DNA from: Ruminiclostridium sp.
Lineage (GTDB): Bacteria > Bacillota > Clostridia > Oscillospirales > Ruminococcaceae
DNA: 64,000 nucleotides
NCBI GenBank assembly: GCA_017935365.1
Contig: JAGBHT010000005.1
Location: 1-64,000 of the forward strand
Reading direction: 5' to 3'
The notes beneath the pieces were generated by a model that made no database searches, was not told where the DNA came from, and was given only the letters and a program-made list of their open reading frames with translations. Positions 1-64,000 of this stretch are shown one piece after another. A program made the translations under genes and the position numbers. Positions within the stretch are counted from its first letter, which is position 1. The number at the start of each line of letters is the position of its first letter.

Positions 1-56
1 CGCCGTTTATTCCAACCGTTTTTACCGTTCAATTCCGTACCTTCCATCGCCTTCAT
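1..56 (-). CDS. possible start of a leftward gene, cut by window edge
   Basis: Downstream of the strong leftward promoter at 131-159 an ATG at 56 opens a frame without a stop to the window edge; a second in-frame ATG lies at 47. Only 18 codons are visible, the ribosome binding site is weak (GTGAG), and the translation matches nothing I recognise. The same stretch could equally be the untranslated leader of a stable RNA operon. Sequence left of position 1 would decide. Confidence 0.2.
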   Translation of the reverse strand, partial: MKAMEGTELNGKNGWNKR

Positions 57-130
57 TCTCACTGTTCAAGCGGTTTCAAGCTCTCTTCGGTACCCTCTGT
101 TTTAGTGCCCTCTCGTTTGAGTGCTTGTCT

Positions 131-159
131 ATTATAGCACGGAAATTACCCTTTGTCAA
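131..159 (-). promoter_or_regulatory. strong leftward sigma-A promoter
   Basis: On the minus strand a perfect TTGACA (154-159) and a perfect TATAAT (131-136) are separated by 17 bases. An A/T tract just upstream (160-230 on the plus strand) resembles an UP element. The transcript leaves the window to the left. A promoter this close to consensus with an UP-like tract is typical of rRNA or other highly expressed operons, but the target is outside the window, so this is inference. Confidence 0.8.
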
Positions 160-366
160 GCTTTTTTTGAAATTTTTTCGATATTTTTTTGCAATTTTGC
201 TGTTTTCTAATTTTTTACAGATTTTTATAATGTATATTGATTTTGAATTTACATTTGTACTATATATAGTTTTTTCTTTTTGATTTTACTTTTCTCATTT
301 TCGTGTATATTCTTCATCTCTTTGCAGATACTCTTTATAAAGGTAATTCATGAAAGGAAGTTTCTT
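160..366. other. AT-rich spacer upstream of sleB
   Basis: About 200 bases of A/T-rich sequence between the leftward promoter and sleB. Upstream ATG codons at 280 and beyond extend the sleB frame but lack a ribosome binding site. I see no clear sigma-A promoter for sleB; a sporulation sigma factor would fit the gene family, but I could not match a consensus with confidence. Confidence 0.4.
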
Positions 367-1056
367 ATGGAATACATCAGACAATTGAATCCATTCTATA
401 AAATGATGTCGGTTACCATTATAATGTTTCTTATATTCGGTATTATTTCTTCAATACCGACCGGTAACGATGTTATTATTGCATATTCTCAAAAAGGCTC
501 ACAGGGTTCGGAAGTTGAAGCAGTACAACAAACGCTAAAGGACCGCGGTTTATTTAAAGCTGAAGTTACGGGATATTTTGGTGAAAAGACCGAAGAAGCT
601 ATTCTGCGCTTTCAGAAACAGCAGGGACTTGCTCAGACCGGAGTTGCCGATCAGGCAACGCTTAAACGTCTTGGTATAACTATCGGTTCTATACCTCCTG
701 CTACCGAAGCTAATGTCAATCTGCTTGCCCGCATCATTTCCGCAGAGGGCAGAGGTGAGCCTTATATAGGTCAGGTAGCAATAGGCGCTGTAATTATGAA
801 CCGTATTGAACATCCTTCATTTCCAGATACACTGGCAGGAATAATATACGAGAATGGTGCATTCACTGCTCTGGTAGACGGACAATTTAACGAACCTATA
901 GCCGATTCTGCGTACGACGCTGCCCGCGACGCCTTATCCGGCTGGGATCCTACCGGCGGTTGTATTTACTATTATAATCCCAAGAAAACCAGCAATCAGT
1001 TTATGATGAGCAGACCGGTACAGAAAGTGATCGGCGACCACTACTTCTGCACATAA
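367..1056 (+). CDS. sleB: spore cortex-lytic enzyme SleB-like
   Basis: About 229 residues. The N-terminus has a hydrophobic signal or anchor segment (about residues 14-33). A peptidoglycan-binding-1 repeat follows (about 48-105, with the EAVQQTLKDRG and FQKQQGL motifs), then a SleB/CwlJ hydrolase-2 domain (about 112 to the end, with ARIISAEGRGEPYIGQVAIG and a YYYNPKK stretch). This order and length are those of SleB, a lytic transglycosylase that degrades spore cortex during germination. The start at 367 has AGGAAG six bases upstream; longer upstream starts lack a ribosome binding site. It stands alone, converging with the ABC operon through a shared terminator. The organism is therefore probably a spore former, although SleB-like enzymes also occur in non-spore cell-wall roles. 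Confidence 0.85.
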   Translation: MEYIRQLNPFYKMMSVTIIMFLIFGIISSIPTGNDVIIAYSQKGSQGSEVEAVQQTLKDRGLFKAEVTGYFGEKTEEAILRFQKQQGLAQTGVADQATLKRLGITIGSIPPATEANVNLLARIISAEGRGEPYIGQVAIGAVIMNRIEHPSFPDTLAGIIYENGAFTALVDGQFNEPIADSAYDAARDALSGWDPTGGCIYYYNPKKTSNQFMMSRPVQKVIGDHYFCT

Positions 1057-1059
1057 AAG

Positions 1060-1085
1060 AAAGGAGAAGCGCTCACTTCTCCTTT
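1060..1085. terminator. bidirectional terminator
   Basis: A 10-bp perfect stem (AAAGGAGAAG / CTTCTCCTTT) around a 6-base loop, with A and T runs at its ends. It lies between the convergent sleB and ABC permease genes and can serve both. Confidence 0.75.
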
Positions 1086-1122
1086 ACATATTGTATAATA
1101 ATATCATCACTTTACTACTCGT

Positions 1123-1980
1123 TTATAGATTTGCTTCTCCAACTGTATTATCTACTCTTTTAAGTGTAGTGATCATAAGTGCCAGCAGACAACATATAAC
1201 CGATAAAATCACAGCAACAATTGTACTTAGTGCAAAATTGTTCATATCTGCATCGTTATACGAACTCATCAACATTGTCTGTAGTGTAAACGGATTATAT
1301 CTGTCTATATCGAGCGACTGTAATAATATCGGTATGATCGTCGAGCCGCCATACACTATTATTACTGAAATTCCGGCGCGGCCGGTTGACAGTCCGACCA
1401 GAAAATACAATGATGTCATAAATACCATATACACAGCCGCACAAAACGAGGAGAATATAATGTCGCTTATAATTAACTCATTGTTGTAAATAAGATTACT
1501 TATACTTCCTGTAATTATGCCGCCGAGAAATGACAACAAACCTATCATTAATGGGTATACTATGAATTTAGGCAGAACATATCCGGCAGGGGTCAATCCC
1601 GCACAGTTAGGAATTATAACGGAACGTTTTTTCTGTTCTCCGCCTGCCGTTGCCATAAGTAACAGCGCTATTATAAGAAATCCCGTTGAAGTAATTGAAC
1701 TTACTCCGGTTTTGAAGCCGACTGCAGCCATACTTCCGCCATACAATGATTCCAGCGAGCCCATCATACTATTGATGGAATTAACCGCACCTGCTACCTG
1801 GTCCTGAGCTTCTCCTCCGATCTGCTGTCCCATATCCGCTATCTGCCCTGCCATCATCTCCATTGACTTGTACATAAGCGGATACAACAGAGAAATGCCT
1901 ATTACAGTAATGATAACTCCTATCAATCTGAAACCGCGGCTGAATAGCATAAATTCTTTTTTAATACCGGCTCTAATCAT
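1123..1980 (-). CDS. ABC-2 type transporter permease
   Basis: About 285 residues with six or so predicted membrane segments: an early one near residue 20, a second near 105, and a cluster in the C-terminal half. A roughly 60-residue extracytoplasmic loop near residues 40-95 is rich in Gly, Met and Gln. This layout is that of ABC-2 family exporters. The ATG at 1980 has AAAGGAGC seven bases upstream; a TTG 18 bases further up would overlap the ATPase stop. It lies immediately downstream of the ATPase and should form a single exporter with it. The substrate cannot be told; relatives export antibiotics, bacteriocins or lipids, or complete cell-wall or differentiation functions. Confidence 0.8.
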   Translation of the reverse strand: MIRAGIKKEFMLFSRGFRLIGVIITVIGISLLYPLMYKSMEMMAGQIADMGQQIGGEAQDQVAGAVNSINSMMGSLESLYGGSMAAVGFKTGVSSITSTGFLIIALLLMATAGGEQKKRSVIIPNCAGLTPAGYVLPKFIVYPLMIGLLSFLGGIITGSISNLIYNNELIISDIIFSSFCAAVYMVFMTSLYFLVGLSTGRAGISVIIVYGGSTIIPILLQSLDIDRYNPFTLQTMLMSSYNDADMNNFALSTIVAVILSVICCLLALMITTLKRVDNTVGEANL

Positions 1981-1994
1981 ATTCTGCTCCTTTC

Positions 1995-2894
1995 TCAACC
2001 TATCGTTTCCATATAGATCTGTTCAAGCGTCTTGTTTTCTATAACAAAAAGTGATATTGTCAGATCTGCGGAATTTATTTCATTCAATATCTGCTGTGCT
2101 CTTACCTGTTCATTTTCATTGAAATCAAGAGGTATCTCAAAAATTGCTCTTTGCCTGTCAAAATAGAACTGACCTCCGGTGCACTTATTGATCGGCTGAA
2201 CTGCGGCATTCGGATCTCCGAATATTCCCATAACAATTTTCTTTCCGTTTCTGGCAAACTGATCTTTTATTTCCGCCATAGTTCCTTCAACAGCCATTCT
2301 TCCGTCTCTTACTATACCGATTCTGTTTGCTGTTCTTTCAACATCCGAAAGAATATGTGTGCAAAGAATTATTGTGGTACCCATATCGGCAAGTTGCTTT
2401 ATAATACCCATTACTTCTGCCCTGCCCTGCGGGTCGAGCGCCGAAGTAGGTTCGTCAAGTATAAGCAGATCAGGGTTATCAAATATGGCGGCGGCAATAC
2501 CGATACGCTGATTCATACCTCTGGAATAACCTTGTATTTTTCTCTTTCCGCCCTCAGCCATACCGACAAGATTTATTACCTCGTTTATTCTCTTTTTCTT
2601 GTCGCCTTTATAACTACAGCACGCCGCTATATAATCAAGATATTCATAACCGTTCATATAAGTAAACATTGACGGTGTTTCCGGCAGATATCCTACTTTA
2701 CAGTTCTCTTTTCCGAAAATAATCTCACCGCTGTCTTTCGGTATTATATTTGATACTATGTTCATAGTAGTTGTTTTGCCGCAGCCGTTTTTTCCGAGAA
2801 ATCCGTATACGTCGCCTTTATTTACATTCATATCAAGTCCTTTGAGAACTTCAAAAGCACCGTAACTTTTATGCAGATTTTTTATATGGAGCAT
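1995..2894 (-). CDS. ABC transporter ATP-binding protein
   Basis: About 299 residues, a single nucleotide-binding domain. The Walker A motif is GKNGCGKTT (about residue 35), a divergent signature YSRGMNQRIG lies near residue 125, the Walker B is LLILDEPTSALDP near 150, and the H-loop is CTHILSDVERT. The tail of about 90 residues resembles the extension of CcmA/BcrA-type exporter ATPases. The ATG is preceded by GGAAAGGA. First gene of a two-gene operon with the permease at 1123-1980. Transcription should start from the promoter at 2958-2986, whose start region carries a large palindrome. Confidence 0.9.
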   Translation of the reverse strand: MLHIKNLHKSYGAFEVLKGLDMNVNKGDVYGFLGKNGCGKTTTMNIVSNIIPKDSGEIIFGKENCKVGYLPETPSMFTYMNGYEYLDYIAACCSYKGDKKKRINEVINLVGMAEGGKRKIQGYSRGMNQRIGIAAAIFDNPDLLILDEPTSALDPQGRAEVMGIIKQLADMGTTIILCTHILSDVERTANRIGIVRDGRMAVEGTMAEIKDQFARNGKKIVMGIFGDPNAAVQPINKCTGGQFYFDRQRAIFEIPLDFNENEQVRAQQILNEINSADLTISLFVIENKTLEQIYMETIG

Positions 2895-2927
2895 TTTTTG
2901 AATCCTTTCCGTATATTTAATACTTCA

Positions 2928-2986
2928 AAAGGTAAATTAAATTTACCTTTCATGTTGATTATATCATATTATCTAAAATTTGTCAA
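2928..2986 (-). promoter_or_regulatory. promoter with 23-bp operator palindrome for the ABC operon
   Basis: On the minus strand TTGACA (2981-2986) and TATAAT (2958-2963) are 17 bases apart; the -35 overlaps the stop codon of the upstream thioesterase gene. Just past the -10, at 2928-2950, lies a perfect 11+1+11 palindrome whose left half reads AAAGGTAAATT. A dyad at the transcription start is the usual place for a repressor site. No regulator gene is nearby, so the cognate protein is unknown. Confidence 0.75.
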
Positions 2987-3702
2987 TCAAATTCTGCCTG
3001 AGCTTCAAAGCTTACTTTGCCGTCAGAAAATCTTCCCTCTACCATACAGATATTTTCTTTAACATCAAGATACAGCCCGATAGTTTCGCCCTGTCTGCAC
3101 TCATGTATGAAATTTATTCTTACTGTTTTATAGTGCTTTTCAATAAGTTCTTCCGGAATTATGTCGCTCATAAGTTTCAGATACACGCCGTTATTTACAT
3201 GACCGTTGGGATCTATGTCGCTGTATACAAATGTATAATCTTTTACTTTCTGCGGATTTTCAGCCTTGAATTTTATAACTTGTGCCGTGACTTTTTCTTC
3301 ACAAGGAATCTGCTCATATATGTATTCTGACGGTCTGCATATTTTGTGAGAATGCGGATTTACAAGTGCCCACATGGTATCAACATCACACAGTAAGTTT
3401 CCGTCTGTATCCCTGACATCATATCTTCTTGTAAACTGAGAACCTTTGGTACCGCCCTCCCAGGTTGTCATATACAGCTTGTTATTATAGTACGGGACTT
3501 TATTAAAATGGATTGCCGCACGGGTAAGCAAAAATACCTGACCGTCCTGCCACATCTGCTCACGGGTTATATTTCTGCTTCTGAGATGATTACCGGCTAG
3601 TTCTGCACACCAGGCTAGCAAAACCTGCGGTCTTATGTCGTACTTTTTATCGCAGTCGGCAAACTCCGGTATATATTCAACTGTAAATTTTCTGTTATCC
3701 AT
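2983..3702 (-). CDS. acyl-ACP thioesterase
   Basis: About 239 residues, matching the FatA/acyl-ACP thioesterase family: two tandem hot-dog folds. The first is about residues 5-130. The second starts near 150 and contains the DIDPNGHVNNGVY motif, with the conserved Asp/Asn/His typical of the catalytic centre. These cytoplasmic enzymes hydrolyse acyl-ACP to free fatty acid, and they are common in gut Clostridia. The gene follows serS after a possible terminator hairpin at 3727-3754 and ends inside the promoter of the ABC operon. A link to the fab cluster 30 kb away is functional only, not positional. Confidence 0.85.
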   Translation of the reverse strand: MDNRKFTVEYIPEFADCDKKYDIRPQVLLAWCAELAGNHLRSRNITREQMWQDGQVFLLTRAAIHFNKVPYYNNKLYMTTWEGGTKGSQFTRRYDVRDTDGNLLCDVDTMWALVNPHSHKICRPSEYIYEQIPCEEKVTAQVIKFKAENPQKVKDYTFVYSDIDPNGHVNNGVYLKLMSDIIPEELIEKHYKTVRINFIHECRQGETIGLYLDVKENICMVEGRFSDGKVSFEAQAEFD

Positions 3703-3726
3703 ATTAACCTTTCATCATATTAAATA

Positions 3727-3754
3727 AGCCACAGATACCGGAGTACCTGTGGCT
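3727..3754 (-). terminator. hairpin downstream of serS
   Basis: Stem AGCCACAG / CTGTGGCT with additional inner pairing. On the minus strand the following sequence is only moderately T-rich, so it may be a weak terminator or a processing site between serS and the thioesterase gene. Confidence 0.5.
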
Positions 3755-3761
3755 CAGTGTT

Positions 3762-5057
3762 TTACTTGTTGTCGTTGGGAACTATTCTGTCTATACCGCC
3801 CATGTACTTTCTGAGAACTTCAGGTATCTTTACACTACCGTCGGCACAAAGATTATTTTCGAGGAACGCAATAAGCATTCTCGGGGGTGCTACAACAGTA
3901 TTATTAAGCGTATGAGCAAAGTAGTTGCCCTTATCCTTGCTCTTTACTCTTATCTTTAGACGACGAGCCTGAGCGTCACCGAGGTTAGAACAGCTGCCAA
4001 CCTCAAAATATTTTTTCTGTCTGGGTGACCATGCCTCAACGTCATAAGACTTGACCTTCAGGTCGGCAAGGTCGCCTGAACAGCATTCGATTGTTCTTAC
4101 GGGTATATCCATTGATCTGAACAGGTCAACGGTGTTCTGCCACAGCTTGTCAAACCACATAGCACTGTCTTCGGGTTTGCAGACAACAATCATTTCCTGT
4201 TTCTCAAACTGGTGAATTCTGTAAACGCCTCTCTCTTCGATACCGTGAGCGCCCTTTTCCTTACGGAAGCAAGGAGAGTAGCTTGTCAGTGTATAAGGAA
4301 GCTTTTCTTCTTCGTTGATTGTATCTATGAATTTACCAATCATAGAGTGTTCACTCGTACCGATGAGGTAGAGATCCTCACCCTCAATCTTGTACATCAT
4401 AGCGTCCATTTCGGCAAATGACATAACGCCTGTTACAACGTTGCTGCGGATCATGTAAGGAGGAATGCAGTAAGTAAATCCTCTGTCGATCATGAAATCA
4501 CGAGCATAAGCTAAAACTGCTGAATGAAGACGTGCGATATCACCCATCAGGTAGTAGAAACCATTACCTGCAACTCTTCTTGCACTGTCAAGATCAATAC
4601 CGTTGAATCTTTCCATTATTTCTGAATGATAAGGTACTTCAAAGTCGGGAACTACAGGTTCACCATATCTCTTTATTTCAACGTTTTCGCTGTCGTCCTT
4701 ACCTATCGGAACAGAAGGATCAATGATATTAGGAATTACCATCATTCTCTTCTTTACTTCTTCGCCGAGCTCTTCTTCCTTCTTCTCAAGTTCTTCAAGT
4801 TCATCAGAGAACTGCTTTACCTGTGCCTTTACCTGCTCTGCTTCTTCCTTCTTACCCTGAGCCATAAGACCACCGATCTGCTTTGACAGCTTATTTCTGT
4901 CACCACGGAGATTATCGGCTCTGAGCTGTGCTGCTCTAAGTTCCTTATCAAGCTCAATCACTTCATTAACCAGGACAAGTTTTTCGTCCTGGAACTTCTT
5001 CTTGATATTTTCCTTTACTGCTTCGGGATTTTCCCTTAAAAACTTAATGTCTATCAT
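3762..5057 (-). CDS. serS: seryl-tRNA synthetase
   Basis: About 431 residues, normal length. It charges tRNA-Ser. An N-terminal antiparallel coiled-coil arm (about residues 30-105, Glu/Lys rich) binds the long variable arm of tRNA-Ser. The class II core has motif 2 in RGVYRIHQFEKQE and motif 3 in HTLNNTVVAPPRMLIAFLEN. The motif 2 loop (FRKEKGAHGIEERG) and the motif 3 wording resemble the second, archaeal-like bacterial SerRS group rather than the Bacillus type; this is from memory of the families. It is downstream of parB with a 21-base gap and probably in the same operon. Confidence 0.95.
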   Translation of the reverse strand: MIDIKFLRENPEAVKENIKKKFQDEKLVLVNEVIELDKELRAAQLRADNLRGDRNKLSKQIGGLMAQGKKEEAEQVKAQVKQFSDELEELEKKEEELGEEVKKRMMVIPNIIDPSVPIGKDDSENVEIKRYGEPVVPDFEVPYHSEIMERFNGIDLDSARRVAGNGFYYLMGDIARLHSAVLAYARDFMIDRGFTYCIPPYMIRSNVVTGVMSFAEMDAMMYKIEGEDLYLIGTSEHSMIGKFIDTINEEEKLPYTLTSYSPCFRKEKGAHGIEERGVYRIHQFEKQEMIVVCKPEDSAMWFDKLWQNTVDLFRSMDIPVRTIECCSGDLADLKVKSYDVEAWSPRQKKYFEVGSCSNLGDAQARRLKIRVKSKDKGNYFAHTLNNTVVAPPRMLIAFLENNLCADGSVKIPEVLRKYMGGIDRIVPNDNK

Positions 5058-5078
5058 TTCTTTGCCTTTCTTTTATAT

Positions 5079-5924
5079 TTATTTGTTATTTGCAAGCCGA
5101 TTTACAATATCGGTCAGATCTTCATCAGAATAGAAATCTATCTGTATAGTACTCTTCTTTTTGCCCGGTACTATATTTACGTTTGTTTCAAGAGCCTTTG
5201 CAAGACTTATTTCTGCCTCAACATAGAATGTTTCTTTTTTCTTTTCAGGCTTTTCTATCTTATCAAGAGCTTTTACCATGCGTTCCATTTCACGCACCGA
5301 AACATCCTTGCCGGCTGCCTTATGGGCAAGCTCGACCATGTCCTTGGTTTCTTTGACACCGAGCAATACTTTGCAATGACCTGTTGAAAGTTCATTGTTT
5401 GATACCATCTCAGCTATTATAGGTGGTAAATTAAGTAAACGCAATGAATTGGCAATTGAAGAACGTGCTTTACCGACTACCCTTGCTACATCTTCCTGAG
5501 TCATGCCGAACTTATCCATAAGTTCTTTATAACCGTTTGCTTCTTCAATAGGATTCAGATTTTCACGCTGTAAATTCTCTATAAGAGCGATCTGCTGAGC
5601 CTGTAAATCCGTAAGCTCCTTGACAAGCACAGGAACCTCTGTAAGACCTGCCATCTTTGCCGCACGCCATCTGCGTTCACCGGCAACGATCTGATATGTA
5701 CCGTCAGGCATTGATCTTACAAGGAGCGGCTGTATTACACCGTTCTGTCTGATTGAATCCGCAAGTGTGTTAAGAGCCTCTATATCGAAGTTTTTTCTCG
5801 GCTGTGACTTGTTAGGTTCAATATCAGTCAGTTTGAGGGTGCTTACGCTTTCTTCATCTTCATCATAACTGTTATCATCAAAAATACTTTTCAAATTCTG
5901 ATTTGATACTCTTCGTCTGGCCAT
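5079..5924 (-). CDS. parB: chromosome partitioning protein ParB (Spo0J)
   Basis: About 281 residues. The N-terminal ParB/Srx CTPase domain (about 30-125) contains IVAGERRWRAAKMAGL and the ALIENLQRENLNPIEEA box. A helix-turn-helix (about 135-190; TQEDVARVVGKARSSIANSLRLLNLP) binds parS, and a C-terminal dimer domain follows. The protein spreads on DNA from parS and loads SMC at the origin. The gap to parA is 9 bases, so the two are one operon. parS-like sites lie at 6788 and 10319. Confidence 0.95.
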   Translation of the reverse strand: MARRRVSNQNLKSIFDDNSYDEDEESVSTLKLTDIEPNKSQPRKNFDIEALNTLADSIRQNGVIQPLLVRSMPDGTYQIVAGERRWRAAKMAGLTEVPVLVKELTDLQAQQIALIENLQRENLNPIEEANGYKELMDKFGMTQEDVARVVGKARSSIANSLRLLNLPPIIAEMVSNNELSTGHCKVLLGVKETKDMVELAHKAAGKDVSVREMERMVKALDKIEKPEKKKETFYVEAEISLAKALETNVNIVPGKKKSTIQIDFYSDEDLTDIVNRLANNK

Positions 5925-5933
5925 ACACCCTCC

Positions 5934-6704
5934 TTAATTATTCAGTTTCTTTATTATTTCACCGGCGAGCTTCATGTAGCTTTCTGCTCCCTTTGAGCTC
6001 TTATCATAGTAAATAACAGGCATACCGTGGCTTGGTGCTTCTGAGATACGCACATTTCTCGGTATAACTGTATTGAATATAGATGAGGGAGGAAAATTTC
6101 TCTTAATATCCCTCATTATTTCGTTTGACTGTAACAGTCTCTTATCAAGCATTGTGAAAACAATACCCATAAGTGAAAGACTCTTGTTTGAAGTTTTCTT
6201 GACTTTCTTTACTGTAGAAAGCAACTGTGCAAGACCTTCAAGACTGTAGTGCTCACACTGCATAGGAACTATAAATTTATCACTTGCAATAAGAGCATTG
6301 ATTGCCAGAATTCCGAGTGAAGGCAGACAGTCGATAATTATAATGTCGTAATCATCTTTAAGCTGTATAAGCGCTTTTTTAAGCTGATGATTTCTCTGCT
6401 CAATCTGCAAAAGGTGCATTTCTGCTTCTGCGAGCTGAGCATTGGCAGGAATAATGCTTACATTCTTGCAGTTTGTGGCAAGAACAGCTTCCTGCGGGCG
6501 GACATTTGACATTACAACATCATAAGAAGTTATCTTGAGATTTTTCTTTGAAATACCGTAACCGGAGGTAGCATTACCCTGAGGATCAAAGTCCACTAAA
6601 AGCACTTTTTTACCTTTTGCGCCGAGTGCGGCACTGATATTTACGGCTGAAGTAGTCTTACCTACACCGCCTTTCTGGTTTACAATAGAAATAATTACTC
6701 CCAT
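5934..6704 (-). CDS. parA: chromosome partitioning ATPase ParA (Soj)
   Basis: About 256 residues with the deviant Walker A KGGVGKTTSAVN (about residues 11-22), the VDFDPQGNAT motif near 40, and IIIDCLPSLG (Walker B) near 120. ParA/Soj binds DNA non-specifically as an ATP dimer, moves or regulates ParB-parS complexes, and in Bacillus also controls DnaA. The ribosome binding site is AAAGGAGG. A TATAAT-like -10 lies upstream at about 6730-6737, but I see no good -35. Operon with parB. Confidence 0.95.
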   Translation of the reverse strand: MGVIISIVNQKGGVGKTTSAVNISAALGAKGKKVLLVDFDPQGNATSGYGISKKNLKITSYDVVMSNVRPQEAVLATNCKNVSIIPANAQLAEAEMHLLQIEQRNHQLKKALIQLKDDYDIIIIDCLPSLGILAINALIASDKFIVPMQCEHYSLEGLAQLLSTVKKVKKTSNKSLSLMGIVFTMLDKRLLQSNEIMRDIKRNFPPSSIFNTVIPRNVRISEAPSHGMPVIYYDKSSKGAESYMKLAGEIIKKLNN

Positions 6705-6777
6705 AGTACCTCCTTTAACGTCACTTTTATAATTATATCACACTATGGGAGAAAAATAAAGGCTTTTTGCAAAAAAA

Positions 6778-6815
6778 CGTTCATAAATGTTCCATGTGGA
6801 ACATTTTTATGAACG
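6778..6815. promoter_or_regulatory. parS-like site inside a longer dyad
   Basis: The 16-mer TGTTCCATGTGGAACA at 6788-6803 has the symmetry and spacing of parS (Bacillus type TGTTNCACGTGAAACA), with a changed centre. It is nested in a dyad running from CGTTCATAAA (6778) to TTTATGAACG (6815), which could also form a terminator hairpin downstream of noc. Position between noc and parA supports parS. Confidence 0.65.
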
Positions 6816-6831
6816 TTCTTCAATATGAACA

Positions 6832-7626
6832 TCAATCGTGAGGAATGCGTATTATATACTCAAGATACCCGTTTTCTTCTCTTTTTTCAGAACTGAATTC
6901 TATTCCGGAACGCTTCATTGTATCAAGCGTTCTGTTAATATTGTTTATATATAATCGCTTTTCTTTGAATGTCCACCTGAATTTTTCAGGCTTGTTCTCA
7001 GCTGAAATCAATCTGTCTATATATTTCTCTGTACTGCTGACATTAAGCTTATATTTATTAATATGTTCAACCGCACCTTCACGTTTTTCCTCAGGCAGGC
7101 GCAAAAGCGCTCTTATCTGTCTTTCACACAAATTATACTGTATCGTCAGTTTCAAGACATTCTCAGATAAATTCAATATTCTGAGCTTATTGGCTATTGT
7201 ACTTTGTGCTTTGCCGAGCTTTCTGGCTAGTTCTTCCTGCGTATATCCGTAATGCTTCATAAGTTTTTTCAGTGCTATTGCTTCTTCAATACAGTTCAGA
7301 TCACATCTCTGTATATTTTCGATTATTGCAAGAACCGACGACTCTTCATCATTTCTATTCTCAATTATAACTCTGACTTCATCAAGCCCGGCATACTTAC
7401 AAGCCCTTAATCTTCTTTCACCGGCTATCAATTCATATCTTTCATCTGTCTTGATTCTTACAGTAAGCGGTTGCAGAAGTCCATTTTCCTTTATACTTTG
7501 TGCAAGACATTCAAGTTCTTCTTTATCAAAGAATTTTCTCGGCTGATTTGGATTTACATCTATCTTATCAATTGATACAGTTAGAATCTGTCCGTATTTA
7601 ATCTTTTCTTTCAGAAAAATGCCCAT
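6832..7626 (-). CDS. noc: ParB paralogue, nucleoid occlusion protein Noc-like
   Basis: About 264 residues with the same build as parB: a ParB/Srx domain with LIAGERRLRACKYAGL and an AIIENIQRCDLNCIEEA box, a helix-turn-helix around TQEELARKLGKAQSTIANKL, and a divergent C-terminus. The position between rsmG and parA is exactly that of noc in Bacillus, where Noc blocks Z-ring assembly over DNA through Noc-binding sites. Sequence alone cannot rule out a second Spo0J-type ParB. The N-terminus is GIFLKEKIKYG, without the clear amphipathic membrane helix known from Noc, so membrane binding is uncertain. Confidence 0.8.
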   Translation of the reverse strand: MGIFLKEKIKYGQILTVSIDKIDVNPNQPRKFFDKEELECLAQSIKENGLLQPLTVRIKTDERYELIAGERRLRACKYAGLDEVRVIIENRNDEESSVLAIIENIQRCDLNCIEEAIALKKLMKHYGYTQEELARKLGKAQSTIANKLRILNLSENVLKLTIQYNLCERQIRALLRLPEEKREGAVEHINKYKLNVSSTEKYIDRLISAENKPEKFRWTFKEKRLYINNINRTLDTMKRSGIEFSSEKREENGYLEYIIRIPHD

Positions 7627-7682
7627 TGTATCGCCCCCTTGACAGCATTTTAACCTATATTATAACTTATTTCAATAAATAA

Positions 7683-7715
7683 ATTCCGCCGTATCTCTTT
7701 TTGATACGACGGAAT
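7683..7715 (-). terminator. terminator downstream of rsmG
   Basis: 13-bp arms (ATTCCGCCGTATC / GATACGACGGAAT) with one mismatch and a 7-base loop; on the minus strand a T-rich stretch follows. Ends the mnmG-rsmG unit before noc. Confidence 0.65.
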
Positions 7716-7734
7716 ATTATAAATTACTTTCTTT

Positions 7735-8433
7735 TTACAACTGTTTCTTCTTTATCATTGACGTATTTCTGGGATACTTTGTCGGAGTATGACTGATTTT
7801 TTCTATTACAAAAAGTCGTCTGTTGTCGCCATTTGTTATAGTATAATCCTTTACTTCCGCTTTTTTACCGCCAAGTATCTTTATTGCCCTCTCCGACTGT
7901 TCTATTTCTTCATTTACTGACTTTAGAGCAATAAATTTACCACCGACTTTTACATACGGCATACAATATTCACTCAATACCGGCATAGCTGCAACCGCTC
8001 TTGCAGTTGCAAAATCAAACGATTCTCGCTTTTCTTTTGCATAATCTTCTGCCCTGCCATGCACAACCGTTGCTTTTACACCGACAAGCTCACACGCCTG
8101 TTCAAGAAATACGCATCTTTTATTTAGCGCTTCAAGTAGCGTTCCTTTTAAGTCCGGTCTTACTATCATAAGCGGAATAGACGGAAATCCGGCACCTGTT
8201 CCGACATCTATAAAACTGCTGTTTTCTTTTATATTAACCATAGTAAACGGCAGAACGCTATCTACAAAATGCTTTATAACTACCTCTTCAAAATCAGTTA
8301 TAGCAGTCAGATTGACATTCTGATTATACTCAACGAGAAATTCATACAGCTTAACAAACTTCTCAGCTTGTTCACCTGACAGTTTTATTTTACATTTATT
8401 AAATTCATTCAGGATAAATTCAGTTCTCTCCAT
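7735..8433 (-). CDS. rsmG: 16S rRNA (guanine527-N7)-methyltransferase
   Basis: About 232 residues, the normal length of RsmG/GidB. The SAM-binding motif is [17 protein letters not shown] (about residues 70-86), followed by TLLEALNKR and the RAVA stretch conserved in the family. It methylates G527 of 16S rRNA in the cytoplasm. It overlaps the 3' end of mnmG by 14 bases, so the two are translationally coupled. Confidence 0.95.
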
Positions 8434-10297
8434 GTTTTCTCCCTGACAGCCATATCAATAGTACAGACACATCGGCAGGATTAACACCCGAAATTCTGCC
8501 TGCCTGTCCTATATTCAGCGGTTTGTATTTATTCAGTTTCTCCTGAGCTTCTAATCTCAGTCCCGATATAGTCTTATAATCTATATCAGTAGGCAGCTTC
8601 TTTTCTTCAAGACGTTTCATCTGCTCAATTTTTTCAGTCTGTGTCTTGATATATCCCTCATACTTGATATTGATTTCAAGTTTATCTATTATATCGTGTT
8701 CAAGCTGAGGTGCATTCTCATCAAACTTTGCAAGATCTCTGTAATCAATCTGAGGACGCTTTAAAAGTTCAATAAACTTCACACCTTGTGTAATCGGTGA
8801 AGTACCCTTGCTTTCAAGCATGCTGTTAAGCTCATCACTAGGATATACAGTAGCTTTCTTTATTCTCTCGGTTTCCTTTTCAAGAATTTCTTTTCGGTCA
8901 AGAAACTTCTGATAACGCTCGTCAGAAATAAGCCCGAATTTATAACCTACAGGAATAAGTCTTTCATTGGCGTTATCCTGCCTTAATAAAAGTCTGTATT
9001 CGCTTCTGCTGGTCATCATTCTGTACGGTTCAACACAGCCCTTAGTAACAAGGTCATCGATAAGAGTGCCGATAAACGAAGTAGTCCTGTCAGGTATATA
9101 CTGCTCTCTGCCCTTTATTTTCATTGCCGCATTCATACCTGCAATAACACCCTGTGCGGCGGCTTCCTCATATCCGCTGGTACAGTTGAACTGTCCTGCG
9201 CCGAAAAGTCCGGATATCTTCTTGAATTCAAGTGTAGGATAAAGCTCTAGAGGATCACAGCAGTCATATTCAATTGCGTAAGCCGGACGCATTATCTCAA
9301 CGTGCTCCAGACCCTTAATTGTTCTCAGAAACTTTATCTGCACATCTTCCGGCAGTGAGCTTGACATTCCCTGTAGATAATATTCATCAGTATCAAGGCC
9401 CATAGGCTCAACAAACAGCTGATGACGCGGCTTATCAGAGAATCGAACGATCTTATCCTCTATACTCGGACAATATCTCGGACCTACACCCTGTATTCTT
9501 CCGGCGTAGAGAGGTGACCTGTCAAGGTTATCAAGTATTATCTTGTGTGTTTCAGCATTTGTATAAGTAACATAACACTTGACCTTATTTTCAAGCTTGA
9601 ACGTATTATCAAAGCAGAACGGCGTTATATACTCGTCACCCTCCTGCTCTTCCATAACAGAAAAGTCAATTGATCTCTTGTGAACTCTTGCAGGTGTACC
9701 TGTCTTGAATCTTCTCATAGAAAGACCTAGTTTTCTAAGACTGTCGGTCAGTTGAAGAGCCGCAGATACATTATCCGGACCGCTCTGATAATTCAGCTCA
9801 CCGATATGTATCTTACCTCCGAGATAAGTACCAGTAGTGATTATAACACAGCCGGCAGGATAAAAAGCGCCAAGTCTTGTTTTTATACCTGTTATTTTAC
9901 CGTCTTCAGCGCATACCTCGGTAACTTCAGCCTGTTTTATATCAAGATTTTCGGTATGTTCAAGCACCGACTTCATAAAAGTATGATACTTTACTCTGTC
10001 GCTTTGAACTCTGAGCGAATGAACAGCAGGCCCTTTACCTTTGTTCAGCATTCGTGACTGTATAAAAGTAGCGTCAGCCGCTCTGCCCATTTCACCGCCG
10101 AGCGAATCAAGTTCTCTTACAAGCTGACCCTTTGCCGAGCCGCCAATACACGGATTACACGGCATATTAGCAATAGCGTCAAGACTTAACGTAAATACAG
10201 CAGTCTTACAGCCAAGCCTTGCGGTGGCGAGAGCCGCCTCACAGCCGGCATGACCCGCACCTACAACTATAACATCATAATAATCAAGTTCGTACAT
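8420..10297 (-). CDS. mnmG: tRNA uridine-5-carboxymethylaminomethyl modification enzyme MnmG (GidA)
   Basis: About 625 residues, the typical length. The N-terminal FAD-binding motif is [19 protein letters not shown]. The conserved [17 protein letters not shown] loop, the FKTGTPARV motif and the C-terminal helical domain ([17 protein letters not shown]) are present. With MnmE it makes cmnm5U34 in tRNAs; mnmE, its usual neighbour, is not in this window. It forms an operon with rsmG, and mnmA, another U34-modifying enzyme, lies at 51.8 kb. Confidence 0.95.
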
Positions 10298-10318
10298 AAA
10301 TAACCCCGATCATAAAAA

Positions 10319-10334
10319 TGTTCTATGTGGAACA
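10319..10334. promoter_or_regulatory. second parS-like site
   Basis: TGTTCTATGTGGAACA differs by one base from the copy at 6788-6803. It lies in the mnmG 5' region, between mnmG and the gyrA terminator. Two near-identical 16-mers within 3.6 kb, next to parAB, argue for parS function. Confidence 0.6.
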
Positions 10335-10356
10335 AATTGTGTATCTTGTCAGAAAA

Positions 10357-10390
10357 TCAGCCTGTCACAGAATTTCTGCCGACAGGCTGA
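10357..10390 (-). terminator. gyrA terminator
   Basis: Perfect 10-bp stem TCAGCCTGTC / GACAGGCTGA with a 14-base loop, followed on the minus strand by TTTTCTGAC. It lies 7 bases past the gyrA stop. Confidence 0.75.
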
Positions 10391-10396
10391 TATATT

Positions 10397-13033
10397 TTAT
10401 TCTTCTTCGTTTGTTTCAGGCTCGTCCTCTATAACCTCGGCTTCTGCCTCTGCTTCAGCCGCCGCTATCTCTTCTTCACTTGCCTGTTCAACTTCTTCTA
10501 TATCCGCAGTTTCATCATGCTCGGTTCTCGTAAACGTTACTACTCTGTCCTCATCCGACAGCTTCATAACTCTTACGCCTAAGCCGGTTCTTCTCATCAC
10601 TCTGAGATCATTAGCACGGATACGGATAATAACACCGTCAGTACTGATAAGAATAACATCGTCGTCCGCCTGTATCGAACGTATACCGCAGACATATCCT
10701 CTGTCATCTCTTATCTTATAGTTCTTAAGTCCGTTACCGCCTCTGTTCTGCATACGGTAATCACTGAGCGCACTCAGTCTGCCATAACCCTTGTCGGTTA
10801 CGGTAAGTATTCTCATATCGTCACTGTATACCTTAGCGGCACCGACAATATAATCATCTTCACGCAGTCTTATTGCTCTTACACCTGCGGCAAGTCTGCC
10901 CATGCTTCTTATTCTGTCTTCGCTGAAATGTATAGCCATACCGAGATGAGTAGCTACTATAATCGAGCTGTCACCCTCAGTAAGATGAGCGGCGGCGATC
11001 TCATCACCCTCAGCAAGCGTAATTGCTCTCAGTCCGTTCTTTCTTACATTTCTGAAGTCATACAGCGGTGTTCTCTTGATCTTACCGTACTTTGTAACAC
11101 AAATGAAGTATTTGTTCTCAGCAAAATCGCTTGTCTTCATCATTGCCGCAATACGTTCACCCTCAGAAAGCTGTAACAGATTTACTATGTTAGTACCTCT
11201 GCTCTGCTTTGAGCCTTCAGGTACTTCATAGCACTTCAGTTTGTACATATTACCATAATTTGTAATAAATAAGATGTTGTCATGCGTCGAGCTGATGAAC
11301 ATATCCTCAACGAAGTCCTCTTCTCTCTGCTTCATACCGGATACACCCTTGCCGCCGCGCTTCTGAAGATTATATACATCTACAGGCTGACGCTTGATAT
11401 AACCGATATTGGTATAAGTAAGTACGCATTCTTCCTCAGGGATAAGATCCTCAATGTCTACCTCACCGCTTACAGGTTCAATAGCGGTTCTTCTCTCGTC
11501 ACCGTATTTTTCCTTGATAGATGTGATCTCTTCCTTGATTATCTCCCTGACTCTCTCATCGCTTGAAAGTATGTCAAGGAAGTCGTTTATTTTCTCCATA
11601 ATTTCGGCAAGCTCAGAGATAACCTTGTCACGTTCAAGACCTGTCAGCTGTCCCAATCTCATCTGTACGATAGCGTCTGCCTGCTCTTCCGAAAGTCCAA
11701 TCTCGTGTTCAAAATGAACATCCTGATAGTTCTCTCCCATAGCTCTCTGTAAAAGCTTAGCAAGGTCATCTTCCTTGAAGGGCTCCATCAGACGCTCTTT
11801 ACCTTCCTGTACCGACTTACTTGAACGCAGTATTGAAATTACTTCATCTATATTGTCAATAGCAAGCAGGAAGCCCTGTAAAATATGAGCCCTCTCTCTT
11901 GCTTTCTTCAGATCAAATGCCGTTCTTCTTGTGATTATCTGCTTCTGGAATGCTATATAATTGTCCAGAATTTCAAGCAGCGTCAGCTGTTTAGGCTCGC
12001 CGTTCACAAGTGCGATCATAATAACGCCTACAGTGTCCTGGAGCTGTGTAAATGAGTACAGCTTATTCAGAACTACCTGTGCGTTTACATCTCTCTTGAG
12101 CTCATAGACGATACGCATACCATCCTTGTCACTCTCGTCACGCAGTGCGGAAATACCCTCAATACGCTTGTCACGCATGAGCTGACCTGTCACTTCAAGA
12201 AGCTTTGACTTGTTTACCATATAAGGAATTTCGGTAACGATAATTCTTGTATGATTTCCCTCTTCCACTATCTCGGCCTTACCTCTTAATGTGATCTTGC
12301 CACGACCTGTATAATAAGCAGAGCGTATTCCGCTGTATCCCATGATTATACCGCCTGTAGGAAAGTCAGGTCCCTTGATATACTGGAGTATCTCTTCAAT
12401 ACCGCATTCGGGATTTTCCATTCTTGCTACTATAGCGTCGCATACTTCATTCAGATTATGCGGAGGTATGTTTGTAGCCATACCTACAGCTATACCTACA
12501 GAGCCGTTTACTAAAAGGTTGGGGAACTTTACGGGAAGAACCGTAGGCTCGTCCAGCTTATCATCATAGTTCTTGCCCCAGTCGATAGTATCTTTCTTTA
12601 TATCTTTCAGAAGTTCCGACGCAATCTTTGCCATTCTCGCTTCTGTATAACGGTAAGCGGCAGGCGGATCGCCGTCTACCGAACCGAAGTTTCCGTGACC
12701 GTCAATAAGCGGATATCTCATTGAGAAATCCTGTGCAAGTCTTACCAGTGCGTCATATACCGATGCGTCACCGTGAGGGTGATATTTACCGAGAACTTCA
12801 CCGACTGTATAGGCACATTTTCTGTACGGCTTGCTTGCCGTATTGTCCGCCTCGTTCATCGTATATATTATTCTTCTGTGAACAGGCTTCATGCCGTCCC
12901 TTACATCAGGCAGAGCTCTTGATACCAGTACCGCCATAGAATACTGTAAAAAGCTTTCACGCATTTCCTTTTCTATGTCTACCTGTATCAGCTTTTCAGT
13001 GGCTGTACTGAATTCTTTAACGTCTTTTTCCAT
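10397..13033 (-). CDS. gyrA: DNA gyrase subunit A
   Basis: About 878 residues. The catalytic Tyr lies in [10 protein letters not shown] (about residue 125), after the winged-helix region [18 protein letters not shown]. The C-terminal beta-pinwheel carries the gyrase-specific GyrA box, here QKRGGKG, which separates gyrase from topoisomerase IV. An acidic tail of about 50 residues ends the protein. With GyrB it introduces negative supercoils. The gap to the upstream membrane protein gene is 27 bases, so it probably shares the gyrB operon and ends at the terminator at 10357. Confidence 0.97.
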
Positions 13034-13060
13034 TCCGATTTCCTTTCCGATTTATTTATA

Positions 13061-13663
13061 TCAGAGTATTGATTTTTCGGTAAATATTTCTCTCAGCTTG
13101 TTCTGCTCTTCTTCAGAAAGACATTTTTTTGAGAATATATATATATTCTGTCTGTTTACAAAGAGTAAAAACATCTGTTCATTTTCCATAGCGTCTAAAT
13201 AATCCGATCCAAAATAAAGATTGGTAACTACTTCTTCCTGCTTTTCTTCCTCGTGAGGTTTGTCTTTTGCAGGAGAATCCGTTTCTTCTTCCGCTTCTGT
13301 TTCATTTTCTGTCACAACAGGTTCTTCTATTACAGTCGTTATCTTTATTCTGTCACGATAGAACTCCGCTGTATATGTTTCTTCCGCAAGCGAGCTTATA
13401 GTCGCAATAAGCTTTCTTCTTATCAGCACAGGCTTGTACCAGGTATAGAATATCATACCGAGCGACAGGCCGACCAGAATATAACCGTAAATTCCGGTAT
13501 AATCCCTTATCAGAAAGTCAACGCCAAGTCCTAGAGCTATAATGTACACAAGCGTGTATATCAGTGATTTCTTGAACTGATATTTCTTCTGAAACAGCTT
13601 GAAGCCCTCGCCTATCTCGTCAAGGGTCATGCTGTACTTGATTTTAAGCAATAATTCTTCCAT
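13061..13663 (-). CDS. membrane protein, YcxB-like
   Basis: About 200 residues. Two adjacent membrane segments (about residues 33-50 and 58-75) are followed by a cytoplasmic part resembling the YcxB-like domain, interrupted by an acidic, low-complexity insert (about 115-145, Glu/Thr rich). It ends with LREIFTEKSIL. It sits between gyrB and gyrA in the same orientation, with a start after AAAGGA. No function is known to me; co-transcription with gyrase subunits is likely but not shown. Confidence 0.6.
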   Translation of the reverse strand: MEELLLKIKYSMTLDEIGEGFKLFQKKYQFKKSLIYTLVYIIALGLGVDFLIRDYTGIYGYILVGLSLGMIFYTWYKPVLIRRKLIATISSLAEETYTAEFYRDRIKITTVIEEPVVTENETEAEEETDSPAKDKPHEEEKQEEVVTNLYFGSDYLDAMENEQMFLLFVNRQNIYIFSKKCLSEEEQNKLREIFTEKSIL

Positions 13664-13676
13664 ATTATCCTTTCGC

Positions 13677-14105
13677 TTATCCGAGTGTCAGTATAACAAC
13701 ACCTGTCAGAAAGCAGATCGCCGTGCATATTCCGGCTATAACACCGTCGAATATCTTCTTTTTCTTGATGAATATCGGCACATTCACGCCTGCAACAGCA
13801 CCGAGTGCAAACAGACACATCGGCAGGAATATATTCATTTCAAGCGTGCCTGTAAGCAGGCAGAAAGCCGCAAACACCCACATAATACCGCATAAGGCAA
13901 TAAGACCTTTTCTGACTGTAACGAACGGTGCAAGCTCTTTTTCAAGCTCCTGCTCCTTTTCCATTCTTACTTTAGCCTCGGCTTTTTCCTTTACATCGGT
14001 TTCATACTGAGCCTTTACACGCTCAATCTGTTCTTCTCTGCGCTGTCTTAACAGCTCTTTTTCATCGGGCTGTTCCCCGTTGTTATTTAAAATTTCATCA
14101 TTCAT
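13677..14105 (-). CDS. small membrane protein with coiled-coil N-terminus
   Basis: About 142 residues. The first 65 residues are highly charged (Glu, Lys, Arg, Gln), probably coiled coil. Three to four hydrophobic segments follow, with a KKKK cytoplasmic loop. I do not recognise a family. The gene is between gyrB and the YcxB-like gene, 13 bases from the latter, and starts after AAAGGTG. This and its neighbour are insertions into the otherwise standard gyrB-gyrA pair. Confidence 0.6.
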   Translation of the reverse strand: MNDEILNNNGEQPDEKELLRQRREEQIERVKAQYETDVKEKAEAKVRMEKEQELEKELAPFVTVRKGLIALCGIMWVFAAFCLLTGTLEMNIFLPMCLFALGAVAGVNVPIFIKKKKIFDGVIAGICTAICFLTGVVILTLG

Positions 14106-14162
14106 AGTAACACCTTTAAATGCTTTAACGGATTGTTTTTCCTCGCCCGACCGGATTATTCT

Positions 14163-16214
14163 TTATATATCAAGATCCTTTGCGTATCTTGCATTCTGTT
14201 CGATAAATTCACGTCTGGGTTCTACCTTATCACCCATAAGTATTGAGAATATCTCGTCAGCCTTAGCCGCGTCCTCAAGATTTACTTTTATCATCGTTCT
14301 TGCAGAAGGATCCATTGTTGTTTCCCAAAGCTGATCGGGATCCATCTCACCAAGACCTTTGTAACGCTGAACTTCAACCTTTGCGTTGCTTTCGCCTGCA
14401 AGCTCAGCAATATAAGCGTCTCTCTCCTCGTCACTGAACGCATATCTTACCTTTTTACCTCTGAATACCTTGAACAGCGGAGGCTGAGCAAGATATACAT
14501 GACCCTCTTCAATAAGAGGACGCATAAAGCGGAAGAAGAATGTCAGCAGAAGTGTTCTGATATGTGAGCCGTCGACATCGGCATCCGCCATAACTACTAC
14601 TCTTCCGTATCTGAGCTTTGTTATATCAAAGTCCTCGCCTATACCTGTGCCGAGCGCCTTTACTACAGGCTGGAGCTTATCGTTGTTATAAACCTTGTCT
14701 GCTCTTGCCTTCTCAACGTTCAGCATCTTACCCCACAGAGGCAGTATAGCCTGGAAACGTCTGTCACGTCCCTGCTTTGCAGAACCGCCCGCAGAATCTC
14801 CCTCGACTATATATACTTCTGTTTTTGTAGGATCGGTGTCAGAGCAGTCGGCAAGTTTACCGGGAAGACCTGCACCGTCCGCAACCGATTTTCTCTTAGA
14901 TTCCATAGCCTTCTTAGCCGCATCTCTTGCAGCCTGTGCATTGATACACTTCTGAGCTATAATAGCTATCGTATCGGGATGCTCTTCAAAGTAATATGTC
15001 AGCTTTTCTACTGTTATCTTGTAAACAACGGGACGTACTTCGGGGTTACCGAGCTTGCCCTTTGTCTGACCTTCAAACTCACATTCGGGGAGCTTTACCG
15101 AGATGACTGCATTGATAGCCTCTCTTATAGCCTCACCGCTCAGCGGTACAAACTCCTTTACCTCGTCCTGCTTCTTCTTGGACTTCTTATTGTTGTTCGC
15201 CTGCTGTTCCTTATATTGCTTTACAAAATCGTTTACGACCTTGTTCAGTGCATTCTTGAACGCAATTTCATGAGTACCGCCGTCAACCGTATGAATGTTG
15301 TTTGCAAACGATCTGAACGTTTCACTGTTGAAGTCGGTGTTGTACTGGAACGCGATCTCTACAGATATATTATCAAGAAGTCCCTCAATATATACAACAT
15401 CGGGATGCAGAGCCTCTGCTCCTCTCTTCTTCTGAAGCCACTCTACATAGCTTATAATACCGCCCTCGTACTGAAGGATCTCCTGCTTGGGATTTGCTTC
15501 ATCTCTCAGATCACTAAGAACGATCTTAAGTCCGCCGTTCAGAAAAGCCTGTTCTCTCAGTCTGTCAAGCAGTATATCATACTTGAATTCTGTAGTATGG
15601 AATATTATATGATCGGGCTTGAAGCGTACCTGTGTACCTGTCTTGTCTGTAGTGCCGATAACCTTCATCTGCTCGTTATAATGACCGCCGTTTTCAAAAC
15701 GCTGGAAGTGTATCTCCTTGCCGTCATATACAGTAAGCTCAAGCCACTCGGAAAGCGCATTTACAACAGACGCACCGACTCCGTGAAGACCGCCGGAAAC
15801 CTTATATCCGCCGCCGCCGAATTTACCGCCTGCGTGTAGTATCGTATATACGACCGTAGCGGCGCTTATCTTTTCCTTAGGGTGAATACCCGTAGGAATA
15901 CCACGTCCGTTATCGGTAACTTCTATAACGTCACCGGGGAGTATCTTTACGTTTATTTCTGTACAGTATCCCGCAAGTGCCTCGTCTATAGCGTTATCTA
16001 CTATTTCGTATACAAGGTGATGCAGACCGCTTTCACCGGTAGAACCGATATACATGCCGGGTCTTTTTCTTACCGCCTCAAGACCTTCAAGTATCTGAAT
16101 GTCATCTGCGCCGTAAGCGTGTTCAACCTGTGTATTGTTCTCTATATCCTTTATTTCTCCGTCAATTTCGGGCTCGCCGATCTCGCCGTTTTTTTCAAGA
16201 ATTTCTTCTGCCAT
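14163..16214 (-). CDS. gyrB: DNA gyrase subunit B
   Basis: About 683 residues. The GHKL ATPase motifs are EVTDNGRGIP and GGLHGVGASVVNALS. The transducer domain and a TOPRIM domain follow, with EGDSAGGSAKQGRDR and DADVDGSHI. The C-terminus ends with the QRYKGLGEMDPDQLWETTMDP motif. I chose the ATG at 16214 because AAAGGAAAG lies just upstream; an ATG six codons earlier is less well placed. The promoter is at 16262-16290. First gene of the gyrB, membrane protein, YcxB-like, gyrA series. Confidence 0.97.
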   Translation of the reverse strand: MAEEILEKNGEIGEPEIDGEIKDIENNTQVEHAYGADDIQILEGLEAVRKRPGMYIGSTGESGLHHLVYEIVDNAIDEALAGYCTEINVKILPGDVIEVTDNGRGIPTGIHPKEKISAATVVYTILHAGGKFGGGGYKVSGGLHGVGASVVNALSEWLELTVYDGKEIHFQRFENGGHYNEQMKVIGTTDKTGTQVRFKPDHIIFHTTEFKYDILLDRLREQAFLNGGLKIVLSDLRDEANPKQEILQYEGGIISYVEWLQKKRGAEALHPDVVYIEGLLDNISVEIAFQYNTDFNSETFRSFANNIHTVDGGTHEIAFKNALNKVVNDFVKQYKEQQANNNKKSKKKQDEVKEFVPLSGEAIREAINAVISVKLPECEFEGQTKGKLGNPEVRPVVYKITVEKLTYYFEEHPDTIAIIAQKCINAQAARDAAKKAMESKRKSVADGAGLPGKLADCSDTDPTKTEVYIVEGDSAGGSAKQGRDRRFQAILPLWGKMLNVEKARADKVYNNDKLQPVVKALGTGIGEDFDITKLRYGRVVVMADADVDGSHIRTLLLTFFFRFMRPLIEEGHVYLAQPPLFKVFRGKKVRYAFSDEERDAYIAELAGESNAKVEVQRYKGLGEMDPDQLWETTMDPSARTMIKVNLEDAAKADEIFSILMGDKVEPRREFIEQNARYAKDLDI

Positions 16215-16261
16215 GCTCTTTCCTTTCATCATTTCCGCAATTTCTCACGATACTATATATA

Positions 16262-16290
16262 ATTATATCACATCTGACTTTTAAAGTCAA
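16262..16290 (-). promoter_or_regulatory. gyrB promoter
   Basis: Minus strand: TTGACT (16285-16290), 17 bases, TATAAT (16262-16267). About 50 bases upstream of the gyrB start. Confidence 0.8.
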
Positions 16291-16344
16291 CTTTGAATTG
16301 CTTGCAAAGGCATATATAATCGGCATTTTAGTGCCGTCCGGGTA

Positions 16345-16373
16345 TTGATTTATCCCGCAAAAAATGCTATAAT
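16345..16373 (+). promoter_or_regulatory. promoter of the alpha/beta hydrolase gene
   Basis: TTGATT (16345-16350), 17 bases, TATAAT (16368-16373). The leader contains a small dyad, CACCGC / GCGGTG, at about 16382-16401. It diverges from the gyrB promoter. Confidence 0.75.
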
Positions 16374-16455
16374 CATATCAGCACCGCAGATATCGGCGGT
16401 GTAATAAATTGTGTTATGGTTAGTTAAGACAAACTATACCCGATTGGAGTATCTT

Positions 16456-17316
16456 ATGTCATTTGAAAAAGATATAGAAGAATTTAAAAAAAGTCACCCT
16501 TGCAAAGAAACTATAGTTGACGGAATTACGTTCAGTTATATGCTCTGCGGCAACGAAAACAGCGATAAAACACACGTTTATCTTGTCGGCGGAACAGGTC
16601 TGCCTGTAATATGGTTCAATCATGTAAAGGCAATGGAGAAGGATTACCGCATACTTACGATGAACTATCCTATGCAAATAAATGATCTTGAAGAGCTTGC
16701 GGATATGATAGCAAAGCTGGTTGATTCACTGGATCTCAGAAATCCCGTATACATAGGCGCTTCTCTCGGCGGATTTATCGCTCAGCTTATAGCAAGAAAG
16801 CACCCCGATAAAGTTCACGGTATGTGCCTTTATTCTACTTGCAGTTTATCGGAAAACAGCATTGCAGATATGAAAAAGCAGTACAAAATATACGGCTTAC
16901 TGCTCTTTACGATGAAGATCGTTCCTTACAGCTGGCTGAGAAAGATGATGATCTCGATCTGCCTTAAGCAAGTCGGGATCGAGGACGAAGCACCGGAAGA
17001 CAAGAAATACATGGAGGATCTGTTCAGGTGGGTATACAGCCAGTATACAAAGCAGTTTGACATCCATATGACAAGCCTTATTGCGACTGTAGTTGACTTG
17101 GAGCCGTTCACAAAGGAACAATATGACCGTCTGTGCCACAATACACTGCTTGTACTCCCGACAGATGATAAGGCTTTCTCTGAAGAAGCGAAGAAAGACT
17201 TAAGAGATATGATGCCGTATGCAAAGACAGAAAATATCAAGGGCGGACACACAGCTACCCTCTACAAGGTAGACGGATATGTAAGTGCTGCAAGAAAGTT
17301 CTTAGAATCGCCGTAA
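16456..17316 (+). CDS. alpha/beta hydrolase
   Basis: About 286 residues. The nucleophile elbow is GASLGG (about residue 104, Ser), an oxyanion HxG-like VGGTGLP lies near residue 45, a late Asp is in LPTDDKAFS (about 238), and the catalytic His is in KGGHTATLYK near 263. Relatives include esterases and peptidases; the substrate is not predictable. The ATG at 16456 has GGAG six bases upstream. It is the only rightward gene in the gyrB-recF stretch, with its own promoter and terminator, so it looks like an insertion into the conserved replication operon between remB and gyrB. Confidence 0.8.
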   Translation: MSFEKDIEEFKKSHPCKETIVDGITFSYMLCGNENSDKTHVYLVGGTGLPVIWFNHVKAMEKDYRILTMNYPMQINDLEELADMIAKLVDSLDLRNPVYIGASLGGFIAQLIARKHPDKVHGMCLYSTCSLSENSIADMKKQYKIYGLLLFTMKIVPYSWLRKMMISICLKQVGIEDEAPEDKKYMEDLFRWVYSQYTKQFDIHMTSLIATVVDLEPFTKEQYDRLCHNTLLVLPTDDKAFSEEAKKDLRDMMPYAKTENIKGGHTATLYKVDGYVSAARKFLESP

Positions 17317-17343
17317 ACCCGATAACAAAGCCAAATATATAAA

Positions 17344-17375
17344 AAAAAGAGCGGAATTCTTATCCGCTCTTTTTT
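17344..17375. terminator. bidirectional terminator
   Basis: Stem AGAGCGGA / TCCGCTCT flanked by A8 and T6 runs. It serves the hydrolase gene from the left and the remB-recF operon from the right. Confidence 0.85.
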
Positions 17376-17633
17376 CTATATTTCCGACCTTATTTCATTG
17401 TCTGCAAACCGTCTTTTCAACGTAAAAACCGACACATTTGAGATATACACATAGCCCTCTGTTACAATAAAGCTCTTCGGCATATCGTAAGAAACATAAT
17501 AGATCTTTCCTTGCTTCTGGAGCTTCATCAGATAGTCGTTAACGTCCTTATTCACCGAGGTTTTTTCAATGTCAAATATACCCAGTATCTTGTCGGTCGG
17601 CAGTGATACATCACCGCCTATATGAATATACAT
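17376..17633 (-). CDS. remB: RemB/YaaB-like DUF370 regulator
   Basis: About 85 residues starting MYIHIGGDVSLPTDKILGIF and containing the TPKS-like MPKSFIVT motif, matching the small DUF370 family. In Bacillus, remB (yaaB) lies between recF and gyrB, exactly this place. RemA/RemB proteins are DNA-binding regulators linked to extracellular matrix genes; the RemB role is less clear. It lies 5 bases after recF, so co-transcription is likely. Confidence 0.8.
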   Translation of the reverse strand: MYIHIGGDVSLPTDKILGIFDIEKTSVNKDVNDYLMKLQKQGKIYYVSYDMPKSFIVTEGYVYISNVSVFTLKRRFADNEIRSEI

Positions 17634-17638
17634 TTATA

Positions 17639-18772
17639 TTATTCCTCCGTAAAAGTACCGTTTTCTACTCTCCAGACCTTACCGCTTTCAAGCTCTCTGA
17701 CATCGTTTATATTACAGCAAGTAATAAACACCTGTGAGTTCACGATATGATTCAGGACGAAATGTTGTCTGCTGCTGTCAAGCTCACTCAATACATCGTC
17801 AAGTATCATTATCGGCGTTTCTTCCTTTTGTCTGATTATCTCAGCCTCTGCAAGCTTTAATGCAAGCGCTGTGCTCCTCTGCTGTCCCTGACTGCCGAAC
17901 TCCTTGACATCGTTACCGTTGATATAAAGATTCATATCGTCACGGTGTACTCCAAGTACCGTATAACGCATCTTCAGCTCACGCTGAAAGCTTGCGTTCA
18001 GCCGTTCAAGATACTCGTTGTAAAGTCCGTTTATCTCATCGCATTTAAGCTCCGTACTGTCAAATATGCTTGAATAGTACTTAAGCTTAAGCTCTTCACC
18101 GCCCGAAAGCTCATTGTAAAGCCGTGAAGCTATCGTTTCAAGCTGAGAAAAGTATTTCAGTCTGCCGTATGTCACATTAAGCCCCTCAGCCGCCAGAACG
18201 CTGTTCCAGCTCTCAATCTGAGGTCGTATAACCGATAGATCATCGCCAAAATTGATGCCAAACAGTAAATTATTCTTATTTTTTAACGCTTTGTTATAGC
18301 GTGACAGCTTTTTCAGATGTACCGGGGTCTGCATCATAGCCACACTGTCCAGATATTCACGCCTGCCCTCAGGTACACCCTTGATCAAATTAAGGTGTTC
18401 TGGTATAAAAACGACATATTTTAACACTCCGTATAGTTCAAGTGCCGATTTTATGGCAAGTCCATTGTATTTTATCTCTTTCTTGTTATTACCTATAGTA
18501 AATTCTATAATATTTTCACTCTGAGTATTAAAAGATGTGGTGAACCAAATCTTTATAACGCACTTTTCCTTAGAATTATCCAAAGAAAAAGGAATATAAG
18601 AGCTTTGCTTTGAGGTACGGAACGACGGTCCCATACAAAGAGAAATAGCCTCACAAAGGTTTGTCTTGCCCTGTGCGTTGTTGCCGCAAAGGACATTTAC
18701 ATTCTCGTGAAAGCAAAACTCCTGCTCTCTTATATTCCTGAAATTCTTTACATAAAGTCGTTTTATCTGCAT
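17639..18772 (-). CDS. recF: DNA repair and replication protein RecF
   Basis: About 377 residues. Walker A is GNNAQGKTNL (about residue 31), the ABC signature-like segment is GSQGQQRSTALALKLAE, and Walker B is IMILDDVLSELD. RecF loads RecA at gaps with RecO/RecR. I take the ATG at 18772 (start MQIKRLYVKNFRN, the family consensus); an upstream ATG at 18805 would overlap yaaA and has no ribosome binding site. Some 17 bases separate it from yaaA. Confidence 0.95.
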   Translation of the reverse strand: MQIKRLYVKNFRNIREQEFCFHENVNVLCGNNAQGKTNLCEAISLCMGPSFRTSKQSSYIPFSLDNSKEKCVIKIWFTTSFNTQSENIIEFTIGNNKKEIKYNGLAIKSALELYGVLKYVVFIPEHLNLIKGVPEGRREYLDSVAMMQTPVHLKKLSRYNKALKNKNNLLFGINFGDDLSVIRPQIESWNSVLAAEGLNVTYGRLKYFSQLETIASRLYNELSGGEELKLKYYSSIFDSTELKCDEINGLYNEYLERLNASFQRELKMRYTVLGVHRDDMNLYINGNDVKEFGSQGQQRSTALALKLAEAEIIRQKEETPIMILDDVLSELDSSRQHFVLNHIVNSQVFITCCNINDVRELESGKVWRVENGTFTEE

Positions 18773-18789
18773 TTTATCCCGGTTTGTCG

Positions 18790-19005
18790 TTATCTCATAC
18801 AGCACTTATACTGCTGTTCGTCAAGCTCTATCGTGTCACCGTCAACTATCTTCTTGCCGCGCATTGTGCATATTTCGCCGTTTACCTGAACAAAACCGCC
18901 CTGTATGGCGTTTTTGGCTTCACCGCCCGTTTCACAGGCTCCGCTGAACTTGAGAAACTGCTCAAGCTTGATAAAAGGAGGTTTGACATTTACATTTATA
19001 TACAT
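18790..19005 (-). CDS. yaaA: S4-domain RNA-binding protein YaaA
   Basis: About 71 residues, nearly all an S4 domain ([23 protein letters not shown], with [14 protein letters not shown]), written here in two parts. This is the small YaaA protein that sits between dnaN and recF in Firmicutes and is thought to act in ribosome assembly. The start at 19005 overlaps the stop of the upstream gene (19007) region and has an AGAGAG ribosome binding site; a longer frame to 19053 would overlap that gene. Confidence 0.85.
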
Positions 19006-19006
19006 T

Positions 19007-19513
19007 CTAATCTCTCTTTCTTGTGTATTTAAGCTCAGTAACACCACTCTCATCCGGAATTGTGAGCGTCAGACTGTCGCCGTCAAGCTTATACACTATC
19101 TTGTAGTATTCGTTATTCATCTTTATTGCTATAATGTTCTTCTCTTCAGAAATATACTCGCTTGTACTGCCGTTTATGGTAATATCCTTTTCGGTTATGG
19201 TCATAGTGATACCGCCCGATGTCTGCCATGTTCCCCATAACTTGTTTCTTTTTGCGGACGCCGACCATATTGCGAACAGGACGCACATTGTGACGATCAG
19301 AACGCCTAATATTACACAGAGTAATATTTTAGGCAATTTGCTTTTCTTTCTGACCGACCTGTCATCACTGTGGCTTATTATAAAATCAACAATATCAAAG
19401 TCATCTTTTTGTTTGATCTGCTGTGTACCAACATCTGTACCGGTGGTACATTCCGGTACAGTATTGGTATACACGGTTTCATTTTTTGATGTGTTATTTA
19501 CAGTTTCATCCAT
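19007..19513 (-). CDS. single-pass membrane protein with lipocalin-like tail
   Basis: About 168 residues. A cytoplasmic N-terminus of about 62 residues, rich in Thr, Asn and Asp, is followed by one membrane helix (about 63-85) and an outside domain beginning [15 protein letters not shown]. That domain alternates short beta strands and resembles the DUF5640/lipocalin-like fold of small Clostridial surface proteins; the assignment is tentative. The gene downstream of dnaN (19517-19864) has a similar tail, GSWESSDGLRRFTF, so the two may be paralogues. Both are inserted between dnaN and yaaA. Confidence 0.6.
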
Positions 19514-19516
19514 ATT

Positions 19517-19864
19517 CTATACCACCTTATGAAGTATCTCAGGACTGTCGCTGTCGGATGAAGATATTACTATCTCCGAGCCTTTTATACTTACATTGTA
19601 ATATCTTGTATCATCATTTGATTGTAATGCAAGTATATTGTTTTTGTATGAGTATCCGTAAAATTCACTGTATGAATTTATCTTGGAACTTATTGTAAGT
19701 GTATTTTCATCAAAGGTAAATCTTCTCAGTCCGTCGGAACTCTCCCACGACCCGATAAGAAAATTGCCCGTAAGCTTAGGAATGATAATTATTGCCATAA
19801 TCACTGCCGTAACTATTACAAAGGCAATATAGATCCATTTTCTTTGCTTTTTGAAAACTGCCAT
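19517..19864 (-). CDS. small membrane-anchored protein, paralogue of its neighbour
   Basis: About 115 residues. One N-terminal membrane helix (about 9-30) precedes an outside domain starting IGSWESSDGLRRFTFDENTL, with alternating beta strands, like the C-terminal half of the protein at 19007-19513 ([18 protein letters not shown]). Three bases separate the two genes and one base separates this from dnaN, so all belong to one operon. No function is known to me; placement in the clamp operon suggests co-expression with replication genes, not necessarily a role in replication. Confidence 0.6.
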   Translation of the reverse strand: MAVFKKQRKWIYIAFVIVTAVIMAIIIIPKLTGNFLIGSWESSDGLRRFTFDENTLTISSKINSYSEFYGYSYKNNILALQSNDDTRYYNVSIKGSEIVISSSDSDSPEILHKVV

Positions 19865-19865
19865 A

Positions 19866-20963
19866 TTATCGGCGTCTTACAGGGCTTACGATAAATGTAA
19901 AGCTGTCGCCCTCAAGCGGAACTATCTTAAGCGCCGTATTCTGGACAAACAGGAACTTTACCTTATCGCAGTAGGTATTCTTAAGCGCGTCAAGTATATA
20001 TCTGCTGTTGAATGAGATCCTGAACTCTTCTCCGCTGTAGTCGCACTTGATCTTCTGATCAAGCTTGCCGATCGCGGTTTCACAAAATACTCTGAGCGTG
20101 TCGTCCTTGAATGTGAAGTCAACGGGCGACTTTATCTTGTCACTGATAAGAAGAAGTGTTCTGTCAACGCACTCTATAAGTTCTCTTACGTTAATTACAG
20201 CTTCTACATTTGAGGGCATTCCGATGATCTTTGTATAGTCAAAGAAATCGCCTTCAAGCAGACGTGAGAACACAGTATACTTGTCTATGCTGAATATACC
20301 CTGATTTCTGTCTACAGAAATTGTGGCAATCTTGCTCTCATCGTCGCTGAGCAGACGTAAAAGTTCCGATAATGTCTTGGCTGGGACAACAAAGTCGAAA
20401 TCTTCATGCAGAAGACTTTCTTTTCTTATAGCTATTCTTATGCCGTCAACGGATATTACATTCAGCTCGTTATCCTTAATTTCAAACTTTGAACCCATAA
20501 GTACGGGCTTTGTATCTATTGTGGCAACAGCGTAAAGCGTCTGTCCGATAACGCTCTTTAAAAGAGGTTCGCTTATCTCAAAGCTTTCACCTCTTGAAAG
20601 TTCGGGTAACAGAGGATATTCTTCACTGCTGATACCCATTATAGAATAGGTGATATCGTCACACTTAAGGCTGAGCTTCAAAGGCTCATATTCGTCGAAT
20701 ATTATTTCTCCGCTCGGCATCTTTCTTACTATGTCGCAGATAAGACGGGAATTGAGAACAAGCTCACCGTCCGAACTGCCGTTTACTTCTATAGTAGACT
20801 TGATACCAAGCTCTAAGTCATAGCCGGTTACAGTAAGCATATTTCCTGTAAGGCTCAGGTGTATTCCTTCAAGGGCGGTGATAACGGATTTTGCCGACGC
20901 AGCTTTAGCGGTTGTGGTGAGGGCATCCAATATGTCATTTTTCTGAACGCTGAATTTTATCAT
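19866..20963 (-). CDS. dnaN: DNA polymerase III sliding clamp (beta)
   Basis: About 365 residues, three clamp domains. The start MIKFSVQKNDILDALTT at 20963 has AAAGGAAA upstream; an in-frame ATG at 21020 lacks a ribosome binding site. The C-terminus has the family wording ALKIVPLEGDSFTFIVSPVRRR. It clamps polymerase III to DNA and interacts with many partners. Unlike many Firmicutes, dnaA upstream has its own terminator (21340-21369), so dnaN probably has its own promoter in the 21.0 kb region. Confidence 0.95.
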   Translation of the reverse strand: MIKFSVQKNDILDALTTTAKAASAKSVITALEGIHLSLTGNMLTVTGYDLELGIKSTIEVNGSSDGELVLNSRLICDIVRKMPSGEIIFDEYEPLKLSLKCDDITYSIMGISSEEYPLLPELSRGESFEISEPLLKSVIGQTLYAVATIDTKPVLMGSKFEIKDNELNVISVDGIRIAIRKESLLHEDFDFVVPAKTLSELLRLLSDDESKIATISVDRNQGIFSIDKYTVFSRLLEGDFFDYTKIIGMPSNVEAVINVRELIECVDRTLLLISDKIKSPVDFTFKDDTLRVFCETAIGKLDQKIKCDYSGEEFRISFNSRYILDALKNTYCDKVKFLFVQNTALKIVPLEGDSFTFIVSPVRRR

Positions 20964-20990
20964 AGAATTTCCTTTCAAGTTTAAGTTAAT

Positions 20991-21010
20991 TATTTTCCAG
21001 TTGGAAAATA
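20991..21010. promoter_or_regulatory. 20-bp palindrome before dnaN
   Basis: TATTTTCCAGTTGGAAAATA is a perfect dyad 28 bases upstream of the dnaN start. Its arm TTTTCCA is shared with the DnaA-box-like TTTTCCACA sequences near 25.7-26.1 kb, so DnaA control of dnaN is possible but not shown. Confidence 0.4.
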
Positions 21011-21339
21011 CATATATCAACGTTTTGTTTACAGTTCCGTGTTACGGAATTTTTAACACCACCGCCTATTGGCAAGGATATCGCCGTAGGCGATAAATAA
21101 ATAAAATAATATTAATTATTATGGTGGTGTTGGTGGGGGGCGTTTAATGTGTTGAATGTTGAACAAAGGCAGATACAGCCTTGTATTTTTGGTTTTAGGT
21201 GTGGTTAAGACGCCGGTTGATTTACTGATGAAAGATCTTGATTATTTTTCAACAGTTTTAACATAAATTCAACATTAAACACTTTAAACTTACTTTCACC
21301 GTTTAAAACTAACAACTTGTTGAATGATTTTTGCCGTGT
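21011..21339. other. dnaN-dnaA intergenic region with TTCAACA repeats
   Basis: No gene seen. It holds the inverted repeat AACACCACC (21055) / GGTGGTGTT (21122), a small hairpin ATCGCCGTAGGCGAT inside it, and five TTCAACA/TGTTGAA copies in both directions at about 21150-21320, including TTTTCAACA at 21246-21254. The same 9-mer recurs in the candidate origin at 25.6-26.1 kb. It may be a second part of a bipartite origin. Confidence 0.4.
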
Positions 21340-21369
21340 AAAAAATCACCGCAAGGGTAAAAGCGGTGA
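21340..21369 (-). terminator. dnaA terminator
   Basis: Stem TCACCGC / GCGGTGA with a 10-base loop, followed on the minus strand by a T6 run. It lies 13 bases past the dnaA stop. Confidence 0.75.
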
Positions 21370-21381
21370 AATTTACATAAA

Positions 21382-22782
21382 TCAGGCATTGTTTCCGAGG
21401 TTCTTTATCATATCGTCAATCATGCCTTTAAATGACGGGTCCTTCTTGATACTGGACTTTACCTTGTTTATAGCATAGACTATTGTGGAGTGATCTCTGT
21501 TGCCGAACTCCACACCGATATTTGAATATGAAAGACCTGTTATCCTGTTTACAACATAGATAGCGACCTGTCTTGCTGTGCTTATCTGTGAAGAACGTTT
21601 CTGCGAGCGCATATCCTCAGGGGTAACGCTGTATATTTTTCCTACCTCGGCGATTATCTTTTCTACTGTCAGCGGTATAGGCTCGTGATTCGACTGAATA
21701 TCACGGACTACCTGCTGAGCCATGTTGAGCGTGGGTATTGAACCTGTAACGAGCGTCAGGGCATTTATCTTTGTTATAGCGCCCTCAAGCTGTCTTATAT
21801 TGGTCTTGAGTTTGTCCGCAAGGAAGTCTACTATAGAATCCGGAAGATTCATACCGTAAAGTTCTGCCTTGCGCTTGATTATGGCAATTCTTGTTTCGTA
21901 TTCAGGCGGCGCGATATCCGCAAGAAGTCCCTGTTCAAAACGACCGATAAGACGCTGTTCGATACCGTTTAGCTCTTTGGGCGGTCTATCGGATGTGAAT
22001 ATGATCTGCTTGTTCTGATTATAAAGGCTGTTGAACGTGTGGAACAGCTCCTGCTGTGTTTCGGTCTTGTTTGCCATAAACTGAATATCGTCTATAAGAA
22101 GCAGATCGCAGCTGCGGTACTTCTGCTTGAATGCTTCAAGATTGCTCTTGGTGCGCAGATTGCTTACATAGTCGTCTGTAAATGTATCAGCTGTGGTGTA
22201 AATGATATTCATATCGGGATGGAGCTTTTCCATCTCGCTTTTTACCGCTGAAAGAAGGTGCGTCTTGCCAAGTCCCGGTTCACTGTAGATATAAAGCGGG
22301 TTATATCTTGTGCTGGATTCCTGTACTACTGCCTTGCAGGCGGCATATGCAAGCTTGTTGTTGTCGCCTACTATAAATGTATCAAATGTATGCTGATAAT
22401 TGCTTGCAAGCTCGCTGTTCTTAAGGCGGGTCTTTACAATATCATCATCGTCAAGTTCTTTCTGGAGCTCCTTGGGAGAAGAATCCGCATATGATTCAAT
22501 GCCGTATTTTACTTTCTGCTCGATTGTGAGTTCTTCTGAACAGAGAATATCGACCTCAACGTCAAAACCGAGAATATCGCTGAAAGCCTCTTCCATAACG
22601 GTCTTGAAGTTTGCCATTGTCATATCTTTTGAAAACTGGCTCTCAACATATAGTAAGACATGATTATTATTGAGTTTGAGCGGCTTTAGCGGCTCAATCC
22701 ATAATTTCATGGCGGTAGGAGTAAGAGCAAGTCTCTTTTTCATCTCCTGAAATATTTCCTCAAAGGAATTGTAAAAGCTCAT
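21382..22782 (-). CDS. dnaA: chromosomal replication initiator DnaA
   Basis: About 466 residues. Domain I covers about 1-85, a short linker follows, then the AAA+ domain with Walker A SEPGLGKTHLL and Walker B LLLIDDIQF. The C-terminal domain IV carries the DnaA signature EFGNRDHSTIVYAINKV, which reads DnaA boxes. I prefer the ATG at 22782, seven bases after GAGG, over the adjacent ATG at 22785. The promoter is at 22903-22931. rpmH, usually divergent from dnaA, is absent here; pyk takes its place. Confidence 0.97.
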   Translation of the reverse strand: MSFYNSFEEIFQEMKKRLALTPTAMKLWIEPLKPLKLNNNHVLLYVESQFSKDMTMANFKTVMEEAFSDILGFDVEVDILCSEELTIEQKVKYGIESYADSSPKELQKELDDDDIVKTRLKNSELASNYQHTFDTFIVGDNNKLAYAACKAVVQESSTRYNPLYIYSEPGLGKTHLLSAVKSEMEKLHPDMNIIYTTADTFTDDYVSNLRTKSNLEAFKQKYRSCDLLLIDDIQFMANKTETQQELFHTFNSLYNQNKQIIFTSDRPPKELNGIEQRLIGRFEQGLLADIAPPEYETRIAIIKRKAELYGMNLPDSIVDFLADKLKTNIRQLEGAITKINALTLVTGSIPTLNMAQQVVRDIQSNHEPIPLTVEKIIAEVGKIYSVTPEDMRSQKRSSQISTARQVAIYVVNRITGLSYSNIGVEFGNRDHSTIVYAINKVKSSIKKDPSFKGMIDDMIKNLGNNA

Positions 22783-22902
22783 CATCACACCTCTGTTTTT
22801 TAAAAACCACAATAATATCTATAATTTGTCAGCAAATACGTTAAAATATGTGTAAAAAAACGGCGAAAAACGGCGATTTTTATTAAAAGAATAATTAAGA
22901 TT

Positions 22903-22931
22903 ATAATACCATATTATTGGGAAAGTGTCAA
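22903..22931 (-). promoter_or_regulatory. dnaA promoter
   Basis: Minus strand TTGACA (22926-22931), 17 bases, TATTAT (22903-22908). The leader is about 115 bases. The MITE-like element begins 20 bases upstream of the -35. Confidence 0.75.
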
Positions 22932-22951
22932 GGGGACGAGGGGAACAAATG

Positions 22952-23201
22952 ATGAATAATGAATAATGAAAAATTGTGGTGGCACCTGCGGTGCAAATTT
23001 AAATTGGGATAGTGCCGGGCAATGGATAGAGTGGTTTTATCGATGAGGACGTGGAAAGATTATTTTGTCTGCCCTGTCTTGCTCAACAACTCTTGCATTT
23101 TATTGATTCTTGCCGATTTTGCACTGTCTTTTGCCTATTACTATCTCTATTTAAAATAACCGCCGTAAGGCGCTCCATAATTATTCTCATTCATTATTCA
23201 T
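22952..23201. mobile_element. MITE-like element between dnaA and pyk
   Basis: About 250 bases with no plausible gene. The left end (from ATGAATAATGAATAATGA at 22952) and the reverse complement of the right end (TCATTCATTATTCAT at 23187-23201) align over about 50 bases. Both ends continue into AATT(G/A)TGG and a subterminal palindrome: GGCACCTGCGGTGC on the left, GCGCCTTACGGCG on the right. Imperfect terminal inverted repeats of this size, short length and no coding capacity fit a miniature inverted-repeat transposable element. No clear target duplication is visible. Confidence 0.6.
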
Positions 23202-23203
23202 TA

Positions 23204-23256
23204 AATAAAATAAAACCGGTTCGCTGTTTTTTCAAACAACGAACCGATTTTATTTT
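23204..23256 (-). terminator. pyk terminator
   Basis: Arms with the CGGTTCG / CGAACCG core extended by A/T pairs (AAAATAAAA / TTTTATTTT), a 16-base loop, then T-rich sequence on the minus strand. It lies immediately after the pyk stop. Confidence 0.75.
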
Positions 23257-23257
23257 A

Positions 23258-25018
23258 TTAATTATTAGATGAGCAGATCAAGCCTTTTTCGGCATCCAAT
23301 GTAACCGTTACGCCGCTCTTCAATATATTAGATGCGTTTTCCGCACCGTATATTACGGGAATATCAAGAGCCTGACCTACAACAGCTGCATGGCAGTCGG
23401 GGTTTGTATCCTCTACTACAATTCCTGCGGCGCTCTTGAGTACGGACATTATATTATTGCTCGTCTTGGGGATAACAAGAATATCGCCGGAATGGCAGAG
23501 CTTTATTGCGTCCTCCTCGTTCTTGCATACGCAGACGGGGGCGGTCACTGCTTTTGCGGTCGCACCCTTGCCTTTAAGCAGAACATCTCCGACAATATGC
23601 ACCTTCATCATATTCGTTGTACCGGAAACTCCGAGCGGAAGTCCTGCGGTGATAACTATAAGATCTCCGTCCTTTAAAAGTCCTTCTTCCATAGCTCTTG
23701 TTACAGCGTGGTCAAAAAGCGAGTCGCTGTCGCTCATCTCTTCGGACTTTATCGGGATAACGCCCCACGAAAGATTGAGCTGGCGCTGAGCCCTCTCGCT
23801 TGTGGTAGCCGCAATTATCGGGCAGGTGGGACGGAACTTTGATAATGTTCTTGCTGTACGTCCGCCCTTTGTTACTGTAAGTATAGCGGTTGCGCCGAGA
23901 TCGATCGCAGTCGTTACCGTTGCGTGTGCTATGGCATTGGTTACGTTCGGTACGCCCTCGCTCTCTCTTGTGAAGAAGCGCTTGCGGTAGTCTATATCCT
24001 GCTCGGTCTTTACGGCTATTGCTTTCATAGTCTTTACGGCGTCTATAGGATATGCGCCTGCGGCGGTTTCGCCCGAAAGCATTATTGCACTTGTACCGTC
24101 ATATATAGCATTTGCAACGTCTGTTGTTTCCGCTCTTGTCGGGCGGGGATTCTTTATCATAGAATCAAGCATCTGAGTTGCGGTTATTACCTGCTTGCCT
24201 GCGTTGTAACCCTTGTGGATAAGCTCTTTCTGGATTCTGGGGATCTCGACAAACGGGATCTCAACACCCATATCTCCTCTTGCAACCATTATGCCGTCGG
24301 CAACACGGAGAATGTCATCTATATTGTCAACGCCGTCCTGATTTTCTATCTTTGCGATTATGCTTATATCCTTACCGCCGTTTTCATCAAGCAGTTTTCT
24401 TATCTGGATTATATCTTCGTCACGAGTAACAAAGCTTGCGGCTACTATATCAAAGCCTGTCTTTATACCGAAAAGCAGATCGCTCCTGTCACGCTCGCTG
24501 AGGTACGGCATCGAAAGGTGTATTCCGGGGAAGTTACAGCTCTTGTTGGGCTTTAAAATACCGCCGTGGATAACTTTACAACGGATATCGTCGCCGCTCT
24601 CCTTGCGGTCGATCTCAGTGACCTTGAGTTCAAGCAGACCGTCATCTATAAGTATAGTAACGCCCGTTTCAATGTCGCTTGCAAGATTGGGATAGTTGAT
24701 AGCGGCTCTCTTCTCATCGCCTACAACATCCTCTGTCGTGAGGGTGTATTCACTTCCGGTCTTGAGCTCAACTGGCTTGTCGTCCTTGAAGCTCTTTATT
24801 CTTACTTCCGGACCTTTGGTGTCGAGAATGGTGGGGATAGGGAGCTTCAGTTCTTTTCTTATTCTTTCTACCTGTTCATAACGCTTCTTGTGATCCTCGT
24901 GTGTGCCGTGTGAGAAGTTGAAACGAGCACAGTCCATACCGCTTTTGATAAGCTCGCGCAGTACGTTGTCATCATCTGTTGCGGGACCTAAGGTGCATAC
25001 TATCTTTGTCTTTTTCAT
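23258..25018 (-). CDS. pyk: pyruvate kinase
   Basis: About 586 residues, the long Bacillus-type enzyme with an extra C-terminal PEP-utiliser-like domain (about 475-586, with GIVVEDTNPDCHAAVVGQAL). The core has TKIVCTLGPA, NFSHGTHEDH, the signature IIAKIENQDGVDNIDDIL, the MVARGDMGVEIP loop and TATQMLDSM. It makes pyruvate and ATP in glycolysis. The ATG at 25018 has AAGGAT upstream and matches the family start MKKTKIVCTLGP. Its position beside dnaA is unusual. Confidence 0.96.
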   Translation of the reverse strand: MKKTKIVCTLGPATDDDNVLRELIKSGMDCARFNFSHGTHEDHKKRYEQVERIRKELKLPIPTILDTKGPEVRIKSFKDDKPVELKTGSEYTLTTEDVVGDEKRAAINYPNLASDIETGVTILIDDGLLELKVTEIDRKESGDDIRCKVIHGGILKPNKSCNFPGIHLSMPYLSERDRSDLLFGIKTGFDIVAASFVTRDEDIIQIRKLLDENGGKDISIIAKIENQDGVDNIDDILRVADGIMVARGDMGVEIPFVEIPRIQKELIHKGYNAGKQVITATQMLDSMIKNPRPTRAETTDVANAIYDGTSAIMLSGETAAGAYPIDAVKTMKAIAVKTEQDIDYRKRFFTRESEGVPNVTNAIAHATVTTAIDLGATAILTVTKGGRTARTLSKFRPTCPIIAATTSERAQRQLNLSWGVIPIKSEEMSDSDSLFDHAVTRAMEEGLLKDGDLIVITAGLPLGVSGTTNMMKVHIVGDVLLKGKGATAKAVTAPVCVCKNEEDAIKLCHSGDILVIPKTSNNIMSVLKSAAGIVVEDTNPDCHAAVVGQALDIPVIYGAENASNILKSGVTVTLDAEKGLICSSNN

Positions 25019-25090
25019 AAATATCCTTTCTTCCGATAAAGCTGTCCATACATTTTTCATACCGTTTGCATATTAAAAACGGTCATAATC

Positions 25091-25119
25091 AGTATAACAT
25101 TTTCCAGCTTTAATAGCAA
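25091..25119 (-). promoter_or_regulatory. pyk promoter
   Basis: Minus strand TTGCTA (25114-25119), 17 bases, TATACT (25091-25096). The leader includes a hairpin ACCGTTT / AAACGGT at 25061-25083. Confidence 0.6.
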
Positions 25120-25154
25120 CAGAAAACAAGTTACGGTGACAAATTTTACAAAAA

Positions 25155-25235
25155 TTTTACACAGTGGCAATGTGCCGCTTCAAATTTGCCTTTTTCAAAA
25201 GCAGAGAATGACAAAACTTGCGTTGACGGCGAGGT
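25155..25235. repeat. degenerate copy of the modular intergenic repeat
   Basis: Contains GGCAATGTGCCGCTTCAAAT, then TTTGCC, then ACTTGCGTTGACGGCGAGG, the same order as in the copies at 27.8, 29.7 and 54.0 kb but with the central part eroded. Confidence 0.5.
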
Positions 25236-25333
25236 AATATGATACAGAGTGTAAAAAATACGTTAACAATGAGTTATTATCCGGATTTCCAGTGAAGGAA
25301 GATGATCGCGTTTTTAAGAATATCCGAAAAAGT

Positions 25334-25600
25334 TTATACTATCCCCGTCAGAAGCAATATTGCAGACACTATCCCTGCGCCGACCGTTCCGATAACTGCA
25401 CCTATTATAAAGGGTAGCTTGTTTTTGCGGGAGCGCTTCCCCGCTTTTTCAAGACTTATGCCGTTCAGATACAGCTGTGCCTGGTTTCCGAGCTTACTGC
25501 TGCACGACATTTCGGGACGGACATAGAAAATTGCCTTTTCAAAATATTCGTTCTCGGTGTTGTTTATCTCAAGCACCAGTTTGTTCACCGCTTTTACCAA
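25334..25600 (-). CDS. small membrane protein, unknown
   Basis: About 88 residues with one C-terminal membrane helix (about 65-86, Gly/Ile rich) after a basic patch (KAGKRSRKNK). The start codon is TTG with AAAGGAG eight bases upstream. I do not recognise the family. Its N-terminal 50 residues (LEINNTENEYFEKAIFYVRP) suggest a small folded cytoplasmic domain. It is the first leftward gene next to the candidate origin and could be co-transcribed with nothing, as pyk has its own promoter. Confidence 0.6.
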   Translation of the reverse strand: MVKAVNKLVLEINNTENEYFEKAIFYVRPEMSCSSKLGNQAQLYLNGISLEKAGKRSRKNKLPFIIGAVIGTVGAGIVSAILLLTGIV

Positions 25601-25609
25601 TTTTACTCG

Positions 25610-26130
25610 CTCCTTTTTTCAACAATTCATGATTACAAAGTGTATTATAGGAAATATATGTAAAATTATACGCTGTGGATATTAGTTTTCAACAGAAAAG
25701 TGTGGAAAACTGCCGTGTTTTCAACTCGCTCCGGTGAAATTCTGTGAGAAACGGTGGAAAACTCCGTTGAAATTGTTAAAACTTCCGATAAAAGCACATT
25801 GAAAACTTTTTTAACGTGGTGGTTGAAATCAAAAAATGCGTTTTACAAATAATGTTATATAGTGGTACAAAAAGGAAATTAAATGAGAACGGTTGTTAAG
25901 TTGAAAATTTCTTATTGTCATACAGTATATTGTAACAGATTTACACGACAGCGATGTTGATAACATAGCGTATAATGCACCGATTTACCCGCTTTTCAAC
26001 AGGTAGAGCGGTTGAAAATGTTGAAAACAATGTGTTTTCCACTGCCTTATGGTGTAAATTTCGGTTTTTTTGTGGAAAATTCCGTTGAATATGTGAATAA
26101 CTCCGCTTAAAATGAGCTTGTACGGGTGTT
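25610..26130. other. candidate replication origin (oriC)
   Basis: A gene-free stretch exactly where gene direction flips from leftward to rightward. Full matches to the DnaA-box form TTWTNCACA lie at 25701-25709, 26071-26079 and 26092-26100; near matches lie at 25674-25682 and 26035-26043. TTTTCAACA or its complement, one base off the box, occurs at about 25615, 25686, 25993 and 26019. The sequence is A/T rich with many TTGAAA/TTTCAA words. dnaA lies 2.8 kb away. Box clustering plus strand flip support an origin; GC-skew was not computed. Confidence 0.6.
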
Positions 26131-26364
26131 AATAAAAAGAAAAACTATTTTAAACAGGTGGTTAAAAAATGTTAAAGCGAAAGTAAGGATTACCATTTCA
26201 CCGGGTAAAGCGCGTTTTTCAGTGAAAATGGTGTCGGATTTTACATTACAGATAATTACAACAAAAAATAAGCGCGTATATGCAGAAAATCTGTTGAAAT
26301 TTACGGTCGGATATGCTATACTATTACTGCATATATACGATTTTTGTATGCGGGGAGGGACGGC
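26131..26364. other. AT-rich spacer right of the candidate origin
   Basis: About 230 bases with A/T runs that could include an unwinding element, and a further TGTTGAA at about 26292. Near its end TATACTATTAC precedes the VTC gene and may be its -10. An open frame from 26126 overlaps this stretch but has no ribosome binding site and no recognisable content. Confidence 0.4.
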
Positions 26365-27078
26365 ATGAAATACAGAGAACGTACATTGCGGCATGAATAC
26401 AAGTTTCCGGCAACGGCGGCACAGTGTGAGGTGCTGAGAGAACGTTTCTCGGCTGTTATGAAACCCGACAAGCACGCTGAAAACGGTTGTTATCGTATAA
26501 CTAGCGTATATCTTGACGATGTATACCGCTCTGCGTATAACGACAAGCTTATCGGTGCGGACACCCGTAAGAAATACCGTATAAGGACATATGACCTGTC
26601 GGAAGATCTGCTTCATTTCGAGTGCAAATACAAGGACAGGGATATGACGTCAAAGCGTGGAATATGGATAAGCCCCGAACAGTATCGTTCTATATTAAAG
26701 GGAGATTATTCTTTTGTATGGAGCGGTGAATATGAGGGGACTGTTCTTGAGGACGCGTCTTACAGCAATGCACTGGCTATGCTCCGCCCGTCGGTTATAG
26801 TGGACTATAACAGGCAGGCGTTTATAAATCCGGAGGGCAATGTGAGATTCACTATTGACAGCGGATTCAAAGTAGGGGCATTTTCGGACGATATGCTGTC
26901 GGACAGCGTCAGATATCTGCCTGTTGAGGATTTCACAGCGGTAATCGAGATAAAGTATGACGACTATCTGCCGTCTTATCTCGGAGAACTGCTTACCGGT
27001 GTAAAACTGAAACAGGATTCGGTATCGAAATTTTTACTATGCCATGATAAGCTGACAAGCCTTAATATGCGGACATAA
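26365..27078 (+). CDS. VTC-domain (polyphosphate polymerase-like) protein
   Basis: About 237 residues with the tunnel-fold signatures of the VTC domain: a basic start LRHEYKF, RKKYRIRTYD, FECKYKDRD, VDYNRQAFI and VIEIKYDDYLP, where alternating Arg/Lys and Glu line a nucleotide or polyphosphate tunnel. In yeast VTC4 makes polyphosphate; bacterial VTC-domain proteins next to DUF4956 membrane proteins are largely uncharacterised. The ATG at 26365 has GGGGAGGGA upstream. The DUF4956 gene follows 36 bases later, in the same operon. Confidence 0.8.
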   Translation: MKYRERTLRHEYKFPATAAQCEVLRERFSAVMKPDKHAENGCYRITSVYLDDVYRSAYNDKLIGADTRKKYRIRTYDLSEDLLHFECKYKDRDMTSKRGIWISPEQYRSILKGDYSFVWSGEYEGTVLEDASYSNALAMLRPSVIVDYNRQAFINPEGNVRFTIDSGFKVGAFSDDMLSDSVRYLPVEDFTAVIEIKYDDYLPSYLGELLTGVKLKQDSVSKFLLCHDKLTSLNMRT

Positions 27079-27114
27079 AACCGCCATGGAAAACTGATCG
27101 GAGGAAAAATAAAA

Positions 27115-27822
27115 ATGTTACAGCATTTGACCGCACTTGCGGAAAGCACGGGGGACGATCTGCTCTCCCTTATAGGACAGAGCTTTGATATTACGGCACA
27201 GCTTGAGAGCTTATCACTGCCGAGAATACTGCTCGCACTGCTTACGGCTACACTCTGCGGAGCGATAATCTATCTCGTTTACCGTATGTTCTACAGAGGG
27301 GTTGTTTACAGTGACAATTTCAATATACTCGTATTACTGATCACGGTAGTTACCGCATTTATCATAATGACTATCAGTGCAAACCTTGTACTGTCGCTCG
27401 GTATGGTCGGCGCGTTGTCTATTGTGCGATTCCGTTCGGCGATAAAAGACCCGCTTGATGTGGGATTCTTGTTCTGGGGAGTTGGTGCAGGTATTACTGC
27501 CGGTGCAGGACTTTACTTTGTAGCGATCATAGGTACTGTATTTGTTGCGGCACTGTACATAATCCTTACTATGATAAAGAAGGAACGCCGTTGTTATCTG
27601 CTTGTTGTACGCTACGGTACGGACGCTGAAAGCAATGTGAATGCTCTGCTCGGAACGCTCAAGTACAAGCTCAAGAACAAGACGCAGATAAACGAACGCG
27701 TTGAGCTGACTATTGAGATAAAGACGGTCAACAATGATACGACACAGCTTTCAAGATTCAAGGCTATCGACGGTGTTGACAGTGTTACGCTTCTCGAATA
27801 CAACGGCGAGTACATGAACTAA
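27115..27822 (+). CDS. DUF4956 membrane protein
   Basis: About 235 residues. Four membrane segments lie between about residues 35 and 150, including LSLGMVGALSIVRFRSAIKD, a strongly conserved DUF4956 stretch. A cytoplasmic C-terminal domain of about 85 residues with a ferredoxin-like alternation of strands and helices follows. It commonly accompanies VTC-domain proteins, as here, and may form a membrane module for polyphosphate or a related polymer; this is inference. A modular repeat begins at the very next base after its stop codon. Confidence 0.8.
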   Translation: MLQHLTALAESTGDDLLSLIGQSFDITAQLESLSLPRILLALLTATLCGAIIYLVYRMFYRGVVYSDNFNILVLLITVVTAFIIMTISANLVLSLGMVGALSIVRFRSAIKDPLDVGFLFWGVGAGITAGAGLYFVAIIGTVFVAALYIILTMIKKERRCYLLVVRYGTDAESNVNALLGTLKYKLKNKTQINERVELTIEIKTVNNDTTQLSRFKAIDGVDSVTLLEYNGEYMN

Positions 27823-27990
27823 GCGGCGGGTCGCCGCTGACAATTCGCCGTTCTGACGGTCGGCGATTTGCGGAGGTTACGTTACCGGCGGGCGGCTGTG
27901 AGCCGCTTCAAATTCGCCGTTCTGAATGTTTGTAATTTGCGGAAGTTGCGTTATCGGCGGGTGACTGAGGTCACACCCTATTGACGTTAA
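27823..27990. repeat. modular palindromic repeat, two tandem units
   Basis: Unit 1 begins directly after the DUF4956 stop with the hairpin GCGGCGGGTCGCCGC, then AATTCGCCGTTCTGACGG and a GTTACCGGCGG end. Unit 2 begins GGCGGCTGTGAGCCGC, repeats the AATTCGCCGTTCTGA core, then GTTGCGTTATCGGCGG and closes with GTGACTGAGGTCAC and CACCCTATTGACGTTAA. The same modules recur in other intergenic regions of this window. Confidence 0.85.
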
Positions 27991-28009
27991 TTTATTTTTA
28001 ATATCACAG

Positions 28010-28041
28010 AATCCGTTGTTTGCAAAAAACAGCGGATTTTT
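28010..28041 (+). terminator. terminator of the VTC/DUF4956 operon
   Basis: AATCCG / CGGATT stem with extra GTTT / AAAC pairing, followed by TTTTT. Confidence 0.7.
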
Positions 28042-28269
28042 AGTACAATATTGTTGCTTATTGAACGCTTTTGAGTATGAATATTTGTATGACCTCCCCT
28101 ACAAATATTTCTACAACACGGAAAATTTTATGTGATATTGCAAACGAGATACCGTACAGGCACACAGGATACCTACTTTACATATTTTGCGGAATCGGAA
28201 AAATTATCAGGGTAAACTAAAAATTTGTTATAGTGCTACCGATGTCTGCTGATAAAACGAAATTTTCTC
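28042..28269. other. spacer before the aroF T-box promoter
   Basis: About 230 bases without a gene. A stretch at 28137-28192 (ATATTGCAAACG ... GCACACAGGATACC) resembles one before tyrS at 30346-30405 (ATATTGCAAATG ... GCACACACAGCACC). Nothing else recognised. Confidence 0.3.
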
Positions 28270-28298
28270 TTGACAAAACAACAAGGATATGCTACAAT
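28270..28298 (+). promoter_or_regulatory. promoter of the T-box/aroF unit
   Basis: TTGACA (28270-28275), 17 bases, TACAAT (28293-28298). The T-box leader starts a few bases later. Confidence 0.85.
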
Positions 28299-28304
28299 CG
28301 GTTT

Positions 28305-28545
28305 AAAGCGATATATTAAAGGCTTTGAAGGGAAAAAGTAGCGTGAAACGTGCTTTCAGAGAGTCGTTGGTCGGTGTGAAACGGCAGACGTTTTAATGTG
28401 AAGATACACCCCGGAGCTGTCCTGTGGGAACGGTGGCTACGTTATAGCTTTTGAGGTTCGTGTGAAATGGTCTAAACGCACGGATAAACTGAGGTGGTAC
28501 CGCGATAATTCGCCCTCTGTGCATTTTTGCACAGAGGGCTTTTTT
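28305..28545 (+). promoter_or_regulatory. T-box leader, predicted tyrosine specific
   Basis: The T-box sequence AGGTGGTACCGCG lies at 28492-28504. It is followed by a terminator, GCCCTCTGTGC / GCACAGAGGGC, with T6 (28512-28545). Stem I features are the AGAGAG motif (about 28361) and the GGTGTGAAAC distal loop. Aligning the 3' side of stem I with the glyQS leader places the specifier at 28405-28407, TAC, a Tyr codon. The TGGT of the T-box pairs with an ACCA tRNA end, as expected for an A discriminator. Uncharged tRNA-Tyr should therefore switch aroF on. Confidence 0.9.
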
Positions 28546-28601
28546 AATTCCACCGGAAAAGATAATAAGACCGGAAATTATTTTTTGGAGGTCGAAAGAC
28601 A

Positions 28602-29630
28602 ATGAGCATGGATTTACTGGTACGTCTGCCTGATCCGGACGAAATCAAGAAAAAATATCCTGCAAGCGAAAAGGTAAAGGCAATCAAGGCACAGCGCGAC
28701 AAGGAAATAGCCGATGTGTTCACGGGAAAAAGCAACAGGTTCTTACTTATAATAGGACCTTGTTCCGCCGATAAGGAAGAGCCGGTAATAGATTATATTT
28801 CAAGGCTTGTACCTGTGCAGGAGCAGGTAAAGGACAAAATTCTGATCATTCCCAGAATATATACGAATAAGCCCCGTACCACAGGCGAGGGATATAAGGG
28901 CATGATACATCAGCCCGATCCTACAAAGCACGAGGATATGCTTGAGGGACTTATCAAGGTAAGACAGCTTCATCTGCACGCTATCGAGCAGACCGGTTTT
29001 ACCTGTGCAGACGAAATGCTTTACCCCGAAAACGACCGTTATCTGTCTGATTTACTGTCTTATGTTGCGGTCGGCGCACGTTCTGTCGAGGATCAGCAAC
29101 ACAGACTAACAGCAAGCGGACTTGATATCCCTGTCGGAATGAAAAACCCCACAAGCGGAACAATCTCCGTAATGCTGAACTCTATCCGTGCGGCTCAGGC
29201 AAGCCACACGTTTATATACCGTGGCTGGGAAACACACACAAGCGGAAATCCGCTTGCACACGCTATCCTGCGTGGTGCGGTCAATAAGCACGGTCAGACG
29301 ATACCAAACTATCACTATGAGGACCTGTCGCTTCTGTATGAGCTTTACTGCAAGCAGGATCTTCAGAACAAGGCGGTAATTGTTGATACTAATCACTCTA
29401 ATTCGGGTAAGAAGTATCTTGAACAGATAAGAATCGCAAATGAAATTCTTCACAGCCGTCGTCACAGCAAGGATCTTGAGGGATTTGTCAAGGGACTTAT
29501 GATCGAAAGCTACATTGAGGACGGAAACCAGAGTACAGAGGACGCTGTGTACGGAAAGTCAATCACCGATCCCTGTCTTGGCTGGGAAAAGACGGAGAAG
29601 CTTATCTACAGCATAGCCGACCAACTCTAA
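28602..29630 (+). CDS. aroF: 3-deoxy-7-phosphoheptulonate (DAHP) synthase
   Basis: About 342 residues, class I alpha type (AroF/G/H family). It condenses PEP and erythrose 4-phosphate in the first step of aromatic amino acid synthesis. Motifs seen: IIGPCSADKEEPVIDY, PRIYTNKPRTTGEGYKG, VGARSVEDQQHR, GMKNPTSGT and VDTNHSNSGKK. The ribosome binding site is TTGGAGG. Control by a tyrosine-type T-box points to a Tyr-linked isozyme, so I use aroF; the symbol is a best guess. aroE and aroK of the same pathway lie at 43.7-45.1 kb. Confidence 0.93.
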   Translation: MSMDLLVRLPDPDEIKKKYPASEKVKAIKAQRDKEIADVFTGKSNRFLLIIGPCSADKEEPVIDYISRLVPVQEQVKDKILIIPRIYTNKPRTTGEGYKGMIHQPDPTKHEDMLEGLIKVRQLHLHAIEQTGFTCADEMLYPENDRYLSDLLSYVAVGARSVEDQQHRLTASGLDIPVGMKNPTSGTISVMLNSIRAAQASHTFIYRGWETHTSGNPLAHAILRGAVNKHGQTIPNYHYEDLSLLYELYCKQDLQNKAVIVDTNHSNSGKKYLEQIRIANEILHSRRHSKDLEGFVKGLMIESYIEDGNQSTEDAVYGKSITDPCLGWEKTEKLIYSIADQL

Positions 29631-29885
29631 GGCGGCGGTGCCGCCGGACTGTTCCGACCGTTTATAATGTTGCGGATTTTTGTAGGATAGCGGAACGGTC
29701 GGGGTTGGACGTTAGTGCTTTTTGTTTATAATAATACCCGTGGGGCGCGGCAAATTCGCCTTTAAAAAAGGTGGATATAAGCTTAAGTTGCGTTGACGGC
29801 GGGCGGCAATGTGCCGTTTCAAATTCCGACCATTGATGAGGTTGCGAATTTTTGTGGGTGGCGGAACGGTCGGGAATGGACGATA
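29631..29885. repeat. modular repeats after aroF
   Basis: Begins at the base after the aroF stop with the hairpin GGCGGCGGTGCCGCC. Two copies of an inverted-repeat unit follow, CCGACCGTT to AACGGTCGG (29654-29701) and CCGACCATT to AACGGTCGG (29825-29872). Each spans GTTGCGGATTTTTGT or GTTGCGAATTTTTGT. Between them are AAATTCGCC and GTTGCGTTGACGGCGGGCGG, the core modules of the family. Confidence 0.75.
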
Positions 29886-30491
29886 TTGCAGGATCAAAAC
29901 AAGATTTTGCAGAAAGTTTAATATTTTGCAGAAGTTTTGAAAAGCACTATCACACTTGCCTTTTAATGAACGCTTTTTTTGTTTCGCATCCGTGCGAAAC
30001 TCCGGGCGTTCAACTTCGGGCATCCATGCCCGCCCTCGGAAAAGGGTGAGGTTCTGTTGCTCGGTCAAGCTGAGCCAACTATGGTGGGGATTGTAATAGC
30101 TCAGAAGTATTGAAGATAGTACTCCTATTAATTTCAATCCCCACCGTCTTGCAGACAGAAATGTTACCGATATATCAATGTTCAAGATATTGCATAACAA
30201 AGCTGAATTTTAAGATTTACTGCTCGTCTGCAATCCACCTCCCCTTTTTCGAGGGGAGGCAAGTTTAGTGCTTTGCGAGGGATAGAGCGAGGTTGGCGAG
30301 GATTGAGAAAATGGCAATGTAGGGCGCAACGGGAGATTCTATAGAATATTGCAAATGCAAAACCATATAAGCACACACAGCACCGCTACTACTGAAAATC
30401 CTATATGACAGTTCAAGCTCAAAATCGTGCAAGGACACCCGGACATTTGTTTTGAAAATAATTGATCAAATAAACCGAAAGGAAGAAGAAA
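29886..30491. other. long untranslated region before tyrS
   Basis: About 600 bases with no convincing gene. Hairpins seen: TTTCGCA / TGCGAAA at about 29982-29999; CGGGCAT / ATGCCCG at about 30017-30032; an 11-bp inverted repeat GGTGGGGATTG / CAATCCCCACC at 30082-30144; and CCTCCCC / GGGGAGG at about 30227-30247, followed by GTTTAGTGCTTTGCGAGGGA, which has the look of a small decayed repeat element. No T-box motif is present. Confidence 0.4.
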
Positions 30492-31706
30492 ATGACACTT
30501 TACGAAGAACTTATTGAAAGAGGGCTTATCGCTCAGGTTACTAATGAAGAAGAGATAAGCAAGATGATAAACGAGGGCAAGGCTACATTCTATATTGGCT
30601 TTGACCCGACAGCCGATTCTCTGCACGTTGGTCACTTCATGGCGCTGTGCCTTATGAAGCGTTTACAGATGGCAGGCAACAAGCCCATTGCTCTGCTCGG
30701 CGGCGGTACGGGTATGATAGGCGACCCCTCCGGTAAGACCGATATGAGAAAGATGCTGACAAAGGAAGATATAGAACATAACATTGCCTGCTTCAAAAAG
30801 CAGATGAGTCGCTTTATTGATTTCTCTGACGGCAAGGCACTGCTTGTAAACAATGCTGACTGGCTTCTTAATCTGAATTATGTAGACGTACTGCGTGAGG
30901 TAGGCGCTTGCTTCTCGGTAAACAAGATGCTGAGTGCAGAGTGCTATAAGCAGAGAATGGAAAGAGGACTTTCGTTCCTTGAATTCAACTACATGATAAT
31001 GCAGAGCTACGACTTCTACAAGCTGTACAAGGATTACGGCTGTAATATGCAGTTCGGCGGTGACGACCAGTGGAGCAATATGCTCGGCGGTACTGAGCTT
31101 ATAAGAAAGAAGCTCGGCAAGGACGCACATGCTATGACTATTACCCTGCTCCTTAATTCCGAGGGCAAGAAGATGGGTAAGACTGAAAAGGGCGCTGTAT
31201 GGCTTGACCCTGAAAAGACAAGCCCGTTTGAATTCTTCCAGTACTGGAGAAATGTTGCGGACGCCGATGTTATGAAGTGCATAAAGATGCTCACATTCCT
31301 GCCGCTCGAACAGATAAGAGAGATGGAAAGCTGGGAGGGCGCACAGCTCAACAAGGCTAAGGAGATCCTCGCATATGAGCTGACAAAGCTTGTACACGGC
31401 GAAGAAGAGGCTGAAAAGGCTTTAGCCGCCGCTAAGGAGCTGTTCGGCGGTAAGGGCGTCAGCGGTGATATGCCTACTGTCGTTATGCCTGCCGAGCTTG
31501 TAAACGACGGAAAAATCGGTATACTTGACGCGCTTGTTGCATCAAAGCTCTGTCCGTCAAAGAGAGAGGCAAGAACAAACGTAACAGGCGGCGGTATCAG
31601 TGTAAACGATGAAAAGGTAACCGATCCTGCGGCTGTGATTGAGATAGGTGAATTTGCGGTAATTAAAAAAGGCAAGAAGAGCTACTGCAAGATAGTGAAG
31701 GCGTAA
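30492..31706 (+). CDS. tyrS: tyrosyl-tRNA synthetase
   Basis: About 404 residues. The class I HIGH motif is HVGH (about residue 48), the KMSKS equivalent is [13 protein letters not shown] near 232, and a C-terminal S4 domain (about 340-404) contains [20 protein letters not shown]. It charges tRNA-Tyr, the same tRNA sensed by the aroF T-box 2 kb upstream. AGGAAGAAG precedes the ATG. A GNAT gene follows after one base, so they are co-transcribed to the terminator at 32364. Confidence 0.95.
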
Positions 31707-31707
31707 T

Positions 31708-32193
31708 ATGATAAGTGTAAGAAAAGCGCAGGACAAGGATATAGGACGTGTTACGGAGCTACTCAGTCAGGTGCTTGAGCTTCACGCCGATCTGCGGCCC
31801 GATTTATTCGTACACGGTACGACAAAGTACACTGAAAAGCAGTTGTCGGATATATTCGCCGATGAAAAGACACCTGTATTCGTGGCTGTAGACGACAGCG
31901 ACACGGTGCAGGGCTATGCGTTCTGTGTGTTTAAGGAGCCTGCATTCTCAACGAATATGATGAATGTAAGGACGCTGTATATAGATGACTTATGTGTTGA
32001 CAGCAACGCAAGAGGTCAGCATATCGGAACAACGCTTTTTGACTATGTAATGGATTTTGCAAAGCAGACAGGTTGTTACACAGTTACGCTGAATGTCTGG
32101 GAGGGCAACGACAGCGCCCGTCATTTCTACGAGAAGATGGGAATGTTCGTCCGTGAAACCCAAATGGAGCGGCGGGTGGCGGGTCGCCACTGA
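31708..32193 (+). CDS. GNAT family N-acetyltransferase
   Basis: About 161 residues. The acetyl-CoA site is NARGQHIGTTLFDYV (about residues 108-122), preceded by the beta strand LYIDDLCVD and followed by VTLNVWEGNDSARHFYEKMGM, a normal GNAT arrangement. The substrate is unknown. One base separates it from tyrS. The last eight codons (ERRVAGRH) and the stop lie inside a modular repeat, so its original C-terminus has probably been replaced or extended by the repeat. Confidence 0.85.
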   Translation: MISVRKAQDKDIGRVTELLSQVLELHADLRPDLFVHGTTKYTEKQLSDIFADEKTPVFVAVDDSDTVQGYAFCVFKEPAFSTNMMNVRTLYIDDLCVDSNARGQHIGTTLFDYVMDFAKQTGCYTVTLNVWEGNDSARHFYEKMGMFVRETQMERRVAGRH

Positions 32194-32342
32194 CAATTCG
32201 CCGTTCTGACGGTTGGCGGGTTGCTTAGCTTCCGCTACCGGCGGGCGCCTGCGGTCATTTGTGTCGCTGCGTCCTTGCAGCGACTTTGCGTGACCGCTGT
32301 TAAAGCATCCTTGCTTTACTACGGCGCACCCTTTTAACGTTG
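32170..32342. repeat. modular repeat with nested-hairpin module
   Basis: Begins within the GNAT gene with GGCGGGTCGCCAC, then AATTCGCCGTTCTGACGG and CTACCGGCGGGCGCCTGCGG. An extra module is inserted: stem GCGGTCA (32251-32257) / TGACCGC (32291-32297), enclosing stem GTCGCTGC / GCAGCGAC (32263-32284), then a hairpin AAAGCA / TGCTTT (32302-32317). The element ends GGCGCACCCTTTTAACGTTG, the family's usual end. The module matches the architecture of the accD-accC element. Confidence 0.8.
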
Positions 32343-32363
32343 TTTTATATTCAGGCATAATTA

Positions 32364-32405
32364 AAAGGATATTGCAAACAGGTTAAGTTTGCGGTATCCT
32401 TTTTT
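32364..32405 (+). terminator. tyrS-GNAT terminator
   Basis: Stem AAGGATA / TATCCTT extended by GCAAAC / GTTTGC, then T6. Confidence 0.8.
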
Positions 32406-32414
32406 GCATATAAG

Positions 32415-32444
32415 AAAAACCACTGTACATAGGCAGTGGTTTTT
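32415..32444 (-). terminator. terminator of the SLOG-type gene
   Basis: AAAAACCACTG / CAGTGGTTTTT, a 10-11 bp stem with A and T runs; works in either direction, mainly for the leftward gene at 32465. Confidence 0.75.
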
Positions 32445-32464
32445 ATATTGTTTCTGTATTACGG

Positions 32465-32962
32465 TTATATATTATCCGATGCCATATCAAACAGATTTAT
32501 TACCTCTATCCCTTTGGCGTTTGCCATTCTTACCGTCTGACCCGTACCGCTTCTTGCTATGCTTTCATCATAATAGCACACACAGCCGTCGGCAAGCTCT
32601 ACCATTCGAGCATTACGCTTTTTCATACATTCTTTGGTGTACTCTGAGCCGATATACTCAATATCGTCCGCCGCCATAAGTATAGCATAGAACTCCTGCT
32701 TGTCGTGGTAGCTCCAGTTCTTTGTCTGTTCTTCATTGGAACAAGGGAGCACAAGATGAAGCTTTATATCGAGTGCTTTGCGCTTTCTGAGATACAGTAC
32801 CATATGTGCGCACATTGTGTCAAAACCGAGCGCACCGCCGCAATAGAAGTCGGTTACACCGCGTTTTACAAGTCCGCATATAGTGCTGTCGAGAAGTGTC
32901 TTTAGTCCGTACATATCGGAACATTCTATCTTACGGTGTCCCGTAAAGCAGACAGATGTCAC
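32465..32962 (-). CDS. SLOG superfamily protein (DUF1273-like)
   Basis: About 165 residues. The N-terminal motif CFTGHRKIE, the GGALGFDTMCAHMVL loop and the C-terminal CYYDESIARSGTGQTVRMA are typical of the YpsA/DUF1273 branch of the SLOG (SMF/DprA-LOG) superfamily, which binds nucleotide-derived ligands in a Rossmann-like fold. Function is not established; Bacillus YpsA is linked to cell division. The start is GTG with AAGGGGG upstream. Single-gene unit ending at a terminator. Confidence 0.75.
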   Translation of the reverse strand: MTSVCFTGHRKIECSDMYGLKTLLDSTICGLVKRGVTDFYCGGALGFDTMCAHMVLYLRKRKALDIKLHLVLPCSNEEQTKNWSYHDKQEFYAILMAADDIEYIGSEYTKECMKKRNARMVELADGCVCYYDESIARSGTGQTVRMANAKGIEVINLFDMASDNI

Positions 32963-33002
32963 TGCAAAGCCCCCTTTTTAATCAGCGATAAAAAGAAAAA
33001 TA

Positions 33003-33031
33003 AGCCGTATCTGCGTTTAACAAATACGGCT
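33003..33031 (-). terminator. acpP terminator
   Basis: Stem AGCCGTAT / ATACGGCT, 13-base loop, followed on the minus strand by T-rich sequence. Confidence 0.75.
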
Positions 33032-33056
33032 GATTATGCTAAAGCAAGATGTAAGA

Positions 33057-33287
33057 TCAGTCAACCTTTTCTTCGATGAACTTAACGATGTCACCGACAG
33101 TCTTGATCTTTTCAACCTGATCATCGGGGATCTCGATGTCGAACTCTTCTTCAAAGCTCATAACGAGGTCAACTACGTCAAGTGAATCAGCGCCGAGGTC
33201 ATCTGTGATGCTAGCGGCTTCTGTAACCTTGTCTTCTTCAACGTCGAGCTGGTCAACGATTATCTTCTTTACCTTATCAAATACCAT
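33057..33287 (-). CDS. acpP: acyl carrier protein
   Basis: About 76 residues, acidic, with the phosphopantetheine attachment Ser in [13 protein letters not shown] (about residue 36). It carries growing acyl chains for the Fab enzymes encoded upstream. AGGAGG precedes the ATG. Unlike the common fabH-acpP-fabK order, acpP here trails the operon behind its own promoter (33334-33362), which allows the high, separate expression ACP needs. Confidence 0.96.
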
Positions 33288-33333
33288 TTGAAATCTCCTC
33301 CGTGTTTTGTAAAAGAAATTTTCTTTCGTTAAT

Positions 33334-33362
33334 ATTATACGGCATTATGCCGAAATAATCAA
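33334..33362 (-). promoter_or_regulatory. acpP promoter with a 13-bp palindrome in the spacer
   Basis: Minus strand TTGATT (33357-33362), 17 bases, TATAAT (33334-33339). The spacer contains CGGCATTATGCCG (33340-33352), a perfect dyad next to the -10, which may be an operator. No regulator is known. Confidence 0.7.
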
Positions 33363-33489
33363 GTCGTATTTACAACAAATACATTAAAAAAATGTCTAAA
33401 TTTGCAGGGTGTATTTCTACACTTTGCACAAGTTTCAAAGGGTTGCCGAAATCTGTTGTAATACCGCTCAGAATAATGAATAAGCAGTA

Positions 33490-33603
33490 GCATATTGCTG
33501 TTGCCGGTAACGCAAGTTTACGCAAACCGCAAGCCGTCAGAACGGCGAATTTACTGCGGCTTTCAGCCGCACGGCGAATTGTCAGCGGCGACTCGCCGCC
33601 CGC
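33490..33603. repeat. modular repeat after accA
   Basis: On the minus strand it starts right after the accA stop: GGCGGCGAGTCGCCGC, AATTCGCCGT, a GCGGCTGAAAGCCGC hairpin, AATTCGCCGTTCTGACGG, then GTTACCGGCAACAGC. It separates accA from the acpP promoter. Confidence 0.8.
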
Positions 33604-34407
33604 TCACTCGGAGAATACGCCGATTTTGCGGAACTTCTTATAGCGGTTGTCGAGAAGCGTCGGGATATCAAGCTTTGACAGCCTTTCGACTGCACTTATA
33701 AGATACTCCGAAATATTGTCCGCTGTCTGTGCAGGGTCGGTATGAGCGCCGCCTACAGGTTCGGGGATTATCTTGTCGCATACACCGAAATTGTACAGAT
33801 CATCTGCGGTGATCTTCATAAGATCTGCCGCTTCTTTTTCTCTTGACGGGTCTTTCCAGAGGATAGAGGCAAAGCCTCTCGGCGAAATTACCGAGTATAA
33901 AGCGTGCTCAAGCATTGCAAGCTCATCGCATACGGCAAGCGCCAGCGCACCGCCGCTTCCGCCCTCGCCCAGAACTACCGATATAACGGGTGTTTTCAGC
34001 GTCATAAATTCGGCAATGTTCTTAGCTATAGCTTCGCCCTGACCTCTCTTCTCCGCTTCTACACCGCAGAATGCGCCGGGTGTATCAACAAAGCAGATGA
34101 CCGGTCTGTGGAACTTCTCAGCCTGATATGCAAGTCTTAATGCCTTTCTGTAGCCCTCGGGGTGCGGCATTGAGAAATTCGACTTCTTGTTTTCTTCTAA
34201 GTTTCTGCCCTTTACCTGCGCTATAACTGTAACAGGCGTGCTGTTAAGCGTTGCTATACCTGCCATTATAGCCGCATCGTCACCATAGTGACGGTCGCCG
34301 TGGAACTCGGTGAAATGATTGAATATAGCGGGTATATAGTCATTTACCGTCGGACGGTTCTTTTCTCTTATTATCTCAAGATGCTGTGTAGCAGTCATAT
34401 TCGACAT
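33604..34407 (-). CDS. accA: acetyl-CoA carboxylase carboxyltransferase, alpha subunit
   Basis: About 267 residues, shorter than the E. coli protein (about 319) but usual for Clostridia. Crotonase-fold carboxyltransferase; motifs GYRKALRLAYQAEKF, CFVDTPGAFCGVEAEKRGQ and VLGEGGSGGALALAV. With AccD it transfers carboxyl from biotin to acetyl-CoA. It follows accD after 17 bases. A modular repeat starts at the base after its stop. Confidence 0.95.
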   Translation of the reverse strand: MSNMTATQHLEIIREKNRPTVNDYIPAIFNHFTEFHGDRHYGDDAAIMAGIATLNSTPVTVIAQVKGRNLEENKKSNFSMPHPEGYRKALRLAYQAEKFHRPVICFVDTPGAFCGVEAEKRGQGEAIAKNIAEFMTLKTPVISVVLGEGGSGGALALAVCDELAMLEHALYSVISPRGFASILWKDPSREKEAADLMKITADDLYNFGVCDKIIPEPVGGAHTDPAQTADNISEYLISAVERLSKLDIPTLLDNRYKKFRKIGVFSE

Positions 34408-34424
34408 TATTTCTTACCGTCCTT

Positions 34425-35312
34425 TCAACCGTGCTGCCAGTTGGCGCCGATTTTTTTATAGTTGTGCAGTCTTAGTATATTTGACAGTGTTTTACGCATT
34501 GAACGTCTGTCTGCTATCGCATCCACAAAGCCGCTTTCAAGCAGGAATTCTGCCGTCTGGAAGTCGTCGGGAAGTTTCTGCTTTATAGTATCCTGGATAA
34601 CACGTCTGCCTGCAAATCCTACAAGAACCTTAGGCTCGGCAAGAATTATATCGCCAAGGCTCGCAAACGACGCTGTGACACCGCCTGTCGTGGGATCGGT
34701 AAGCACCGTGATATAAAGTCCGCCTGCGTCGCTGTGACGTTTTACCGCACCGCTGGTCTTTGCCATCTGCATAAGGGAGATTATACCCTCCTGCATTCTT
34801 GCACCGCCCGACGCTGTGAACAGTATAACGGGGAGCTTATGCTCTGTTGCATACTCAAACGCTCTTGTTATCTTCTCGCCGACAACACTTCCCATGCTCG
34901 CCATCATGAAGTTTGAATCCATAATGCCGATAACAGCACGGTAGCCTCGTATTGTACACTCACCCGTAACAACTGCGTCCTTAAGTCCTGTGTTGTCCTG
35001 CATACCCTTTATCTTCTTCTCGTAATCGGGGAAGCCGATAGGGTTAAGTGATACCATATTCTCGTCAAACGGCTTGAAGCTGTCCTTGTCAACCGTTATA
35101 TCAAGGCGTTCCTTAGCGGACAGTCTTGCGTGATAGTTGCAGACGGGACAGGTCTTCTTGCGCTTTTCAAACTCGTCCATATAGAACACGTTCTGACAGC
35201 GTGGACACTTGAACAGCAGGTCCTTGGGTATTTCGGGGGCAGAAGCCTCTGCCTCGTCCTTCTGTTCCTCGTTAAAACGGTCCTTGACCATTTTAAACAG
35301 ATCTTCTAACAA
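34425..35312 (-). CDS. accD: acetyl-CoA carboxylase carboxyltransferase, beta subunit
   Basis: About 295 residues. An N-terminal zinc ribbon (CPRCQNVFYMDEFEKRKKTC with PVC, about residues 35-58) precedes the carboxyltransferase core with TASGGARMQEGIISLMQMAKT and LVGFAGRRVIQDT. The start is TTG at 35312 with GGCGGTG upstream; an internal ATG at 35291 is possible. Partner of AccA. A 267-base gap holding a palindromic element separates it from accC, the only large gap in the operon. Confidence 0.94.
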   Translation of the reverse strand: MLEDLFKMVKDRFNEEQKDEAEASAPEIPKDLLFKCPRCQNVFYMDEFEKRKKTCPVCNYHARLSAKERLDITVDKDSFKPFDENMVSLNPIGFPDYEKKIKGMQDNTGLKDAVVTGECTIRGYRAVIGIMDSNFMMASMGSVVGEKITRAFEYATEHKLPVILFTASGGARMQEGIISLMQMAKTSGAVKRHSDAGGLYITVLTDPTTGGVTASFASLGDIILAEPKVLVGFAGRRVIQDTIKQKLPDDFQTAEFLLESGFVDAIADRRSMRKTLSNILRLHNYKKIGANWQHG

Positions 35313-35371
35313 TTAAAGCACCGCCTTTATTGCTCAAATCAAATAATAACATTATCTGCCGATAGATTCAA

Positions 35372-35546
35372 GGGTATTGACCCATCCCCCTTGCCCCCTT
35401 CCCCGGAAGGGGGGGGAGAAGATAAGGGGGCTACCGCCCCTCAACCAAGCAGGAAGCTTGCTGTCAGCCGCACAAAGCTGTTGCACGATGCAACAGCACA
35501 AATGGCTGACGACCTGTATGGGGGCTACGCCCCTGCGACCCTATTG
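35372..35546. repeat. palindromic element with nested hairpins between accD and accC
   Basis: Hairpins in order: CCCCCTT / AAGGGGG type around 35386-35418; GGGGCTACCGCCCC (35427-35440); AAGC / GCTT with an AGGAA loop (35447-35459); outer stem GTCAGCC (35463-35469) / GGCTGAC (35504-35510) enclosing GCTGTTGCA / TGCAACAGC (35477-35497); then GGGGGCTACGCCCC (35520-35533). It ends GACCCTATTG, like other family members, and starts near GGGTATTGACCC. No gene is seen in it. Confidence 0.75.
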
Positions 35547-35579
35547 TAGATTATATTTTATCTGCTTTGTAATGTTTTA

Positions 35580-36929
35580 TCAATAATTCGTCAGATCCTT
35601 GCGGTTGAGGAAGCCTATATCGAAATTACCGCTTTCGACATCCTCGTCACGCAGGAGATTGAGCTGAAAATCAATATTGGTGTTGATACCCTCAACGAGA
35701 AATTCGGAGAGAGCAACCTTCATCTTCTGGATAGCTTCTTTTCTGTCCTCGCCCTTTACAAGCACTTTTGCTATCATGCTGTCATAGTAAGGCGGTATCT
35801 CATAGCCCTGATATACCGCCGTATCGATACGCACGCCGAAACCGCCGGGCATATGGATCGACTTTATCTTACCGGGGCAGGGACGGAAGTTGTTCTTGGG
35901 CTCTTCCGCGTTTATACGGCACTCGATAACATGACCTGTGAGCTTTATATCCTCCTGCTTATACTGCAGGGGAAGTCCTGCGGCAATGTTTATCTGTGCC
36001 TTTACAAGGTCAACGCCTGTTACCATTTCGGTAACGGGGTGCTCGACCTGTATTCTTGCGTTCATCTCCATAAAGTAGAAGTTCAGGTCCTTATCTACAA
36101 GGAACTCTACCGTACCTGCGTTTGCATAACCGCAAGCCTTAGCCGCTCTTACTGCCGCTTCGCCCATTCTCCGACGGAGGTCTTCCGTCATAATGGGGCT
36201 GGGGCTTTCTTCAAGCACCTTCTGGTTGCGGCGCTGTAATGAGCAGTCACGTTCGCCGAGATATATAACGTTTCCGTGTTCGTCCGCAAGGAGCTGTATC
36301 TCAACGTGTCGGGGGTTTACTATGAACTTCTCGATATATATATCATCGTTTGCAAAGAACTGTTTGGCTTCCTGCTTTGCGGCAGTCATTGCCGATTCAA
36401 GATCTTCGGGCTTTTCAACCAGTCTTATGCCGCGTCCGCCGCCGCCTGCGCTCGCCTTTACCATTATCGGATAACCGATCTTTGCGGCGATCTCCTGTGC
36501 CTCTTCAAGCGTTTCAACAACACCGTCAGAGCCGGGAACTACGGGGACGTCGTTTTCTATCATTGTCTTCTTTGCGTTCGCCTTGTCGCCCATAGCATCC
36601 ATAGCGTCTGCGCCCGGACCTATGAACTTTATTCCGCACTTGTCGCAAAGACGTACAAAGTGGCTGTTTTCGGAAAGAAAACCGAAACCGGGGTGTATCG
36701 CCTGTGCGCCCGTTATCTCGCAGGCGGCAAGCAGTGCCTTTGAATTAAGATAGCTGTCCTTTGACGGAGCGGGTCCTATACATACCGCCTCGTCCGCTAT
36801 CTGCGCGTGGAGCGCCGTTTTATCAGCGGTAGAATATACCGCGACAGTCTTTATGCCGAGTTCTCTGCACGCACGGATTATTCTAATAGCGATCTCGCCT
36901 CTGTTGGCGATGAGTATCTTATTGAACAT
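35580..36929 (-). CDS. accC: biotin carboxylase
   Basis: About 449 residues, standard length. ATP-grasp fold with [14 protein letters not shown] (ATP-binding glycine loop), the [15 protein letters not shown] motif, and [21 protein letters not shown]. It carboxylates biotin on AccB. It lies 17 bases after fabZ in the fab-acc operon. Confidence 0.96.
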
Positions 36930-36946
36930 ACAGCGTTCGCCTTCCG

Positions 36947-37375
36947 TTACTTGATAGCAAAGGTGATCTCTGCGGATACCGCTTTTTCACCGTTTACCGT
37001 TGCAAGTGCCTTGCCGACACCGATAGGACCTTTTACCTTTATTATCTCTACTTCGAGTTTTAAAAGGTCGCCGGGCACTACCTGTCTTCTGAACTTGGCG
37101 TCCTTGACACCGCCGAACAGACCTATCTTACCCTTGTTTTCGGGGAGTGCAAGCATTGCTACTGCGCCTGCCTGAGCAAGCATCTCAAGCATAAGTACGC
37201 CGGGAACTACAGGATAACCGGGGAAATGTCCCTTGAACCAGAACTCGTCCTCTTTCATATATTTTGTGGCAACTACACGCTGACCGGGTTCCATCTCTTC
37301 GATAGTATCTATAAGCAGGAACGGATCTCTGTGAGGGATTATCTCCATTATCTGCTCTTTATTCATAAGTGACAT
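36947..37375 (-). CDS. fabZ: 3-hydroxyacyl-ACP dehydratase FabZ
   Basis: About 142 residues, a single hot-dog domain. The catalytic His is in [11 protein letters not shown] and the Glu in [20 protein letters not shown]. It dehydrates 3-hydroxyacyl-ACP in each elongation cycle. Lies between accB (13-base gap) and accC. Confidence 0.95.
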
Positions 37376-37388
37376 ATACAGTCCTCCG

Positions 37389-37862
37389 TTATTCTATTAT
37401 GATGAGCGGCTGACCGAACTCTACAGCCTCTCCGTCCTTTACCGCAATTGACTTTACAGTGCCGGATATATCAGCCTGTATCTCGTTCATTACTTTCATA
37501 CTCTCAACGATGCATACTGTGTCGCCCTCGTTTACCTTATCGCCGACCTTTACAAAAGGAGGCTTTGTGGGAGAGGGGGCTGAGTAGAATGTACCAACGA
37601 TAGGGCTCTTTATGCTCTTGCCTGTATCGGCAGGTGCAGCTACGGGAGCTGTCTGCGGTGCAGATGCCGGTGCTGCGGGAGCAGCCGCCATAGCCATAGG
37701 AGGCATTGCAGGCATAACGGGAGGCGCAGGAGGGGGATTCTTCTGACCGAGTTCTATCTCGAACTTGTCGTTCTTTACATACATATAGGACAGACCGCTG
37801 TCCTTCATAATACCGATAAATTCCTTTACGGCATCGGTAAGTGAATTAGTTTCAAACTGCAT
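37389..37862 (-). CDS. accB: biotin carboxyl carrier protein
   Basis: About 157 residues: an N-terminal helical part, a Pro/Ala/Met-rich linker (about 50-85), and a C-terminal biotinyl domain with the modified Lys in [10 protein letters not shown] (about residue 122). The usual EAMK is ESMK here. It carries biotin between AccC and AccA/AccD. Starts 19 bases after fabF. Confidence 0.95.
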
Positions 37863-37880
37863 ATTGTGTCAACCTTCCTC

Positions 37881-39116
37881 TCAGTCCTCTACGGGAGCAA
37901 ATGCTATACAAGCGTTGTGACCGCCGAAACCGAGCGAGTTGCTGAGTGCGCCTGTAATCTTCATATCTCTTGTGCCCTCGGGAGCATAGTCGAGGTCGCA
38001 TTCGGGGTCTGCCACCTTAAGACCTAATGTACGGTGTACCTTGCTGTTCTTTATCTGAAGAGCGCAGGCTACAGCTTCAACGCCGCCTGCCGCACCCAGG
38101 AGGTGGCCTGTCATTGACTTTGTGGAGTTGATGACCATATTCTTTGCGTGTTCGCCGAATACCAGCTTTACAGCGGCTGTTTCGATCTTATCGTTCATGG
38201 GAGTTGATGTGCCGTGTGCGTTTACATAGTTGAAAGTTTCGGGCGCTCTGCCTGATTCCTTTACCGCAAACTCCATAGCCTTTGCGCCGCCTTTACCCTC
38301 GGGATCGGGGCTTGTTTCGTGGTAAGCGTCGCAGGTAGCACCGTAACCGATAACCTCGGCATAGATGTTTGCTCCTCTTGCCTTTGCGTGCTCATATTCT
38401 TCAAGAATTACGATACCGCTGCCGTCGCCGAGAACGAAACCGCTTCTCTCTGCGTCAAAAGGAATGCTTGCTCTGTCAACGTCGGTTGACTTTGTAACAG
38501 CGTGCATATTGTTGAAACCTGCATAAGCAAAGCCGATCGAGCACTTCTCAGTACCGCCCGCTATCGCGACGTCCATATAGCCGTTCTTTATTGCGTGGAA
38601 CGCTTCGCCGATCGCGTGTGTGCCGCTGGCACAAGCTGATACTGTACAGTAGTTTATACCCTTGAAGCCTGTACGGATAGCAACCGTACCTGCCGCCATA
38701 TTACCTATCATTTTGGGGATAGTGAATACGGAAACTCTCTTGTTGCCCTTGTTGTGGTAAGCGAGGAGCTCTTCCTGAGTAGTTTCCATACCGCCTATGC
38801 CGGAGCCTATGATAACTCCGCATCTGTAAGGATCGAGATCCTTGAAGTCCGTTCCTGCGTCTTTAAGCGCCCTGTCAGCCGCATATACCGCATACTGTGT
38901 AAGTATATCGGTACGGCGAAGCTCCTTCTTGTCAAAAAGATCGTCTGCACAGAAATCCTTTACGGAAGCCTTTACATTAAGCTCATCACTCTGTCCGGGG
39001 AACCACTGCTCAAGCGTGAAGCCGTGCTTTCCTTCCAGAAGGCTGTTCCAGAAATCTTCTTTGGTATTTCCTATAGGGCTGACTACGCCCACACCGGTAA
39101 TTACAACTCTGCTCAT
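37881..39116 (-). CDS. fabF: 3-oxoacyl-ACP synthase II
   Basis: About 411 residues. Thiolase-fold condensing enzyme with Cys in TVSACASGTHAIGEA, one His in NAHGTSTPMND and the other in KSMTGHLLGAAGG. It elongates acyl-ACP with malonyl-ACP. Operon with fabG upstream (30-base gap) and accB downstream. Confidence 0.96.
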   Translation of the reverse strand: MSRVVITGVGVVSPIGNTKEDFWNSLLEGKHGFTLEQWFPGQSDELNVKASVKDFCADDLFDKKELRRTDILTQYAVYAADRALKDAGTDFKDLDPYRCGVIIGSGIGGMETTQEELLAYHNKGNKRVSVFTIPKMIGNMAAGTVAIRTGFKGINYCTVSACASGTHAIGEAFHAIKNGYMDVAIAGGTEKCSIGFAYAGFNNMHAVTKSTDVDRASIPFDAERSGFVLGDGSGIVILEEYEHAKARGANIYAEVIGYGATCDAYHETSPDPEGKGGAKAMEFAVKESGRAPETFNYVNAHGTSTPMNDKIETAAVKLVFGEHAKNMVINSTKSMTGHLLGAAGGVEAVACALQIKNSKVHRTLGLKVADPECDLDYAPEGTRDMKITGALSNSLGFGGHNACIAFAPVED

Positions 39117-39146
39117 TTTTTGTATTTCCTTTCGTGGCTTGTCTTT

Positions 39147-39881
39147 TTACATTGATAAGCCGCCGCTTATCTCTATTACCTGACCTGTTACATAGCTTGC
39201 GTCCTTAGATGCAAGGAATGATACAACGCCTGCTATCTCTTCAACTTCACCGCATCTGCCCATAGCTATCTGCTTTACCATAGCGGCTCTCAGTTCTTCT
39301 GAAAGAGCGTCTGTCATAGCTGTGTGGATAAAGCCGGGAGCTACTGCGTTACAGGTAACGTTTCTCGGACCGAGTTCCTTTGCGGTGGTCTTTGTCATAC
39401 CGATGATAGCCGCCTTTGTAGCGGAATAGTTCATCTGACCGGGGTTGCCGTAAAGGCCTGCTACGCTTGCAAGGTTTATGATTCTGCCGCTGCGCTGCTT
39501 CATCATAACCGAGCCTGCGAACTTTGTCATATTGAATACGCTCTTCTGGTTTACCGCAACAACGATGTCATAGTTTTCTTCGCTCATTCTTACAAGCAGA
39601 CCGTCACGGGTGATACCTGCGTTGTTAACCAGTACGTCAACGCTTCCGAAATCAGCCTTTACGCTCTTTACGAAAGCTTCGCACTGATCGTATTTCGATA
39701 CGTCTGCAATGTACTTCTCGCACTTTACGCCTTGTGCTTTTATCTTGTCCATAATGTCGTTGTTTTCAAAGCAGCTCTCGGCGATGTCGTTGAGTGCGAT
39801 GTCATATCCGTCCTTTGCAAGACGCAGAGCTATTGCCGCACCTATTCCTCTTGCAGATCCTGTAATGATAGCAGTTGCCAT
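39147..39881 (-). CDS. fabG: 3-oxoacyl-ACP reductase
   Basis: About 244 residues, short-chain dehydrogenase. NADPH-binding GSARGIGAAIALRLA, NNAGITRDGLL, catalytic Ser region LASVAGLYGNPGQMN and YSATKAAI (Tyr/Lys). It reduces 3-oxoacyl-ACP. Between fabK and fabF in the operon. Confidence 0.95.
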   Translation of the reverse strand: MATAIITGSARGIGAAIALRLAKDGYDIALNDIAESCFENNDIMDKIKAQGVKCEKYIADVSKYDQCEAFVKSVKADFGSVDVLVNNAGITRDGLLVRMSEENYDIVVAVNQKSVFNMTKFAGSVMMKQRSGRIINLASVAGLYGNPGQMNYSATKAAIIGMTKTTAKELGPRNVTCNAVAPGFIHTAMTDALSEELRAAMVKQIAMGRCGEVEEIAGVVSFLASKDASYVTGQVIEISGGLSM

Positions 39882-39906
39882 TTATTTTCTCCTTTGCTTT
39901 TATATT

Positions 39907-40833
39907 TTACTTGTTCAGCAGCTTTTCAGCCTCTGCGAACATTTCTTCCACTATTTCCTTAGCAGGCTGTACCTTCTTTACCAGTCCTGCGATAGCTCCG
40001 CATAAGAACGAACCTTCTTCAAGGTTGCCGTCCTGTACTGCCTTGCGCAGTGAGCCGAGTGTGATCTGCTCGAACTCGTCGGGAGTGATAGTTCCGTTCA
40101 TCTCGCCGCTTGCGAGCTTCTTCGAGAACTTTGTCTTTACGTTACGGCAGGGGTGACCTGTAGTTCTGCCTGTTACTATGCTGTCTGTATCCTTTGCGTC
40201 AACAACCAGCTGTTTATATGTAGGATGGATCTGGCACTCCTCTGCGGCGAGGAACCTTGTACCTACCTGTACGCCCTCGGCGCCGAGCATAAAGCTTGCG
40301 GCAATTCCTCTGCCGTCTGCTATACCACCTGCGGCGATAACGGGGATAGATACAGCGTCAACTACCTGGGGAACAAGACACATTGTAGTATTTTCACCGA
40401 TGTGACCGCCGGATTCCGTACCCTCTGCGATTACTGCCGCCGCACCGCTTCTTTCCATTCTCTTTGCAAGCGCTACGCTTGGTACTACGGGGATAACCTT
40501 GATACCTGCGTTGTTCCACGCTTCCATAAACTTACCGGGGTTGCCTGCACCTGTTGTTATCATAGGAACTTTTTCATCGATAACGAGCTGTGCGAGGTCG
40601 TCGGCATTGGGGCTCATAAGCATAATGTTTACGCCGAAAGGCTTGTCTGTCAGCGATTTTGCTCTTCTTATCTGATCTCTCAGATAGTCGATAGGAGCAG
40701 AACCTCCCGCGATTATGCCCACGCCGCCAGCATTCGATACAGCCGCCGCGAGTGTGCTTTCGGCGATCCATGCCATACCGCCCTGGAATATGGGGTACTT
40801 TATACCGAGTAATTTTGTGATCCTTGTTTCCAT
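39907..40833 (-). CDS. fabK: enoyl-ACP reductase FabK (FMN type)
   Basis: About 308 residues, TIM-barrel flavoprotein of the nitronate monooxygenase/FabK family. Motifs: YPIFQGGMAWIAE, GGVGIIAGGSAP, ESGGHIGENTTM, AAGGIADGRGIAASFMLGAE and VQVGTRFL. It carries out the last reduction of the cycle and replaces FabI, as in Streptococcus and Clostridia; such organisms are expected to resist triclosan-type FabI inhibitors. Operon position after fabH supports FabK over a nitronate monooxygenase. Confidence 0.93.
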   Translation of the reverse strand: METRITKLLGIKYPIFQGGMAWIAESTLAAAVSNAGGVGIIAGGSAPIDYLRDQIRRAKSLTDKPFGVNIMLMSPNADDLAQLVIDEKVPMITTGAGNPGKFMEAWNNAGIKVIPVVPSVALAKRMERSGAAAVIAEGTESGGHIGENTTMCLVPQVVDAVSIPVIAAGGIADGRGIAASFMLGAEGVQVGTRFLAAEECQIHPTYKQLVVDAKDTDSIVTGRTTGHPCRNVKTKFSKKLASGEMNGTITPDEFEQITLGSLRKAVQDGNLEEGSFLCGAIAGLVKKVQPAKEIVEEMFAEAEKLLNK

Positions 40834-40857
40834 TATTTTTATCCTTTCAGTCGTGAC

Positions 40858-41856
40858 TTAATATTCAAAAATCGTCGCACCGTAAGTAAGACCCGCGCCG
40901 AATCCGACAAGACATATCTTCATACCGCGCTTCAGTCTACCCTGACGGTCAAGCTCTGCAAGGCACATAGGGATACACGAGCTTGATGTGTTGCCGTGTG
41001 TTTCAAGGTTAGTATAAACCTTGTCAAGGTCAACGTTCATCTTCTTGAGTGCGGACTGGATAATTCTTATATTCGCCTGGTGGGGAATAACCAGATCGAT
41101 GTCGTTAAGCGATATGCCGGAATGTTCGCATACATATTCGACCGCATTTGCCATAGCGTCAACGGCAAACTTGTATACTGCCTTTCCGTCCATCTGTAAA
41201 TAACGCTCCTTGTTCGGAGTGTCGATAATATCCTTAAGACAGTCGTCACCCTTGAAATAGGGGTTGTTTCTGTCGTAGAAATTCTTGCAGTAAAGGCTCT
41301 GGAGCATATCGCCCTCTGCGCCGGAGTGGCTGTAGTACTCCTTGCCCTCACCCTTTTCGAGTACGACCGCACCTGCGCCGTCACCGAAAAGTATACAGCT
41401 TGCTCTGTCGGTGTAGTCTATCTGACTTGTCAGACGCTCGCTGGCAACAACGAGTATAGTCTTGTAGGTGTCGTTTGCAAGGAAGTTTCTTGCAATGTCG
41501 ACCGCTGTTATAAAGCCTGTGCAGGCTGTGTTTATGTCCATGCAGGCACAGGGCTGCGCACCGATCAGATTCTGTACAAGGCAGGCTGTGTTCGGATAAT
41601 AGAAATCGGGCGAGCAGGTCGAAACGATGATGCAGTCTATATCCTTCGCTGTCTTTCCCGCACTTGCAAGTGCCGCCTTTGCCGCCTCAGCCGCCATCAT
41701 GAAATTGGGCTTGTCGGGGCTCATACGTCTTTCACGGATACCAGTCCTTGTGGTTATCCATTCGTCTGTAGTATCAATGAACTTTGTGAACATTTCATTG
41801 GTGACTACGGTTTCGGGAGTGTATTCTCCCGTACCCAGTATCGTTATACCGTTCAT
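40858..41856 (-). CDS. fabH: 3-oxoacyl-ACP synthase III
   Basis: About 332 residues. Catalytic Cys in DINTACTGFITAVDIA (about residue 112), His in LVIPHQANIRII and Asn in THGNTSSSCIPMCL. It starts fatty acid synthesis by condensing acyl-CoA with malonyl-ACP. First gene of the leftward fab-acc operon; promoter predicted at 42008-42037, with a leader of about 145 bases. Confidence 0.95.
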   Translation of the reverse strand: MNGITILGTGEYTPETVVTNEMFTKFIDTTDEWITTRTGIRERRMSPDKPNFMMAAEAAKAALASAGKTAKDIDCIIVSTCSPDFYYPNTACLVQNLIGAQPCACMDINTACTGFITAVDIARNFLANDTYKTILVVASERLTSQIDYTDRASCILFGDGAGAVVLEKGEGKEYYSHSGAEGDMLQSLYCKNFYDRNNPYFKGDDCLKDIIDTPNKERYLQMDGKAVYKFAVDAMANAVEYVCEHSGISLNDIDLVIPHQANIRIIQSALKKMNVDLDKVYTNLETHGNTSSSCIPMCLAELDRQGRLKRGMKICLVGFGAGLTYGATIFEY

Positions 41857-41907
41857 ATCCTTTTCCTTCCGTGCGGCGTTCCTGACTGCCGTATTATATA
41901 TTAATTG

Positions 41908-41936
41908 TTGATTTTATTCTCTTTTTGTTGTATAAT
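41908..41936 (+). promoter_or_regulatory. rightward promoter in the fabH-fabD region
   Basis: TTGATT (41908-41913), 17 bases, TATAAT (41931-41936). It points to fabD, with a leader of about 215 bases. It lies inside the fabH leader. Confidence 0.65.
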
Positions 41937-41942
41937 AAATCA

Positions 41943-41994
41943 GTAACTGCGGAATATACCGTCCGCAGGGCATAGTTACCCCGTAAAGGTAAAC
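41943..41994. promoter_or_regulatory. dyad structures in the shared fabH/fabD leader
   Basis: GTAACTGCGG (41943-41952) pairs with CCGCAG (41963-41968) and AGTTAC (41974-41979). Overlapping its right arm, GTTACC (41975-41980) can instead pair with GGTAAAC (41988-41994). The two folds exclude each other and can form in transcripts from either strand. Candidate cis-regulatory RNA or protein site; no known family recognised. Confidence 0.4.
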
Positions 41995-42007
41995 GTGCTT
42001 ATATTTT

Positions 42008-42037
42008 ATTTTACTCTATTTCGGTACTGTTTGTCAA
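42008..42037 (-). promoter_or_regulatory. fabH operon promoter
   Basis: Minus strand TTGACA (42032-42037), 18 bases, TAAAAT (42008-42013). It faces the rightward promoter at 41908-41936, so the two transcripts overlap between their start sites. No FapR-like operator is recognisable. Confidence 0.65.
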
Positions 42038-42157
42038 CATTTATTTGAGTATTTGTATCATAACAGTGACAATGTGGGGTAAAAAGGGACAGTATATTTC
42101 AGAAATTCTGCAATATATAACAAATTATACCAAGAAAACAACAAGGAGAAACAGAAA

Positions 42158-43096
42158 ATGGCTGACAAGACAAAAACGATATTTCTTTTTTCGGGACAGG
42201 GCTCACAGTATAAGGGCATGGGTAAGGATTTTTACGATACCATACCCGAATGCAAAAAGGTGATAGAACTCGGCAGTGATATACTCGGATTTGACCTTGC
42301 CGCAAAGATATTTGACGGCGACGAAAAGGAGCTTTCACGCACGATAATCTCACAGCCCGCTATACTCGCGATGTCGCTTATGGCGCTTGAAGCCGCAAAG
42401 TCAAATGGCATTGAGGCTACAGCTGTTGCAGGTCATTCTCTCGGCGAATATGCGGCAATGGCGGCAAGCGGTATGCTGACATACGAAAACGCATTCAAGG
42501 CAATAAAGTACCGTAGCGAGGCTATGGACAAGGCGGCGCAGGCTAACCCCGGCGGTATGGCGGCTGTTCTCGGCCTTAAGGCTGACGTTATAGAACAGGC
42601 ATGCAAGGAGATTGAGGACGGCGGCGAGTATGTTACTCCCGTAAACTACAATTCACCCGTACAGACTGTTATCGCAGGTACTGCGGCAGGTATTGAAAAG
42701 GCTAAGGAAGCGCTTTCGGCAAAGGGCGCAAAGCGTATAGTTCCGCTTGCAGTGTCAGCCGCTTTCCACTCAAAGCTTATGACAAGCGCATCGGAAGAAT
42801 TTGCGGAAAAGGCAAAGGATATCCCCTTCAATACACCTTCGATGAAGTTCTACTGTAACGTGTACGGAAACGAGCTTACCGACTTCTCGGATATGCCCGC
42901 TTATCTTGCAAAGCACATCTGCTCACCCGTAAGATTTACCTCTGAGCTTGATGTTATCTCAAAGGACGGTTACGATACTTATATCGAGCTTGGTCCGGGT
43001 AAGGTACTCACAGGACTTGTAAAGAAAACGCTTGACGGCGTTACCGCTGTAAACGTTGAAAATCCCGACACACTTGAAAAGGCGGCAACACTCTGA
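42158..43096 (+). CDS. fabD: malonyl-CoA:ACP transacylase
   Basis: About 312 residues. FSGQGSQYKGMG at the start, the active-site Ser in VAGHSLGEYAAMAASG (about residue 93), a conserved His in VSAAFHSKLM and a Gln in ISQPAIL. It loads malonate on ACP. It is separated from the main fab operon and leads a rightward operon; its stop overlaps the PAP2 start (TGATG), suggesting coupled translation. Confidence 0.95.
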   Translation: MADKTKTIFLFSGQGSQYKGMGKDFYDTIPECKKVIELGSDILGFDLAAKIFDGDEKELSRTIISQPAILAMSLMALEAAKSNGIEATAVAGHSLGEYAAMAASGMLTYENAFKAIKYRSEAMDKAAQANPGGMAAVLGLKADVIEQACKEIEDGGEYVTPVNYNSPVQTVIAGTAAGIEKAKEALSAKGAKRIVPLAVSAAFHSKLMTSASEEFAEKAKDIPFNTPSMKFYCNVYGNELTDFSDMPAYLAKHICSPVRFTSELDVISKDGYDTYIELGPGKVLTGLVKKTLDGVTAVNVENPDTLEKAATL

Positions 43097-43716
43097 TGAT
43101 ATTTGAAAGTATAACGGCGCTTGACCTGTCGATACTTGATTTTATCCATAACACGCTGTCAAACCCCGTTATGGATGTTATAATGAAAATGCTTACCTAC
43201 AGCATTGAGTACGGAGCAATGGCTATTCTCGTATTCATCGTTATGATGTGCATAAAGAAGATGCGTAAAACAGGCTTTGCGGTTATGGGAGCAACGCTTT
43301 CGGTACTGTTGTTCGGCGAGCTGATAATAAAACATATAGTCTGCCGTCCCCGACCGTTTATGATAAACGGCGCTATCGAACTTATAATAAAAGCGCCGTC
43401 GGGATTTTCATTCCCGTCAAGTCATACCGCAATATGTGTGGCTATGGCAACGGCGATATATCTGTTCCATAAGCGGCTTGGAATTATCGCATATATCTAT
43501 GCGGCGCTGGTCGCATTTTCGAGAATGTACCTGTATGTACACTATCCGTCCGACATTATCGGCGGAATTGCGCTCGGCATAGGCTGCGGCATAGGTGCGG
43601 TGGCACTGGTGAAGCTGATTTATAAAAAGATCGATAAGCGTAAAGAACTTAAAGCGGAATTATCGGAATTATCCGAACAATCGGAACAATCGGAACAAAA
43701 GGAGCAAGAAATATGA
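43096..43716 (+). CDS. PAP2-family phosphatase
   Basis: About 206 residues with five or six membrane segments. PAP2 motifs are present: KHIVCRPRP (motif 1), FSFPSSHTA (motif 2) and SRMYLYVHYPSD (motif 3). Likely substrates are phosphatidic acid or undecaprenyl pyrophosphate at the membrane. The C-terminal 20 residues are a Glu/Ser/Gln repeat encoded by an imperfect 9-base tandem repeat (43660-43706). Its stop overlaps the aroE start by 4 bases. Confidence 0.88.
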   Translation: MIFESITALDLSILDFIHNTLSNPVMDVIMKMLTYSIEYGAMAILVFIVMMCIKKMRKTGFAVMGATLSVLLFGELIIKHIVCRPRPFMINGAIELIIKAPSGFSFPSSHTAICVAMATAIYLFHKRLGIIAYIYAALVAFSRMYLYVHYPSDIIGGIALGIGCGIGAVALVKLIYKKIDKRKELKAELSELSEQSEQSEQKEQEI

Positions 43717-44558
43717 CGGAAAATAAAAACGTATTCGGTATACTGGGACACCCTCTCGGTCATACCCTTTCCCCTCAGATACACACAAGACTTTTTGAAA
43801 TATCGGGCGAACAGGCTGAGTACAAGATACTCGACACAGCCCCCGAAAAGCTGACAGAGAGCTTTGACTATTTCAGGAGCCTTGCAGGATTCAACATTAC
43901 AATCCCTTACAAGATAGATATAATAAAGATGTGCGACAAGCTTGACGACACCGCAAAGCGTTACAACAGCGTAAACTGCATAGCTAACGTAAACGGCGTT
44001 TCGACAGGCTACAACACCGACTGCACAGGCTTTACAAAGGCTGTCGGCGCAATGGGTATGACCCTTATGAACAAGGTGTTACTGCTCGGTTGTGGCGGCG
44101 TAGGCAGAATGATGGCTATTGAAACTGTCCGTGAGGGCGGCGAGCTGACTATAGCTGTAAGAGAGACTGATGTCCCGGTGGCAACGGCTTTATGCGAAGA
44201 GATAAAGCAGACTTACAAGGATGCAAAGGTAAGTCACTGCCTTTTGGCCGATGTAAAGGGCGATTTTGACCTTATGGTAAACGCTACTCCCGTCGGTATG
44301 TACCCCAATATAGATGCAAGTCCGCTTACACAGCGGGCACTTGATAACATAACACTGAACGGTTTCTTTGACGCAATCTACAACCCCCGTGAAACAAAGC
44401 TCATGAAGATGGTTTTTGACAAGGGCGTGACAAAAGTCAGCGGCGGTATGCAGATGCTCGTATGGCAGGCGGCTGTAGCGCACACAATATGGAGCGGTGC
44501 GGAATATACCGCTGAGCAGGTGCAGGCTATTTCCGATGAAATGATGAGGCTTGTGTAA
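43713..44558 (+). CDS. aroE: shikimate dehydrogenase
   Basis: About 281 residues. Shikimate-binding GHPLGHTLSPQIH, NITIPYK, and NGVSTGYNTDCTGF; NADP-binding LLGCGGVGRMMAIE; and the late VNATPVGMYPN. It reduces 3-dehydroshikimate. Overlaps PAP2 by 4 bases (ATGA) and aroK by one base, so it sits in a tightly coupled operon. Confidence 0.94.
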   Translation: MTENKNVFGILGHPLGHTLSPQIHTRLFEISGEQAEYKILDTAPEKLTESFDYFRSLAGFNITIPYKIDIIKMCDKLDDTAKRYNSVNCIANVNGVSTGYNTDCTGFTKAVGAMGMTLMNKVLLLGCGGVGRMMAIETVREGGELTIAVRETDVPVATALCEEIKQTYKDAKVSHCLLADVKGDFDLMVNATPVGMYPNIDASPLTQRALDNITLNGFFDAIYNPRETKLMKMVFDKGVTKVSGGMQMLVWQAAVAHTIWSGAEYTAEQVQAISDEMMRLV

Positions 44559-45082
44559 TGAGGCCTGTATATCTCTGCGGTTTTATGGGCTGTGGCAAAA
44601 GCCATATAGGAAGAATGCTTTCCAAAGAATGCACGGCTGTGTTCATCGACCTTGACAGGTACATAGTCGATAATCAGATGATGACTATCCCGGAAATATT
44701 TGCTCAGAAAGGCGAGCCGTATTTCAGGGACCTTGAGGCGCGGTATATAAAGAACTTCAAGGGTAGGACGATAGTTGCCACGGGCGGCGGAGCAATTCTG
44801 CGTGACGAAACAGCGGAGTTTGCAAGGGAAAAAGGAATAGTGGTTTTCTTAAATGCAAGCTTTGACACCTGCTATGGTCGTATAAGCGGCGATACCAACC
44901 GTCCGCTTGTAGTAAATAATACAAAAGAACAGCTGAAAGCTATCTATGATACACGTCTTCCGATATACAGGAAGAACAGCACCTATGAAGTGAACGCAAA
45001 CACGTCCGATAAGATAATCACAAGCGAAATTGTGAAGCTCATAGAGCTTGACACTAAGGCACACAACAAGCTGAAAGGATAA
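44558..45082 (+). CDS. aroK: shikimate kinase
   Basis: About 174 residues, P-loop kinase. Walker A GFMGCGKSHIGRML, the FIDLDRYIV shikimate motif, FRDLEARYI, and ATGGGAILRDE, the family's GGG motif. It phosphorylates shikimate with ATP. Starts on the aroE stop (TAATG) and is 2 bases from the amidohydrolase. Confidence 0.94.
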   Translation: MRPVYLCGFMGCGKSHIGRMLSKECTAVFIDLDRYIVDNQMMTIPEIFAQKGEPYFRDLEARYIKNFKGRTIVATGGGAILRDETAEFAREKGIVVFLNASFDTCYGRISGDTNRPLVVNNTKEQLKAIYDTRLPIYRKNSTYEVNANTSDKIITSEIVKLIELDTKAHNKLKG

Positions 45083-45084
45083 AT

Positions 45085-46257
45085 ATGTACATTTATAACG
45101 CGACTGTCATTACAATGGCGGAGAAAAACCACGAAAACGGATTTATCCTTATAGAAAAAGATAAAATAAAGGCTGTGGGCGATATGGCACAGCTGAAAGG
45201 TTTCACACCGTCCGACGGCGATATAGACGCAAAGGGCAAAACGGTATATCCCGGCTTTATAGACGCTCACTCGCATATAGGCGCGTGGGAGGACGGTCTT
45301 GCATTTGAGGGCGACGACGGAAACGAGGATACCGACCCGTCAACTCCCAATCTGCGTGCAATAGATATGATAAATCCGCTCGACCATTGCTTTGAAGAAG
45401 CGGCGCAGGCAGGTGTTACATCGGTAGTATGCGGAATGGGAAGCGCAAATCCTATCGGCGGTACTTTTCTTGCGATGAAAACGGCAGGTTCAAAGAGAAT
45501 TGACAAGAGGATAATAAAGAATCCCGTTGCCGTAAAATTTGCACTCGGCGAAAATCCTAAGAACGTATACAAGGACAAGGATACCGCTCCCGTTACCCGT
45601 ATGGCGACTGCCGCTATAATCCGAGAACAGCTCTACAAGGCCAAGCGCTATCTTGACGATATGATAGATTATGAAAGCTCGGTAGGTACGGACGACGAGG
45701 GCGACCGCCCCGAATATGACGCAAAGTGCGAGGCGCTCATGCCGCTTTTAAAGCACGAGATACCCGCGCATTTCCACGCACACAGGGCGGACGACATATT
45801 CACGGCGATAAGACTTGCCAAGGAGTTTGATATAGATTATGTCATTATCCATGCGACAGAGGGACACCTTATAGCAGACGAGCTTCTTGAGGACGGGACA
45901 CGCACGATAGTGGGTCCTATAATCAGCGAGCGCTGTAAGCCTGAACTTCGCAACCACACGATAGAAACGGCAGGCGTGCTGAATAAGGCGGGAGTGCCTA
46001 TGTGTATTTGTACCGACCACCCTGTTGTACCCGAACAGTATCTGCCGCTTTCGGCAGGACTTGCGGTAAGAGGCGGTCTTGACAGAGATGAAGCGCTGAA
46101 AGCTATAACGATATACCCCGCACAGATAACGGGTATTGCCGACAGGGTGGGCAGTATCGAACCCGGCAAGGACGCCGATATAGTTATCTTTTCGGGTGAT
46201 CCGCTGTCGGTATGTGATACGCCCGATACGGTTATCGTAAACGGCAAAGTGATATAA
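45085..46257 (+). CDS. amidohydrolase, imidazolonepropionase-like
   Basis: About 390 residues of the metal-dependent amidohydrolase superfamily. Metal-binding HSHIGAWE (about residue 61), a possible carboxylated or catalytic Lys near FALGENPKNVYKD, AHFHAHRADD (metal His pair), VIIHATEGH and the final ICTDHPVVPEQY Asp. The C-terminal beta sandwich ends with DADIVIFSGDPLSV. Relatives are annotated as imidazolonepropionase-like hydrolases or cyclic imide/peptide hydrolases. The substrate is not predictable; no histidine-degradation genes are nearby. Confidence 0.85.
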   Translation: MYIYNATVITMAEKNHENGFILIEKDKIKAVGDMAQLKGFTPSDGDIDAKGKTVYPGFIDAHSHIGAWEDGLAFEGDDGNEDTDPSTPNLRAIDMINPLDHCFEEAAQAGVTSVVCGMGSANPIGGTFLAMKTAGSKRIDKRIIKNPVAVKFALGENPKNVYKDKDTAPVTRMATAAIIREQLYKAKRYLDDMIDYESSVGTDDEGDRPEYDAKCEALMPLLKHEIPAHFHAHRADDIFTAIRLAKEFDIDYVIIHATEGHLIADELLEDGTRTIVGPIISERCKPELRNHTIETAGVLNKAGVPMCICTDHPVVPEQYLPLSAGLAVRGGLDRDEALKAITIYPAQITGIADRVGSIEPGKDADIVIFSGDPLSVCDTPDTVIVNGKVI

Positions 46258-46278
46258 ATATAAACGGAGGGAACATAT

Positions 46279-47121
46279 ATGCGTGAGATAAGCGTTGAGC
46301 TTGTTAAAAAGACAGTTGAAGAGCTTTGCGTAAAGGCAAACCTTTATCTGCCGGACGGTATGAAAGAGAAGATAAATTCGTGTATCGGCTGTGAGAAAAG
46401 CCCGCTGTCAAAGCAGGTGCTGGGCGATATCATAAGAAATATCGACTGTGCCAAGGAGCTTGAAGTGCCGATATGCCAGGATACAGGAATGGCGATAATA
46501 TTCCTTGAGGTCGGTCAGGACGTACATTTCACAGGCGGAAATCTTACAGACGCGATAAACGAGGGCGTTGCAGACGGATATGTTAACGGCAAGCTCCGCT
46601 TATCGGTAGTTGAAGATCCGCTTGAGCGCAGGAATACAAACAACAATACACCGGCTATAGTACATACAAGCATTGTTCCCGGCGACAAGGTACATATAAT
46701 GGTAGCGCCCAAGGGCTTCGGCAGTGAGAATATGAGTGCGCTCAAAATGTTCACTCCCTCTGCGACAAGAGAGGATATAGTGAACTTTGTGGTTGAAACG
46801 GTATCAAAGGCAGGAAGCAACCCGTGTCCGCCTATAACGGTAGGCGTCGGCATAGGCGGCGACTTTGAGCTGTCCGCCATACTTGCAAAAAAAGCTCTCT
46901 GCCGCGATCTGAAAGTCAGAAATCCGAAACCGCTTTACGCCGATATGGAGAGCGAAATGCTCGAAAAGATAAACAAGCTCGGTATAGGTCCGCAGGGCTT
47001 CGGCGGTACGGTAACTGCGCTGTATGTCAATATAGAACAGCACCCTACGCACATTGCGGGACTTCCCGTTGCGGTAAATATAGGCTGTCACGTTACACGT
47101 CACGCCGAGGCTGAGTTATAA
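46279..47121 (+). CDS. fumarate hydratase, alpha subunit (class I, Fe-S)
   Basis: About 280 residues matching the N-terminal half (alpha subunit) of oxygen-sensitive class I fumarases and tartrate dehydratases. Motifs CQDTGMAIIF, NNTPAIVH, PKGFGSENMSALKM and GVGIGGDFELSAILAKKAL; candidate Fe-S Cys residues are in CQDTG, PCPP and GCHV. The enzyme needs a beta subunit to hydrate fumarate, but no beta gene follows; the next gene is transglutaminase-like. The beta subunit must be elsewhere or missing. Its stop overlaps the next start (TAATG). Confidence 0.9.
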   Translation: MREISVELVKKTVEELCVKANLYLPDGMKEKINSCIGCEKSPLSKQVLGDIIRNIDCAKELEVPICQDTGMAIIFLEVGQDVHFTGGNLTDAINEGVADGYVNGKLRLSVVEDPLERRNTNNNTPAIVHTSIVPGDKVHIMVAPKGFGSENMSALKMFTPSATREDIVNFVVETVSKAGSNPCPPITVGVGIGGDFELSAILAKKALCRDLKVRNPKPLYADMESEMLEKINKLGIGPQGFGGTVTALYVNIEQHPTHIAGLPVAVNIGCHVTRHAEAEL

Positions 47122-48332
47122 TGGGCAAGGGTAAGGTTATCGGCGCGGTAGCGGCGGCGGTCGCAGTACCGGCGGCAGTGGTTGTCGGCGCAATATACAT
47201 TCTGCCGGCGCTGGGCATATCGTCAAGCAACACGCTGTACTATTTCGGTAACGACACGTCAATTTCCGCAGACGGAACAATATCGCTCAGCAAGGAAGAT
47301 GTACTCGGCTACAGCTCAAAATACTCCGACACTATGACGGGATATTTCAAAGAACAGCTTGACGAGAATGAAACGTATATCTACAATGCGTTTATGTACG
47401 CAAGCGAGAACGGCTACAGCGATGTATTCCTGCCCGAAGAGGTATTTGATAACGGCAGTTACGACAGGTTGCAGGAGCTTGAATATGTGATCACGTTTTT
47501 AAGCTGTGACAGCCCGTTTGTGGCACATAATTACACAACCGACAATAAGCTGAGCGGAAACGTTGAGCAGTTCGCAGGGAAAAGCTATCACCACATACAG
47601 CTTGAAACGCTCGGCAAGGAATATACTTCCCGCCGTGAAGCGGCTTACGAAAAGGCAAAATCGGTAGTGGCGTCGATTCCGTCCGACTGCGATACACAAA
47701 AGCAGAAAGCGCAGTATCTGTATGATTACGTTGCGGAAAACTCGGTATATGTGACTGACGGCTACAGCACAAGAAATATTCCGATAGCGGACTTACTGAT
47801 TGACGGTAAGGCAATATGCGACGGATATGCGGATACGGTCACTATGCTTTTCAATATGGCAGGAATAGAAACCGCATCGGCAAACGGTGTAAACACCGAA
47901 AAAAATCAGGGGCATACCGTAAACTTTGCAAAGCTGGACGGCGAATATTACTACTTTGACGCAAGCGCAGACAGCATAATAAACGAAAAGGGATTCAAAC
48001 CTGCTTTCTACTTCGGTATGTCGTGGGAAGAAGTTTCCGACAGCTTTACATTTGCCGATGAATTTGCAAACAGATGCCCGAAAGCCGAAAAAAGCCTGCT
48101 TTCAGACAATGTGGATATTGTTATAAGCGACAATTCCGACACAATGGTTGAAAATATGGCAGAGCTTCTGAAGTCGGGCGGCGATACCGGTATAATCGTA
48201 AGGTTTGACGAAAGTGTCACCGACGAAGAACGTAAAAGTATAACAAGCGACACCGCAGGAAAAGTCGGAGAACAGCTTGCGTCCATATCAGCGGCAAACA
48301 GGCTGTACGGCATAAAAATCTATAAGGAATGA
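47121..48332 (+). CDS. membrane-anchored transglutaminase-like protein
   Basis: About 403 residues. An N-terminal hydrophobic segment (about 6-32) should anchor it or serve as signal. The transglutaminase-like core has Cys in GKAICDGYADTVTMLF, His in NQGHTVNFAKLDG and Asp in YYFDASAD, the full triad, so it is probably an active peptidase or transferase on the outside. The last 80 residues form an alpha/beta domain without a known motif. In-operon with fumarase alpha (1-base overlap) and trmL (7-base gap). Confidence 0.85.
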   Translation: MGKGKVIGAVAAAVAVPAAVVVGAIYILPALGISSSNTLYYFGNDTSISADGTISLSKEDVLGYSSKYSDTMTGYFKEQLDENETYIYNAFMYASENGYSDVFLPEEVFDNGSYDRLQELEYVITFLSCDSPFVAHNYTTDNKLSGNVEQFAGKSYHHIQLETLGKEYTSRREAAYEKAKSVVASIPSDCDTQKQKAQYLYDYVAENSVYVTDGYSTRNIPIADLLIDGKAICDGYADTVTMLFNMAGIETASANGVNTEKNQGHTVNFAKLDGEYYYFDASADSIINEKGFKPAFYFGMSWEEVSDSFTFADEFANRCPKAEKSLLSDNVDIVISDNSDTMVENMAELLKSGGDTGIIVRFDESVTDEERKSITSDTAGKVGEQLASISAANRLYGIKIYKE

Positions 48333-48339
48333 TTTTTCG

Positions 48340-48846
48340 ATGGAACTGAATATAGTACTCGTTGAGCCGCAGATACCGCAGAATACGGGCAACATTGCAC
48401 GAACCTGTGCGGTGACCGGCGCAAGACTGCATATAGTAAAGCCTATGGGATTTCAGGTAGACGATAAAAAGCTGAAACACGCAGGGCTTGACTACTGGCA
48501 CTATCTTGACATAACCTATTATGACGGGCTTGACGATTTCTTTGAAAAGAACAAAGACGGTGAATTTTTCTATTTCACCACCAAGGGCAGAAACACTTAC
48601 TGCGACGTGCAGTATAAGGATAAAACATATATAGTGTTCGGCAGAGAGGACAAGGGACTTCCCGAAGAGCTGTTGTTCCATAACAAGCAGCACTGCGTAA
48701 GGATACCTATGGGCAGTAATATGAGAAGCCTCAACTTGTCGAACAGTGTAGCGATAGGAGCATACGAGGTACTGAGGCAATGGGATTTCCCCGAACTTCA
48801 GAACTACGGCTCGCTTACAAAATTCGACTGGAGCCAAGCCGAATAA
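48340..48846 (+). CDS. trmL: tRNA (cytidine34/uridine34-2'-O)-methyltransferase TrmL
   Basis: About 168 residues, SPOUT fold with a trefoil knot. IVLVEPQIPQNTGNIARTCA at the start, VFGREDKGLPEELL, and IPMGSNMRSLNLSNSVAI; this length and wording are TrmL. It methylates the wobble ribose of leucine tRNAs. Confidence 0.93.
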   Translation: MELNIVLVEPQIPQNTGNIARTCAVTGARLHIVKPMGFQVDDKKLKHAGLDYWHYLDITYYDGLDDFFEKNKDGEFFYFTTKGRNTYCDVQYKDKTYIVFGREDKGLPEELLFHNKQHCVRIPMGSNMRSLNLSNSVAIGAYEVLRQWDFPELQNYGSLTKFDWSQAE

Positions 48847-48884
48847 ACACGATATTAAAGAATGACCGAAAGGAAACCAAAACG

Positions 48885-49754
48885 ATGAAAGTAAAACTTA
48901 TCACCGACAGCGCAAGTGACATTACGCCGGAGGACGAAAAGCAGTATGATATTGATGTCATGCCGTTTGAGATAACACTCGGCAATGAAAGTCTGAGAGA
49001 GCGTGTTGACTTTACAGCACCCGAATTTCTTGAGATGATAGACAAGTCGGAATTTCTCCCCAAGACCGCACAGATAACCTCAATGCGCTTTGAAGAGAAG
49101 TTTGAGCATTATTTCAACGAGGGCTATGACGCTCTTATTGTGGTGCTTATAAACTCGACAGGTTCAAAGACATACGAGAACGCACTTCTTGCAAAGAAAA
49201 ATCTGCTTGAAGAACACCCCGAAATGGCAAAGATGCGTATAGAGATTCTCGACAGCCACTGCTACTCCCTCGGCTATGGCTACCCTGTTGTAGAATCTGC
49301 AAAAAAGCTTATCGCAGGACAGAGCGTAGACAATGTAGTAGCATATCTTACCGATATGTTCAACAACTGTGAGATATACATTATAGGCTTTAATCTGCGC
49401 CATATGAAGAAGTCGGGCAGAATAAATGCCGCCGCCGCTTTCTTAGGCGAGCTTATGGGGCTTAAACCGCTGATCTCGCTTATCGACGGTGAAAGCGAGG
49501 TGGTGAAAAAGAGCCGCGGAGAAAAGAACGCTATAGCAGACGCAGTTGAATATATTTCGAGCAGAGCTATCCCCGAAACTCCGTGGGAGATACTGCGTAC
49601 AAGCGTTACAGGTCTTGAAGACGAATTTATAAAGCAGTACACTGCAAAGGTCGGCAGACCTCCCGAAATGCAGAGTATAGCAGGTGCGGCAGTTGCCAGC
49701 AACACAGGTCCTTATATAATAGGCGTTATTATAAGAGGAAACGCAAGAAGATAA
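48885..49754 (+). CDS. DegV family fatty-acid-binding protein
   Basis: About 289 residues. Starts MKVKLITDSASDITPE, with AAAGGAAA upstream; has TSQITS-like TAQITSMRFEEKFE, STGSKTYENA and LRHMKKSGRI, all DegV signatures. In Firmicutes the family includes FakB, which presents exogenous fatty acids to the kinase FakA for phospholipid synthesis. Last gene of the fabD operon; a terminator follows. Confidence 0.9.
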   Translation: MKVKLITDSASDITPEDEKQYDIDVMPFEITLGNESLRERVDFTAPEFLEMIDKSEFLPKTAQITSMRFEEKFEHYFNEGYDALIVVLINSTGSKTYENALLAKKNLLEEHPEMAKMRIEILDSHCYSLGYGYPVVESAKKLIAGQSVDNVVAYLTDMFNNCEIYIIGFNLRHMKKSGRINAAAAFLGELMGLKPLISLIDGESEVVKKSRGEKNAIADAVEYISSRAIPETPWEILRTSVTGLEDEFIKQYTAKVGRPPEMQSIAGAAVASNTGPYIIGVIIRGNARR

Positions 49755-49775
49755 CGGATATTTTTAATATCTCTG

Positions 49776-49817
49776 ACCGGATCGGGTATTATAAATGCCT
49801 GTTCCGGTTTAATTTTT
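49776..49817 (+). terminator. terminator of the fabD-degV operon
   Basis: ACCGGA / TCCGGT with inner CGGG / CCTG pairing, followed by TTAATTTTT. Confidence 0.65.
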
Positions 49818-49954
49818 GTAATTACGGAAGAGCAAAACAATATTAAGTTATACCGAGCAGTTGCAATACAGTGTGCAAGAAAGCTCATTTTCCGCTTGAT
49901 AATGCGGGCTTACGGGTGAAAGAAAAATATTTAAAAATTTTTTCAAAAAACCTA
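49818..49954. other. spacer upstream of metY promoter
   Basis: About 140 bases, A/T rich near the promoter (a TTTAAAAATTTTTTC tract at about 49931, UP-element-like). No gene seen. Confidence 0.4.
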
Positions 49955-49984
49955 TTGACAAAACCTATCGGATTAGTGTATAAT
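49955..49984 (+). promoter_or_regulatory. metY leader promoter
   Basis: TTGACA (49955-49960), 18 bases, TATAAT (49979-49984). ACCTAT occurs at about 49950 and 49963, and its complement ATAGG lies in CAGATAGG just downstream at about 50000; these could form an operator for an Rrf2/CymR-like regulator, but that is speculative. Confidence 0.8.
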
Positions 49985-50051
49985 ACAAACATACCAAACA
50001 GATAGGCTTTGAGAATAAACAAAAACCTTCGGTTGTGAGCAAAAGAAAGGA

Positions 50052-50198
50052 GGCACATTTGATGAGTATCATCGTTAAAGCCTTAAGACACAACTTCAGA
50101 AACGGACGAATGTGCCGCTGTATAGCATAAGTAAAGTGCTTAATGCACACCCCAAAATCAAAACGAACGAAAAATAAGAATTTGACAGGCTATAAGCC
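50052..50198 (+). promoter_or_regulatory. predicted Cys-responsive attenuator of metY
   Basis: Segment 1, GGCACATT (50052-50059), within the leader peptide's ribosome binding region, is complementary to segment 2, AATGTGCC (50109-50116), which covers the Met-Cys codons. Segment 2 can alternatively pair with segment 3, GCACA (50145-50149), while segment 3 can pair locally with GTGC (50136-50139). A hairpin GGCT / AGCC (50188-50198) sits just before the metY ribosome binding site. Ribosome position on the Cys codons could select among these folds. Confidence 0.5.
50062..50130 (+). CDS. 22-residue leader peptide ending in Cys-Arg-Cys
   Basis: Starts ATG at 50062, eight bases after a strong AGGAGG, and ends at TAA 50130, 92 bases before metY. 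It is basic, and its C-terminus reads RMCRCIA, with two Cys codons (TGC, TGT) just before the stop. A short, well-translated frame with Cys codons next to alternative hairpins, before a sulfur-assimilation gene, fits a leader peptide for ribosome-mediated attenuation. A free function as a small peptide cannot be excluded. Confidence 0.6.
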   Translation: MSIIVKALRHNFRNGRMCRCIA

Positions 50199-50222
50199 GA
50201 CTTAAAGAAAGAGGTATTTACA

Positions 50223-51518
50223 ATGAGCTATACATACGATAACAACTACAGATTTGAGACAATCCAGCTTCACGCAGGTCAGGAAACTCCCGACCCTGCA
50301 TCAGACGCAAGAGCAGTTCCGATATATCAGACAACATCATACGTTTTCAAGAACAGCGCACACGCTGCCGCACGTTTCGGTCTTGCAGACGCAGGCAACA
50401 TCTACGGCAGACTTACAAACTCAACACAGAGCGTATTTGAAACAAGAATCGCAGCTCTTGAGGGCGGTGTTGCGGCACTCGCTACAGCATCGGGCGCAGC
50501 CGCTATAACATATGCTATACAGGCTCTCGCTTATAAGGGTGAGCATATAGTAGCACAGAAGACGATTTACGGTGGTAGCTACAACCTGCTTGCACACACG
50601 CTTCCCCAGTACGGTATCAGCACTACATTCGTAGACGCACACAACCTTGAAGAAGTTGAAAATGCAATCCAGGACAACACAAAGGCTATATACCTTGAAA
50701 CACTCGGTAACCCCAACAGTGATATACCCGACATTGACGCTATCGCAGAGATCGCTCACAAGCACGGACTTCCGCTCGTAATAGACAACACATTCGGTAC
50801 TCCTTACCTTATCCGTCCTATCGAGCACGGCGCTGATATCGTAGTTCATTCAGCTACAAAGTTCATTGGCGGTCACGGCACAACACTCGGCGGCGTTATC
50901 GTTGATTCAGGTAAGTTCGACTGGAAGAAGAGCGGTAAGTACGCTCCTATCGCAGAAGCTAACCCCAGCTATCACGGCGTATCTTTCGTAGATGCTGCAG
51001 GTCCTGCCGCATTCGTAACATATATCAGAGCAATTCTCCTGCGTGATACAGGTGCTACAATTTCACCTTTCAACGCATTCCTGCTCTTACAGGGTACAGA
51101 AACACTCTCATTAAGACTTGACCGTCATGTTGAGAATACAAAGAAGGTTGTAGAATTCCTTGCTAACCACCCCAAGGTTGAAAAGGTAAACCATCCTTCT
51201 CTGCCCGACCATCCCGACCACGCTCTTTATACAAAGTACTTCCCCAACGGCGGCGCTTCGATCTTCACATTCAACATCAAGGGCGGTCAGAAAGAAGCTC
51301 ACAAGTTCATCGACAGCTTACAGATCTTCTCACTGCTCGCAAACGTTGCAGATGTAAAGAGCCTTGTAATCCACCCCGCTACAACAACTCACTCACAGCT
51401 GACAGACGAAGAGCTTGCTGACCAGGGTATCGGCAGAAATACTATCCGTCTTTCGATCGGTACAGAGCATATCGACGATATCATCGCAGATCTCTCGCAG
51501 GCATTTGATAAAGTATGA
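50223..51518 (+). CDS. metY: O-acetylhomoserine sulfhydrylase
   Basis: About 431 residues, the long form typical of O-acetylhomoserine (thiol)-lyase. PLP-dependent Cys/Met family; the PLP Lys is in VHSATKFIGGHGTTLGGV (about residue 218). Further motifs are YGRLTNSTQ, LEGGVAALATASG and VNHPSLPDHPDH. It makes homocysteine from O-acetylhomoserine and sulfide; some family members also make cysteine. AAAGAGG precedes the ATG. A Cys-containing leader peptide suggests control by cysteine supply. Confidence 0.93.
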   Translation: MSYTYDNNYRFETIQLHAGQETPDPASDARAVPIYQTTSYVFKNSAHAAARFGLADAGNIYGRLTNSTQSVFETRIAALEGGVAALATASGAAAITYAIQALAYKGEHIVAQKTIYGGSYNLLAHTLPQYGISTTFVDAHNLEEVENAIQDNTKAIYLETLGNPNSDIPDIDAIAEIAHKHGLPLVIDNTFGTPYLIRPIEHGADIVVHSATKFIGGHGTTLGGVIVDSGKFDWKKSGKYAPIAEANPSYHGVSFVDAAGPAAFVTYIRAILLRDTGATISPFNAFLLLQGTETLSLRLDRHVENTKKVVEFLANHPKVEKVNHPSLPDHPDHALYTKYFPNGGASIFTFNIKGGQKEAHKFIDSLQIFSLLANVADVKSLVIHPATTTHSQLTDEELADQGIGRNTIRLSIGTEHIDDIIADLSQAFDKV

Positions 51519-51523
51519 TCGTG

Positions 51524-51745
51524 TGCCGATGCGGCACGGCAAATTCCGCCTTTGATACAGTTTCTGCTATGCCCGACATAATGAAACAGCGGAATTTAAA
51601 ACGATTAATTATGATTTGAAAGAATCGTTCCTCCCTAAATTGACCTTTCAATTCAGTTAAAGCGGCATATTGCCACCGCCGGTAACGCAACTTACGCAAT
51701 CCGCCAACCGTCAGAACGGCGAATTTGAAGCGACACATTGTCGCA
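51524..51745. repeat. modular repeats after metY
   Basis: Begins five bases past the metY stop with GTGCCGATGCGGCAC and CAAATTCCGCC. A second part in the opposite orientation at about 51660-51745 has GCGGCATATTGCCACCGCC, GGTAACGCAACTTACGC, CCGCCAACCGTCAGAACGGC and GAATTTGAAGCGACACATTG. Same modules as elsewhere in the window. Confidence 0.75.
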
Positions 51746-51759
51746 TATTCCGAATAACG

Positions 51760-51788
51760 AGCCGACAGTTAAAATGCTGTCGGCTTTC
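51760..51788 (+). terminator. metY terminator
   Basis: Perfect stem AGCCGACAG / CTGTCGGCT with an 8-base loop, then TTTCGTT. It lies beyond the repeat and just before mnmA. Confidence 0.7.
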
Positions 51789-51811
51789 GTTGATATTCAG
51801 AAAGGATTAAA

Positions 51812-52888
51812 ATGAACAATAAGGGAGTAATCGCAATGAGCGGCGGCGTTGATTCAAGCGTTGCGGCTTACCTTATGAAACAGCGTGGATTTGATTGCAT
51901 CGGCGTTACGATGAAATTATTCGCAAACGAGGATATAGGCATTTCAAGAGAGCATAGCTGTTGCTCGCTTGACGATGTAGAGGACGCAAGGAGCGTTGCT
52001 TACTCACTTGATATGCCGTACTATGTTTTCAATTTCTCCGACAGGTTTGAAACCGATGTAATTGACCGCTTTGTACACGCTTATGAGAACGGCATAACCC
52101 CCAACCCCTGCATAGACTGCAACCGTTACCTCAAGTTTGACAAGCTGTATATGAGAGCCAAGGAGCTTGACCGTGACTATGTGGTAACAGGTCACTATGC
52201 AAGGGTCGAAAAGGGCGAAAACGGCAGATACCTGCTTAAAAAAGCGCTTGACGATACAAAGGATCAGAGCTATGTTCTGTACTGCCTTAATCAGGAACAG
52301 CTCAGTCACACGATGTTTCCGCTCGGCGAGATGAGAAAGTCGCAGGCGAGAGAAATTGCCGAATCGCAGGGATTTATAAACGCCCGCAAAGCCGACAGTC
52401 AGGATATCTGCTTTGTACAAAGGGGCAGTTATGCCGACTTTATAGAGCAGTACACGGGAAAGAATTACCCGGACGGCGATTTTCTCGACACAAACGGCAA
52501 CGTTATCGGCAGGCACAAGGGCGTTATCCGCTACACTGTAGGTCAGCGTAAAGGACTTGGCATTTCCGCCCCCGAACCGCTGTATGTAAAGGCAGTAAAT
52601 CCGATAAGCAACACTGTAACGCTGTCATATAATGACGGATTGTACAGCAGTATTGTAAAAGCAGGAGATATCAACCTTATTTCCGTCCCCGAAATTAAGG
52701 GCGAAATGCGTGTAAAAGCCAAAGTCCGCTACCGCCATACCGAGCAGTGGGCTACCGTAACCCAAAACGGCGATACTATCACTGCGGTTTTTGATGAGCC
52801 GCAAAGAGCGGTCACCTGCGGTCAGGCACTGGTGCTGTATGACGGGGATATAGTGGTCGGCGGGGGAACTATAATTGAGGTAGAATAA
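51812..52888 (+). CDS. mnmA: tRNA-specific 2-thiouridylase MnmA
   Basis: About 358 residues. PP-loop AMSGGVDSSVAAYLM at the N-terminus, first catalytic Cys in NPCIDCNRYLKFD (about residue 97), second in DSQDICFVQ near 195; the GQRKGLGI motif starts the central domain. It adds sulfur at U34 of Lys, Glu and Gln tRNAs, the same base modified by MnmG. AGAAAGGA precedes the ATG. Apparently monocistronic. Confidence 0.95.
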   Translation: MNNKGVIAMSGGVDSSVAAYLMKQRGFDCIGVTMKLFANEDIGISREHSCCSLDDVEDARSVAYSLDMPYYVFNFSDRFETDVIDRFVHAYENGITPNPCIDCNRYLKFDKLYMRAKELDRDYVVTGHYARVEKGENGRYLLKKALDDTKDQSYVLYCLNQEQLSHTMFPLGEMRKSQAREIAESQGFINARKADSQDICFVQRGSYADFIEQYTGKNYPDGDFLDTNGNVIGRHKGVIRYTVGQRKGLGISAPEPLYVKAVNPISNTVTLSYNDGLYSSIVKAGDINLISVPEIKGEMRVKAKVRYRHTEQWATVTQNGDTITAVFDEPQRAVTCGQALVLYDGDIVVGGGTIIEVE

Positions 52889-52991
52889 GTATTTCTATTA
52901 AAAATTCAGCTTTAATTAAATAACGCAATGAAAAGATGTATGGCACTCTGAGAAAACTGATGCTGAGATGGAAATAAACGAATATTAACGA

Positions 52992-53029
52992 AAACGGTCT
53001 GAGAATTATAATTCTCAGACCGTTTATTT
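52992..53029 (+). terminator. mnmA terminator, copy 1 of a duplicated hairpin
   Basis: 15-bp perfect stem AAACGGTCTGAGAAT / ATTCTCAGACCGTTT around TATA, then TATTTT. A nearly identical hairpin closes the next cassette at 53848-53878. Confidence 0.85.
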
Positions 53030-53083
53030 TATAAATCGTAGTAATAGCTAAAATTGTGTGAAGAGATTCGGCAAAAACATATA

Positions 53084-53112
53084 TTGCATAATGCTAATAA
53101 ATATAATATAAT
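53084..53112 (+). promoter_or_regulatory. promoter of the small exported-protein cassette
   Basis: TTGCAT (53084-53089), 17 bases, TATAAT (53107-53112). Confidence 0.7.
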
Positions 53113-53157
53113 AATGGTAAAGAAATATATTCCTGTATTTAAAGGAGGTATTTTATT

Positions 53158-53703
53158 ATGAAAAAAAGGACAAAGATTATAACAGCATCCGTATCAGTCG
53201 CAGTAATTTGTTGCGTATCGGTATTTTCAGCGGCAATGTTCACATCAGCAACAAGCGTATCAAAAGAAGAAAGAGACAGAATCGAACTGCAGGAACTCCA
53301 GAAAAAGACTAATGCCCCCGATGAACTCAAGCACGGAAAATATTATTACGGCGGTGATAAATCCTCGGATTTCTGGATAGAGGTAAGCGACAACTATACA
53401 ATTGAGTACAAATCGTCAGATATGATGAAAGCGACAGAGATGATATGCGCACAATCTTATGAGGTTGGCTCGGAAACATATAAAAGTGCAGTCGAGGGAA
53501 CATATGAAACTTTTGCAGCAGGAAAAAAGCCATATGCGATAAACAGCATAGATATGGGATCATTTATAAATGTATTTGTATTTATGGGAGGAGTAGAACC
53601 GGGTTCAAATTATGAGAAGCACACCGGTCCCGGCGTGGATTATATTGATGAAAATACTCTTGACGGCGGTTATGATGAAAAGTTTATCTATGTCGAAGAA
53701 TGA
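53158..53703 (+). CDS. exported protein of unknown function
   Basis: About 181 residues. The N-terminus (KKRTK, then a hydrophobic stretch to about residue 32) is a signal peptide or anchor. The mature part is acidic with a charged helix (KEERDRIELQELQKK), then a beta-rich domain with GKYYYGGDKSSDFWIEV. It ends with IDENTLDGGYDEKFIYVEE. Family not recognised. A strong AAAGGAGG lies before the ATG. It lies in a unit framed by two near-identical terminators, with a second tiny exported frame downstream. Confidence 0.65.
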   Translation: MKKRTKIITASVSVAVICCVSVFSAAMFTSATSVSKEERDRIELQELQKKTNAPDELKHGKYYYGGDKSSDFWIEVSDNYTIEYKSSDMMKATEMICAQSYEVGSETYKSAVEGTYETFAAGKKPYAINSIDMGSFINVFVFMGGVEPGSNYEKHTGPGVDYIDENTLDGGYDEKFIYVEE

Positions 53704-53743
53704 AGAAAAATAAAATAACAAATTTACAGGAGGTATAAAAAAG

Positions 53744-53842
53744 ATGCAAGAGCAGCATTTTCGTCGGATTATTGCACTGTTATGTGCTTTAGCACTATCT
53801 TTATCTTCAATGATTATATCTGTTTCAGCCAAAATAGTATAG
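53744..53842 (+). CDS. 32-residue signal-peptide-like frame
   Basis: ATG at 53744 preceded by ACAGGAGG; TAG at 53840-53842. The product is RR-containing at the start, then a hydrophobic core (IIALLCALALSLSSMII) and SVSAKIV, a good signal peptidase I site with only three residues after it. It is either the remnant of a secreted protein gene truncated by the terminator-proximal sequence, or a real micro-peptide. The strong ribosome binding site argues that it is, or recently was, translated. Confidence 0.5.
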   Translation: MQEQHFRRIIALLCALALSLSSMIISVSAKIV

Positions 53843-53847
53843 CAAAA

Positions 53848-53878
53848 ACGGTCTGAGAATTTGTGCTTCTCAGACCGT
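53848..53878 (+). terminator. terminator, copy 2 of the duplicated hairpin
   Basis: ACGGTCTGAGAA / TTCTCAGACCGT, identical in its arms to the hairpin at 52992-53029 apart from the loop; the T tract is poor. Confidence 0.7.
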
Positions 53879-53909
53879 CTAATGTTTCCTAAAAATAAAT
53901 CTGCATTAA

Positions 53910-54008
53910 CGTCAATAGGGTGCGCCATAGGCGCCCGCCGGTAACGTAACTGCCGCCAACCGCCAACCGTCAGAACGGCGAATTTGAAGCGGCTCACAGC
54001 CGTCCGCA
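53910..54008. repeat. modular repeat after the fliT-like gene
   Basis: On the minus strand it begins a few bases past the fliT-like stop: GGACGGCTGTGAGCCGC, TTCAAATTCGCCGTTCTGA, GGTTGGCGGTTGGCGG, GTTACGTTACCGGCGGGCGC and GGCGCACCCTATTGACGTTAA. It carries the full set of family modules including the terminal CACCCTATTGACGTTAA. Confidence 0.8.
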
Positions 54009-54011
54009 CGC

Positions 54012-54491
54012 TTAGTAGTTGCTGTTGAAAGTTCTGCCTTTGCCGCCGAGCTTTACACTGCTGTAGTAGTCGATCTTCTTCTTGTCAACCTTGAGTGATT
54101 CAAGCTCTGCCTTTACGTCCTCATAGTTCTGACGGACTACCGCGGTAACCTTTTTGTCCTTTGCTTCTATCTCATTCTTTATGTCGTGGAGATGACGCAT
54201 TTTTGACTGTAGCTGTCTTAACTCATATGAGAGATTATCCGTTACGGGTTTGTTGTTCAGTATGTTGCGGATAAGCTCACGCTCGGCAGGAACCTGCGCG
54301 TTTGCAATATCCATTATAGACTGCTTTACCTGGCGCATATTATCCATCAGCTCATTGCGCGAAAGCAAAACCTGTTGAATTACCTCCAGGTCGCTTGTAA
54401 CCATACGGTCGGTGCGACGATTATACTCAGTCATAAGCTCCGTCAGCTCGTCCATGAGCGTAAGCAGTGTTTGTGCATCTGCCTTTTTCAT
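54012..54491 (-). CDS. FliT-like flagellar chaperone
   Basis: About 159 residues, almost entirely helical, with heptad-like Leu/Met spacing (about 1-130) and a Lys-rich end. It lies directly after fliS, the usual place of fliT, whose product binds FliD before export. Sequence similarity to FlgN/FliT-type export chaperones is structural rather than motif based, so the name is from context. Last gene of the late flagellar operon. Confidence 0.6.
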   Translation of the reverse strand: MKKADAQTLLTLMDELTELMTEYNRRTDRMVTSDLEVIQQVLLSRNELMDNMRQVKQSIMDIANAQVPAERELIRNILNNKPVTDNLSYELRQLQSKMRHLHDIKNEIEAKDKKVTAVVRQNYEDVKAELESLKVDKKKIDYYSSVKLGGKGRTFNSNY

Positions 54492-54533
54492 TATATCGGA
54501 TTCCTTTCCGGTGGGGTTTAAGCACCGTGTAGA

Positions 54534-54953
54534 TTAAGCCTGTTCCTGCATTGCGGCGGCTGCCACCTTTTCCTGCGCTTCCATCTGTTCTCTGCTCATG
54601 CTGTTTATCTCTGCGAATGCTTCACGCAGTTCGGCTATCATAGGCAGAAGTGCATCTACCTTTGCCTTATCCTTCTTCACATTTGCTTCAACGATCTCAC
54701 GGTTGAAATATTCGTACAGCGAGTCGAGATTCTTGGAAACGGGTATCTTCATATCAAGGCAGGAACGCAGGGCGTTTATTACGTCCTGCGCCTTTATAAG
54801 CGCCTTGTTTGTTTCCTCATAGTTCTTCAGCGGAATGTAGTAGGACGCTCTGTTGAGCTGACGTTCCGCCTCCATGTACAGCTTTACCACAACGTCGCCG
54901 GGGGTGAGAGTGGTAACTGACTGTTTTTTATATGCAGAAAATGCGTTATTCAT
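54534..54953 (-). CDS. fliS: flagellin chaperone FliS
   Basis: About 139 residues, four-helix FliS. Motifs: AYKKQSVTTLTPGDVVVKLYMEAERQLNRA (family start, quoted in parts: VVVKLYMEAERQL) and the YEYFNREIVEANVKKD helix. It prevents flagellin polymerising in the cytoplasm and, in Firmicutes, also binds FliW. Follows fliD after 40 bases. Confidence 0.92.
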   Translation of the reverse strand: MNNAFSAYKKQSVTTLTPGDVVVKLYMEAERQLNRASYYIPLKNYEETNKALIKAQDVINALRSCLDMKIPVSKNLDSLYEYFNREIVEANVKKDKAKVDALLPMIAELREAFAEINSMSREQMEAQEKVAAAAMQEQA

Positions 54954-54993
54954 AGTTTATTCCTTACGCTTGATGTCGGTGAGTGGTATTTTA

Positions 54994-57609
54994 TCAGAAC
55001 TGCATCAGCTGCTGAATGTAGCTGGTCTGGCTGTTGAGCGAACCCATCATTGATTCAAGATTAGAGAACTGCTTCCAGTATCTGTCCTGCTGCTTCTCAT
55101 ATCTTGTTTCAAGTGACGAGATAAGCGTTGAAATGCTCTTCAACTGGTCATATATAGAGTTGTCGGTAGCTGATGTACCTGTCTTTGTACCTGCAAGCTG
55201 TACAAGCGTACCCTTGTCTTTTCTTGCACCTGTTGTCTTTACCGCACCTGTAAGCACGTCATCAAGCTTGTGCATGATGCCTGTCTTTACCGTGTTGCCG
55301 TTTTCGTCAACGGTCGTGCCTGCAAACAGGTCTGCTATCTGGTCGGAGTACTGCTCGAATGCGGCTTCAAGCTTTGTTTCGTCTATTTCAAGCTTGCCGT
55401 GGTCGCCCCAGTCGTCGCTTGTTGTAATGCCCATACTGAACAGGCTGAATGTCTGTCCGTCCGCTGTCTTTACCGTTGAATAAAGAACAGAACGCATCTT
55501 CTGCATTACCGTTGAAACTGTGCTGTCGTTGTAAAGTAAGCCTTCCTTTGCCTTCTCTTCCCACTTCTCCTGCTGTTTTTCGGATAAGTCCATATCCTCA
55601 ATATCATCATCTGTAAGAGCATAGTAGTCGGAGTTCGGCTTCTGGTCAAGCTGTCCGTAAACTTCTTCTATGATCTTGTTATAATCTTCAACGAATGACT
55701 TTATAGCGTCTATTGCACTGCTGTTGTCCTTCTTTACTTCGTAAGAGAACTCTGCGCCCTGTGCGGCTGATGTGAATGTCATTGTCGTACCGTCAGCCGT
55801 GAAGCTGTTTGACGATGTTTCAACCGTTTCGCCGTTTACTTCAAGCTGGAGGTTGCGTCCCTGTGTAAGCGTACCCGATGTAAGACCGAGCGTATTAAGC
55901 AGTTCTGCGCCTGTACTTCCGTCCTCTGCCGAAAATTCGATAGATGCGGCTGTACCGTAACCTGATGAACTCAGTGCAAAGCTGTTGGTCAGCGTGCTGA
56001 ATGTCATAGTTGCGCCGGCGTTCTTGCTGGCGTTGATCTCACTCATCATCTTTGCTACTGTGTAGTCTGATGTGAATGTGAACTTTGTGCCGTTTATTGT
56101 GAATGTAGCGCTGTCTTCAACACCTAAATCCTTTAGCGTTGTAGATGTTGTGACCTGTGCGGTGGTTGTCTTTGCTGTTGATGCACCGAATGTGTTCTGC
56201 GTTGCGGGGTCTGCGGCTACCGAGAGCTTTTCGCCGTTTGCGGCTGTAACAGTGCCGTTTTCGTCTATTTTAAGACCCGTACCGTCGGACAGCTTAACAT
56301 TTCCTATTGCCTTATTCAGCTCATACTTGTTTGCATAAGCGGCAAGGTCTTCATTTGACAGTTTGTAATCGTCTGTGTTCAGAGTGTCTTTATAAGCGGC
56401 AAGCTCGTCATAGTTCTTGTCGAACTCTTCCTTGAAAGCGGTTTCGTCAAAATCCTTTGCATATTGCTCGTCAAATGCCGTCTTGAATGCGTCCTCGTCA
56501 AATGCGGGCTGAGTTTCTTTCCAGTCGTCAAAGCTCGTACCCTCGTCAATTGAGCCGTCTGCTATTCCGTCTGTGTACTTTGTTCTCAGCTCTTCATTGT
56601 ATTCGGCTTCAGCCTTTGCGCTTTCATTCGCATATTTGTCGCTGTAGTCGTCCTGCTTTGCCTTTTCGTAAGCATTCGTCTTTATAGCGTCAAAGTCAAC
56701 CGAGCCGTCTGCCTTAGCTGAATTATACAGCTTTTCGGCCTGCTCGTTGAAATACCTCTTCTGATATTCTTCTCTCTTCTGTGCGCCGAGAGTTTTATCG
56801 TCGTCCTGGTTGAAATAATCGGCTGTGTAGCTGTCGAATGAAACTGTAACGGTTTCATCGCCTACGGTAAAGTTGAATCTGTTTGTACCGGCTTCCACAT
56901 TACCGTTCAGATCAAAAGTGAAGTTGCCATACATATTAGCAACGCCTGTCATAGTCATTGCCTGTCTGTCGGAAGAAACTATCTTACCGCTGTCGTTTAC
57001 ATAGACAAGTCCCTGAGAGCCTGAGTTTGAGGTGCCGAATGTATCTTTGAGCTGGGCGTTTATCTGTGAGCGTACATTGTCCGCACTGCCACCGTTGAAG
57101 TTGATAACGGTTGACTTTGAGCCGACTGTTATGCTGAATGAATAATTCTGTGACGCATCGTTGTACTGTGATAAGTCAAGTGAGCTTGCGTCCATTGCAC
57201 TGCCCTGATACTTAGCCTGTGTGGCTGTCTGGAGTACCTTTACATTATATGTACCGGGAACTGCGTTTGTATTGGAACGGACAGATACACCTGCGGGTGT
57301 GCCTTCTTTTAATACACCGTCGGAATTTATTGTCGAAACGGTAGCGTTATATTTTGTGAAAGCCGACTTGCTCTTGAGGTTTACCTTTGAATTCAGCATA
57401 TCAAGGTATTTGTTCTGGAAGTCGGTGAGCTTTGTTGTTATGCCCTGGTATGCTTCCTGCTTCCACTTGAGTGTTATAGCCTTACGGTTCTGCTTTGTGA
57501 TTTTCAGCTTTGTAGCCGCTGTCATAGCATTTACGATAGATTCGGTATCAAGTCCCGAATTCATACCGCTGAATCTTAATACGCTGCTGCTGTTTGTTGT
57601 TGATGACAT
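54994..57609 (-). CDS. fliD: flagellar filament cap protein FliD
   Basis: About 871 residues, longer than the usual 450-700. The N-terminal domain begins RFSGMNSGLDTESIVNAMT, and the C-terminal domain ends with a coiled coil (ISSLETRYEKQQDRYWKQF) and IQQLMQF, all FliD_N/FliD_C features. A charged, Asp/Glu/Lys/Tyr-rich insert (about residues 260-420, with AFDEQYAKDFDETAFKEEF-type repeats) looks like a surface-exposed variable domain and may be coiled coil. FliD caps the filament and aids flagellin folding. Confidence 0.9.
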   Translation of the reverse strand: MSSTTNSSSVLRFSGMNSGLDTESIVNAMTAATKLKITKQNRKAITLKWKQEAYQGITTKLTDFQNKYLDMLNSKVNLKSKSAFTKYNATVSTINSDGVLKEGTPAGVSVRSNTNAVPGTYNVKVLQTATQAKYQGSAMDASSLDLSQYNDASQNYSFSITVGSKSTVINFNGGSADNVRSQINAQLKDTFGTSNSGSQGLVYVNDSGKIVSSDRQAMTMTGVANMYGNFTFDLNGNVEAGTNRFNFTVGDETVTVSFDSYTADYFNQDDDKTLGAQKREEYQKRYFNEQAEKLYNSAKADGSVDFDAIKTNAYEKAKQDDYSDKYANESAKAEAEYNEELRTKYTDGIADGSIDEGTSFDDWKETQPAFDEDAFKTAFDEQYAKDFDETAFKEEFDKNYDELAAYKDTLNTDDYKLSNEDLAAYANKYELNKAIGNVKLSDGTGLKIDENGTVTAANGEKLSVAADPATQNTFGASTAKTTTAQVTTSTTLKDLGVEDSATFTINGTKFTFTSDYTVAKMMSEINASKNAGATMTFSTLTNSFALSSSGYGTAASIEFSAEDGSTGAELLNTLGLTSGTLTQGRNLQLEVNGETVETSSNSFTADGTTMTFTSAAQGAEFSYEVKKDNSSAIDAIKSFVEDYNKIIEEVYGQLDQKPNSDYYALTDDDIEDMDLSEKQQEKWEEKAKEGLLYNDSTVSTVMQKMRSVLYSTVKTADGQTFSLFSMGITTSDDWGDHGKLEIDETKLEAAFEQYSDQIADLFAGTTVDENGNTVKTGIMHKLDDVLTGAVKTTGARKDKGTLVQLAGTKTGTSATDNSIYDQLKSISTLISSLETRYEKQQDRYWKQFSNLESMMGSLNSQTSYIQQLMQF

Positions 57610-57623
57610 ATCCTATCTTCCTT

Positions 57624-57851
57624 TCAGTCTTTTTTCATACCGAGCAGGGCTTCCATAGCCGCCTTGGGCAGTGCCTGCGATGATTCTTTATTCATATCCT
57701 GTGCATCTCTGAGCTCGTTTCGGATTATCTTCACATCTTTCGGTGCGGAAATGCCGATCTTGACTCTGTCCTTAGCAATTTCAAGGATGGTTATTTCAAT
57801 GTTGTCGGATATTGTAAGACTTTCGTCCGTTTTTCGTGTTACTACAAGCAT
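57624..57851 (-). CDS. csrA: carbon storage/flagellin translation regulator CsrA
   Basis: About 75 residues: MLVVTRKTDESLTISDNIEI, then VKIGISAPKDVKIIRNELR, the CsrA dimer with its RNA-binding strands. It binds GGA motifs in mRNA leaders such as flagellin. It overlaps fliW by one base (TAATG); FliW is its antagonist. Confidence 0.95.
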   Translation of the reverse strand: MLVVTRKTDESLTISDNIEITILEIAKDRVKIGISAPKDVKIIRNELRDAQDMNKESSQALPKAAMEALLGMKKD

Positions 57852-58288
57852 TACTTTGCCCCCTTATCGACATATATCGGCAGGCGGATCTCATACTTTT
57901 CGGGGAGTATCACCTGAGCGGCGAGATTTTCGTCTGTGTTTATAACTATGGGACACTTCATATTAACCGTAGTCTTTTTGTAGTCCTCCGGTACGACTGC
58001 TATGGATAAGCATCTGACATTTGAATTATCGTTTATCTTAAGCAGTTTCTTTTCGGAGCTGTTAAGCGTGATCTTATAAGCTCCGTCTATAATAGCGGGA
58101 TCGAAAACGATAAAACACGGTGTGACATTTTCCGTAGACTGTAACCACATCGGGTATACGTTTTCACCGAGGGGGCTTAACAGTGCAAACTGTCTGCATT
58201 CTTCAAATGCAAAAAGTCCTGACGGGAAGTTGAATATCTTGCTTTCGTCTACATTTACTTTGCCGAAATCCCTGGTCATTATCTCCAT
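57851..58288 (-). CDS. fliW: flagellar assembly factor FliW
   Basis: About 145 residues. IFNFPSGLFAFEECRQFALLS is the family signature region, followed by VTPCFIVFDP. FliW sequesters CsrA until flagellin is made, closing a feedback loop with FliS and flagellin. Overlaps csrA. Confidence 0.93.
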   Translation of the reverse strand: MEIMTRDFGKVNVDESKIFNFPSGLFAFEECRQFALLSPLGENVYPMWLQSTENVTPCFIVFDPAIIDGAYKITLNSSEKKLLKINDNSNVRCLSIAVVPEDYKKTTVNMKCPIVINTDENLAAQVILPEKYEIRLPIYVDKGAK

Positions 58289-58323
58289 TGATCTTTACCG
58301 TTTCCTTTCAGATCTCTTGTTTA

Positions 58324-58950
58324 TCAGCCTTTTGTATTGAGCTTTTTAGGTGCAACGTACGCCGGATTTGCACTCGGCGGAACGTAGATAGGCTCACCGA
58401 GATACTCTATCTCTACTCTGGGACGTTCTTTTACTATAAATTCGATATTGCCGGGAACGAACTCGACAACGGAGGAATTTATGTTTTCCCAGTCGATATT
58501 TATATCCGTGGGAGTGTAATTGATGCTCAGTGTACCTTTGTCAAACGATACATCGGCACCGCCCTTGGGCAGAAAATCTATCGCTGTTTCTATTGTTGCG
58601 CCTGCACGCATCTGCTGTGCGGCGATCTCTGATGGCGAAACGCCTCTTGCGAGCTGGTTGCCCTCGTTTACTATTCTTGCTACTCCCTGATAGGCTATCT
58701 TGAAACCTCTGTCGGCTTCATTCTGATTGAAGTCGGACGCATTATATTCGCCGTAGCCCATACTTGAGCGAGCGGCATAAGTATCGATATTTATCTTTGC
58801 GGGTCTGCTCTCCATCTTGTATCCGCCGGGTGTACGGTTGATGTCGATCTTGAGCGGCTGTTTGTCTTCCGGTGCTTTAAGCGTGCCGTTTGTGACATTT
58901 ACTTCGATACTTATCGGTATACTCGTGATCTTAAGCAAATTCGGATTCAT
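58324..58950 (-). CDS. DUF6470 (YviE-like) protein
   Basis: About 208 residues. The N-terminal MNPNLLKITSIPISIEV and the repeated (I/L)DI strand patterns match the DUF6470/YviE proteins encoded between flgL and fliW in Firmicutes, as here. The function is not known; co-location suggests a role with hook-filament junction or FliW. It starts after GAGGAAG. Confidence 0.75.
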   Translation of the reverse strand: MNPNLLKITSIPISIEVNVTNGTLKAPEDKQPLKIDINRTPGGYKMESRPAKINIDTYAARSSMGYGEYNASDFNQNEADRGFKIAYQGVARIVNEGNQLARGVSPSEIAAQQMRAGATIETAIDFLPKGGADVSFDKGTLSINYTPTDINIDWENINSSVVEFVPGNIEFIVKERPRVEIEYLGEPIYVPPSANPAYVAPKKLNTKG

Positions 58951-59001
58951 TATATCTTCCTCCCTATTTATTTTTTCGCTCCTCCCATAAAGAGCGGCAG
59001 T

Positions 59002-59997
59002 TTATGAAATGTACTGGAATATGCTCATCGGAATTACCGATGAAGCAAACTGAAGTGAAACGTTGTAAATCGCTTCGAGCGTCTTCCAGTTCGTTGTTTC
59101 TGCACCCATGTCCGTACCCTCAAGGTTGTTCTGCTGTTCGAGCAGTGTTTCCTTGTTGTTGGTAAGGCGGTTGGTGTTGTATTCGATATATTCCTGCTTG
59201 TTACCTATATCTGCGTGAGCTACGCTGACGCTTGTCTGTGCGGCTCTCAGCTTGTCGATATAGTCCATAGCCTTTATCTTGTCGCCCTCTCTTACTGCCT
59301 GTGCGGCACTCAGAGTGATCTGTATTATATTCTTTGAAACACCGTCCTCATCCTTGCCGCAACCGGTTATCTTTGCGCCGTTGAATGTAACGGGGAGAGC
59401 CGACTGGGGGTCTACTCTGCCTGTTGCGGGATCGATCACCATTCCGATACCGATATCGGTGTAGCTTGATTCGGAATAGGGGAAATCCTCGGGATCGTCA
59501 AGAGAGCTTATGTCAACTCCGTTGTAAGTGATCGTCTTCTGACCGCCGATGTCTTCGATCTTGAATATCGTGGCGTCGTTGTTTACGCCGCCGAAAATTC
59601 TTCTTTCGGCTATATCTGTGTTGAAAAGTCTTACTATCTCGTCTGCATAGGTTTCAACAGTCTGCGCGAGGATCTCCTCGTCCTCATCGTGCTGTGTACC
59701 GTTTGCGGCATATGTGACCTTTTCGATTATGCTGTCGAGAATGTCGTTAACATTCATCAGAACGCTGTCAGCACCGTTATAGATCTGCTGGGCGGTTTCA
59801 AGGTTGCCCAGATAATCGTTTGTGTTGGCGAGCGCTTTTCTTGTTCTCAGCGCTTTTGCGGCGCTTATCGGGTCTTCGCTCGCTCTGTTGTATCTCTTAG
59901 TCGAATTTATCTTTCTTTCGGAAGCGTTCTTTCTTTCGAGAGCGGCATTAAGCTGTGACATATAACGTCTGTTGGTCATACTCTGCGTTATTCTCAT
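59002..59997 (-). CDS. flgL: flagellar hook-filament junction protein FlgL (HAP3)
   Basis: About 331 residues. Flagellin-like N-terminus (RITQSMTNRRYMSQLNAALERKN, with the KRYNRASEDPISAAKALRTR motif) and a helical C-terminus with LEGTDMGAETTNWKTLEAIYN, as in FlgL. It links FlgK to the filament. Gap to flgK is 20 bases. Confidence 0.92.
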   Translation of the reverse strand: MRITQSMTNRRYMSQLNAALERKNASERKINSTKRYNRASEDPISAAKALRTRKALANTNDYLGNLETAQQIYNGADSVLMNVNDILDSIIEKVTYAANGTQHDEDEEILAQTVETYADEIVRLFNTDIAERRIFGGVNNDATIFKIEDIGGQKTITYNGVDISSLDDPEDFPYSESSYTDIGIGMVIDPATGRVDPQSALPVTFNGAKITGCGKDEDGVSKNIIQITLSAAQAVREGDKIKAMDYIDKLRAAQTSVSVAHADIGNKQEYIEYNTNRLTNNKETLLEQQNNLEGTDMGAETTNWKTLEAIYNVSLQFASSVIPMSIFQYIS

Positions 59998-60017
59998 GTT
60001 AATCTATCCCTTTCCGC

Positions 60018-61577
60018 TTATCTACCGACAAGTCCCATTTTTTCTATTATAGTATCAAGCGCTTCATCAAGCGTTGTGAGCATTCTGGAAGAGGCGTTGA
60101 ACCACTTTGAATAGTTCAGCATATTTACGCCCTCTTCTGTTTCAGAAACGCCCATTATTGCATCTCTGCTGTCAAGAAGCGATGTTGATGTTTCGGTGTA
60201 CATATCGCACTGCTTTTCGGCAAATTCGATATTCTGTGCAAGGCGGTTGTTGAGGAAGAGAATGAAGTCGTAGCTTGAACCCTCATAGTCGCCCTGACCT
60301 ATCTGAACGCTGTCGTCCATACCGAGCAGTAACTTGTTTACTGCGTTGCCGTCGAGGTTTACGGGATAATCGTAAGCGCCCGTGTCCTCGTTGTATATCT
60401 TGGCTATCATTGTAGCGTCTTTCAGCCACGCGTCTGAAATTCTTATGTTTCCGGCATTTATCGGCGAACCGTCCGCACTTGTGAACATCAGTCTGTCGTC
60501 CGACTCGTCGCCGCCGTTGAGCTTGTTCATAAGTCCCGCAAACTGCTTTGCAAACTCGTCAACTGCCGACTGATAATACTTGATACCGTAGTCGGTGGTC
60601 TGCTTGCCGGATGCGTATGAGCCGTTACCGTTTATCATATCGGTATAAGCCTTTATCGAGCCGCTGCCGAGTACCATATTGTTGCCGTCTGTCAGTTTCA
60701 GCACTGCGGCGCCGTTTTCTTCATACTTTGCATTGAATGCGTCAAAATCCTTGCCGGTAACGAAATGGTTGCTCTTCTGACCGTCTACGATCATAAGACC
60801 TCCCATTGTGATCTTTACCGAGCCGTCAAAGTTATCTTCAACGTGGATATCGCCGAACTCACTGAGCTGGTCGATTAGGTTGTTTCTTGCATCGAGCATT
60901 TCGTTAGGTCCGTAGCCGCCTGTAACGGACAAGCCGTTATATATAAGGTCTGCGCCTGTTATGGCGTACTCGTCTACTACCTGCTTGTTGTATTCAACTA
61001 TTTCGTCTATTATACGGTTTGCGTCTTCAAGGGTCGAATGCAGATCGTATAAGGTCTGATTTTCGAGGTTTTTAAGGTCTGTGCTCTGCTGAGTGAACAG
61101 TTTGCAGATGTTGTAAGCCTGGTTTCTTACAACGCTTGCAAGCTCTTCTCTGTCGGCGCTGTCTTCTGCGTATTTACGCAGAGCCGATTTGAACTGGTCG
61201 AACTGGTATGCCATACCGACATTTTCGTATGTATCGGAGAAGTTAGTCAGCGCAGTTTCGATCTCGCTCATTATAGACGACTGCTGATTGTATTCCGCAA
61301 CGTAACAGCTGTTGTCCCTGTAACGCTTGTCAAGATATTCATCTCTTGTCTGGCTTACACCGCTTGCAAATACGCCCTGGCTTGAAAGTCCCAGACGGGC
61401 GAGCTTTGTGGTGTATATTCCGCTCATGTTCATGTAGCTGGAATATACGTCAAGGCGTTGTCTTGTGTAGCCTACCGTATCACGGTTCGACAGGTTGTTG
61501 CCGGTTACGTCCAGCGCCTTCTGCGCCATCTGAACCGAACGTTTCTGGATCTCTAATCCTAAAAATGAAGCTCTCAT
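60018..61577 (-). CDS. flgK: flagellar hook-associated protein FlgK (HAP1)
   Basis: About 519 residues. It starts SFLGLEIQKRSVQMAQKALDVTGNNLSN, with the rod/hook motif DVTGNNLSN and YTRQRLDV, and ends with SRMLTTLDEALDTIIEKMGLVGR, both typical. FlgK is the first hook-filament junction protein. Eleven bases from flgN, its chaperone. Confidence 0.93.
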   Translation of the reverse strand: MRASFLGLEIQKRSVQMAQKALDVTGNNLSNRDTVGYTRQRLDVYSSYMNMSGIYTTKLARLGLSSQGVFASGVSQTRDEYLDKRYRDNSCYVAEYNQQSSIMSEIETALTNFSDTYENVGMAYQFDQFKSALRKYAEDSADREELASVVRNQAYNICKLFTQQSTDLKNLENQTLYDLHSTLEDANRIIDEIVEYNKQVVDEYAITGADLIYNGLSVTGGYGPNEMLDARNNLIDQLSEFGDIHVEDNFDGSVKITMGGLMIVDGQKSNHFVTGKDFDAFNAKYEENGAAVLKLTDGNNMVLGSGSIKAYTDMINGNGSYASGKQTTDYGIKYYQSAVDEFAKQFAGLMNKLNGGDESDDRLMFTSADGSPINAGNIRISDAWLKDATMIAKIYNEDTGAYDYPVNLDGNAVNKLLLGMDDSVQIGQGDYEGSSYDFILFLNNRLAQNIEFAEKQCDMYTETSTSLLDSRDAIMGVSETEEGVNMLNYSKWFNASSRMLTTLDEALDTIIEKMGLVGR

Positions 61578-61588
61578 TTATCCTCCGA

Positions 61589-62068
61589 TTATATGTTTCC
61601 TATAAAACCCTTAGGGGCTGAGGTGTGTTTTATCTTTGCACCGTAGCCGTTATAGGTTTCTGTGAGTGTCATCCCTGTCTTCCGCATCAGTTCCTCCTGA
61701 ACTGACAGTTTCTTTTCAACCGTTTCAACGATTATATTGTTGAGCTGCTTTATTTTAGCCACATATCCCGTAAGCTCGTCATAAAGCAGGGTAAGTTTTG
61801 ATTTTCTCTCGTCGGGGGCGTCTTCTATAAGCTCTTTTGCTTTTATCTCGCCCAGTTCCAGCTCTTCAAAAAGAGCTGTCCTTGCATTTTCTTCCGACTG
61901 TATTTTCATAACCAGTGCCTGTTCGTCCTCTACCGAGTCAAGTAGCCACAGCAGGTCATCTGCCATGACCTTTGCCTGCTTTTCGGTAAGGAATGCTACC
62001 ATATCACGATATGCACTGTTGTATTTTTCAAGAAATCTGATAACCTTATCGGCTGTTTCTATGGTCAT
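61589..62068 (-). CDS. flgN: flagellar export chaperone FlgN
   Basis: About 159 residues, helical, with paired Glu/Leu-rich helices (about 10-120) and a C-terminal part containing GMTLTETYNGYGAKI that resembles the client-binding tail. It is placed between flgM and flgK, where flgN sits in Firmicutes, and should chaperone FlgK and FlgL. Confidence 0.82.
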   Translation of the reverse strand: MTIETADKVIRFLEKYNSAYRDMVAFLTEKQAKVMADDLLWLLDSVEDEQALVMKIQSEENARTALFEELELGEIKAKELIEDAPDERKSKLTLLYDELTGYVAKIKQLNNIIVETVEKKLSVQEELMRKTGMTLTETYNGYGAKIKHTSAPKGFIGNI

Positions 62069-62095
62069 CGGTACCGGTCCTTTCCGCTTTTTTTA

Positions 62096-62365
62096 TCAGA
62101 ACATTAGTATCGAGTCCGCAATAGCTTCGGGACTTACGTCGTAAGTGTCGTTTGCAACACTGTCTGTAAGTGCCTCGATACGCTCTGCCGACGCATTTTC
62201 GTTTACCGATGCGGCAAGGTCAGCCTTTGCAGCCTCTACACTTCGTGCAAAATTGAACTCTATCTTATCTGTCTTCTTCTCTGCGGGAGCAACCTTTGTT
62301 TTACCGCTGTTCAGTTTCATCTTACTGTAGACATTTACAATACCGCTGATATTCTTTATTTCCAT
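62096..62365 (-). CDS. flgM: anti-sigma-D factor FlgM
   Basis: About 89 residues: a disordered Lys/Ala-rich N-terminal half, then the sigma-binding end with ERIEALTDSVANDTYDVSP and EAIADSILMF. It holds sigma-28/sigma-D inactive until it is exported through the completed hook. First gene of the operon, behind a sigma-D promoter, which gives autoregulation. Confidence 0.88.
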   Translation of the reverse strand: MEIKNISGIVNVYSKMKLNSGKTKVAPAEKKTDKIEFNFARSVEAAKADLAASVNENASAERIEALTDSVANDTYDVSPEAIADSILMF

Positions 62366-62420
62366 TTATTTTCAGCTCCCTTCGGGCAAACTTAGCCTAT
62401 AAAATTCTTCTACATATATT

Positions 62421-62447
62421 CTATCGGCAGATTTGTATTAAAGTTTA
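62421..62447 (-). promoter_or_regulatory. sigma-D (sigma-28) promoter of the flgM operon
   Basis: Minus strand TAAA (62444-62447), exactly 15 bases, GCCGATAG (62421-62428), matching TAAA-N15-GCCGATAN. It lies about 50 bases before the flgM start. Confidence 0.85.
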
Positions 62448-62515
62448 TTTTTATGGGGGATTTTATAAGAAAAATTGCGGATTTTTTATGCAGAATTCAA
62501 AAAACAGACAAAATG

Positions 62516-62543
62516 AAAACCCCGTTATCCGAAGATAACGGGG
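62516..62543 (-). terminator. terminator of the small surface protein gene
   Basis: Perfect stem CCCCGTTATC / GATAACGGGG with a CGAA loop, followed on the minus strand by a TTTTCATTTT tract. A second small hairpin, AACCAC / GTGGTT, lies at about 62570-62587. Confidence 0.85.
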
Positions 62544-62612
62544 TCATAAATTCGAACATTGTCCTTCTTAACCACCGAGTGTGGTTAGTATCGAATCTAT
62601 CAGGTAATTAAA

Positions 62613-62831
62613 TTACTTGTTCTTCTTCTTTAAAACGATACCGCTTACTGTAAGAGCGCCTGCAGCGAGAGCTACGGGAACTACTGTAAGTACAACACCT
62701 GTGTTTGTGTTGCCTGATGAAGCACCGGGAGTAACTGTCTCTGACTTACCGATGTCACCTGCTGCGAAAGCTGCTGTTGAGCAAGCTGCTACCATTGCGA
62801 TAGATGCTACTGTTGCTAAAATCTTTTTCAT
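62613..62831 (-). CDS. small secreted protein with sortase-like sorting tail
   Basis: About 72 residues. A signal peptide (KKILATVASIAMVAACSTAA, cleaved near AFA-AG) is followed by only about 22 residues, then NTNTG, a hydrophobic stretch (LTVVPVALAAGALTVSGIVL) and KKKNK. That end has the layout of a cell-wall sorting signal, with NTNTG in place of LPXTG or NPXTG. The start at 62831 has GGAGG eight bases upstream. It could be a wall-anchored micro-protein or a two-pass membrane peptide. Confidence 0.65.
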   Translation of the reverse strand: MKKILATVASIAMVAACSTAAFAAGDIGKSETVTPGASSGNTNTGVVLTVVPVALAAGALTVSGIVLKKKNK

Positions 62832-62846
62832 TTCTTTGTCCTCCAT

Positions 62847-63095
62847 GTATTCTGTGCTTTAAAAGCACGTTTTAGTTTTTTCAATTATGCAGTCACGGGA
62901 TTCTCTCAAAAAGTTTCACGCTTTTTAAAAAATATTCAAAAAATTTTTTAAATTTTGAATATCTCTTTATCAACTGCTTACATTTCGGTAGTCGGCGGCG
63001 GGGGCTAAAAAGTTTCAGAAATTTTCAAAAAATTTTAAAAAATTTTTGAAACATGGCGTAAAGTCAGTGTTTATGCGGATTCGTGAAATATAAAA
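62847..63095. other. AT-rich region with large hairpins
   Basis: No gene. It contains GTGCTTTAAAAGCAC (62854-62868), a perfect 15-base dyad in the leader of the small surface protein gene. Two long A/T-rich inverted repeats follow, ATATTCAAAA / TTTTGAATAT (about 62931-62962) and GTTTCA / TGAAAC with A/T arms (about 63012-63053). Each is preceded by AAAAAGTTTCA. A leftward promoter may be TTGAGA-N16-TAATTG near 62885-62915. Confidence 0.4.
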
Positions 63096-63125
63096 AATAC
63101 GGCTGTAGGGTGAAACAGCCGTATT
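63096..63125 (-). terminator. preA terminator
   Basis: AATACGGCTGT / ACAGCCGTATT, 11-bp perfect stem, flanked by A and T runs. Confidence 0.85.
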
Positions 63126-63148
63126 TTATGAAAATCTTTATCGAAAAA

Positions 63149-64000
63149 TCAGCGCTTTTTTGCAACTCTTTTAGCCTTTGAAATGCAATTTACCGGGCAG
63201 ACCGTAGCACAGAGGTGACAGCCAACGCACTTTGAGCCGAGAAAAACAGGTTTTCTTTTATCGCTGTCAAAGTCAAGAGCCTGATGTCCCGCGTCATAGC
63301 ACGCGACATAGCATCTGCCGCAGCCGATACACTTATTTTTATCGAATATGGGATATGTAACGGTGTCACGGTCAAGACTGCCGGCATCGGTCATATTCTT
63401 ATTTGCAAGACCGACAACTTCCGATACGCTGTTGTAGCCCGCCGATGTCAGCCAGCGGGATAATCCGTCAAGCATATCGTCTATTATTCTGTAGCCGTAC
63501 TGCATTACAGATGTTGTTACCTGGAGATTTGTACAGCCCATAAGTATAAATTCCAGACCGTCACGCCATGTTTCGATACCGCCCATACCGCTTATCGGTA
63601 CGCTTTCAAGCCGGTCGTTCTTCTTCATATCCGAGATGAAACGCAGAGCGATAGGCTTTACCGCTTTACCCGAATATCCGCCGACTGCGGACTTGCCATT
63701 TATATCCGGGGTCGGAACGAAGCTGTCAAGATCGACGTTTGTGATGCTCTTGACTGTGTTTATTGCCGCTATGCCGTCCGCTCCTGCATTTACAGCCGCA
63801 ATAGCGGGGATCTCCATATTGGTGATATTGGGCGTCATTTTGGCAAGTACAGGGAGTTTTGTACCGCGTTTTACTGCGGCGGTGTACTTTGCCACAAGCT
63901 CCGGGTTTGTGCCTACATCACTGCCCATGCTGTGACTTGTCATCTGCGGACATGAGAAGTTACATTCTATCATGTCAACGCCCGCTTCTTCTGACAGCCG
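63149..64000 (-). CDS. preA: NAD-dependent dihydropyrimidine dehydrogenase subunit PreA, 3' part
   Basis: The gene runs off the window; the frame is open from 64000 (RLSEEAGVD) through the ATG at 63973, so that ATG is internal. The visible 284 residues include the dihydroorotate-dehydrogenase-like FMN barrel ([37 protein letters not shown]) and a C-terminal pair of 4Fe-4S clusters ([11 protein letters not shown] and [15 protein letters not shown]). PreA with PreT reduces uracil and thymine to dihydro forms in the cytoplasm. Confidence 0.9.

Follow-up and report, generated by a model that had tools for sequence, protein, structure and literature searches.

The window, a stretch of 64,000 nucleotides from Ruminiclostridium sp., includes the genes accC and accD, which are separated by a gap of 267 nt (35313..35579, − strand). 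The gap is occupied by a nested-hairpin module, designated alpha type (35447..35512, + strand), and by a degraded carrier element. The module opens with hairpin 1 (35447-35459), in which AAGC (35447-35450) pairs with GCTT (35456-35459) around an AGGAA loop. This is followed by an outer stem of GTCAGCC (35463-35469) and GGCTGAC (35504-35510) which extends in full over 35463-35470 and 35503-35510. The joints CACAAA (35471-35476) and ACAAA (35498-35502) connect the outer stem to an inner hairpin (35477-35497) formed by GCTGTTGCA (35477-35485) and TGCAACAGC (35489-35497). The module scored 82.7 bits against a covariance model (E 5e-19 within the window). A sequence-only reading had placed the element at 35440-35546. 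The module proper lies within these bounds, but positions 35513-35546 are part of the carrier around it.

The same reading had paired this element with the reverse complement of 32251-32317, on the grounds that the order of parts and the single-stranded joints are alike whereas the stems differ. Every segment that it named was located in both elements, including the AAGC/GCTT hairpin and the outer and inner stems of the accC-accD copy, and the nested fold with compensated stems is common to the two. The second module, delta type, spans 32248..32316 on the − strand (72.3 bits; direct repeat family D1). It consists of hairpin 1, TAAAGC/GCTTTA with an AAGGAT loop (32318-32301), an outer stem of GCGGTCA (32297-32291) and TGACCGC (32257-32251), the joints CGCAAA (32290-32285) and ACAAA (32262-32258), and an inner stem of GTCGCTGC (32284-32277) and GCAGCGAC (32270-32263). 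A further GTGCGCC/GGCGC stem encloses this copy. Both proposed members are thus real, and a third exists at 29963-30031 (− strand; 32.1 bits, E 4e-6). The third copy is more divergent than the other two, with the stems GAACGC/GCGTTC (outer), GTTTCGC/GCGAAAC (inner) and GGGC/GCCC (hairpin 1). The common plan, read 5′ to 3′, is a first hairpin of the form xxGC-AnGGAY-GCxx, a short spacer, the outer stem, a CACAAA-like joint, an inner hairpin closed by a loop of the A(G/C)GAY type, a CAAA joint and the return of the outer stem. Compared with dinucleotide shuffles, the + and − strand elements folded with z-scores of −4.85 and −3.19, respectively, and none of 200 shuffles folded as well in either case.

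Other repeats and structures are present nearby. A separate dispersed family (GGCGGGTCGCC...AATTCGCCGTTCTGACGG...) occurs at 27825-27967, 32178-32251, 33502-33603, 51676-51744 and 53929-54007, and its copy at 32178-32251 is joined to the delta-type module, which it abuts directly at 32251. Near the third module, a 44-nt segment (GATTTTTGTAGGATAGCGGAACGGTCGGG...) is repeated within 29675-29889 (− strand) and may be a further mosaic repeat. A T-box leader occupies positions 28316-28520 (109 bits to Rfam RF00230); the ORF downstream of it, at 28602, resembles a DAHP synthase of aromatic amino acid synthesis.

BLAST searches with the element produced 21 matches in its own genome (G000), several of which coincide with breaks in the assembly, at the ends of contigs. 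The covariance model, which was built from 12 copies, recovered 46 matches in this genome at E<=1, far above chance, and 69 at E<=0.01 in G014, a complete genome of the same genus. Many further members with compensatory changes exist. A third genome, G015, has 34 modules. The module was present in 10 of the 25 same-genus genomes searched and absent from 16 genomes of other families. In an order-wide search of 295 genomes, three matched at E<=1e-4, all from the same genus (one of 148 genera); none was found in the other 147 sampled genera. The family is restricted to a single genus of Oscillospiraceae-like gut bacteria. No credible Rfam family was found for the module at gathering or relaxed thresholds, the relaxed matches being rejected because they involved microRNA models from eukaryotes, which fell on a single long palindrome, and a weak human lncRNA model. 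No description of this hairpin-repeat family was found in the open-access literature. Spread by phage or plasmid was rejected, as no plasmid match and no match among viral contigs was obtained. Fourteen GenBank records labeled 'Bacteriophage sp.' from human feces carry the repeats (including MT835480, MT836862 and MT835655). Since pdxS adjoins the repeat in MT835480 and a radical SAM protein gene is the neighbor in MT836862, the two records checked, these entries most likely represent bacterial sequence deposited under a phage label.

The stems of the module are strongly compensated. In a MAFFT alignment of 12 sequences, 98.3% of cells were paired and 11 of the 20 pairs varied on both sides; shifting the partner by a single column abolished the pairing. 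A larger set comprised 114 distinct full-length copies in 32 groups under 80% identity. Its alignment, on which the tree and mismatch tests rest, was fitted to the model and so leans to structure, although the 12-sequence MAFFT alignment agrees with it. On the tree of these copies, 14 of the 20 pairs co-changed beyond a null of random branch placement, and so the covariation exceeds the phylogenetic background. Pairs had a co-change fraction of 0.76, against 0.12 for non-pairs; of 110 co-changes, 103 ended as Watson-Crick pairs. The loops are conserved, with 96-97% of copies retaining GGA in hairpin 1 and GA in the inner loop, as are joint bases that include C35, A38, C73 and A76 of the alignment (92-96%). 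Many sub-families share the one fold with different stems. Among close copies (<=3 differences), 38 of 40 stem changes (95%) were one-sided, whereas 84% of those between distant pairs were two-sided. Thus, single mutations arise freely but only compensated lineages last.

The module is carried by an inverted-repeat element of 176 bp, which lies between duplicated terminator-like hairpins. The ends of this carrier, CAGnnTGTnGAAAAA, number 46 in G000 and 78 in G014, whereas a reversed control pattern of the ends gave 0-1 matches. The carrier resembles a MITE in its terminal inverted repeats, lack of coding capacity and many copies, which include copies of 174-178 bp. Direct repeats of 16-32 bp that are 89-100% identical flank 20 of 23 complete copies (G014 and G000, L176-L246). 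These flanks are whole terminator-like hairpins; cross-paired flanks scored as high in 0% of cases. The two flanks could form a stem of >=6 bp with each other in 65% of copies, against 1.2% of cross pairs.

The site preference of the carrier recalls IS1272 of the IS1182 family, an element known to insert at terminator hairpins, which are lost or replaced as a result (PMC4923244, PMC5678879). The carrier likewise targets terminator-like hairpins of unrelated sequence, in keeping with the IS1182/IS1272 mode of insertion into stem-loops without sequence specificity. In contrast to IS1272, which removes or replaces its target without duplication, the carrier duplicates the whole hairpin. This outcome matches the hypothetical 'pathway b' that has been proposed for IS1272-type transposition (PMC5678879). 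In G015, the remnant of a DUF772 transposase gene (E 2e-19) lies beside CAGCTTGTCGAAAAAGTC, the same terminal repeat as that of the carrier, and an IS1182-like origin of the carrier is therefore likely, although not proven. The PF13751 transposase is absent from G000, G014 and G015, and PF05598 is absent from G000; accordingly, an IS1182 transposase was rejected as the mobilizer in the own genome. The comparison with IS1272 concerns the carrier and not the 69-bp module.

Empty and filled carriers could be compared directly. Module-free copies read GCCCCTAGTCC followed by CTGTCGGGGGC, and filled copies hold a module exactly at the point between the two. In the accC-accD gap, the module is bracketed by the carrier hairpins GGGGGCTACCGCCCC (35426-35440) and GGGGGCTACGCCCC (35520-35533), which together span 35426..35533 (+ strand); in module-free copies elsewhere these hairpins are only ~11 nt apart (TAGTCCCTGT). 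Complete carriers measured 174-178 bp with no module, 240-245 bp with one, 310-314 bp with two and 375 bp with three, which corresponds to steps of ~69 bp. Nine relatives were compared at the accC-accD gap: eight have only ~14-47 nt there, and the remaining one has an extra ORF. Thus, by comparison with the 267-nt gap in the window, the accC-accD copy is an insertion of carrier plus module in which the carrier ends have degraded. At another locus (C15:36110), the orthologous positions in G000 and G014 bear different elements and no clean single-module difference was evident.

Modules also are inserted into one another. In ~20 fetched loci, a module resides within the inner hairpin of another module, and reading of these nested contexts gave at least nine distinct host-guest combinations. 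All nested guests have the orientation of the host and are positioned just 5′ of an apex mini-hairpin, the sequence of which is TTGC-n(4-6)-GCAA or nearly so. Chance does not readily account for insertion at hairpin apices in a fixed orientation and position, and such self-nesting would be an unusual natural case of structure-directed DNA insertion. Back-to-back arrays of modules were present at L189, L192 and L044. The L044 array lies outside the window on contig C23 of the own genome (~90860-91660; L044 1488-2242), where it has a period of ~160 nt and directly follows a tRNA-Leu gene. A related array in G014 also follows tRNA-Leu (L189). In the arrays viewed, no gene cassettes of the kind associated with integron attC sites were seen between modules.

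Compensatory covariation is routinely read as proof of functional RNA, and the sequence-only reading had taken changing stems with conserved joints as the mark of a selected RNA fold. On the strand that is transcribed, G·U pairs are compatible with an RNA fold, whereas A·C pairs are not. Among 2208 paired cells of the module alignment, however, G·T mismatches (24) were on neither strand commoner than A·C mismatches (25), at 1.1% each, and one-sided changes on the tree comprised 13 of each type. In contrast, tRNAs from the same loci showed 12 G·T (10.8%) and no A·C mismatches among 111 pairs, albeit from only five genes; the difference from the modules was significant for G·T versus A·C (Fisher, p 8e-4) and for the G·T fraction (p 4e-8). 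Modules pointed along incoming transcription in 17 cases and against it in 21, so that their orientation was random in this respect (p 0.63). The strong fold, compensated stems and conserved loops would suit a structure transcribed in 3′ UTRs or operon gaps and selected there as a cis-regulatory, mRNA-stabilizing or small RNA. The positions mainly downstream of genes would fit as well (13 convergent, 12 codirectional and 3 divergent contexts, n = 28), but such positions also are expected of insertions that spare promoters. The symmetric mismatches, the missing orientation bias and Rfam match, the occurrence of the copies as insertions, both inside one another and within the inverted-repeat element, and the acc operons of relatives that are devoid of the insert all make a selected RNA unlikely, and leave that claim unsupported. 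The pairing is under real selection, but this selection looks strand-symmetric, as would suit a DNA hairpin. This well-sampled family hence combines strong covariation with strand-symmetric mismatches and the behavior of inserting DNA, and comparison of G·T with A·C offers a cheap way to tell RNA from DNA folds.

The near-total Watson-Crick pairing and the symmetry of G·T and A·C mismatches also would be produced if template switching between the arms of an extruded hairpin corrected imperfect palindromes during replication, giving co-change without selection, and long perfect palindrome variants do exist (L044). That process predicts two-sided changes, yet 38 of the 40 changes between the closest copies were one-sided, and the conserved loops and joints would need another cause; it is disfavored accordingly and is about as improbable as the RNA. 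Less probable still is that modules are not separately mobile but are fixed parts of a larger repeat, with module-free copies arising by deletion at hairpins. Deletions at hairpins are common in general, and the alpha type occupies the same site in many carriers, a recurrence that can reflect copying of the carrier rather than repeated insertion. Nevertheless, module-free carriers of 174-178 bp are numerous in both genomes, uniform in length and intact at the joints; modules also are found in arrays that lie outside the carrier and within host hairpins of several unrelated kinds; and the acc operon of relatives lacks carrier and module together.

Instead, the module is probably a ~69-bp non-autonomous mobile DNA element (probability of roughly two in three), a self-nesting, MITE-like hairpin repeat, specific to a single genus, whose targets are hairpins, those of its own kind among them. 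This reading accommodates the shared fold and its compensation, the presence or absence of modules at otherwise identical sites, the nesting, the arrays and the strand symmetry. The symmetric mismatches, random orientation and the pattern of one-sided and two-sided changes are better explained if copies with a good DNA hairpin are the ones that propagate than if a transcript is under selection, and such propagation would give compensated stems in the absence of an RNA function. The copies that propagate would be those able to form a perfect hairpin from one DNA strand, with GGA and GA loops and CAAA joints. A putative enzyme may recognize the folded single strand or a cruciform by its shape and unpaired bases and insert the module at other hairpins; the accC-accD copy would be one such insertion, now degraded at the ends of the carrier. 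More tentatively, and rather doubtfully, the module may represent a class of hairpin transposon that is recognized almost only by folded single-strand shape and a few unpaired bases, that prefers the hairpin apex of its own kind and builds nested, branched DNA in one orientation, and that is served by a dedicated putative enzyme.

Neither a transposase or recombinase linked to the 69-bp module nor a terminal inverted repeat or clear target duplication of the unit itself was found. Comparable elements are known. BOX elements of Streptococcus (boxA-boxB(n)-boxC) are, in modular behavior, the sole basis of this comparison, similar: they are small repeats of intergenic DNA, limited to a genus and built of hairpin modules that vary in number, and they are mutually inserted and without a transposase gene of their own (PMC3049150). 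However, boxB comprises tandem copies of one sequence (PMC3049150), whereas the modules fall into several sub-families that differ in their stems, and occupy a number of sites as well as one another's hairpins. REP/BIME sequences (GTAG- and CGTC-tagged palindromes associated with RAYT) likewise are short dispersed palindromes, often tandem or mosaic, for which folded DNA is thought to be the substrate, and CGTC REPs also occur without a dedicated transposase; the latter are described from five phyla, Firmicutes not among them (PMC3733652, PMC2817692). The module differs from the single 20-40-bp REP hairpin in its nested, two-level fold of ~69 nt and, unlike RAYT-mobilized REPs, is abundant in a genome, G015, without RAYT. 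Indeed, G015 has no Y1_Tnp at 99% completeness despite its 34 modules, and a RAYT/Y1 transposase was rejected as mobilizer, being uncorrelated with module copy number.

Non-autonomous derivatives of IS200/IS605 insert in an oriented, strand-specific manner and have end hairpins without terminal inverted repeats. The module shares the oriented insertion, the hairpins and the lack of terminal inverted repeats, but no conserved target tetranucleotide was seen. The own genome contains one IS200-type Y1 transposase copy; the ends of local IS200 copies and their hairpins are unrelated to the module, and IS200 was rejected as its mobilizer. In G014, three IS200-type TnpA copies lie ~1 kb or less from carrier terminal repeats (1293604-1296198, 1336186-1337497 and 1622915-1623474), a proximity that may reflect coincidence or insertion of IS200 into the repeats.

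Follow-up and report, generated by a model that had tools for sequence, protein, structure and literature searches.

A conserved short leader peptide with an NFRxG-Arg(CGA)-Met core, and a putative role in attenuation, upstream of metY and other sulfur genes in Oscillospirales

The metY gene on a contig of Ruminiclostridium sp. (JAGBHT010000005.1; "the window" is the whole stretch of 64,000 nucleotides that was analysed) is preceded by a short open reading frame which, judged from genome comparison, is a real, unannotated leader element conserved across many gut Clostridia of the order Oscillospirales. Its invariant part is NFRxG-Arg(CGA)-Met(AUG), and not the cysteine codons that follow. Comparison of the relatives establishes a conserved peptide, a constraint on the CGA codon, selection for cysteine codons, an association with sulfur genes, and pairing of the presumed stall region with downstream control elements. 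With moderate confidence, we propose that the peptide acts in cis as the leader of a sulfur regulon in Oscillospirales, and that ribosome stalling at CGA-AUG or at the cysteine codons leads, in the window, to translational attenuation. To our knowledge, little has been described of how gut Oscillospirales control their sulfur amino-acid genes, and the leader family would provide a compact, genome-readable marker of a regulon including metY, metNIQ and sulfonate uptake.

The original prediction named a 22-codon frame with an AGGAGG and two Cys codons, lying between a consensus promoter and metY, and all of these are present as described (Table 1). The frame reads ATG AGT ... CGA ATG TGC CGC TGT ATA GCA TAA. 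No NCBIfam, Pfam or Rfam family was found for the peptide, and a literature search gave no occurrence of the sequence NFRFGRM. A known riboswitch or T-box of metY was considered and rejected, there being no Rfam match in the window leader; the sole Rfam match in the window is a T-box leader elsewhere, at 28316-28520, which at 109.4 bits lies over the Rfam gathering score. Nor was any Rfam riboswitch found in 20 metY loci without CGAATG. The palindromes ACCTA-N8-TAGGT and CCTAC..GTAGG surround the promoter, at 49950-50010 in the window and at the promoters of L127, L148, L175 and L203 (L numbers are our handles for loci). In L113, and apparently also in L116, what we take to be an Rrf2-type regulator gene lies divergently beside metY. 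Because of these promoter-flanking palindromes and the adjoining regulator gene, a repressor probably acts on metY too, besides the leader.

Table 1. Features of the leader and metY region in the window
Feature	Position	Strand	Remarks
Promoter TTGACA-18-TATAAT	49955..49984	+	sigma-70-type, 12/12 consensus match; CCTAT/ATAGG half-sites around (read by eye)
Leader Shine-Dalgarno AGGAGG	50048..50053	+	read from sequence
GGCACATT (segment 1 of the original prediction)	50052..50059	+	complement of 50109-50116; only in the NFRNGRM sub-type
Leader ORF MSIIVKALRHNFRNGRMCRCIA	50062..50130	+	22 codons; leader-peptide family member
N-F-R-N-G codons	50092..50106	+	kept as peptide, synonymous codons vary
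CGA-AUG (Arg-Met)	50107..50112	+	invariant, CGA in 78/78 leaders; presumed stall site
AATGTGCC (segment 2 of the original prediction)	50109..50116	+	complement of 50052-50059
Tail codons Cys-Arg-Cys (TGC CGC TGT)	50113..50121	+	Cys enrichment of tails
TGTATAGC	50119..50126	+	complement of metY start region; same pairing in L002, L040
metY Shine-Dalgarno AGAGG	50210..50214	+	read from sequence
metY, O-acetylhomoserine/O-acetylserine sulfhydrylase	50223..51518	+	TIGR01326 match, E=8e-189
GCTATACA (metY codons 2-5)	50227..50234	+	partner of 50119-50126

A short frame with the same C-terminal block recurs before metY homologues of the same genus and order, with the family consensus MxxxFxxL[LV]RxNFRxGRM, in which the Met is usually reached at exactly 18 residues. 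The sequence CGAATG lies no more than 350 bases upstream in 46 of 80 named public metY loci, mostly inside such a frame. A search of 394 genomes of the order for the pattern N[FY]RxGRM, with any Arg codon allowed, gave about 94 matches, and the reversed-pattern control about 28. Counts given below out of 78 refer to those CGA pattern matches (78 of about 84) which stood in leader context, each having been inspected. Sulfur genes are located downstream of 74 of these (metY 57, metQ 10, metN 2, SsuA-like sulfonate-uptake genes 3, and a yezD-like/ABC permease operon 2, the yezD-like label being presumed by eye and without an HMM match). The genome of the window possesses a second copy (G000:C6:37454-37507), before metQ and directly 3' of a methionine-transporter-like permease gene. 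A leader-peptide HMM run against 299 genomes of the phylum revealed no convincing member outside the order, strong matches coming only from the window's own genome and all others having E>=6e-4. In keeping with the original prediction, the peptide pattern searched for upstream of metY and sulfur genes in relatives uncovers a conserved, translated-looking leader before sulfur genes. Many of the conserved residues belonged to the search pattern, so that conservation of the peptide is partly built in, which does not hold for the Arg codon chosen; F5, L8 and R10 in the body are conserved though they lie outside the pattern. These body residues stand at a fixed distance from the presumed stall codon, as expected of an arrest peptide, and a conserved short frame with a Shine-Dalgarno sequence stands before the regulated gene, as expected of an attenuator.

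The final Arg-Met is encoded by CGA-AUG in all 78 clear members, CGA accounting for 2.8% of the Arg codons in the window genes. Synonymous codons are used freely in these leaders for N, F, G and the first Arg, all six occurring at the latter. Scanning of the named metY loci with no condition on the Arg codon gave CGA in every NFRxGRM leader; pattern matches with other Arg codons numbered ten, no more than chance, and the four that were inspected are not leaders. A gene for tRNA-Arg(ACG) is present in the genome and none for TCG was found by pattern, so that inosine probably serves to decode CGA. Translation of this codon was poor or slow in a his-leader assay in bacteria (PMC4046918). The invariant CGA offers a directly testable claim, namely that the tRNA pairing of a single codon can be part of a leader stall signal.

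Several variants were seen. In L111 (Faecalibacterium) the leader contains three copies of CGAATG and ends in CARMCTRM-stop. L053 and L060 possess another short metY leader, MQRLARLSAW[HN]QS[TN]FVMCR, with a Met-Cys end and without CGA. A different type, in which Met and Cys codons stand in runs (e.g. MCMCCCMC, MMCMCCMMCC), occurs in L045, L072, L095 and L141; in L045 (some 340 to 220 bases ahead of metY) and L141 (after the first terminator) it stands in tandem with an NFRxGRM leader. Such runs were scored in 8 of 80 metY upstream regions, in some via the NFRxGRM-type tail itself, and in none of the 80 when the opposite strand was read. The metY product of Treponema (L117, L119 and L121, including T. 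porcinum) is 86% identical to the Clostridial protein, and its leader is a related NFRNG[V/L]M with a Cys run, CGA being replaced by Val or Leu codons. This diverged leader was probably acquired together with metY by horizontal transfer.

The tail Cys codons, previously suggested to be the sensor, are strongly selected. Cys is present no more than six residues after the Met in 68 of the 72 tailed leaders of class I (class II denotes the Oscillospiraceae leaders with an SRA..MAG tail), and makes up 37% of tail residues versus 1.4% for the genes of the window and 2.1% when the two remaining frames are read; among unique tails the figure is 26% at positions 2-6. Both TGT and TGC are in use. Selected though they are, these codons are not invariant: 27 of 99 class I leaders stop directly after the Met without any Cys codon (24 with TGA, 3 with TAA), and so Cys-codon counting alone cannot be the whole story. 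Given these tail-less leaders, and the Treponema leaders which combine Val or Leu in place of Arg with several Cys codons, the Cys codons are under selection yet can be dispensed with where CGA-AUG is kept.

With regard to RNA structure, it had been proposed that a segment on the Shine-Dalgarno side pairs with one over the Met-Cys codons, that the latter can also pair with a downstream GCACA, and that stalling re-sorts these hairpins. GGCACATT and AATGTGCC are indeed exact complements, and their duplex has an energy of -17.0 kcal/mol where shuffles average -7.0, a value that 0 of 300 shuffles reach. Pairing of this kind is significant in 11 of 29 NFRNGRM leaders (including L002, L040, L061, L069, L135, L163, L164 and L166) versus 3% of other leaders. 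Confined as it is to this sub-lineage, pairing of the leader Shine-Dalgarno with CGAATG was rejected as a general mechanism. The third segment, GCACA, exists at 50145-50149 and is able to pair, but is absent in the close relative L040. A stall at the Cys codons would alter RNA pairing, in agreement with the original prediction. The general idea of a ribosome-mediated, sulfur-responsive leader is well supported, whereas the three-segment scheme is not conserved.

The window leader RNA as a whole is not unusually stable (z = -1.1). No intrinsic terminator was found in the window leader, nor as a rule in class I; a transcription attenuator with such a terminator was rejected for the window, where none lies between leader and metY. 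Any leader control there would thus be translational or Rho-dependent, and not classical termination; Rho was considered as the spacers look A/C-rich. A better-supported competing pairing in the window joins TGTATAGC, which lies over the second Cys codon, to GCTATACA at the start of metY. Across class I, 16 of 81 leaders show complementarity (p<0.05) between the stretch after CGAATG and the region of the gene start (binomial p=2e-6), compared with 7% for a control segment; the window's own pairing gives p=0.04 only. Upon masking of the stall site, the modelled accessibility of the gene Shine-Dalgarno increases from 0.32 to 0.51 on the class I average (control mask 0.42), and that of metY in the window shifts little, from 0.45 to 0.48. 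On these models, stalling in class I would mean ON.

As to the stalling itself, its trigger and its sign, we infer the following. The ribosome would slow or arrest either on Arg(CGA)-Met(AUG) or on the Cys codons that directly follow, the slowdown at CGA-AUG being aided by the nascent chain LxRxNFRxG together with the slowly decoded CGA codon. Since the RNA that a stalled ribosome would cover, 50107-50126, is otherwise predicted to pair with the metY start region, stalling would free that start. A shortage of cysteine, or of cysteinyl-tRNA, might in this way result in more MetY by translational attenuation. Against this explanation stand the leaders without a Cys codon, the small effect of masking and the p value of the pairing in the window, and class II, in which a ribosome at CGA-AUG is predicted to cause termination, opposite to starvation-induced expression.

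In class II there is an intrinsic terminator, and its 5' arm is complementary to a strand immediately 3' of CGAATG. Over ten aligned pairs, pairing is 94% and six of them change on both sides, which 0 of 500 shuffles reach. This covariation is biased upward, since the best match was picked as partner and two loci lacking one were excluded, but the covarying partner coincides with the terminator arm. In a partition-function model the probability of the terminator is 0.27 without a ribosome and rises to 0.90 once AUG occupies the P site; stalling in class II would mean OFF. Mutually exclusive structures that depend on ribosome position are modelled in class II, statistical in class I and weak in the window. 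The two classes are predicted to have opposite signs, which are at odds under a shared trigger. Either the triggers differ, class I stalling at Cys codons upon starvation and class II arresting in response to product, or one model is wrong. With a strict pattern, the SRA/MAG class gave 0 matches in 391 genomes of the taxonomic class.

This class II model, in which a ribosome on the AUG masks the antiterminator strand, and the covariation speak for a rival explanation that we consider possible, if rather unlikely: a ligand-induced arrest of the nascent chain, in which NFRxGRM senses an abundant sulfur metabolite (Cys, Met, SAM or homocysteine) and halts the ribosome while AUG occupies the P site, with repression as the outcome and the Cys codons being secondary. 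The leaders of several families that end right after GRM, and the usual distance of exactly 18 residues, are also consistent with it. It leaves the strong Cys enrichment of the tails unexplained, however, and in class I such an arrest would expose, not hide, the gene start. NFRxGR(CGA)M might even be, as we tentatively suggest, an arrest peptide that acts as a tunnel sensor of a sulfur metabolite, requires one specific inosine-wobble Arg codon, has Cys-codon sensing on top, and is a bacterial counterpart of plant CGS1.

It is improbable that the Met codon is what is sensed, with a ribosome on CGA waiting for Met-tRNA. The AUG is invariant while the next codon varies, and metY, metQ or metN lies downstream in 69 of the 78 leaders, but a single Met codon would make a weak sensor, the tails are enriched in Cys and not in Met, sulfonate-uptake genes are among the targets, and the terminator class would show the wrong sign. 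Very unlikely indeed is that CGAAUG(UG) is a factor-bound RNA or DNA motif and the peptide incidental. UGN does follow CGAAUG in 59 of 78 leaders whatever is encoded (stop, Cys or Trp), but the peptide ahead of it is conserved while its codons change freely among synonyms, the Cys enrichment is frame-specific, and the Treponema relatives keep the peptide and lose CGA. A chance frame without function, common as short ORFs are, is refuted by conservation, nearly all of the approximately 84 CGA matches lying before sulfur genes as against the roughly 28 matches of the reversed-pattern control.

The preferred explanation, stalling at CGA-AUG or at the Cys codons, invites comparison with known leaders. 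TnaC, SpeFL, the Erm leaders and plant CGS1/MTO1 are small-molecule arrest peptides. They resemble the Clostridial leader in having a conserved nascent chain at a fixed distance to the stall codon, and their stall re-sorts RNA structure or mRNA fate, but they show no sequence relation to it, and in the Clostridial leader both ligand and arrest are putative. We know of no requirement for one Arg codon in any of them.

The mycobacterial polycysteine leaderless short ORFs are cysteine-responsive attenuators (Canestrari et al. 2020, cited in PMC9031893). These ORFs (NF042936, Ms4527A) are likewise Cys-codon short ORFs before operonic genes, and ribosome speed at Cys is proposed as the control. Unlike these leaderless frames, the Clostridial leaders are led by a Shine-Dalgarno sequence, have an 18-residue body ending in NFRxG-Arg(CGA)-Met, and are devoid of Cys in a quarter of cases. 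The actinobacterial NF042934 leaders (RRHVDLxR[MVL]xSAxC type) are also short, have an Arg-Met/Val/Leu a few codons before Cys, and in some cases precede sulfatase or sulfonate-uptake genes; they differ in that the Arg codon is CGC, CGT or AGG and the Met is not conserved. Membership in NF042934 (cis_reg_atten) or NF042936 was rejected, there being no HMM match at E<=10 and 0 NF042934 matches in the window's own genome. The Streptomyces lividans metL leader before metNIQ ends in ...CMCRRMCAF; its authors infer methionine control and found no typical terminator (PMC8079986). Its Arg-Met-Cys end and its place before a methionine transporter recall some Clostridial members, but it is leaderless and has no NFRxG body; no homologue of the Streptomyces metL peptide was found in plasmids. 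uORFC-8-2, before cysS in Rhodobacterales, is an attenuator leader with conserved tandem Cys codons (PMC8632094). It is similar as a Cys-codon attenuator leader, but belongs to another phylum, gene and peptide and has an intrinsic terminator, which the window does not. The NFRxG-CGA-AUG body is absent from the nearest described of these systems, namely the mycobacterial attenuators, NF042934 and S. lividans metL.
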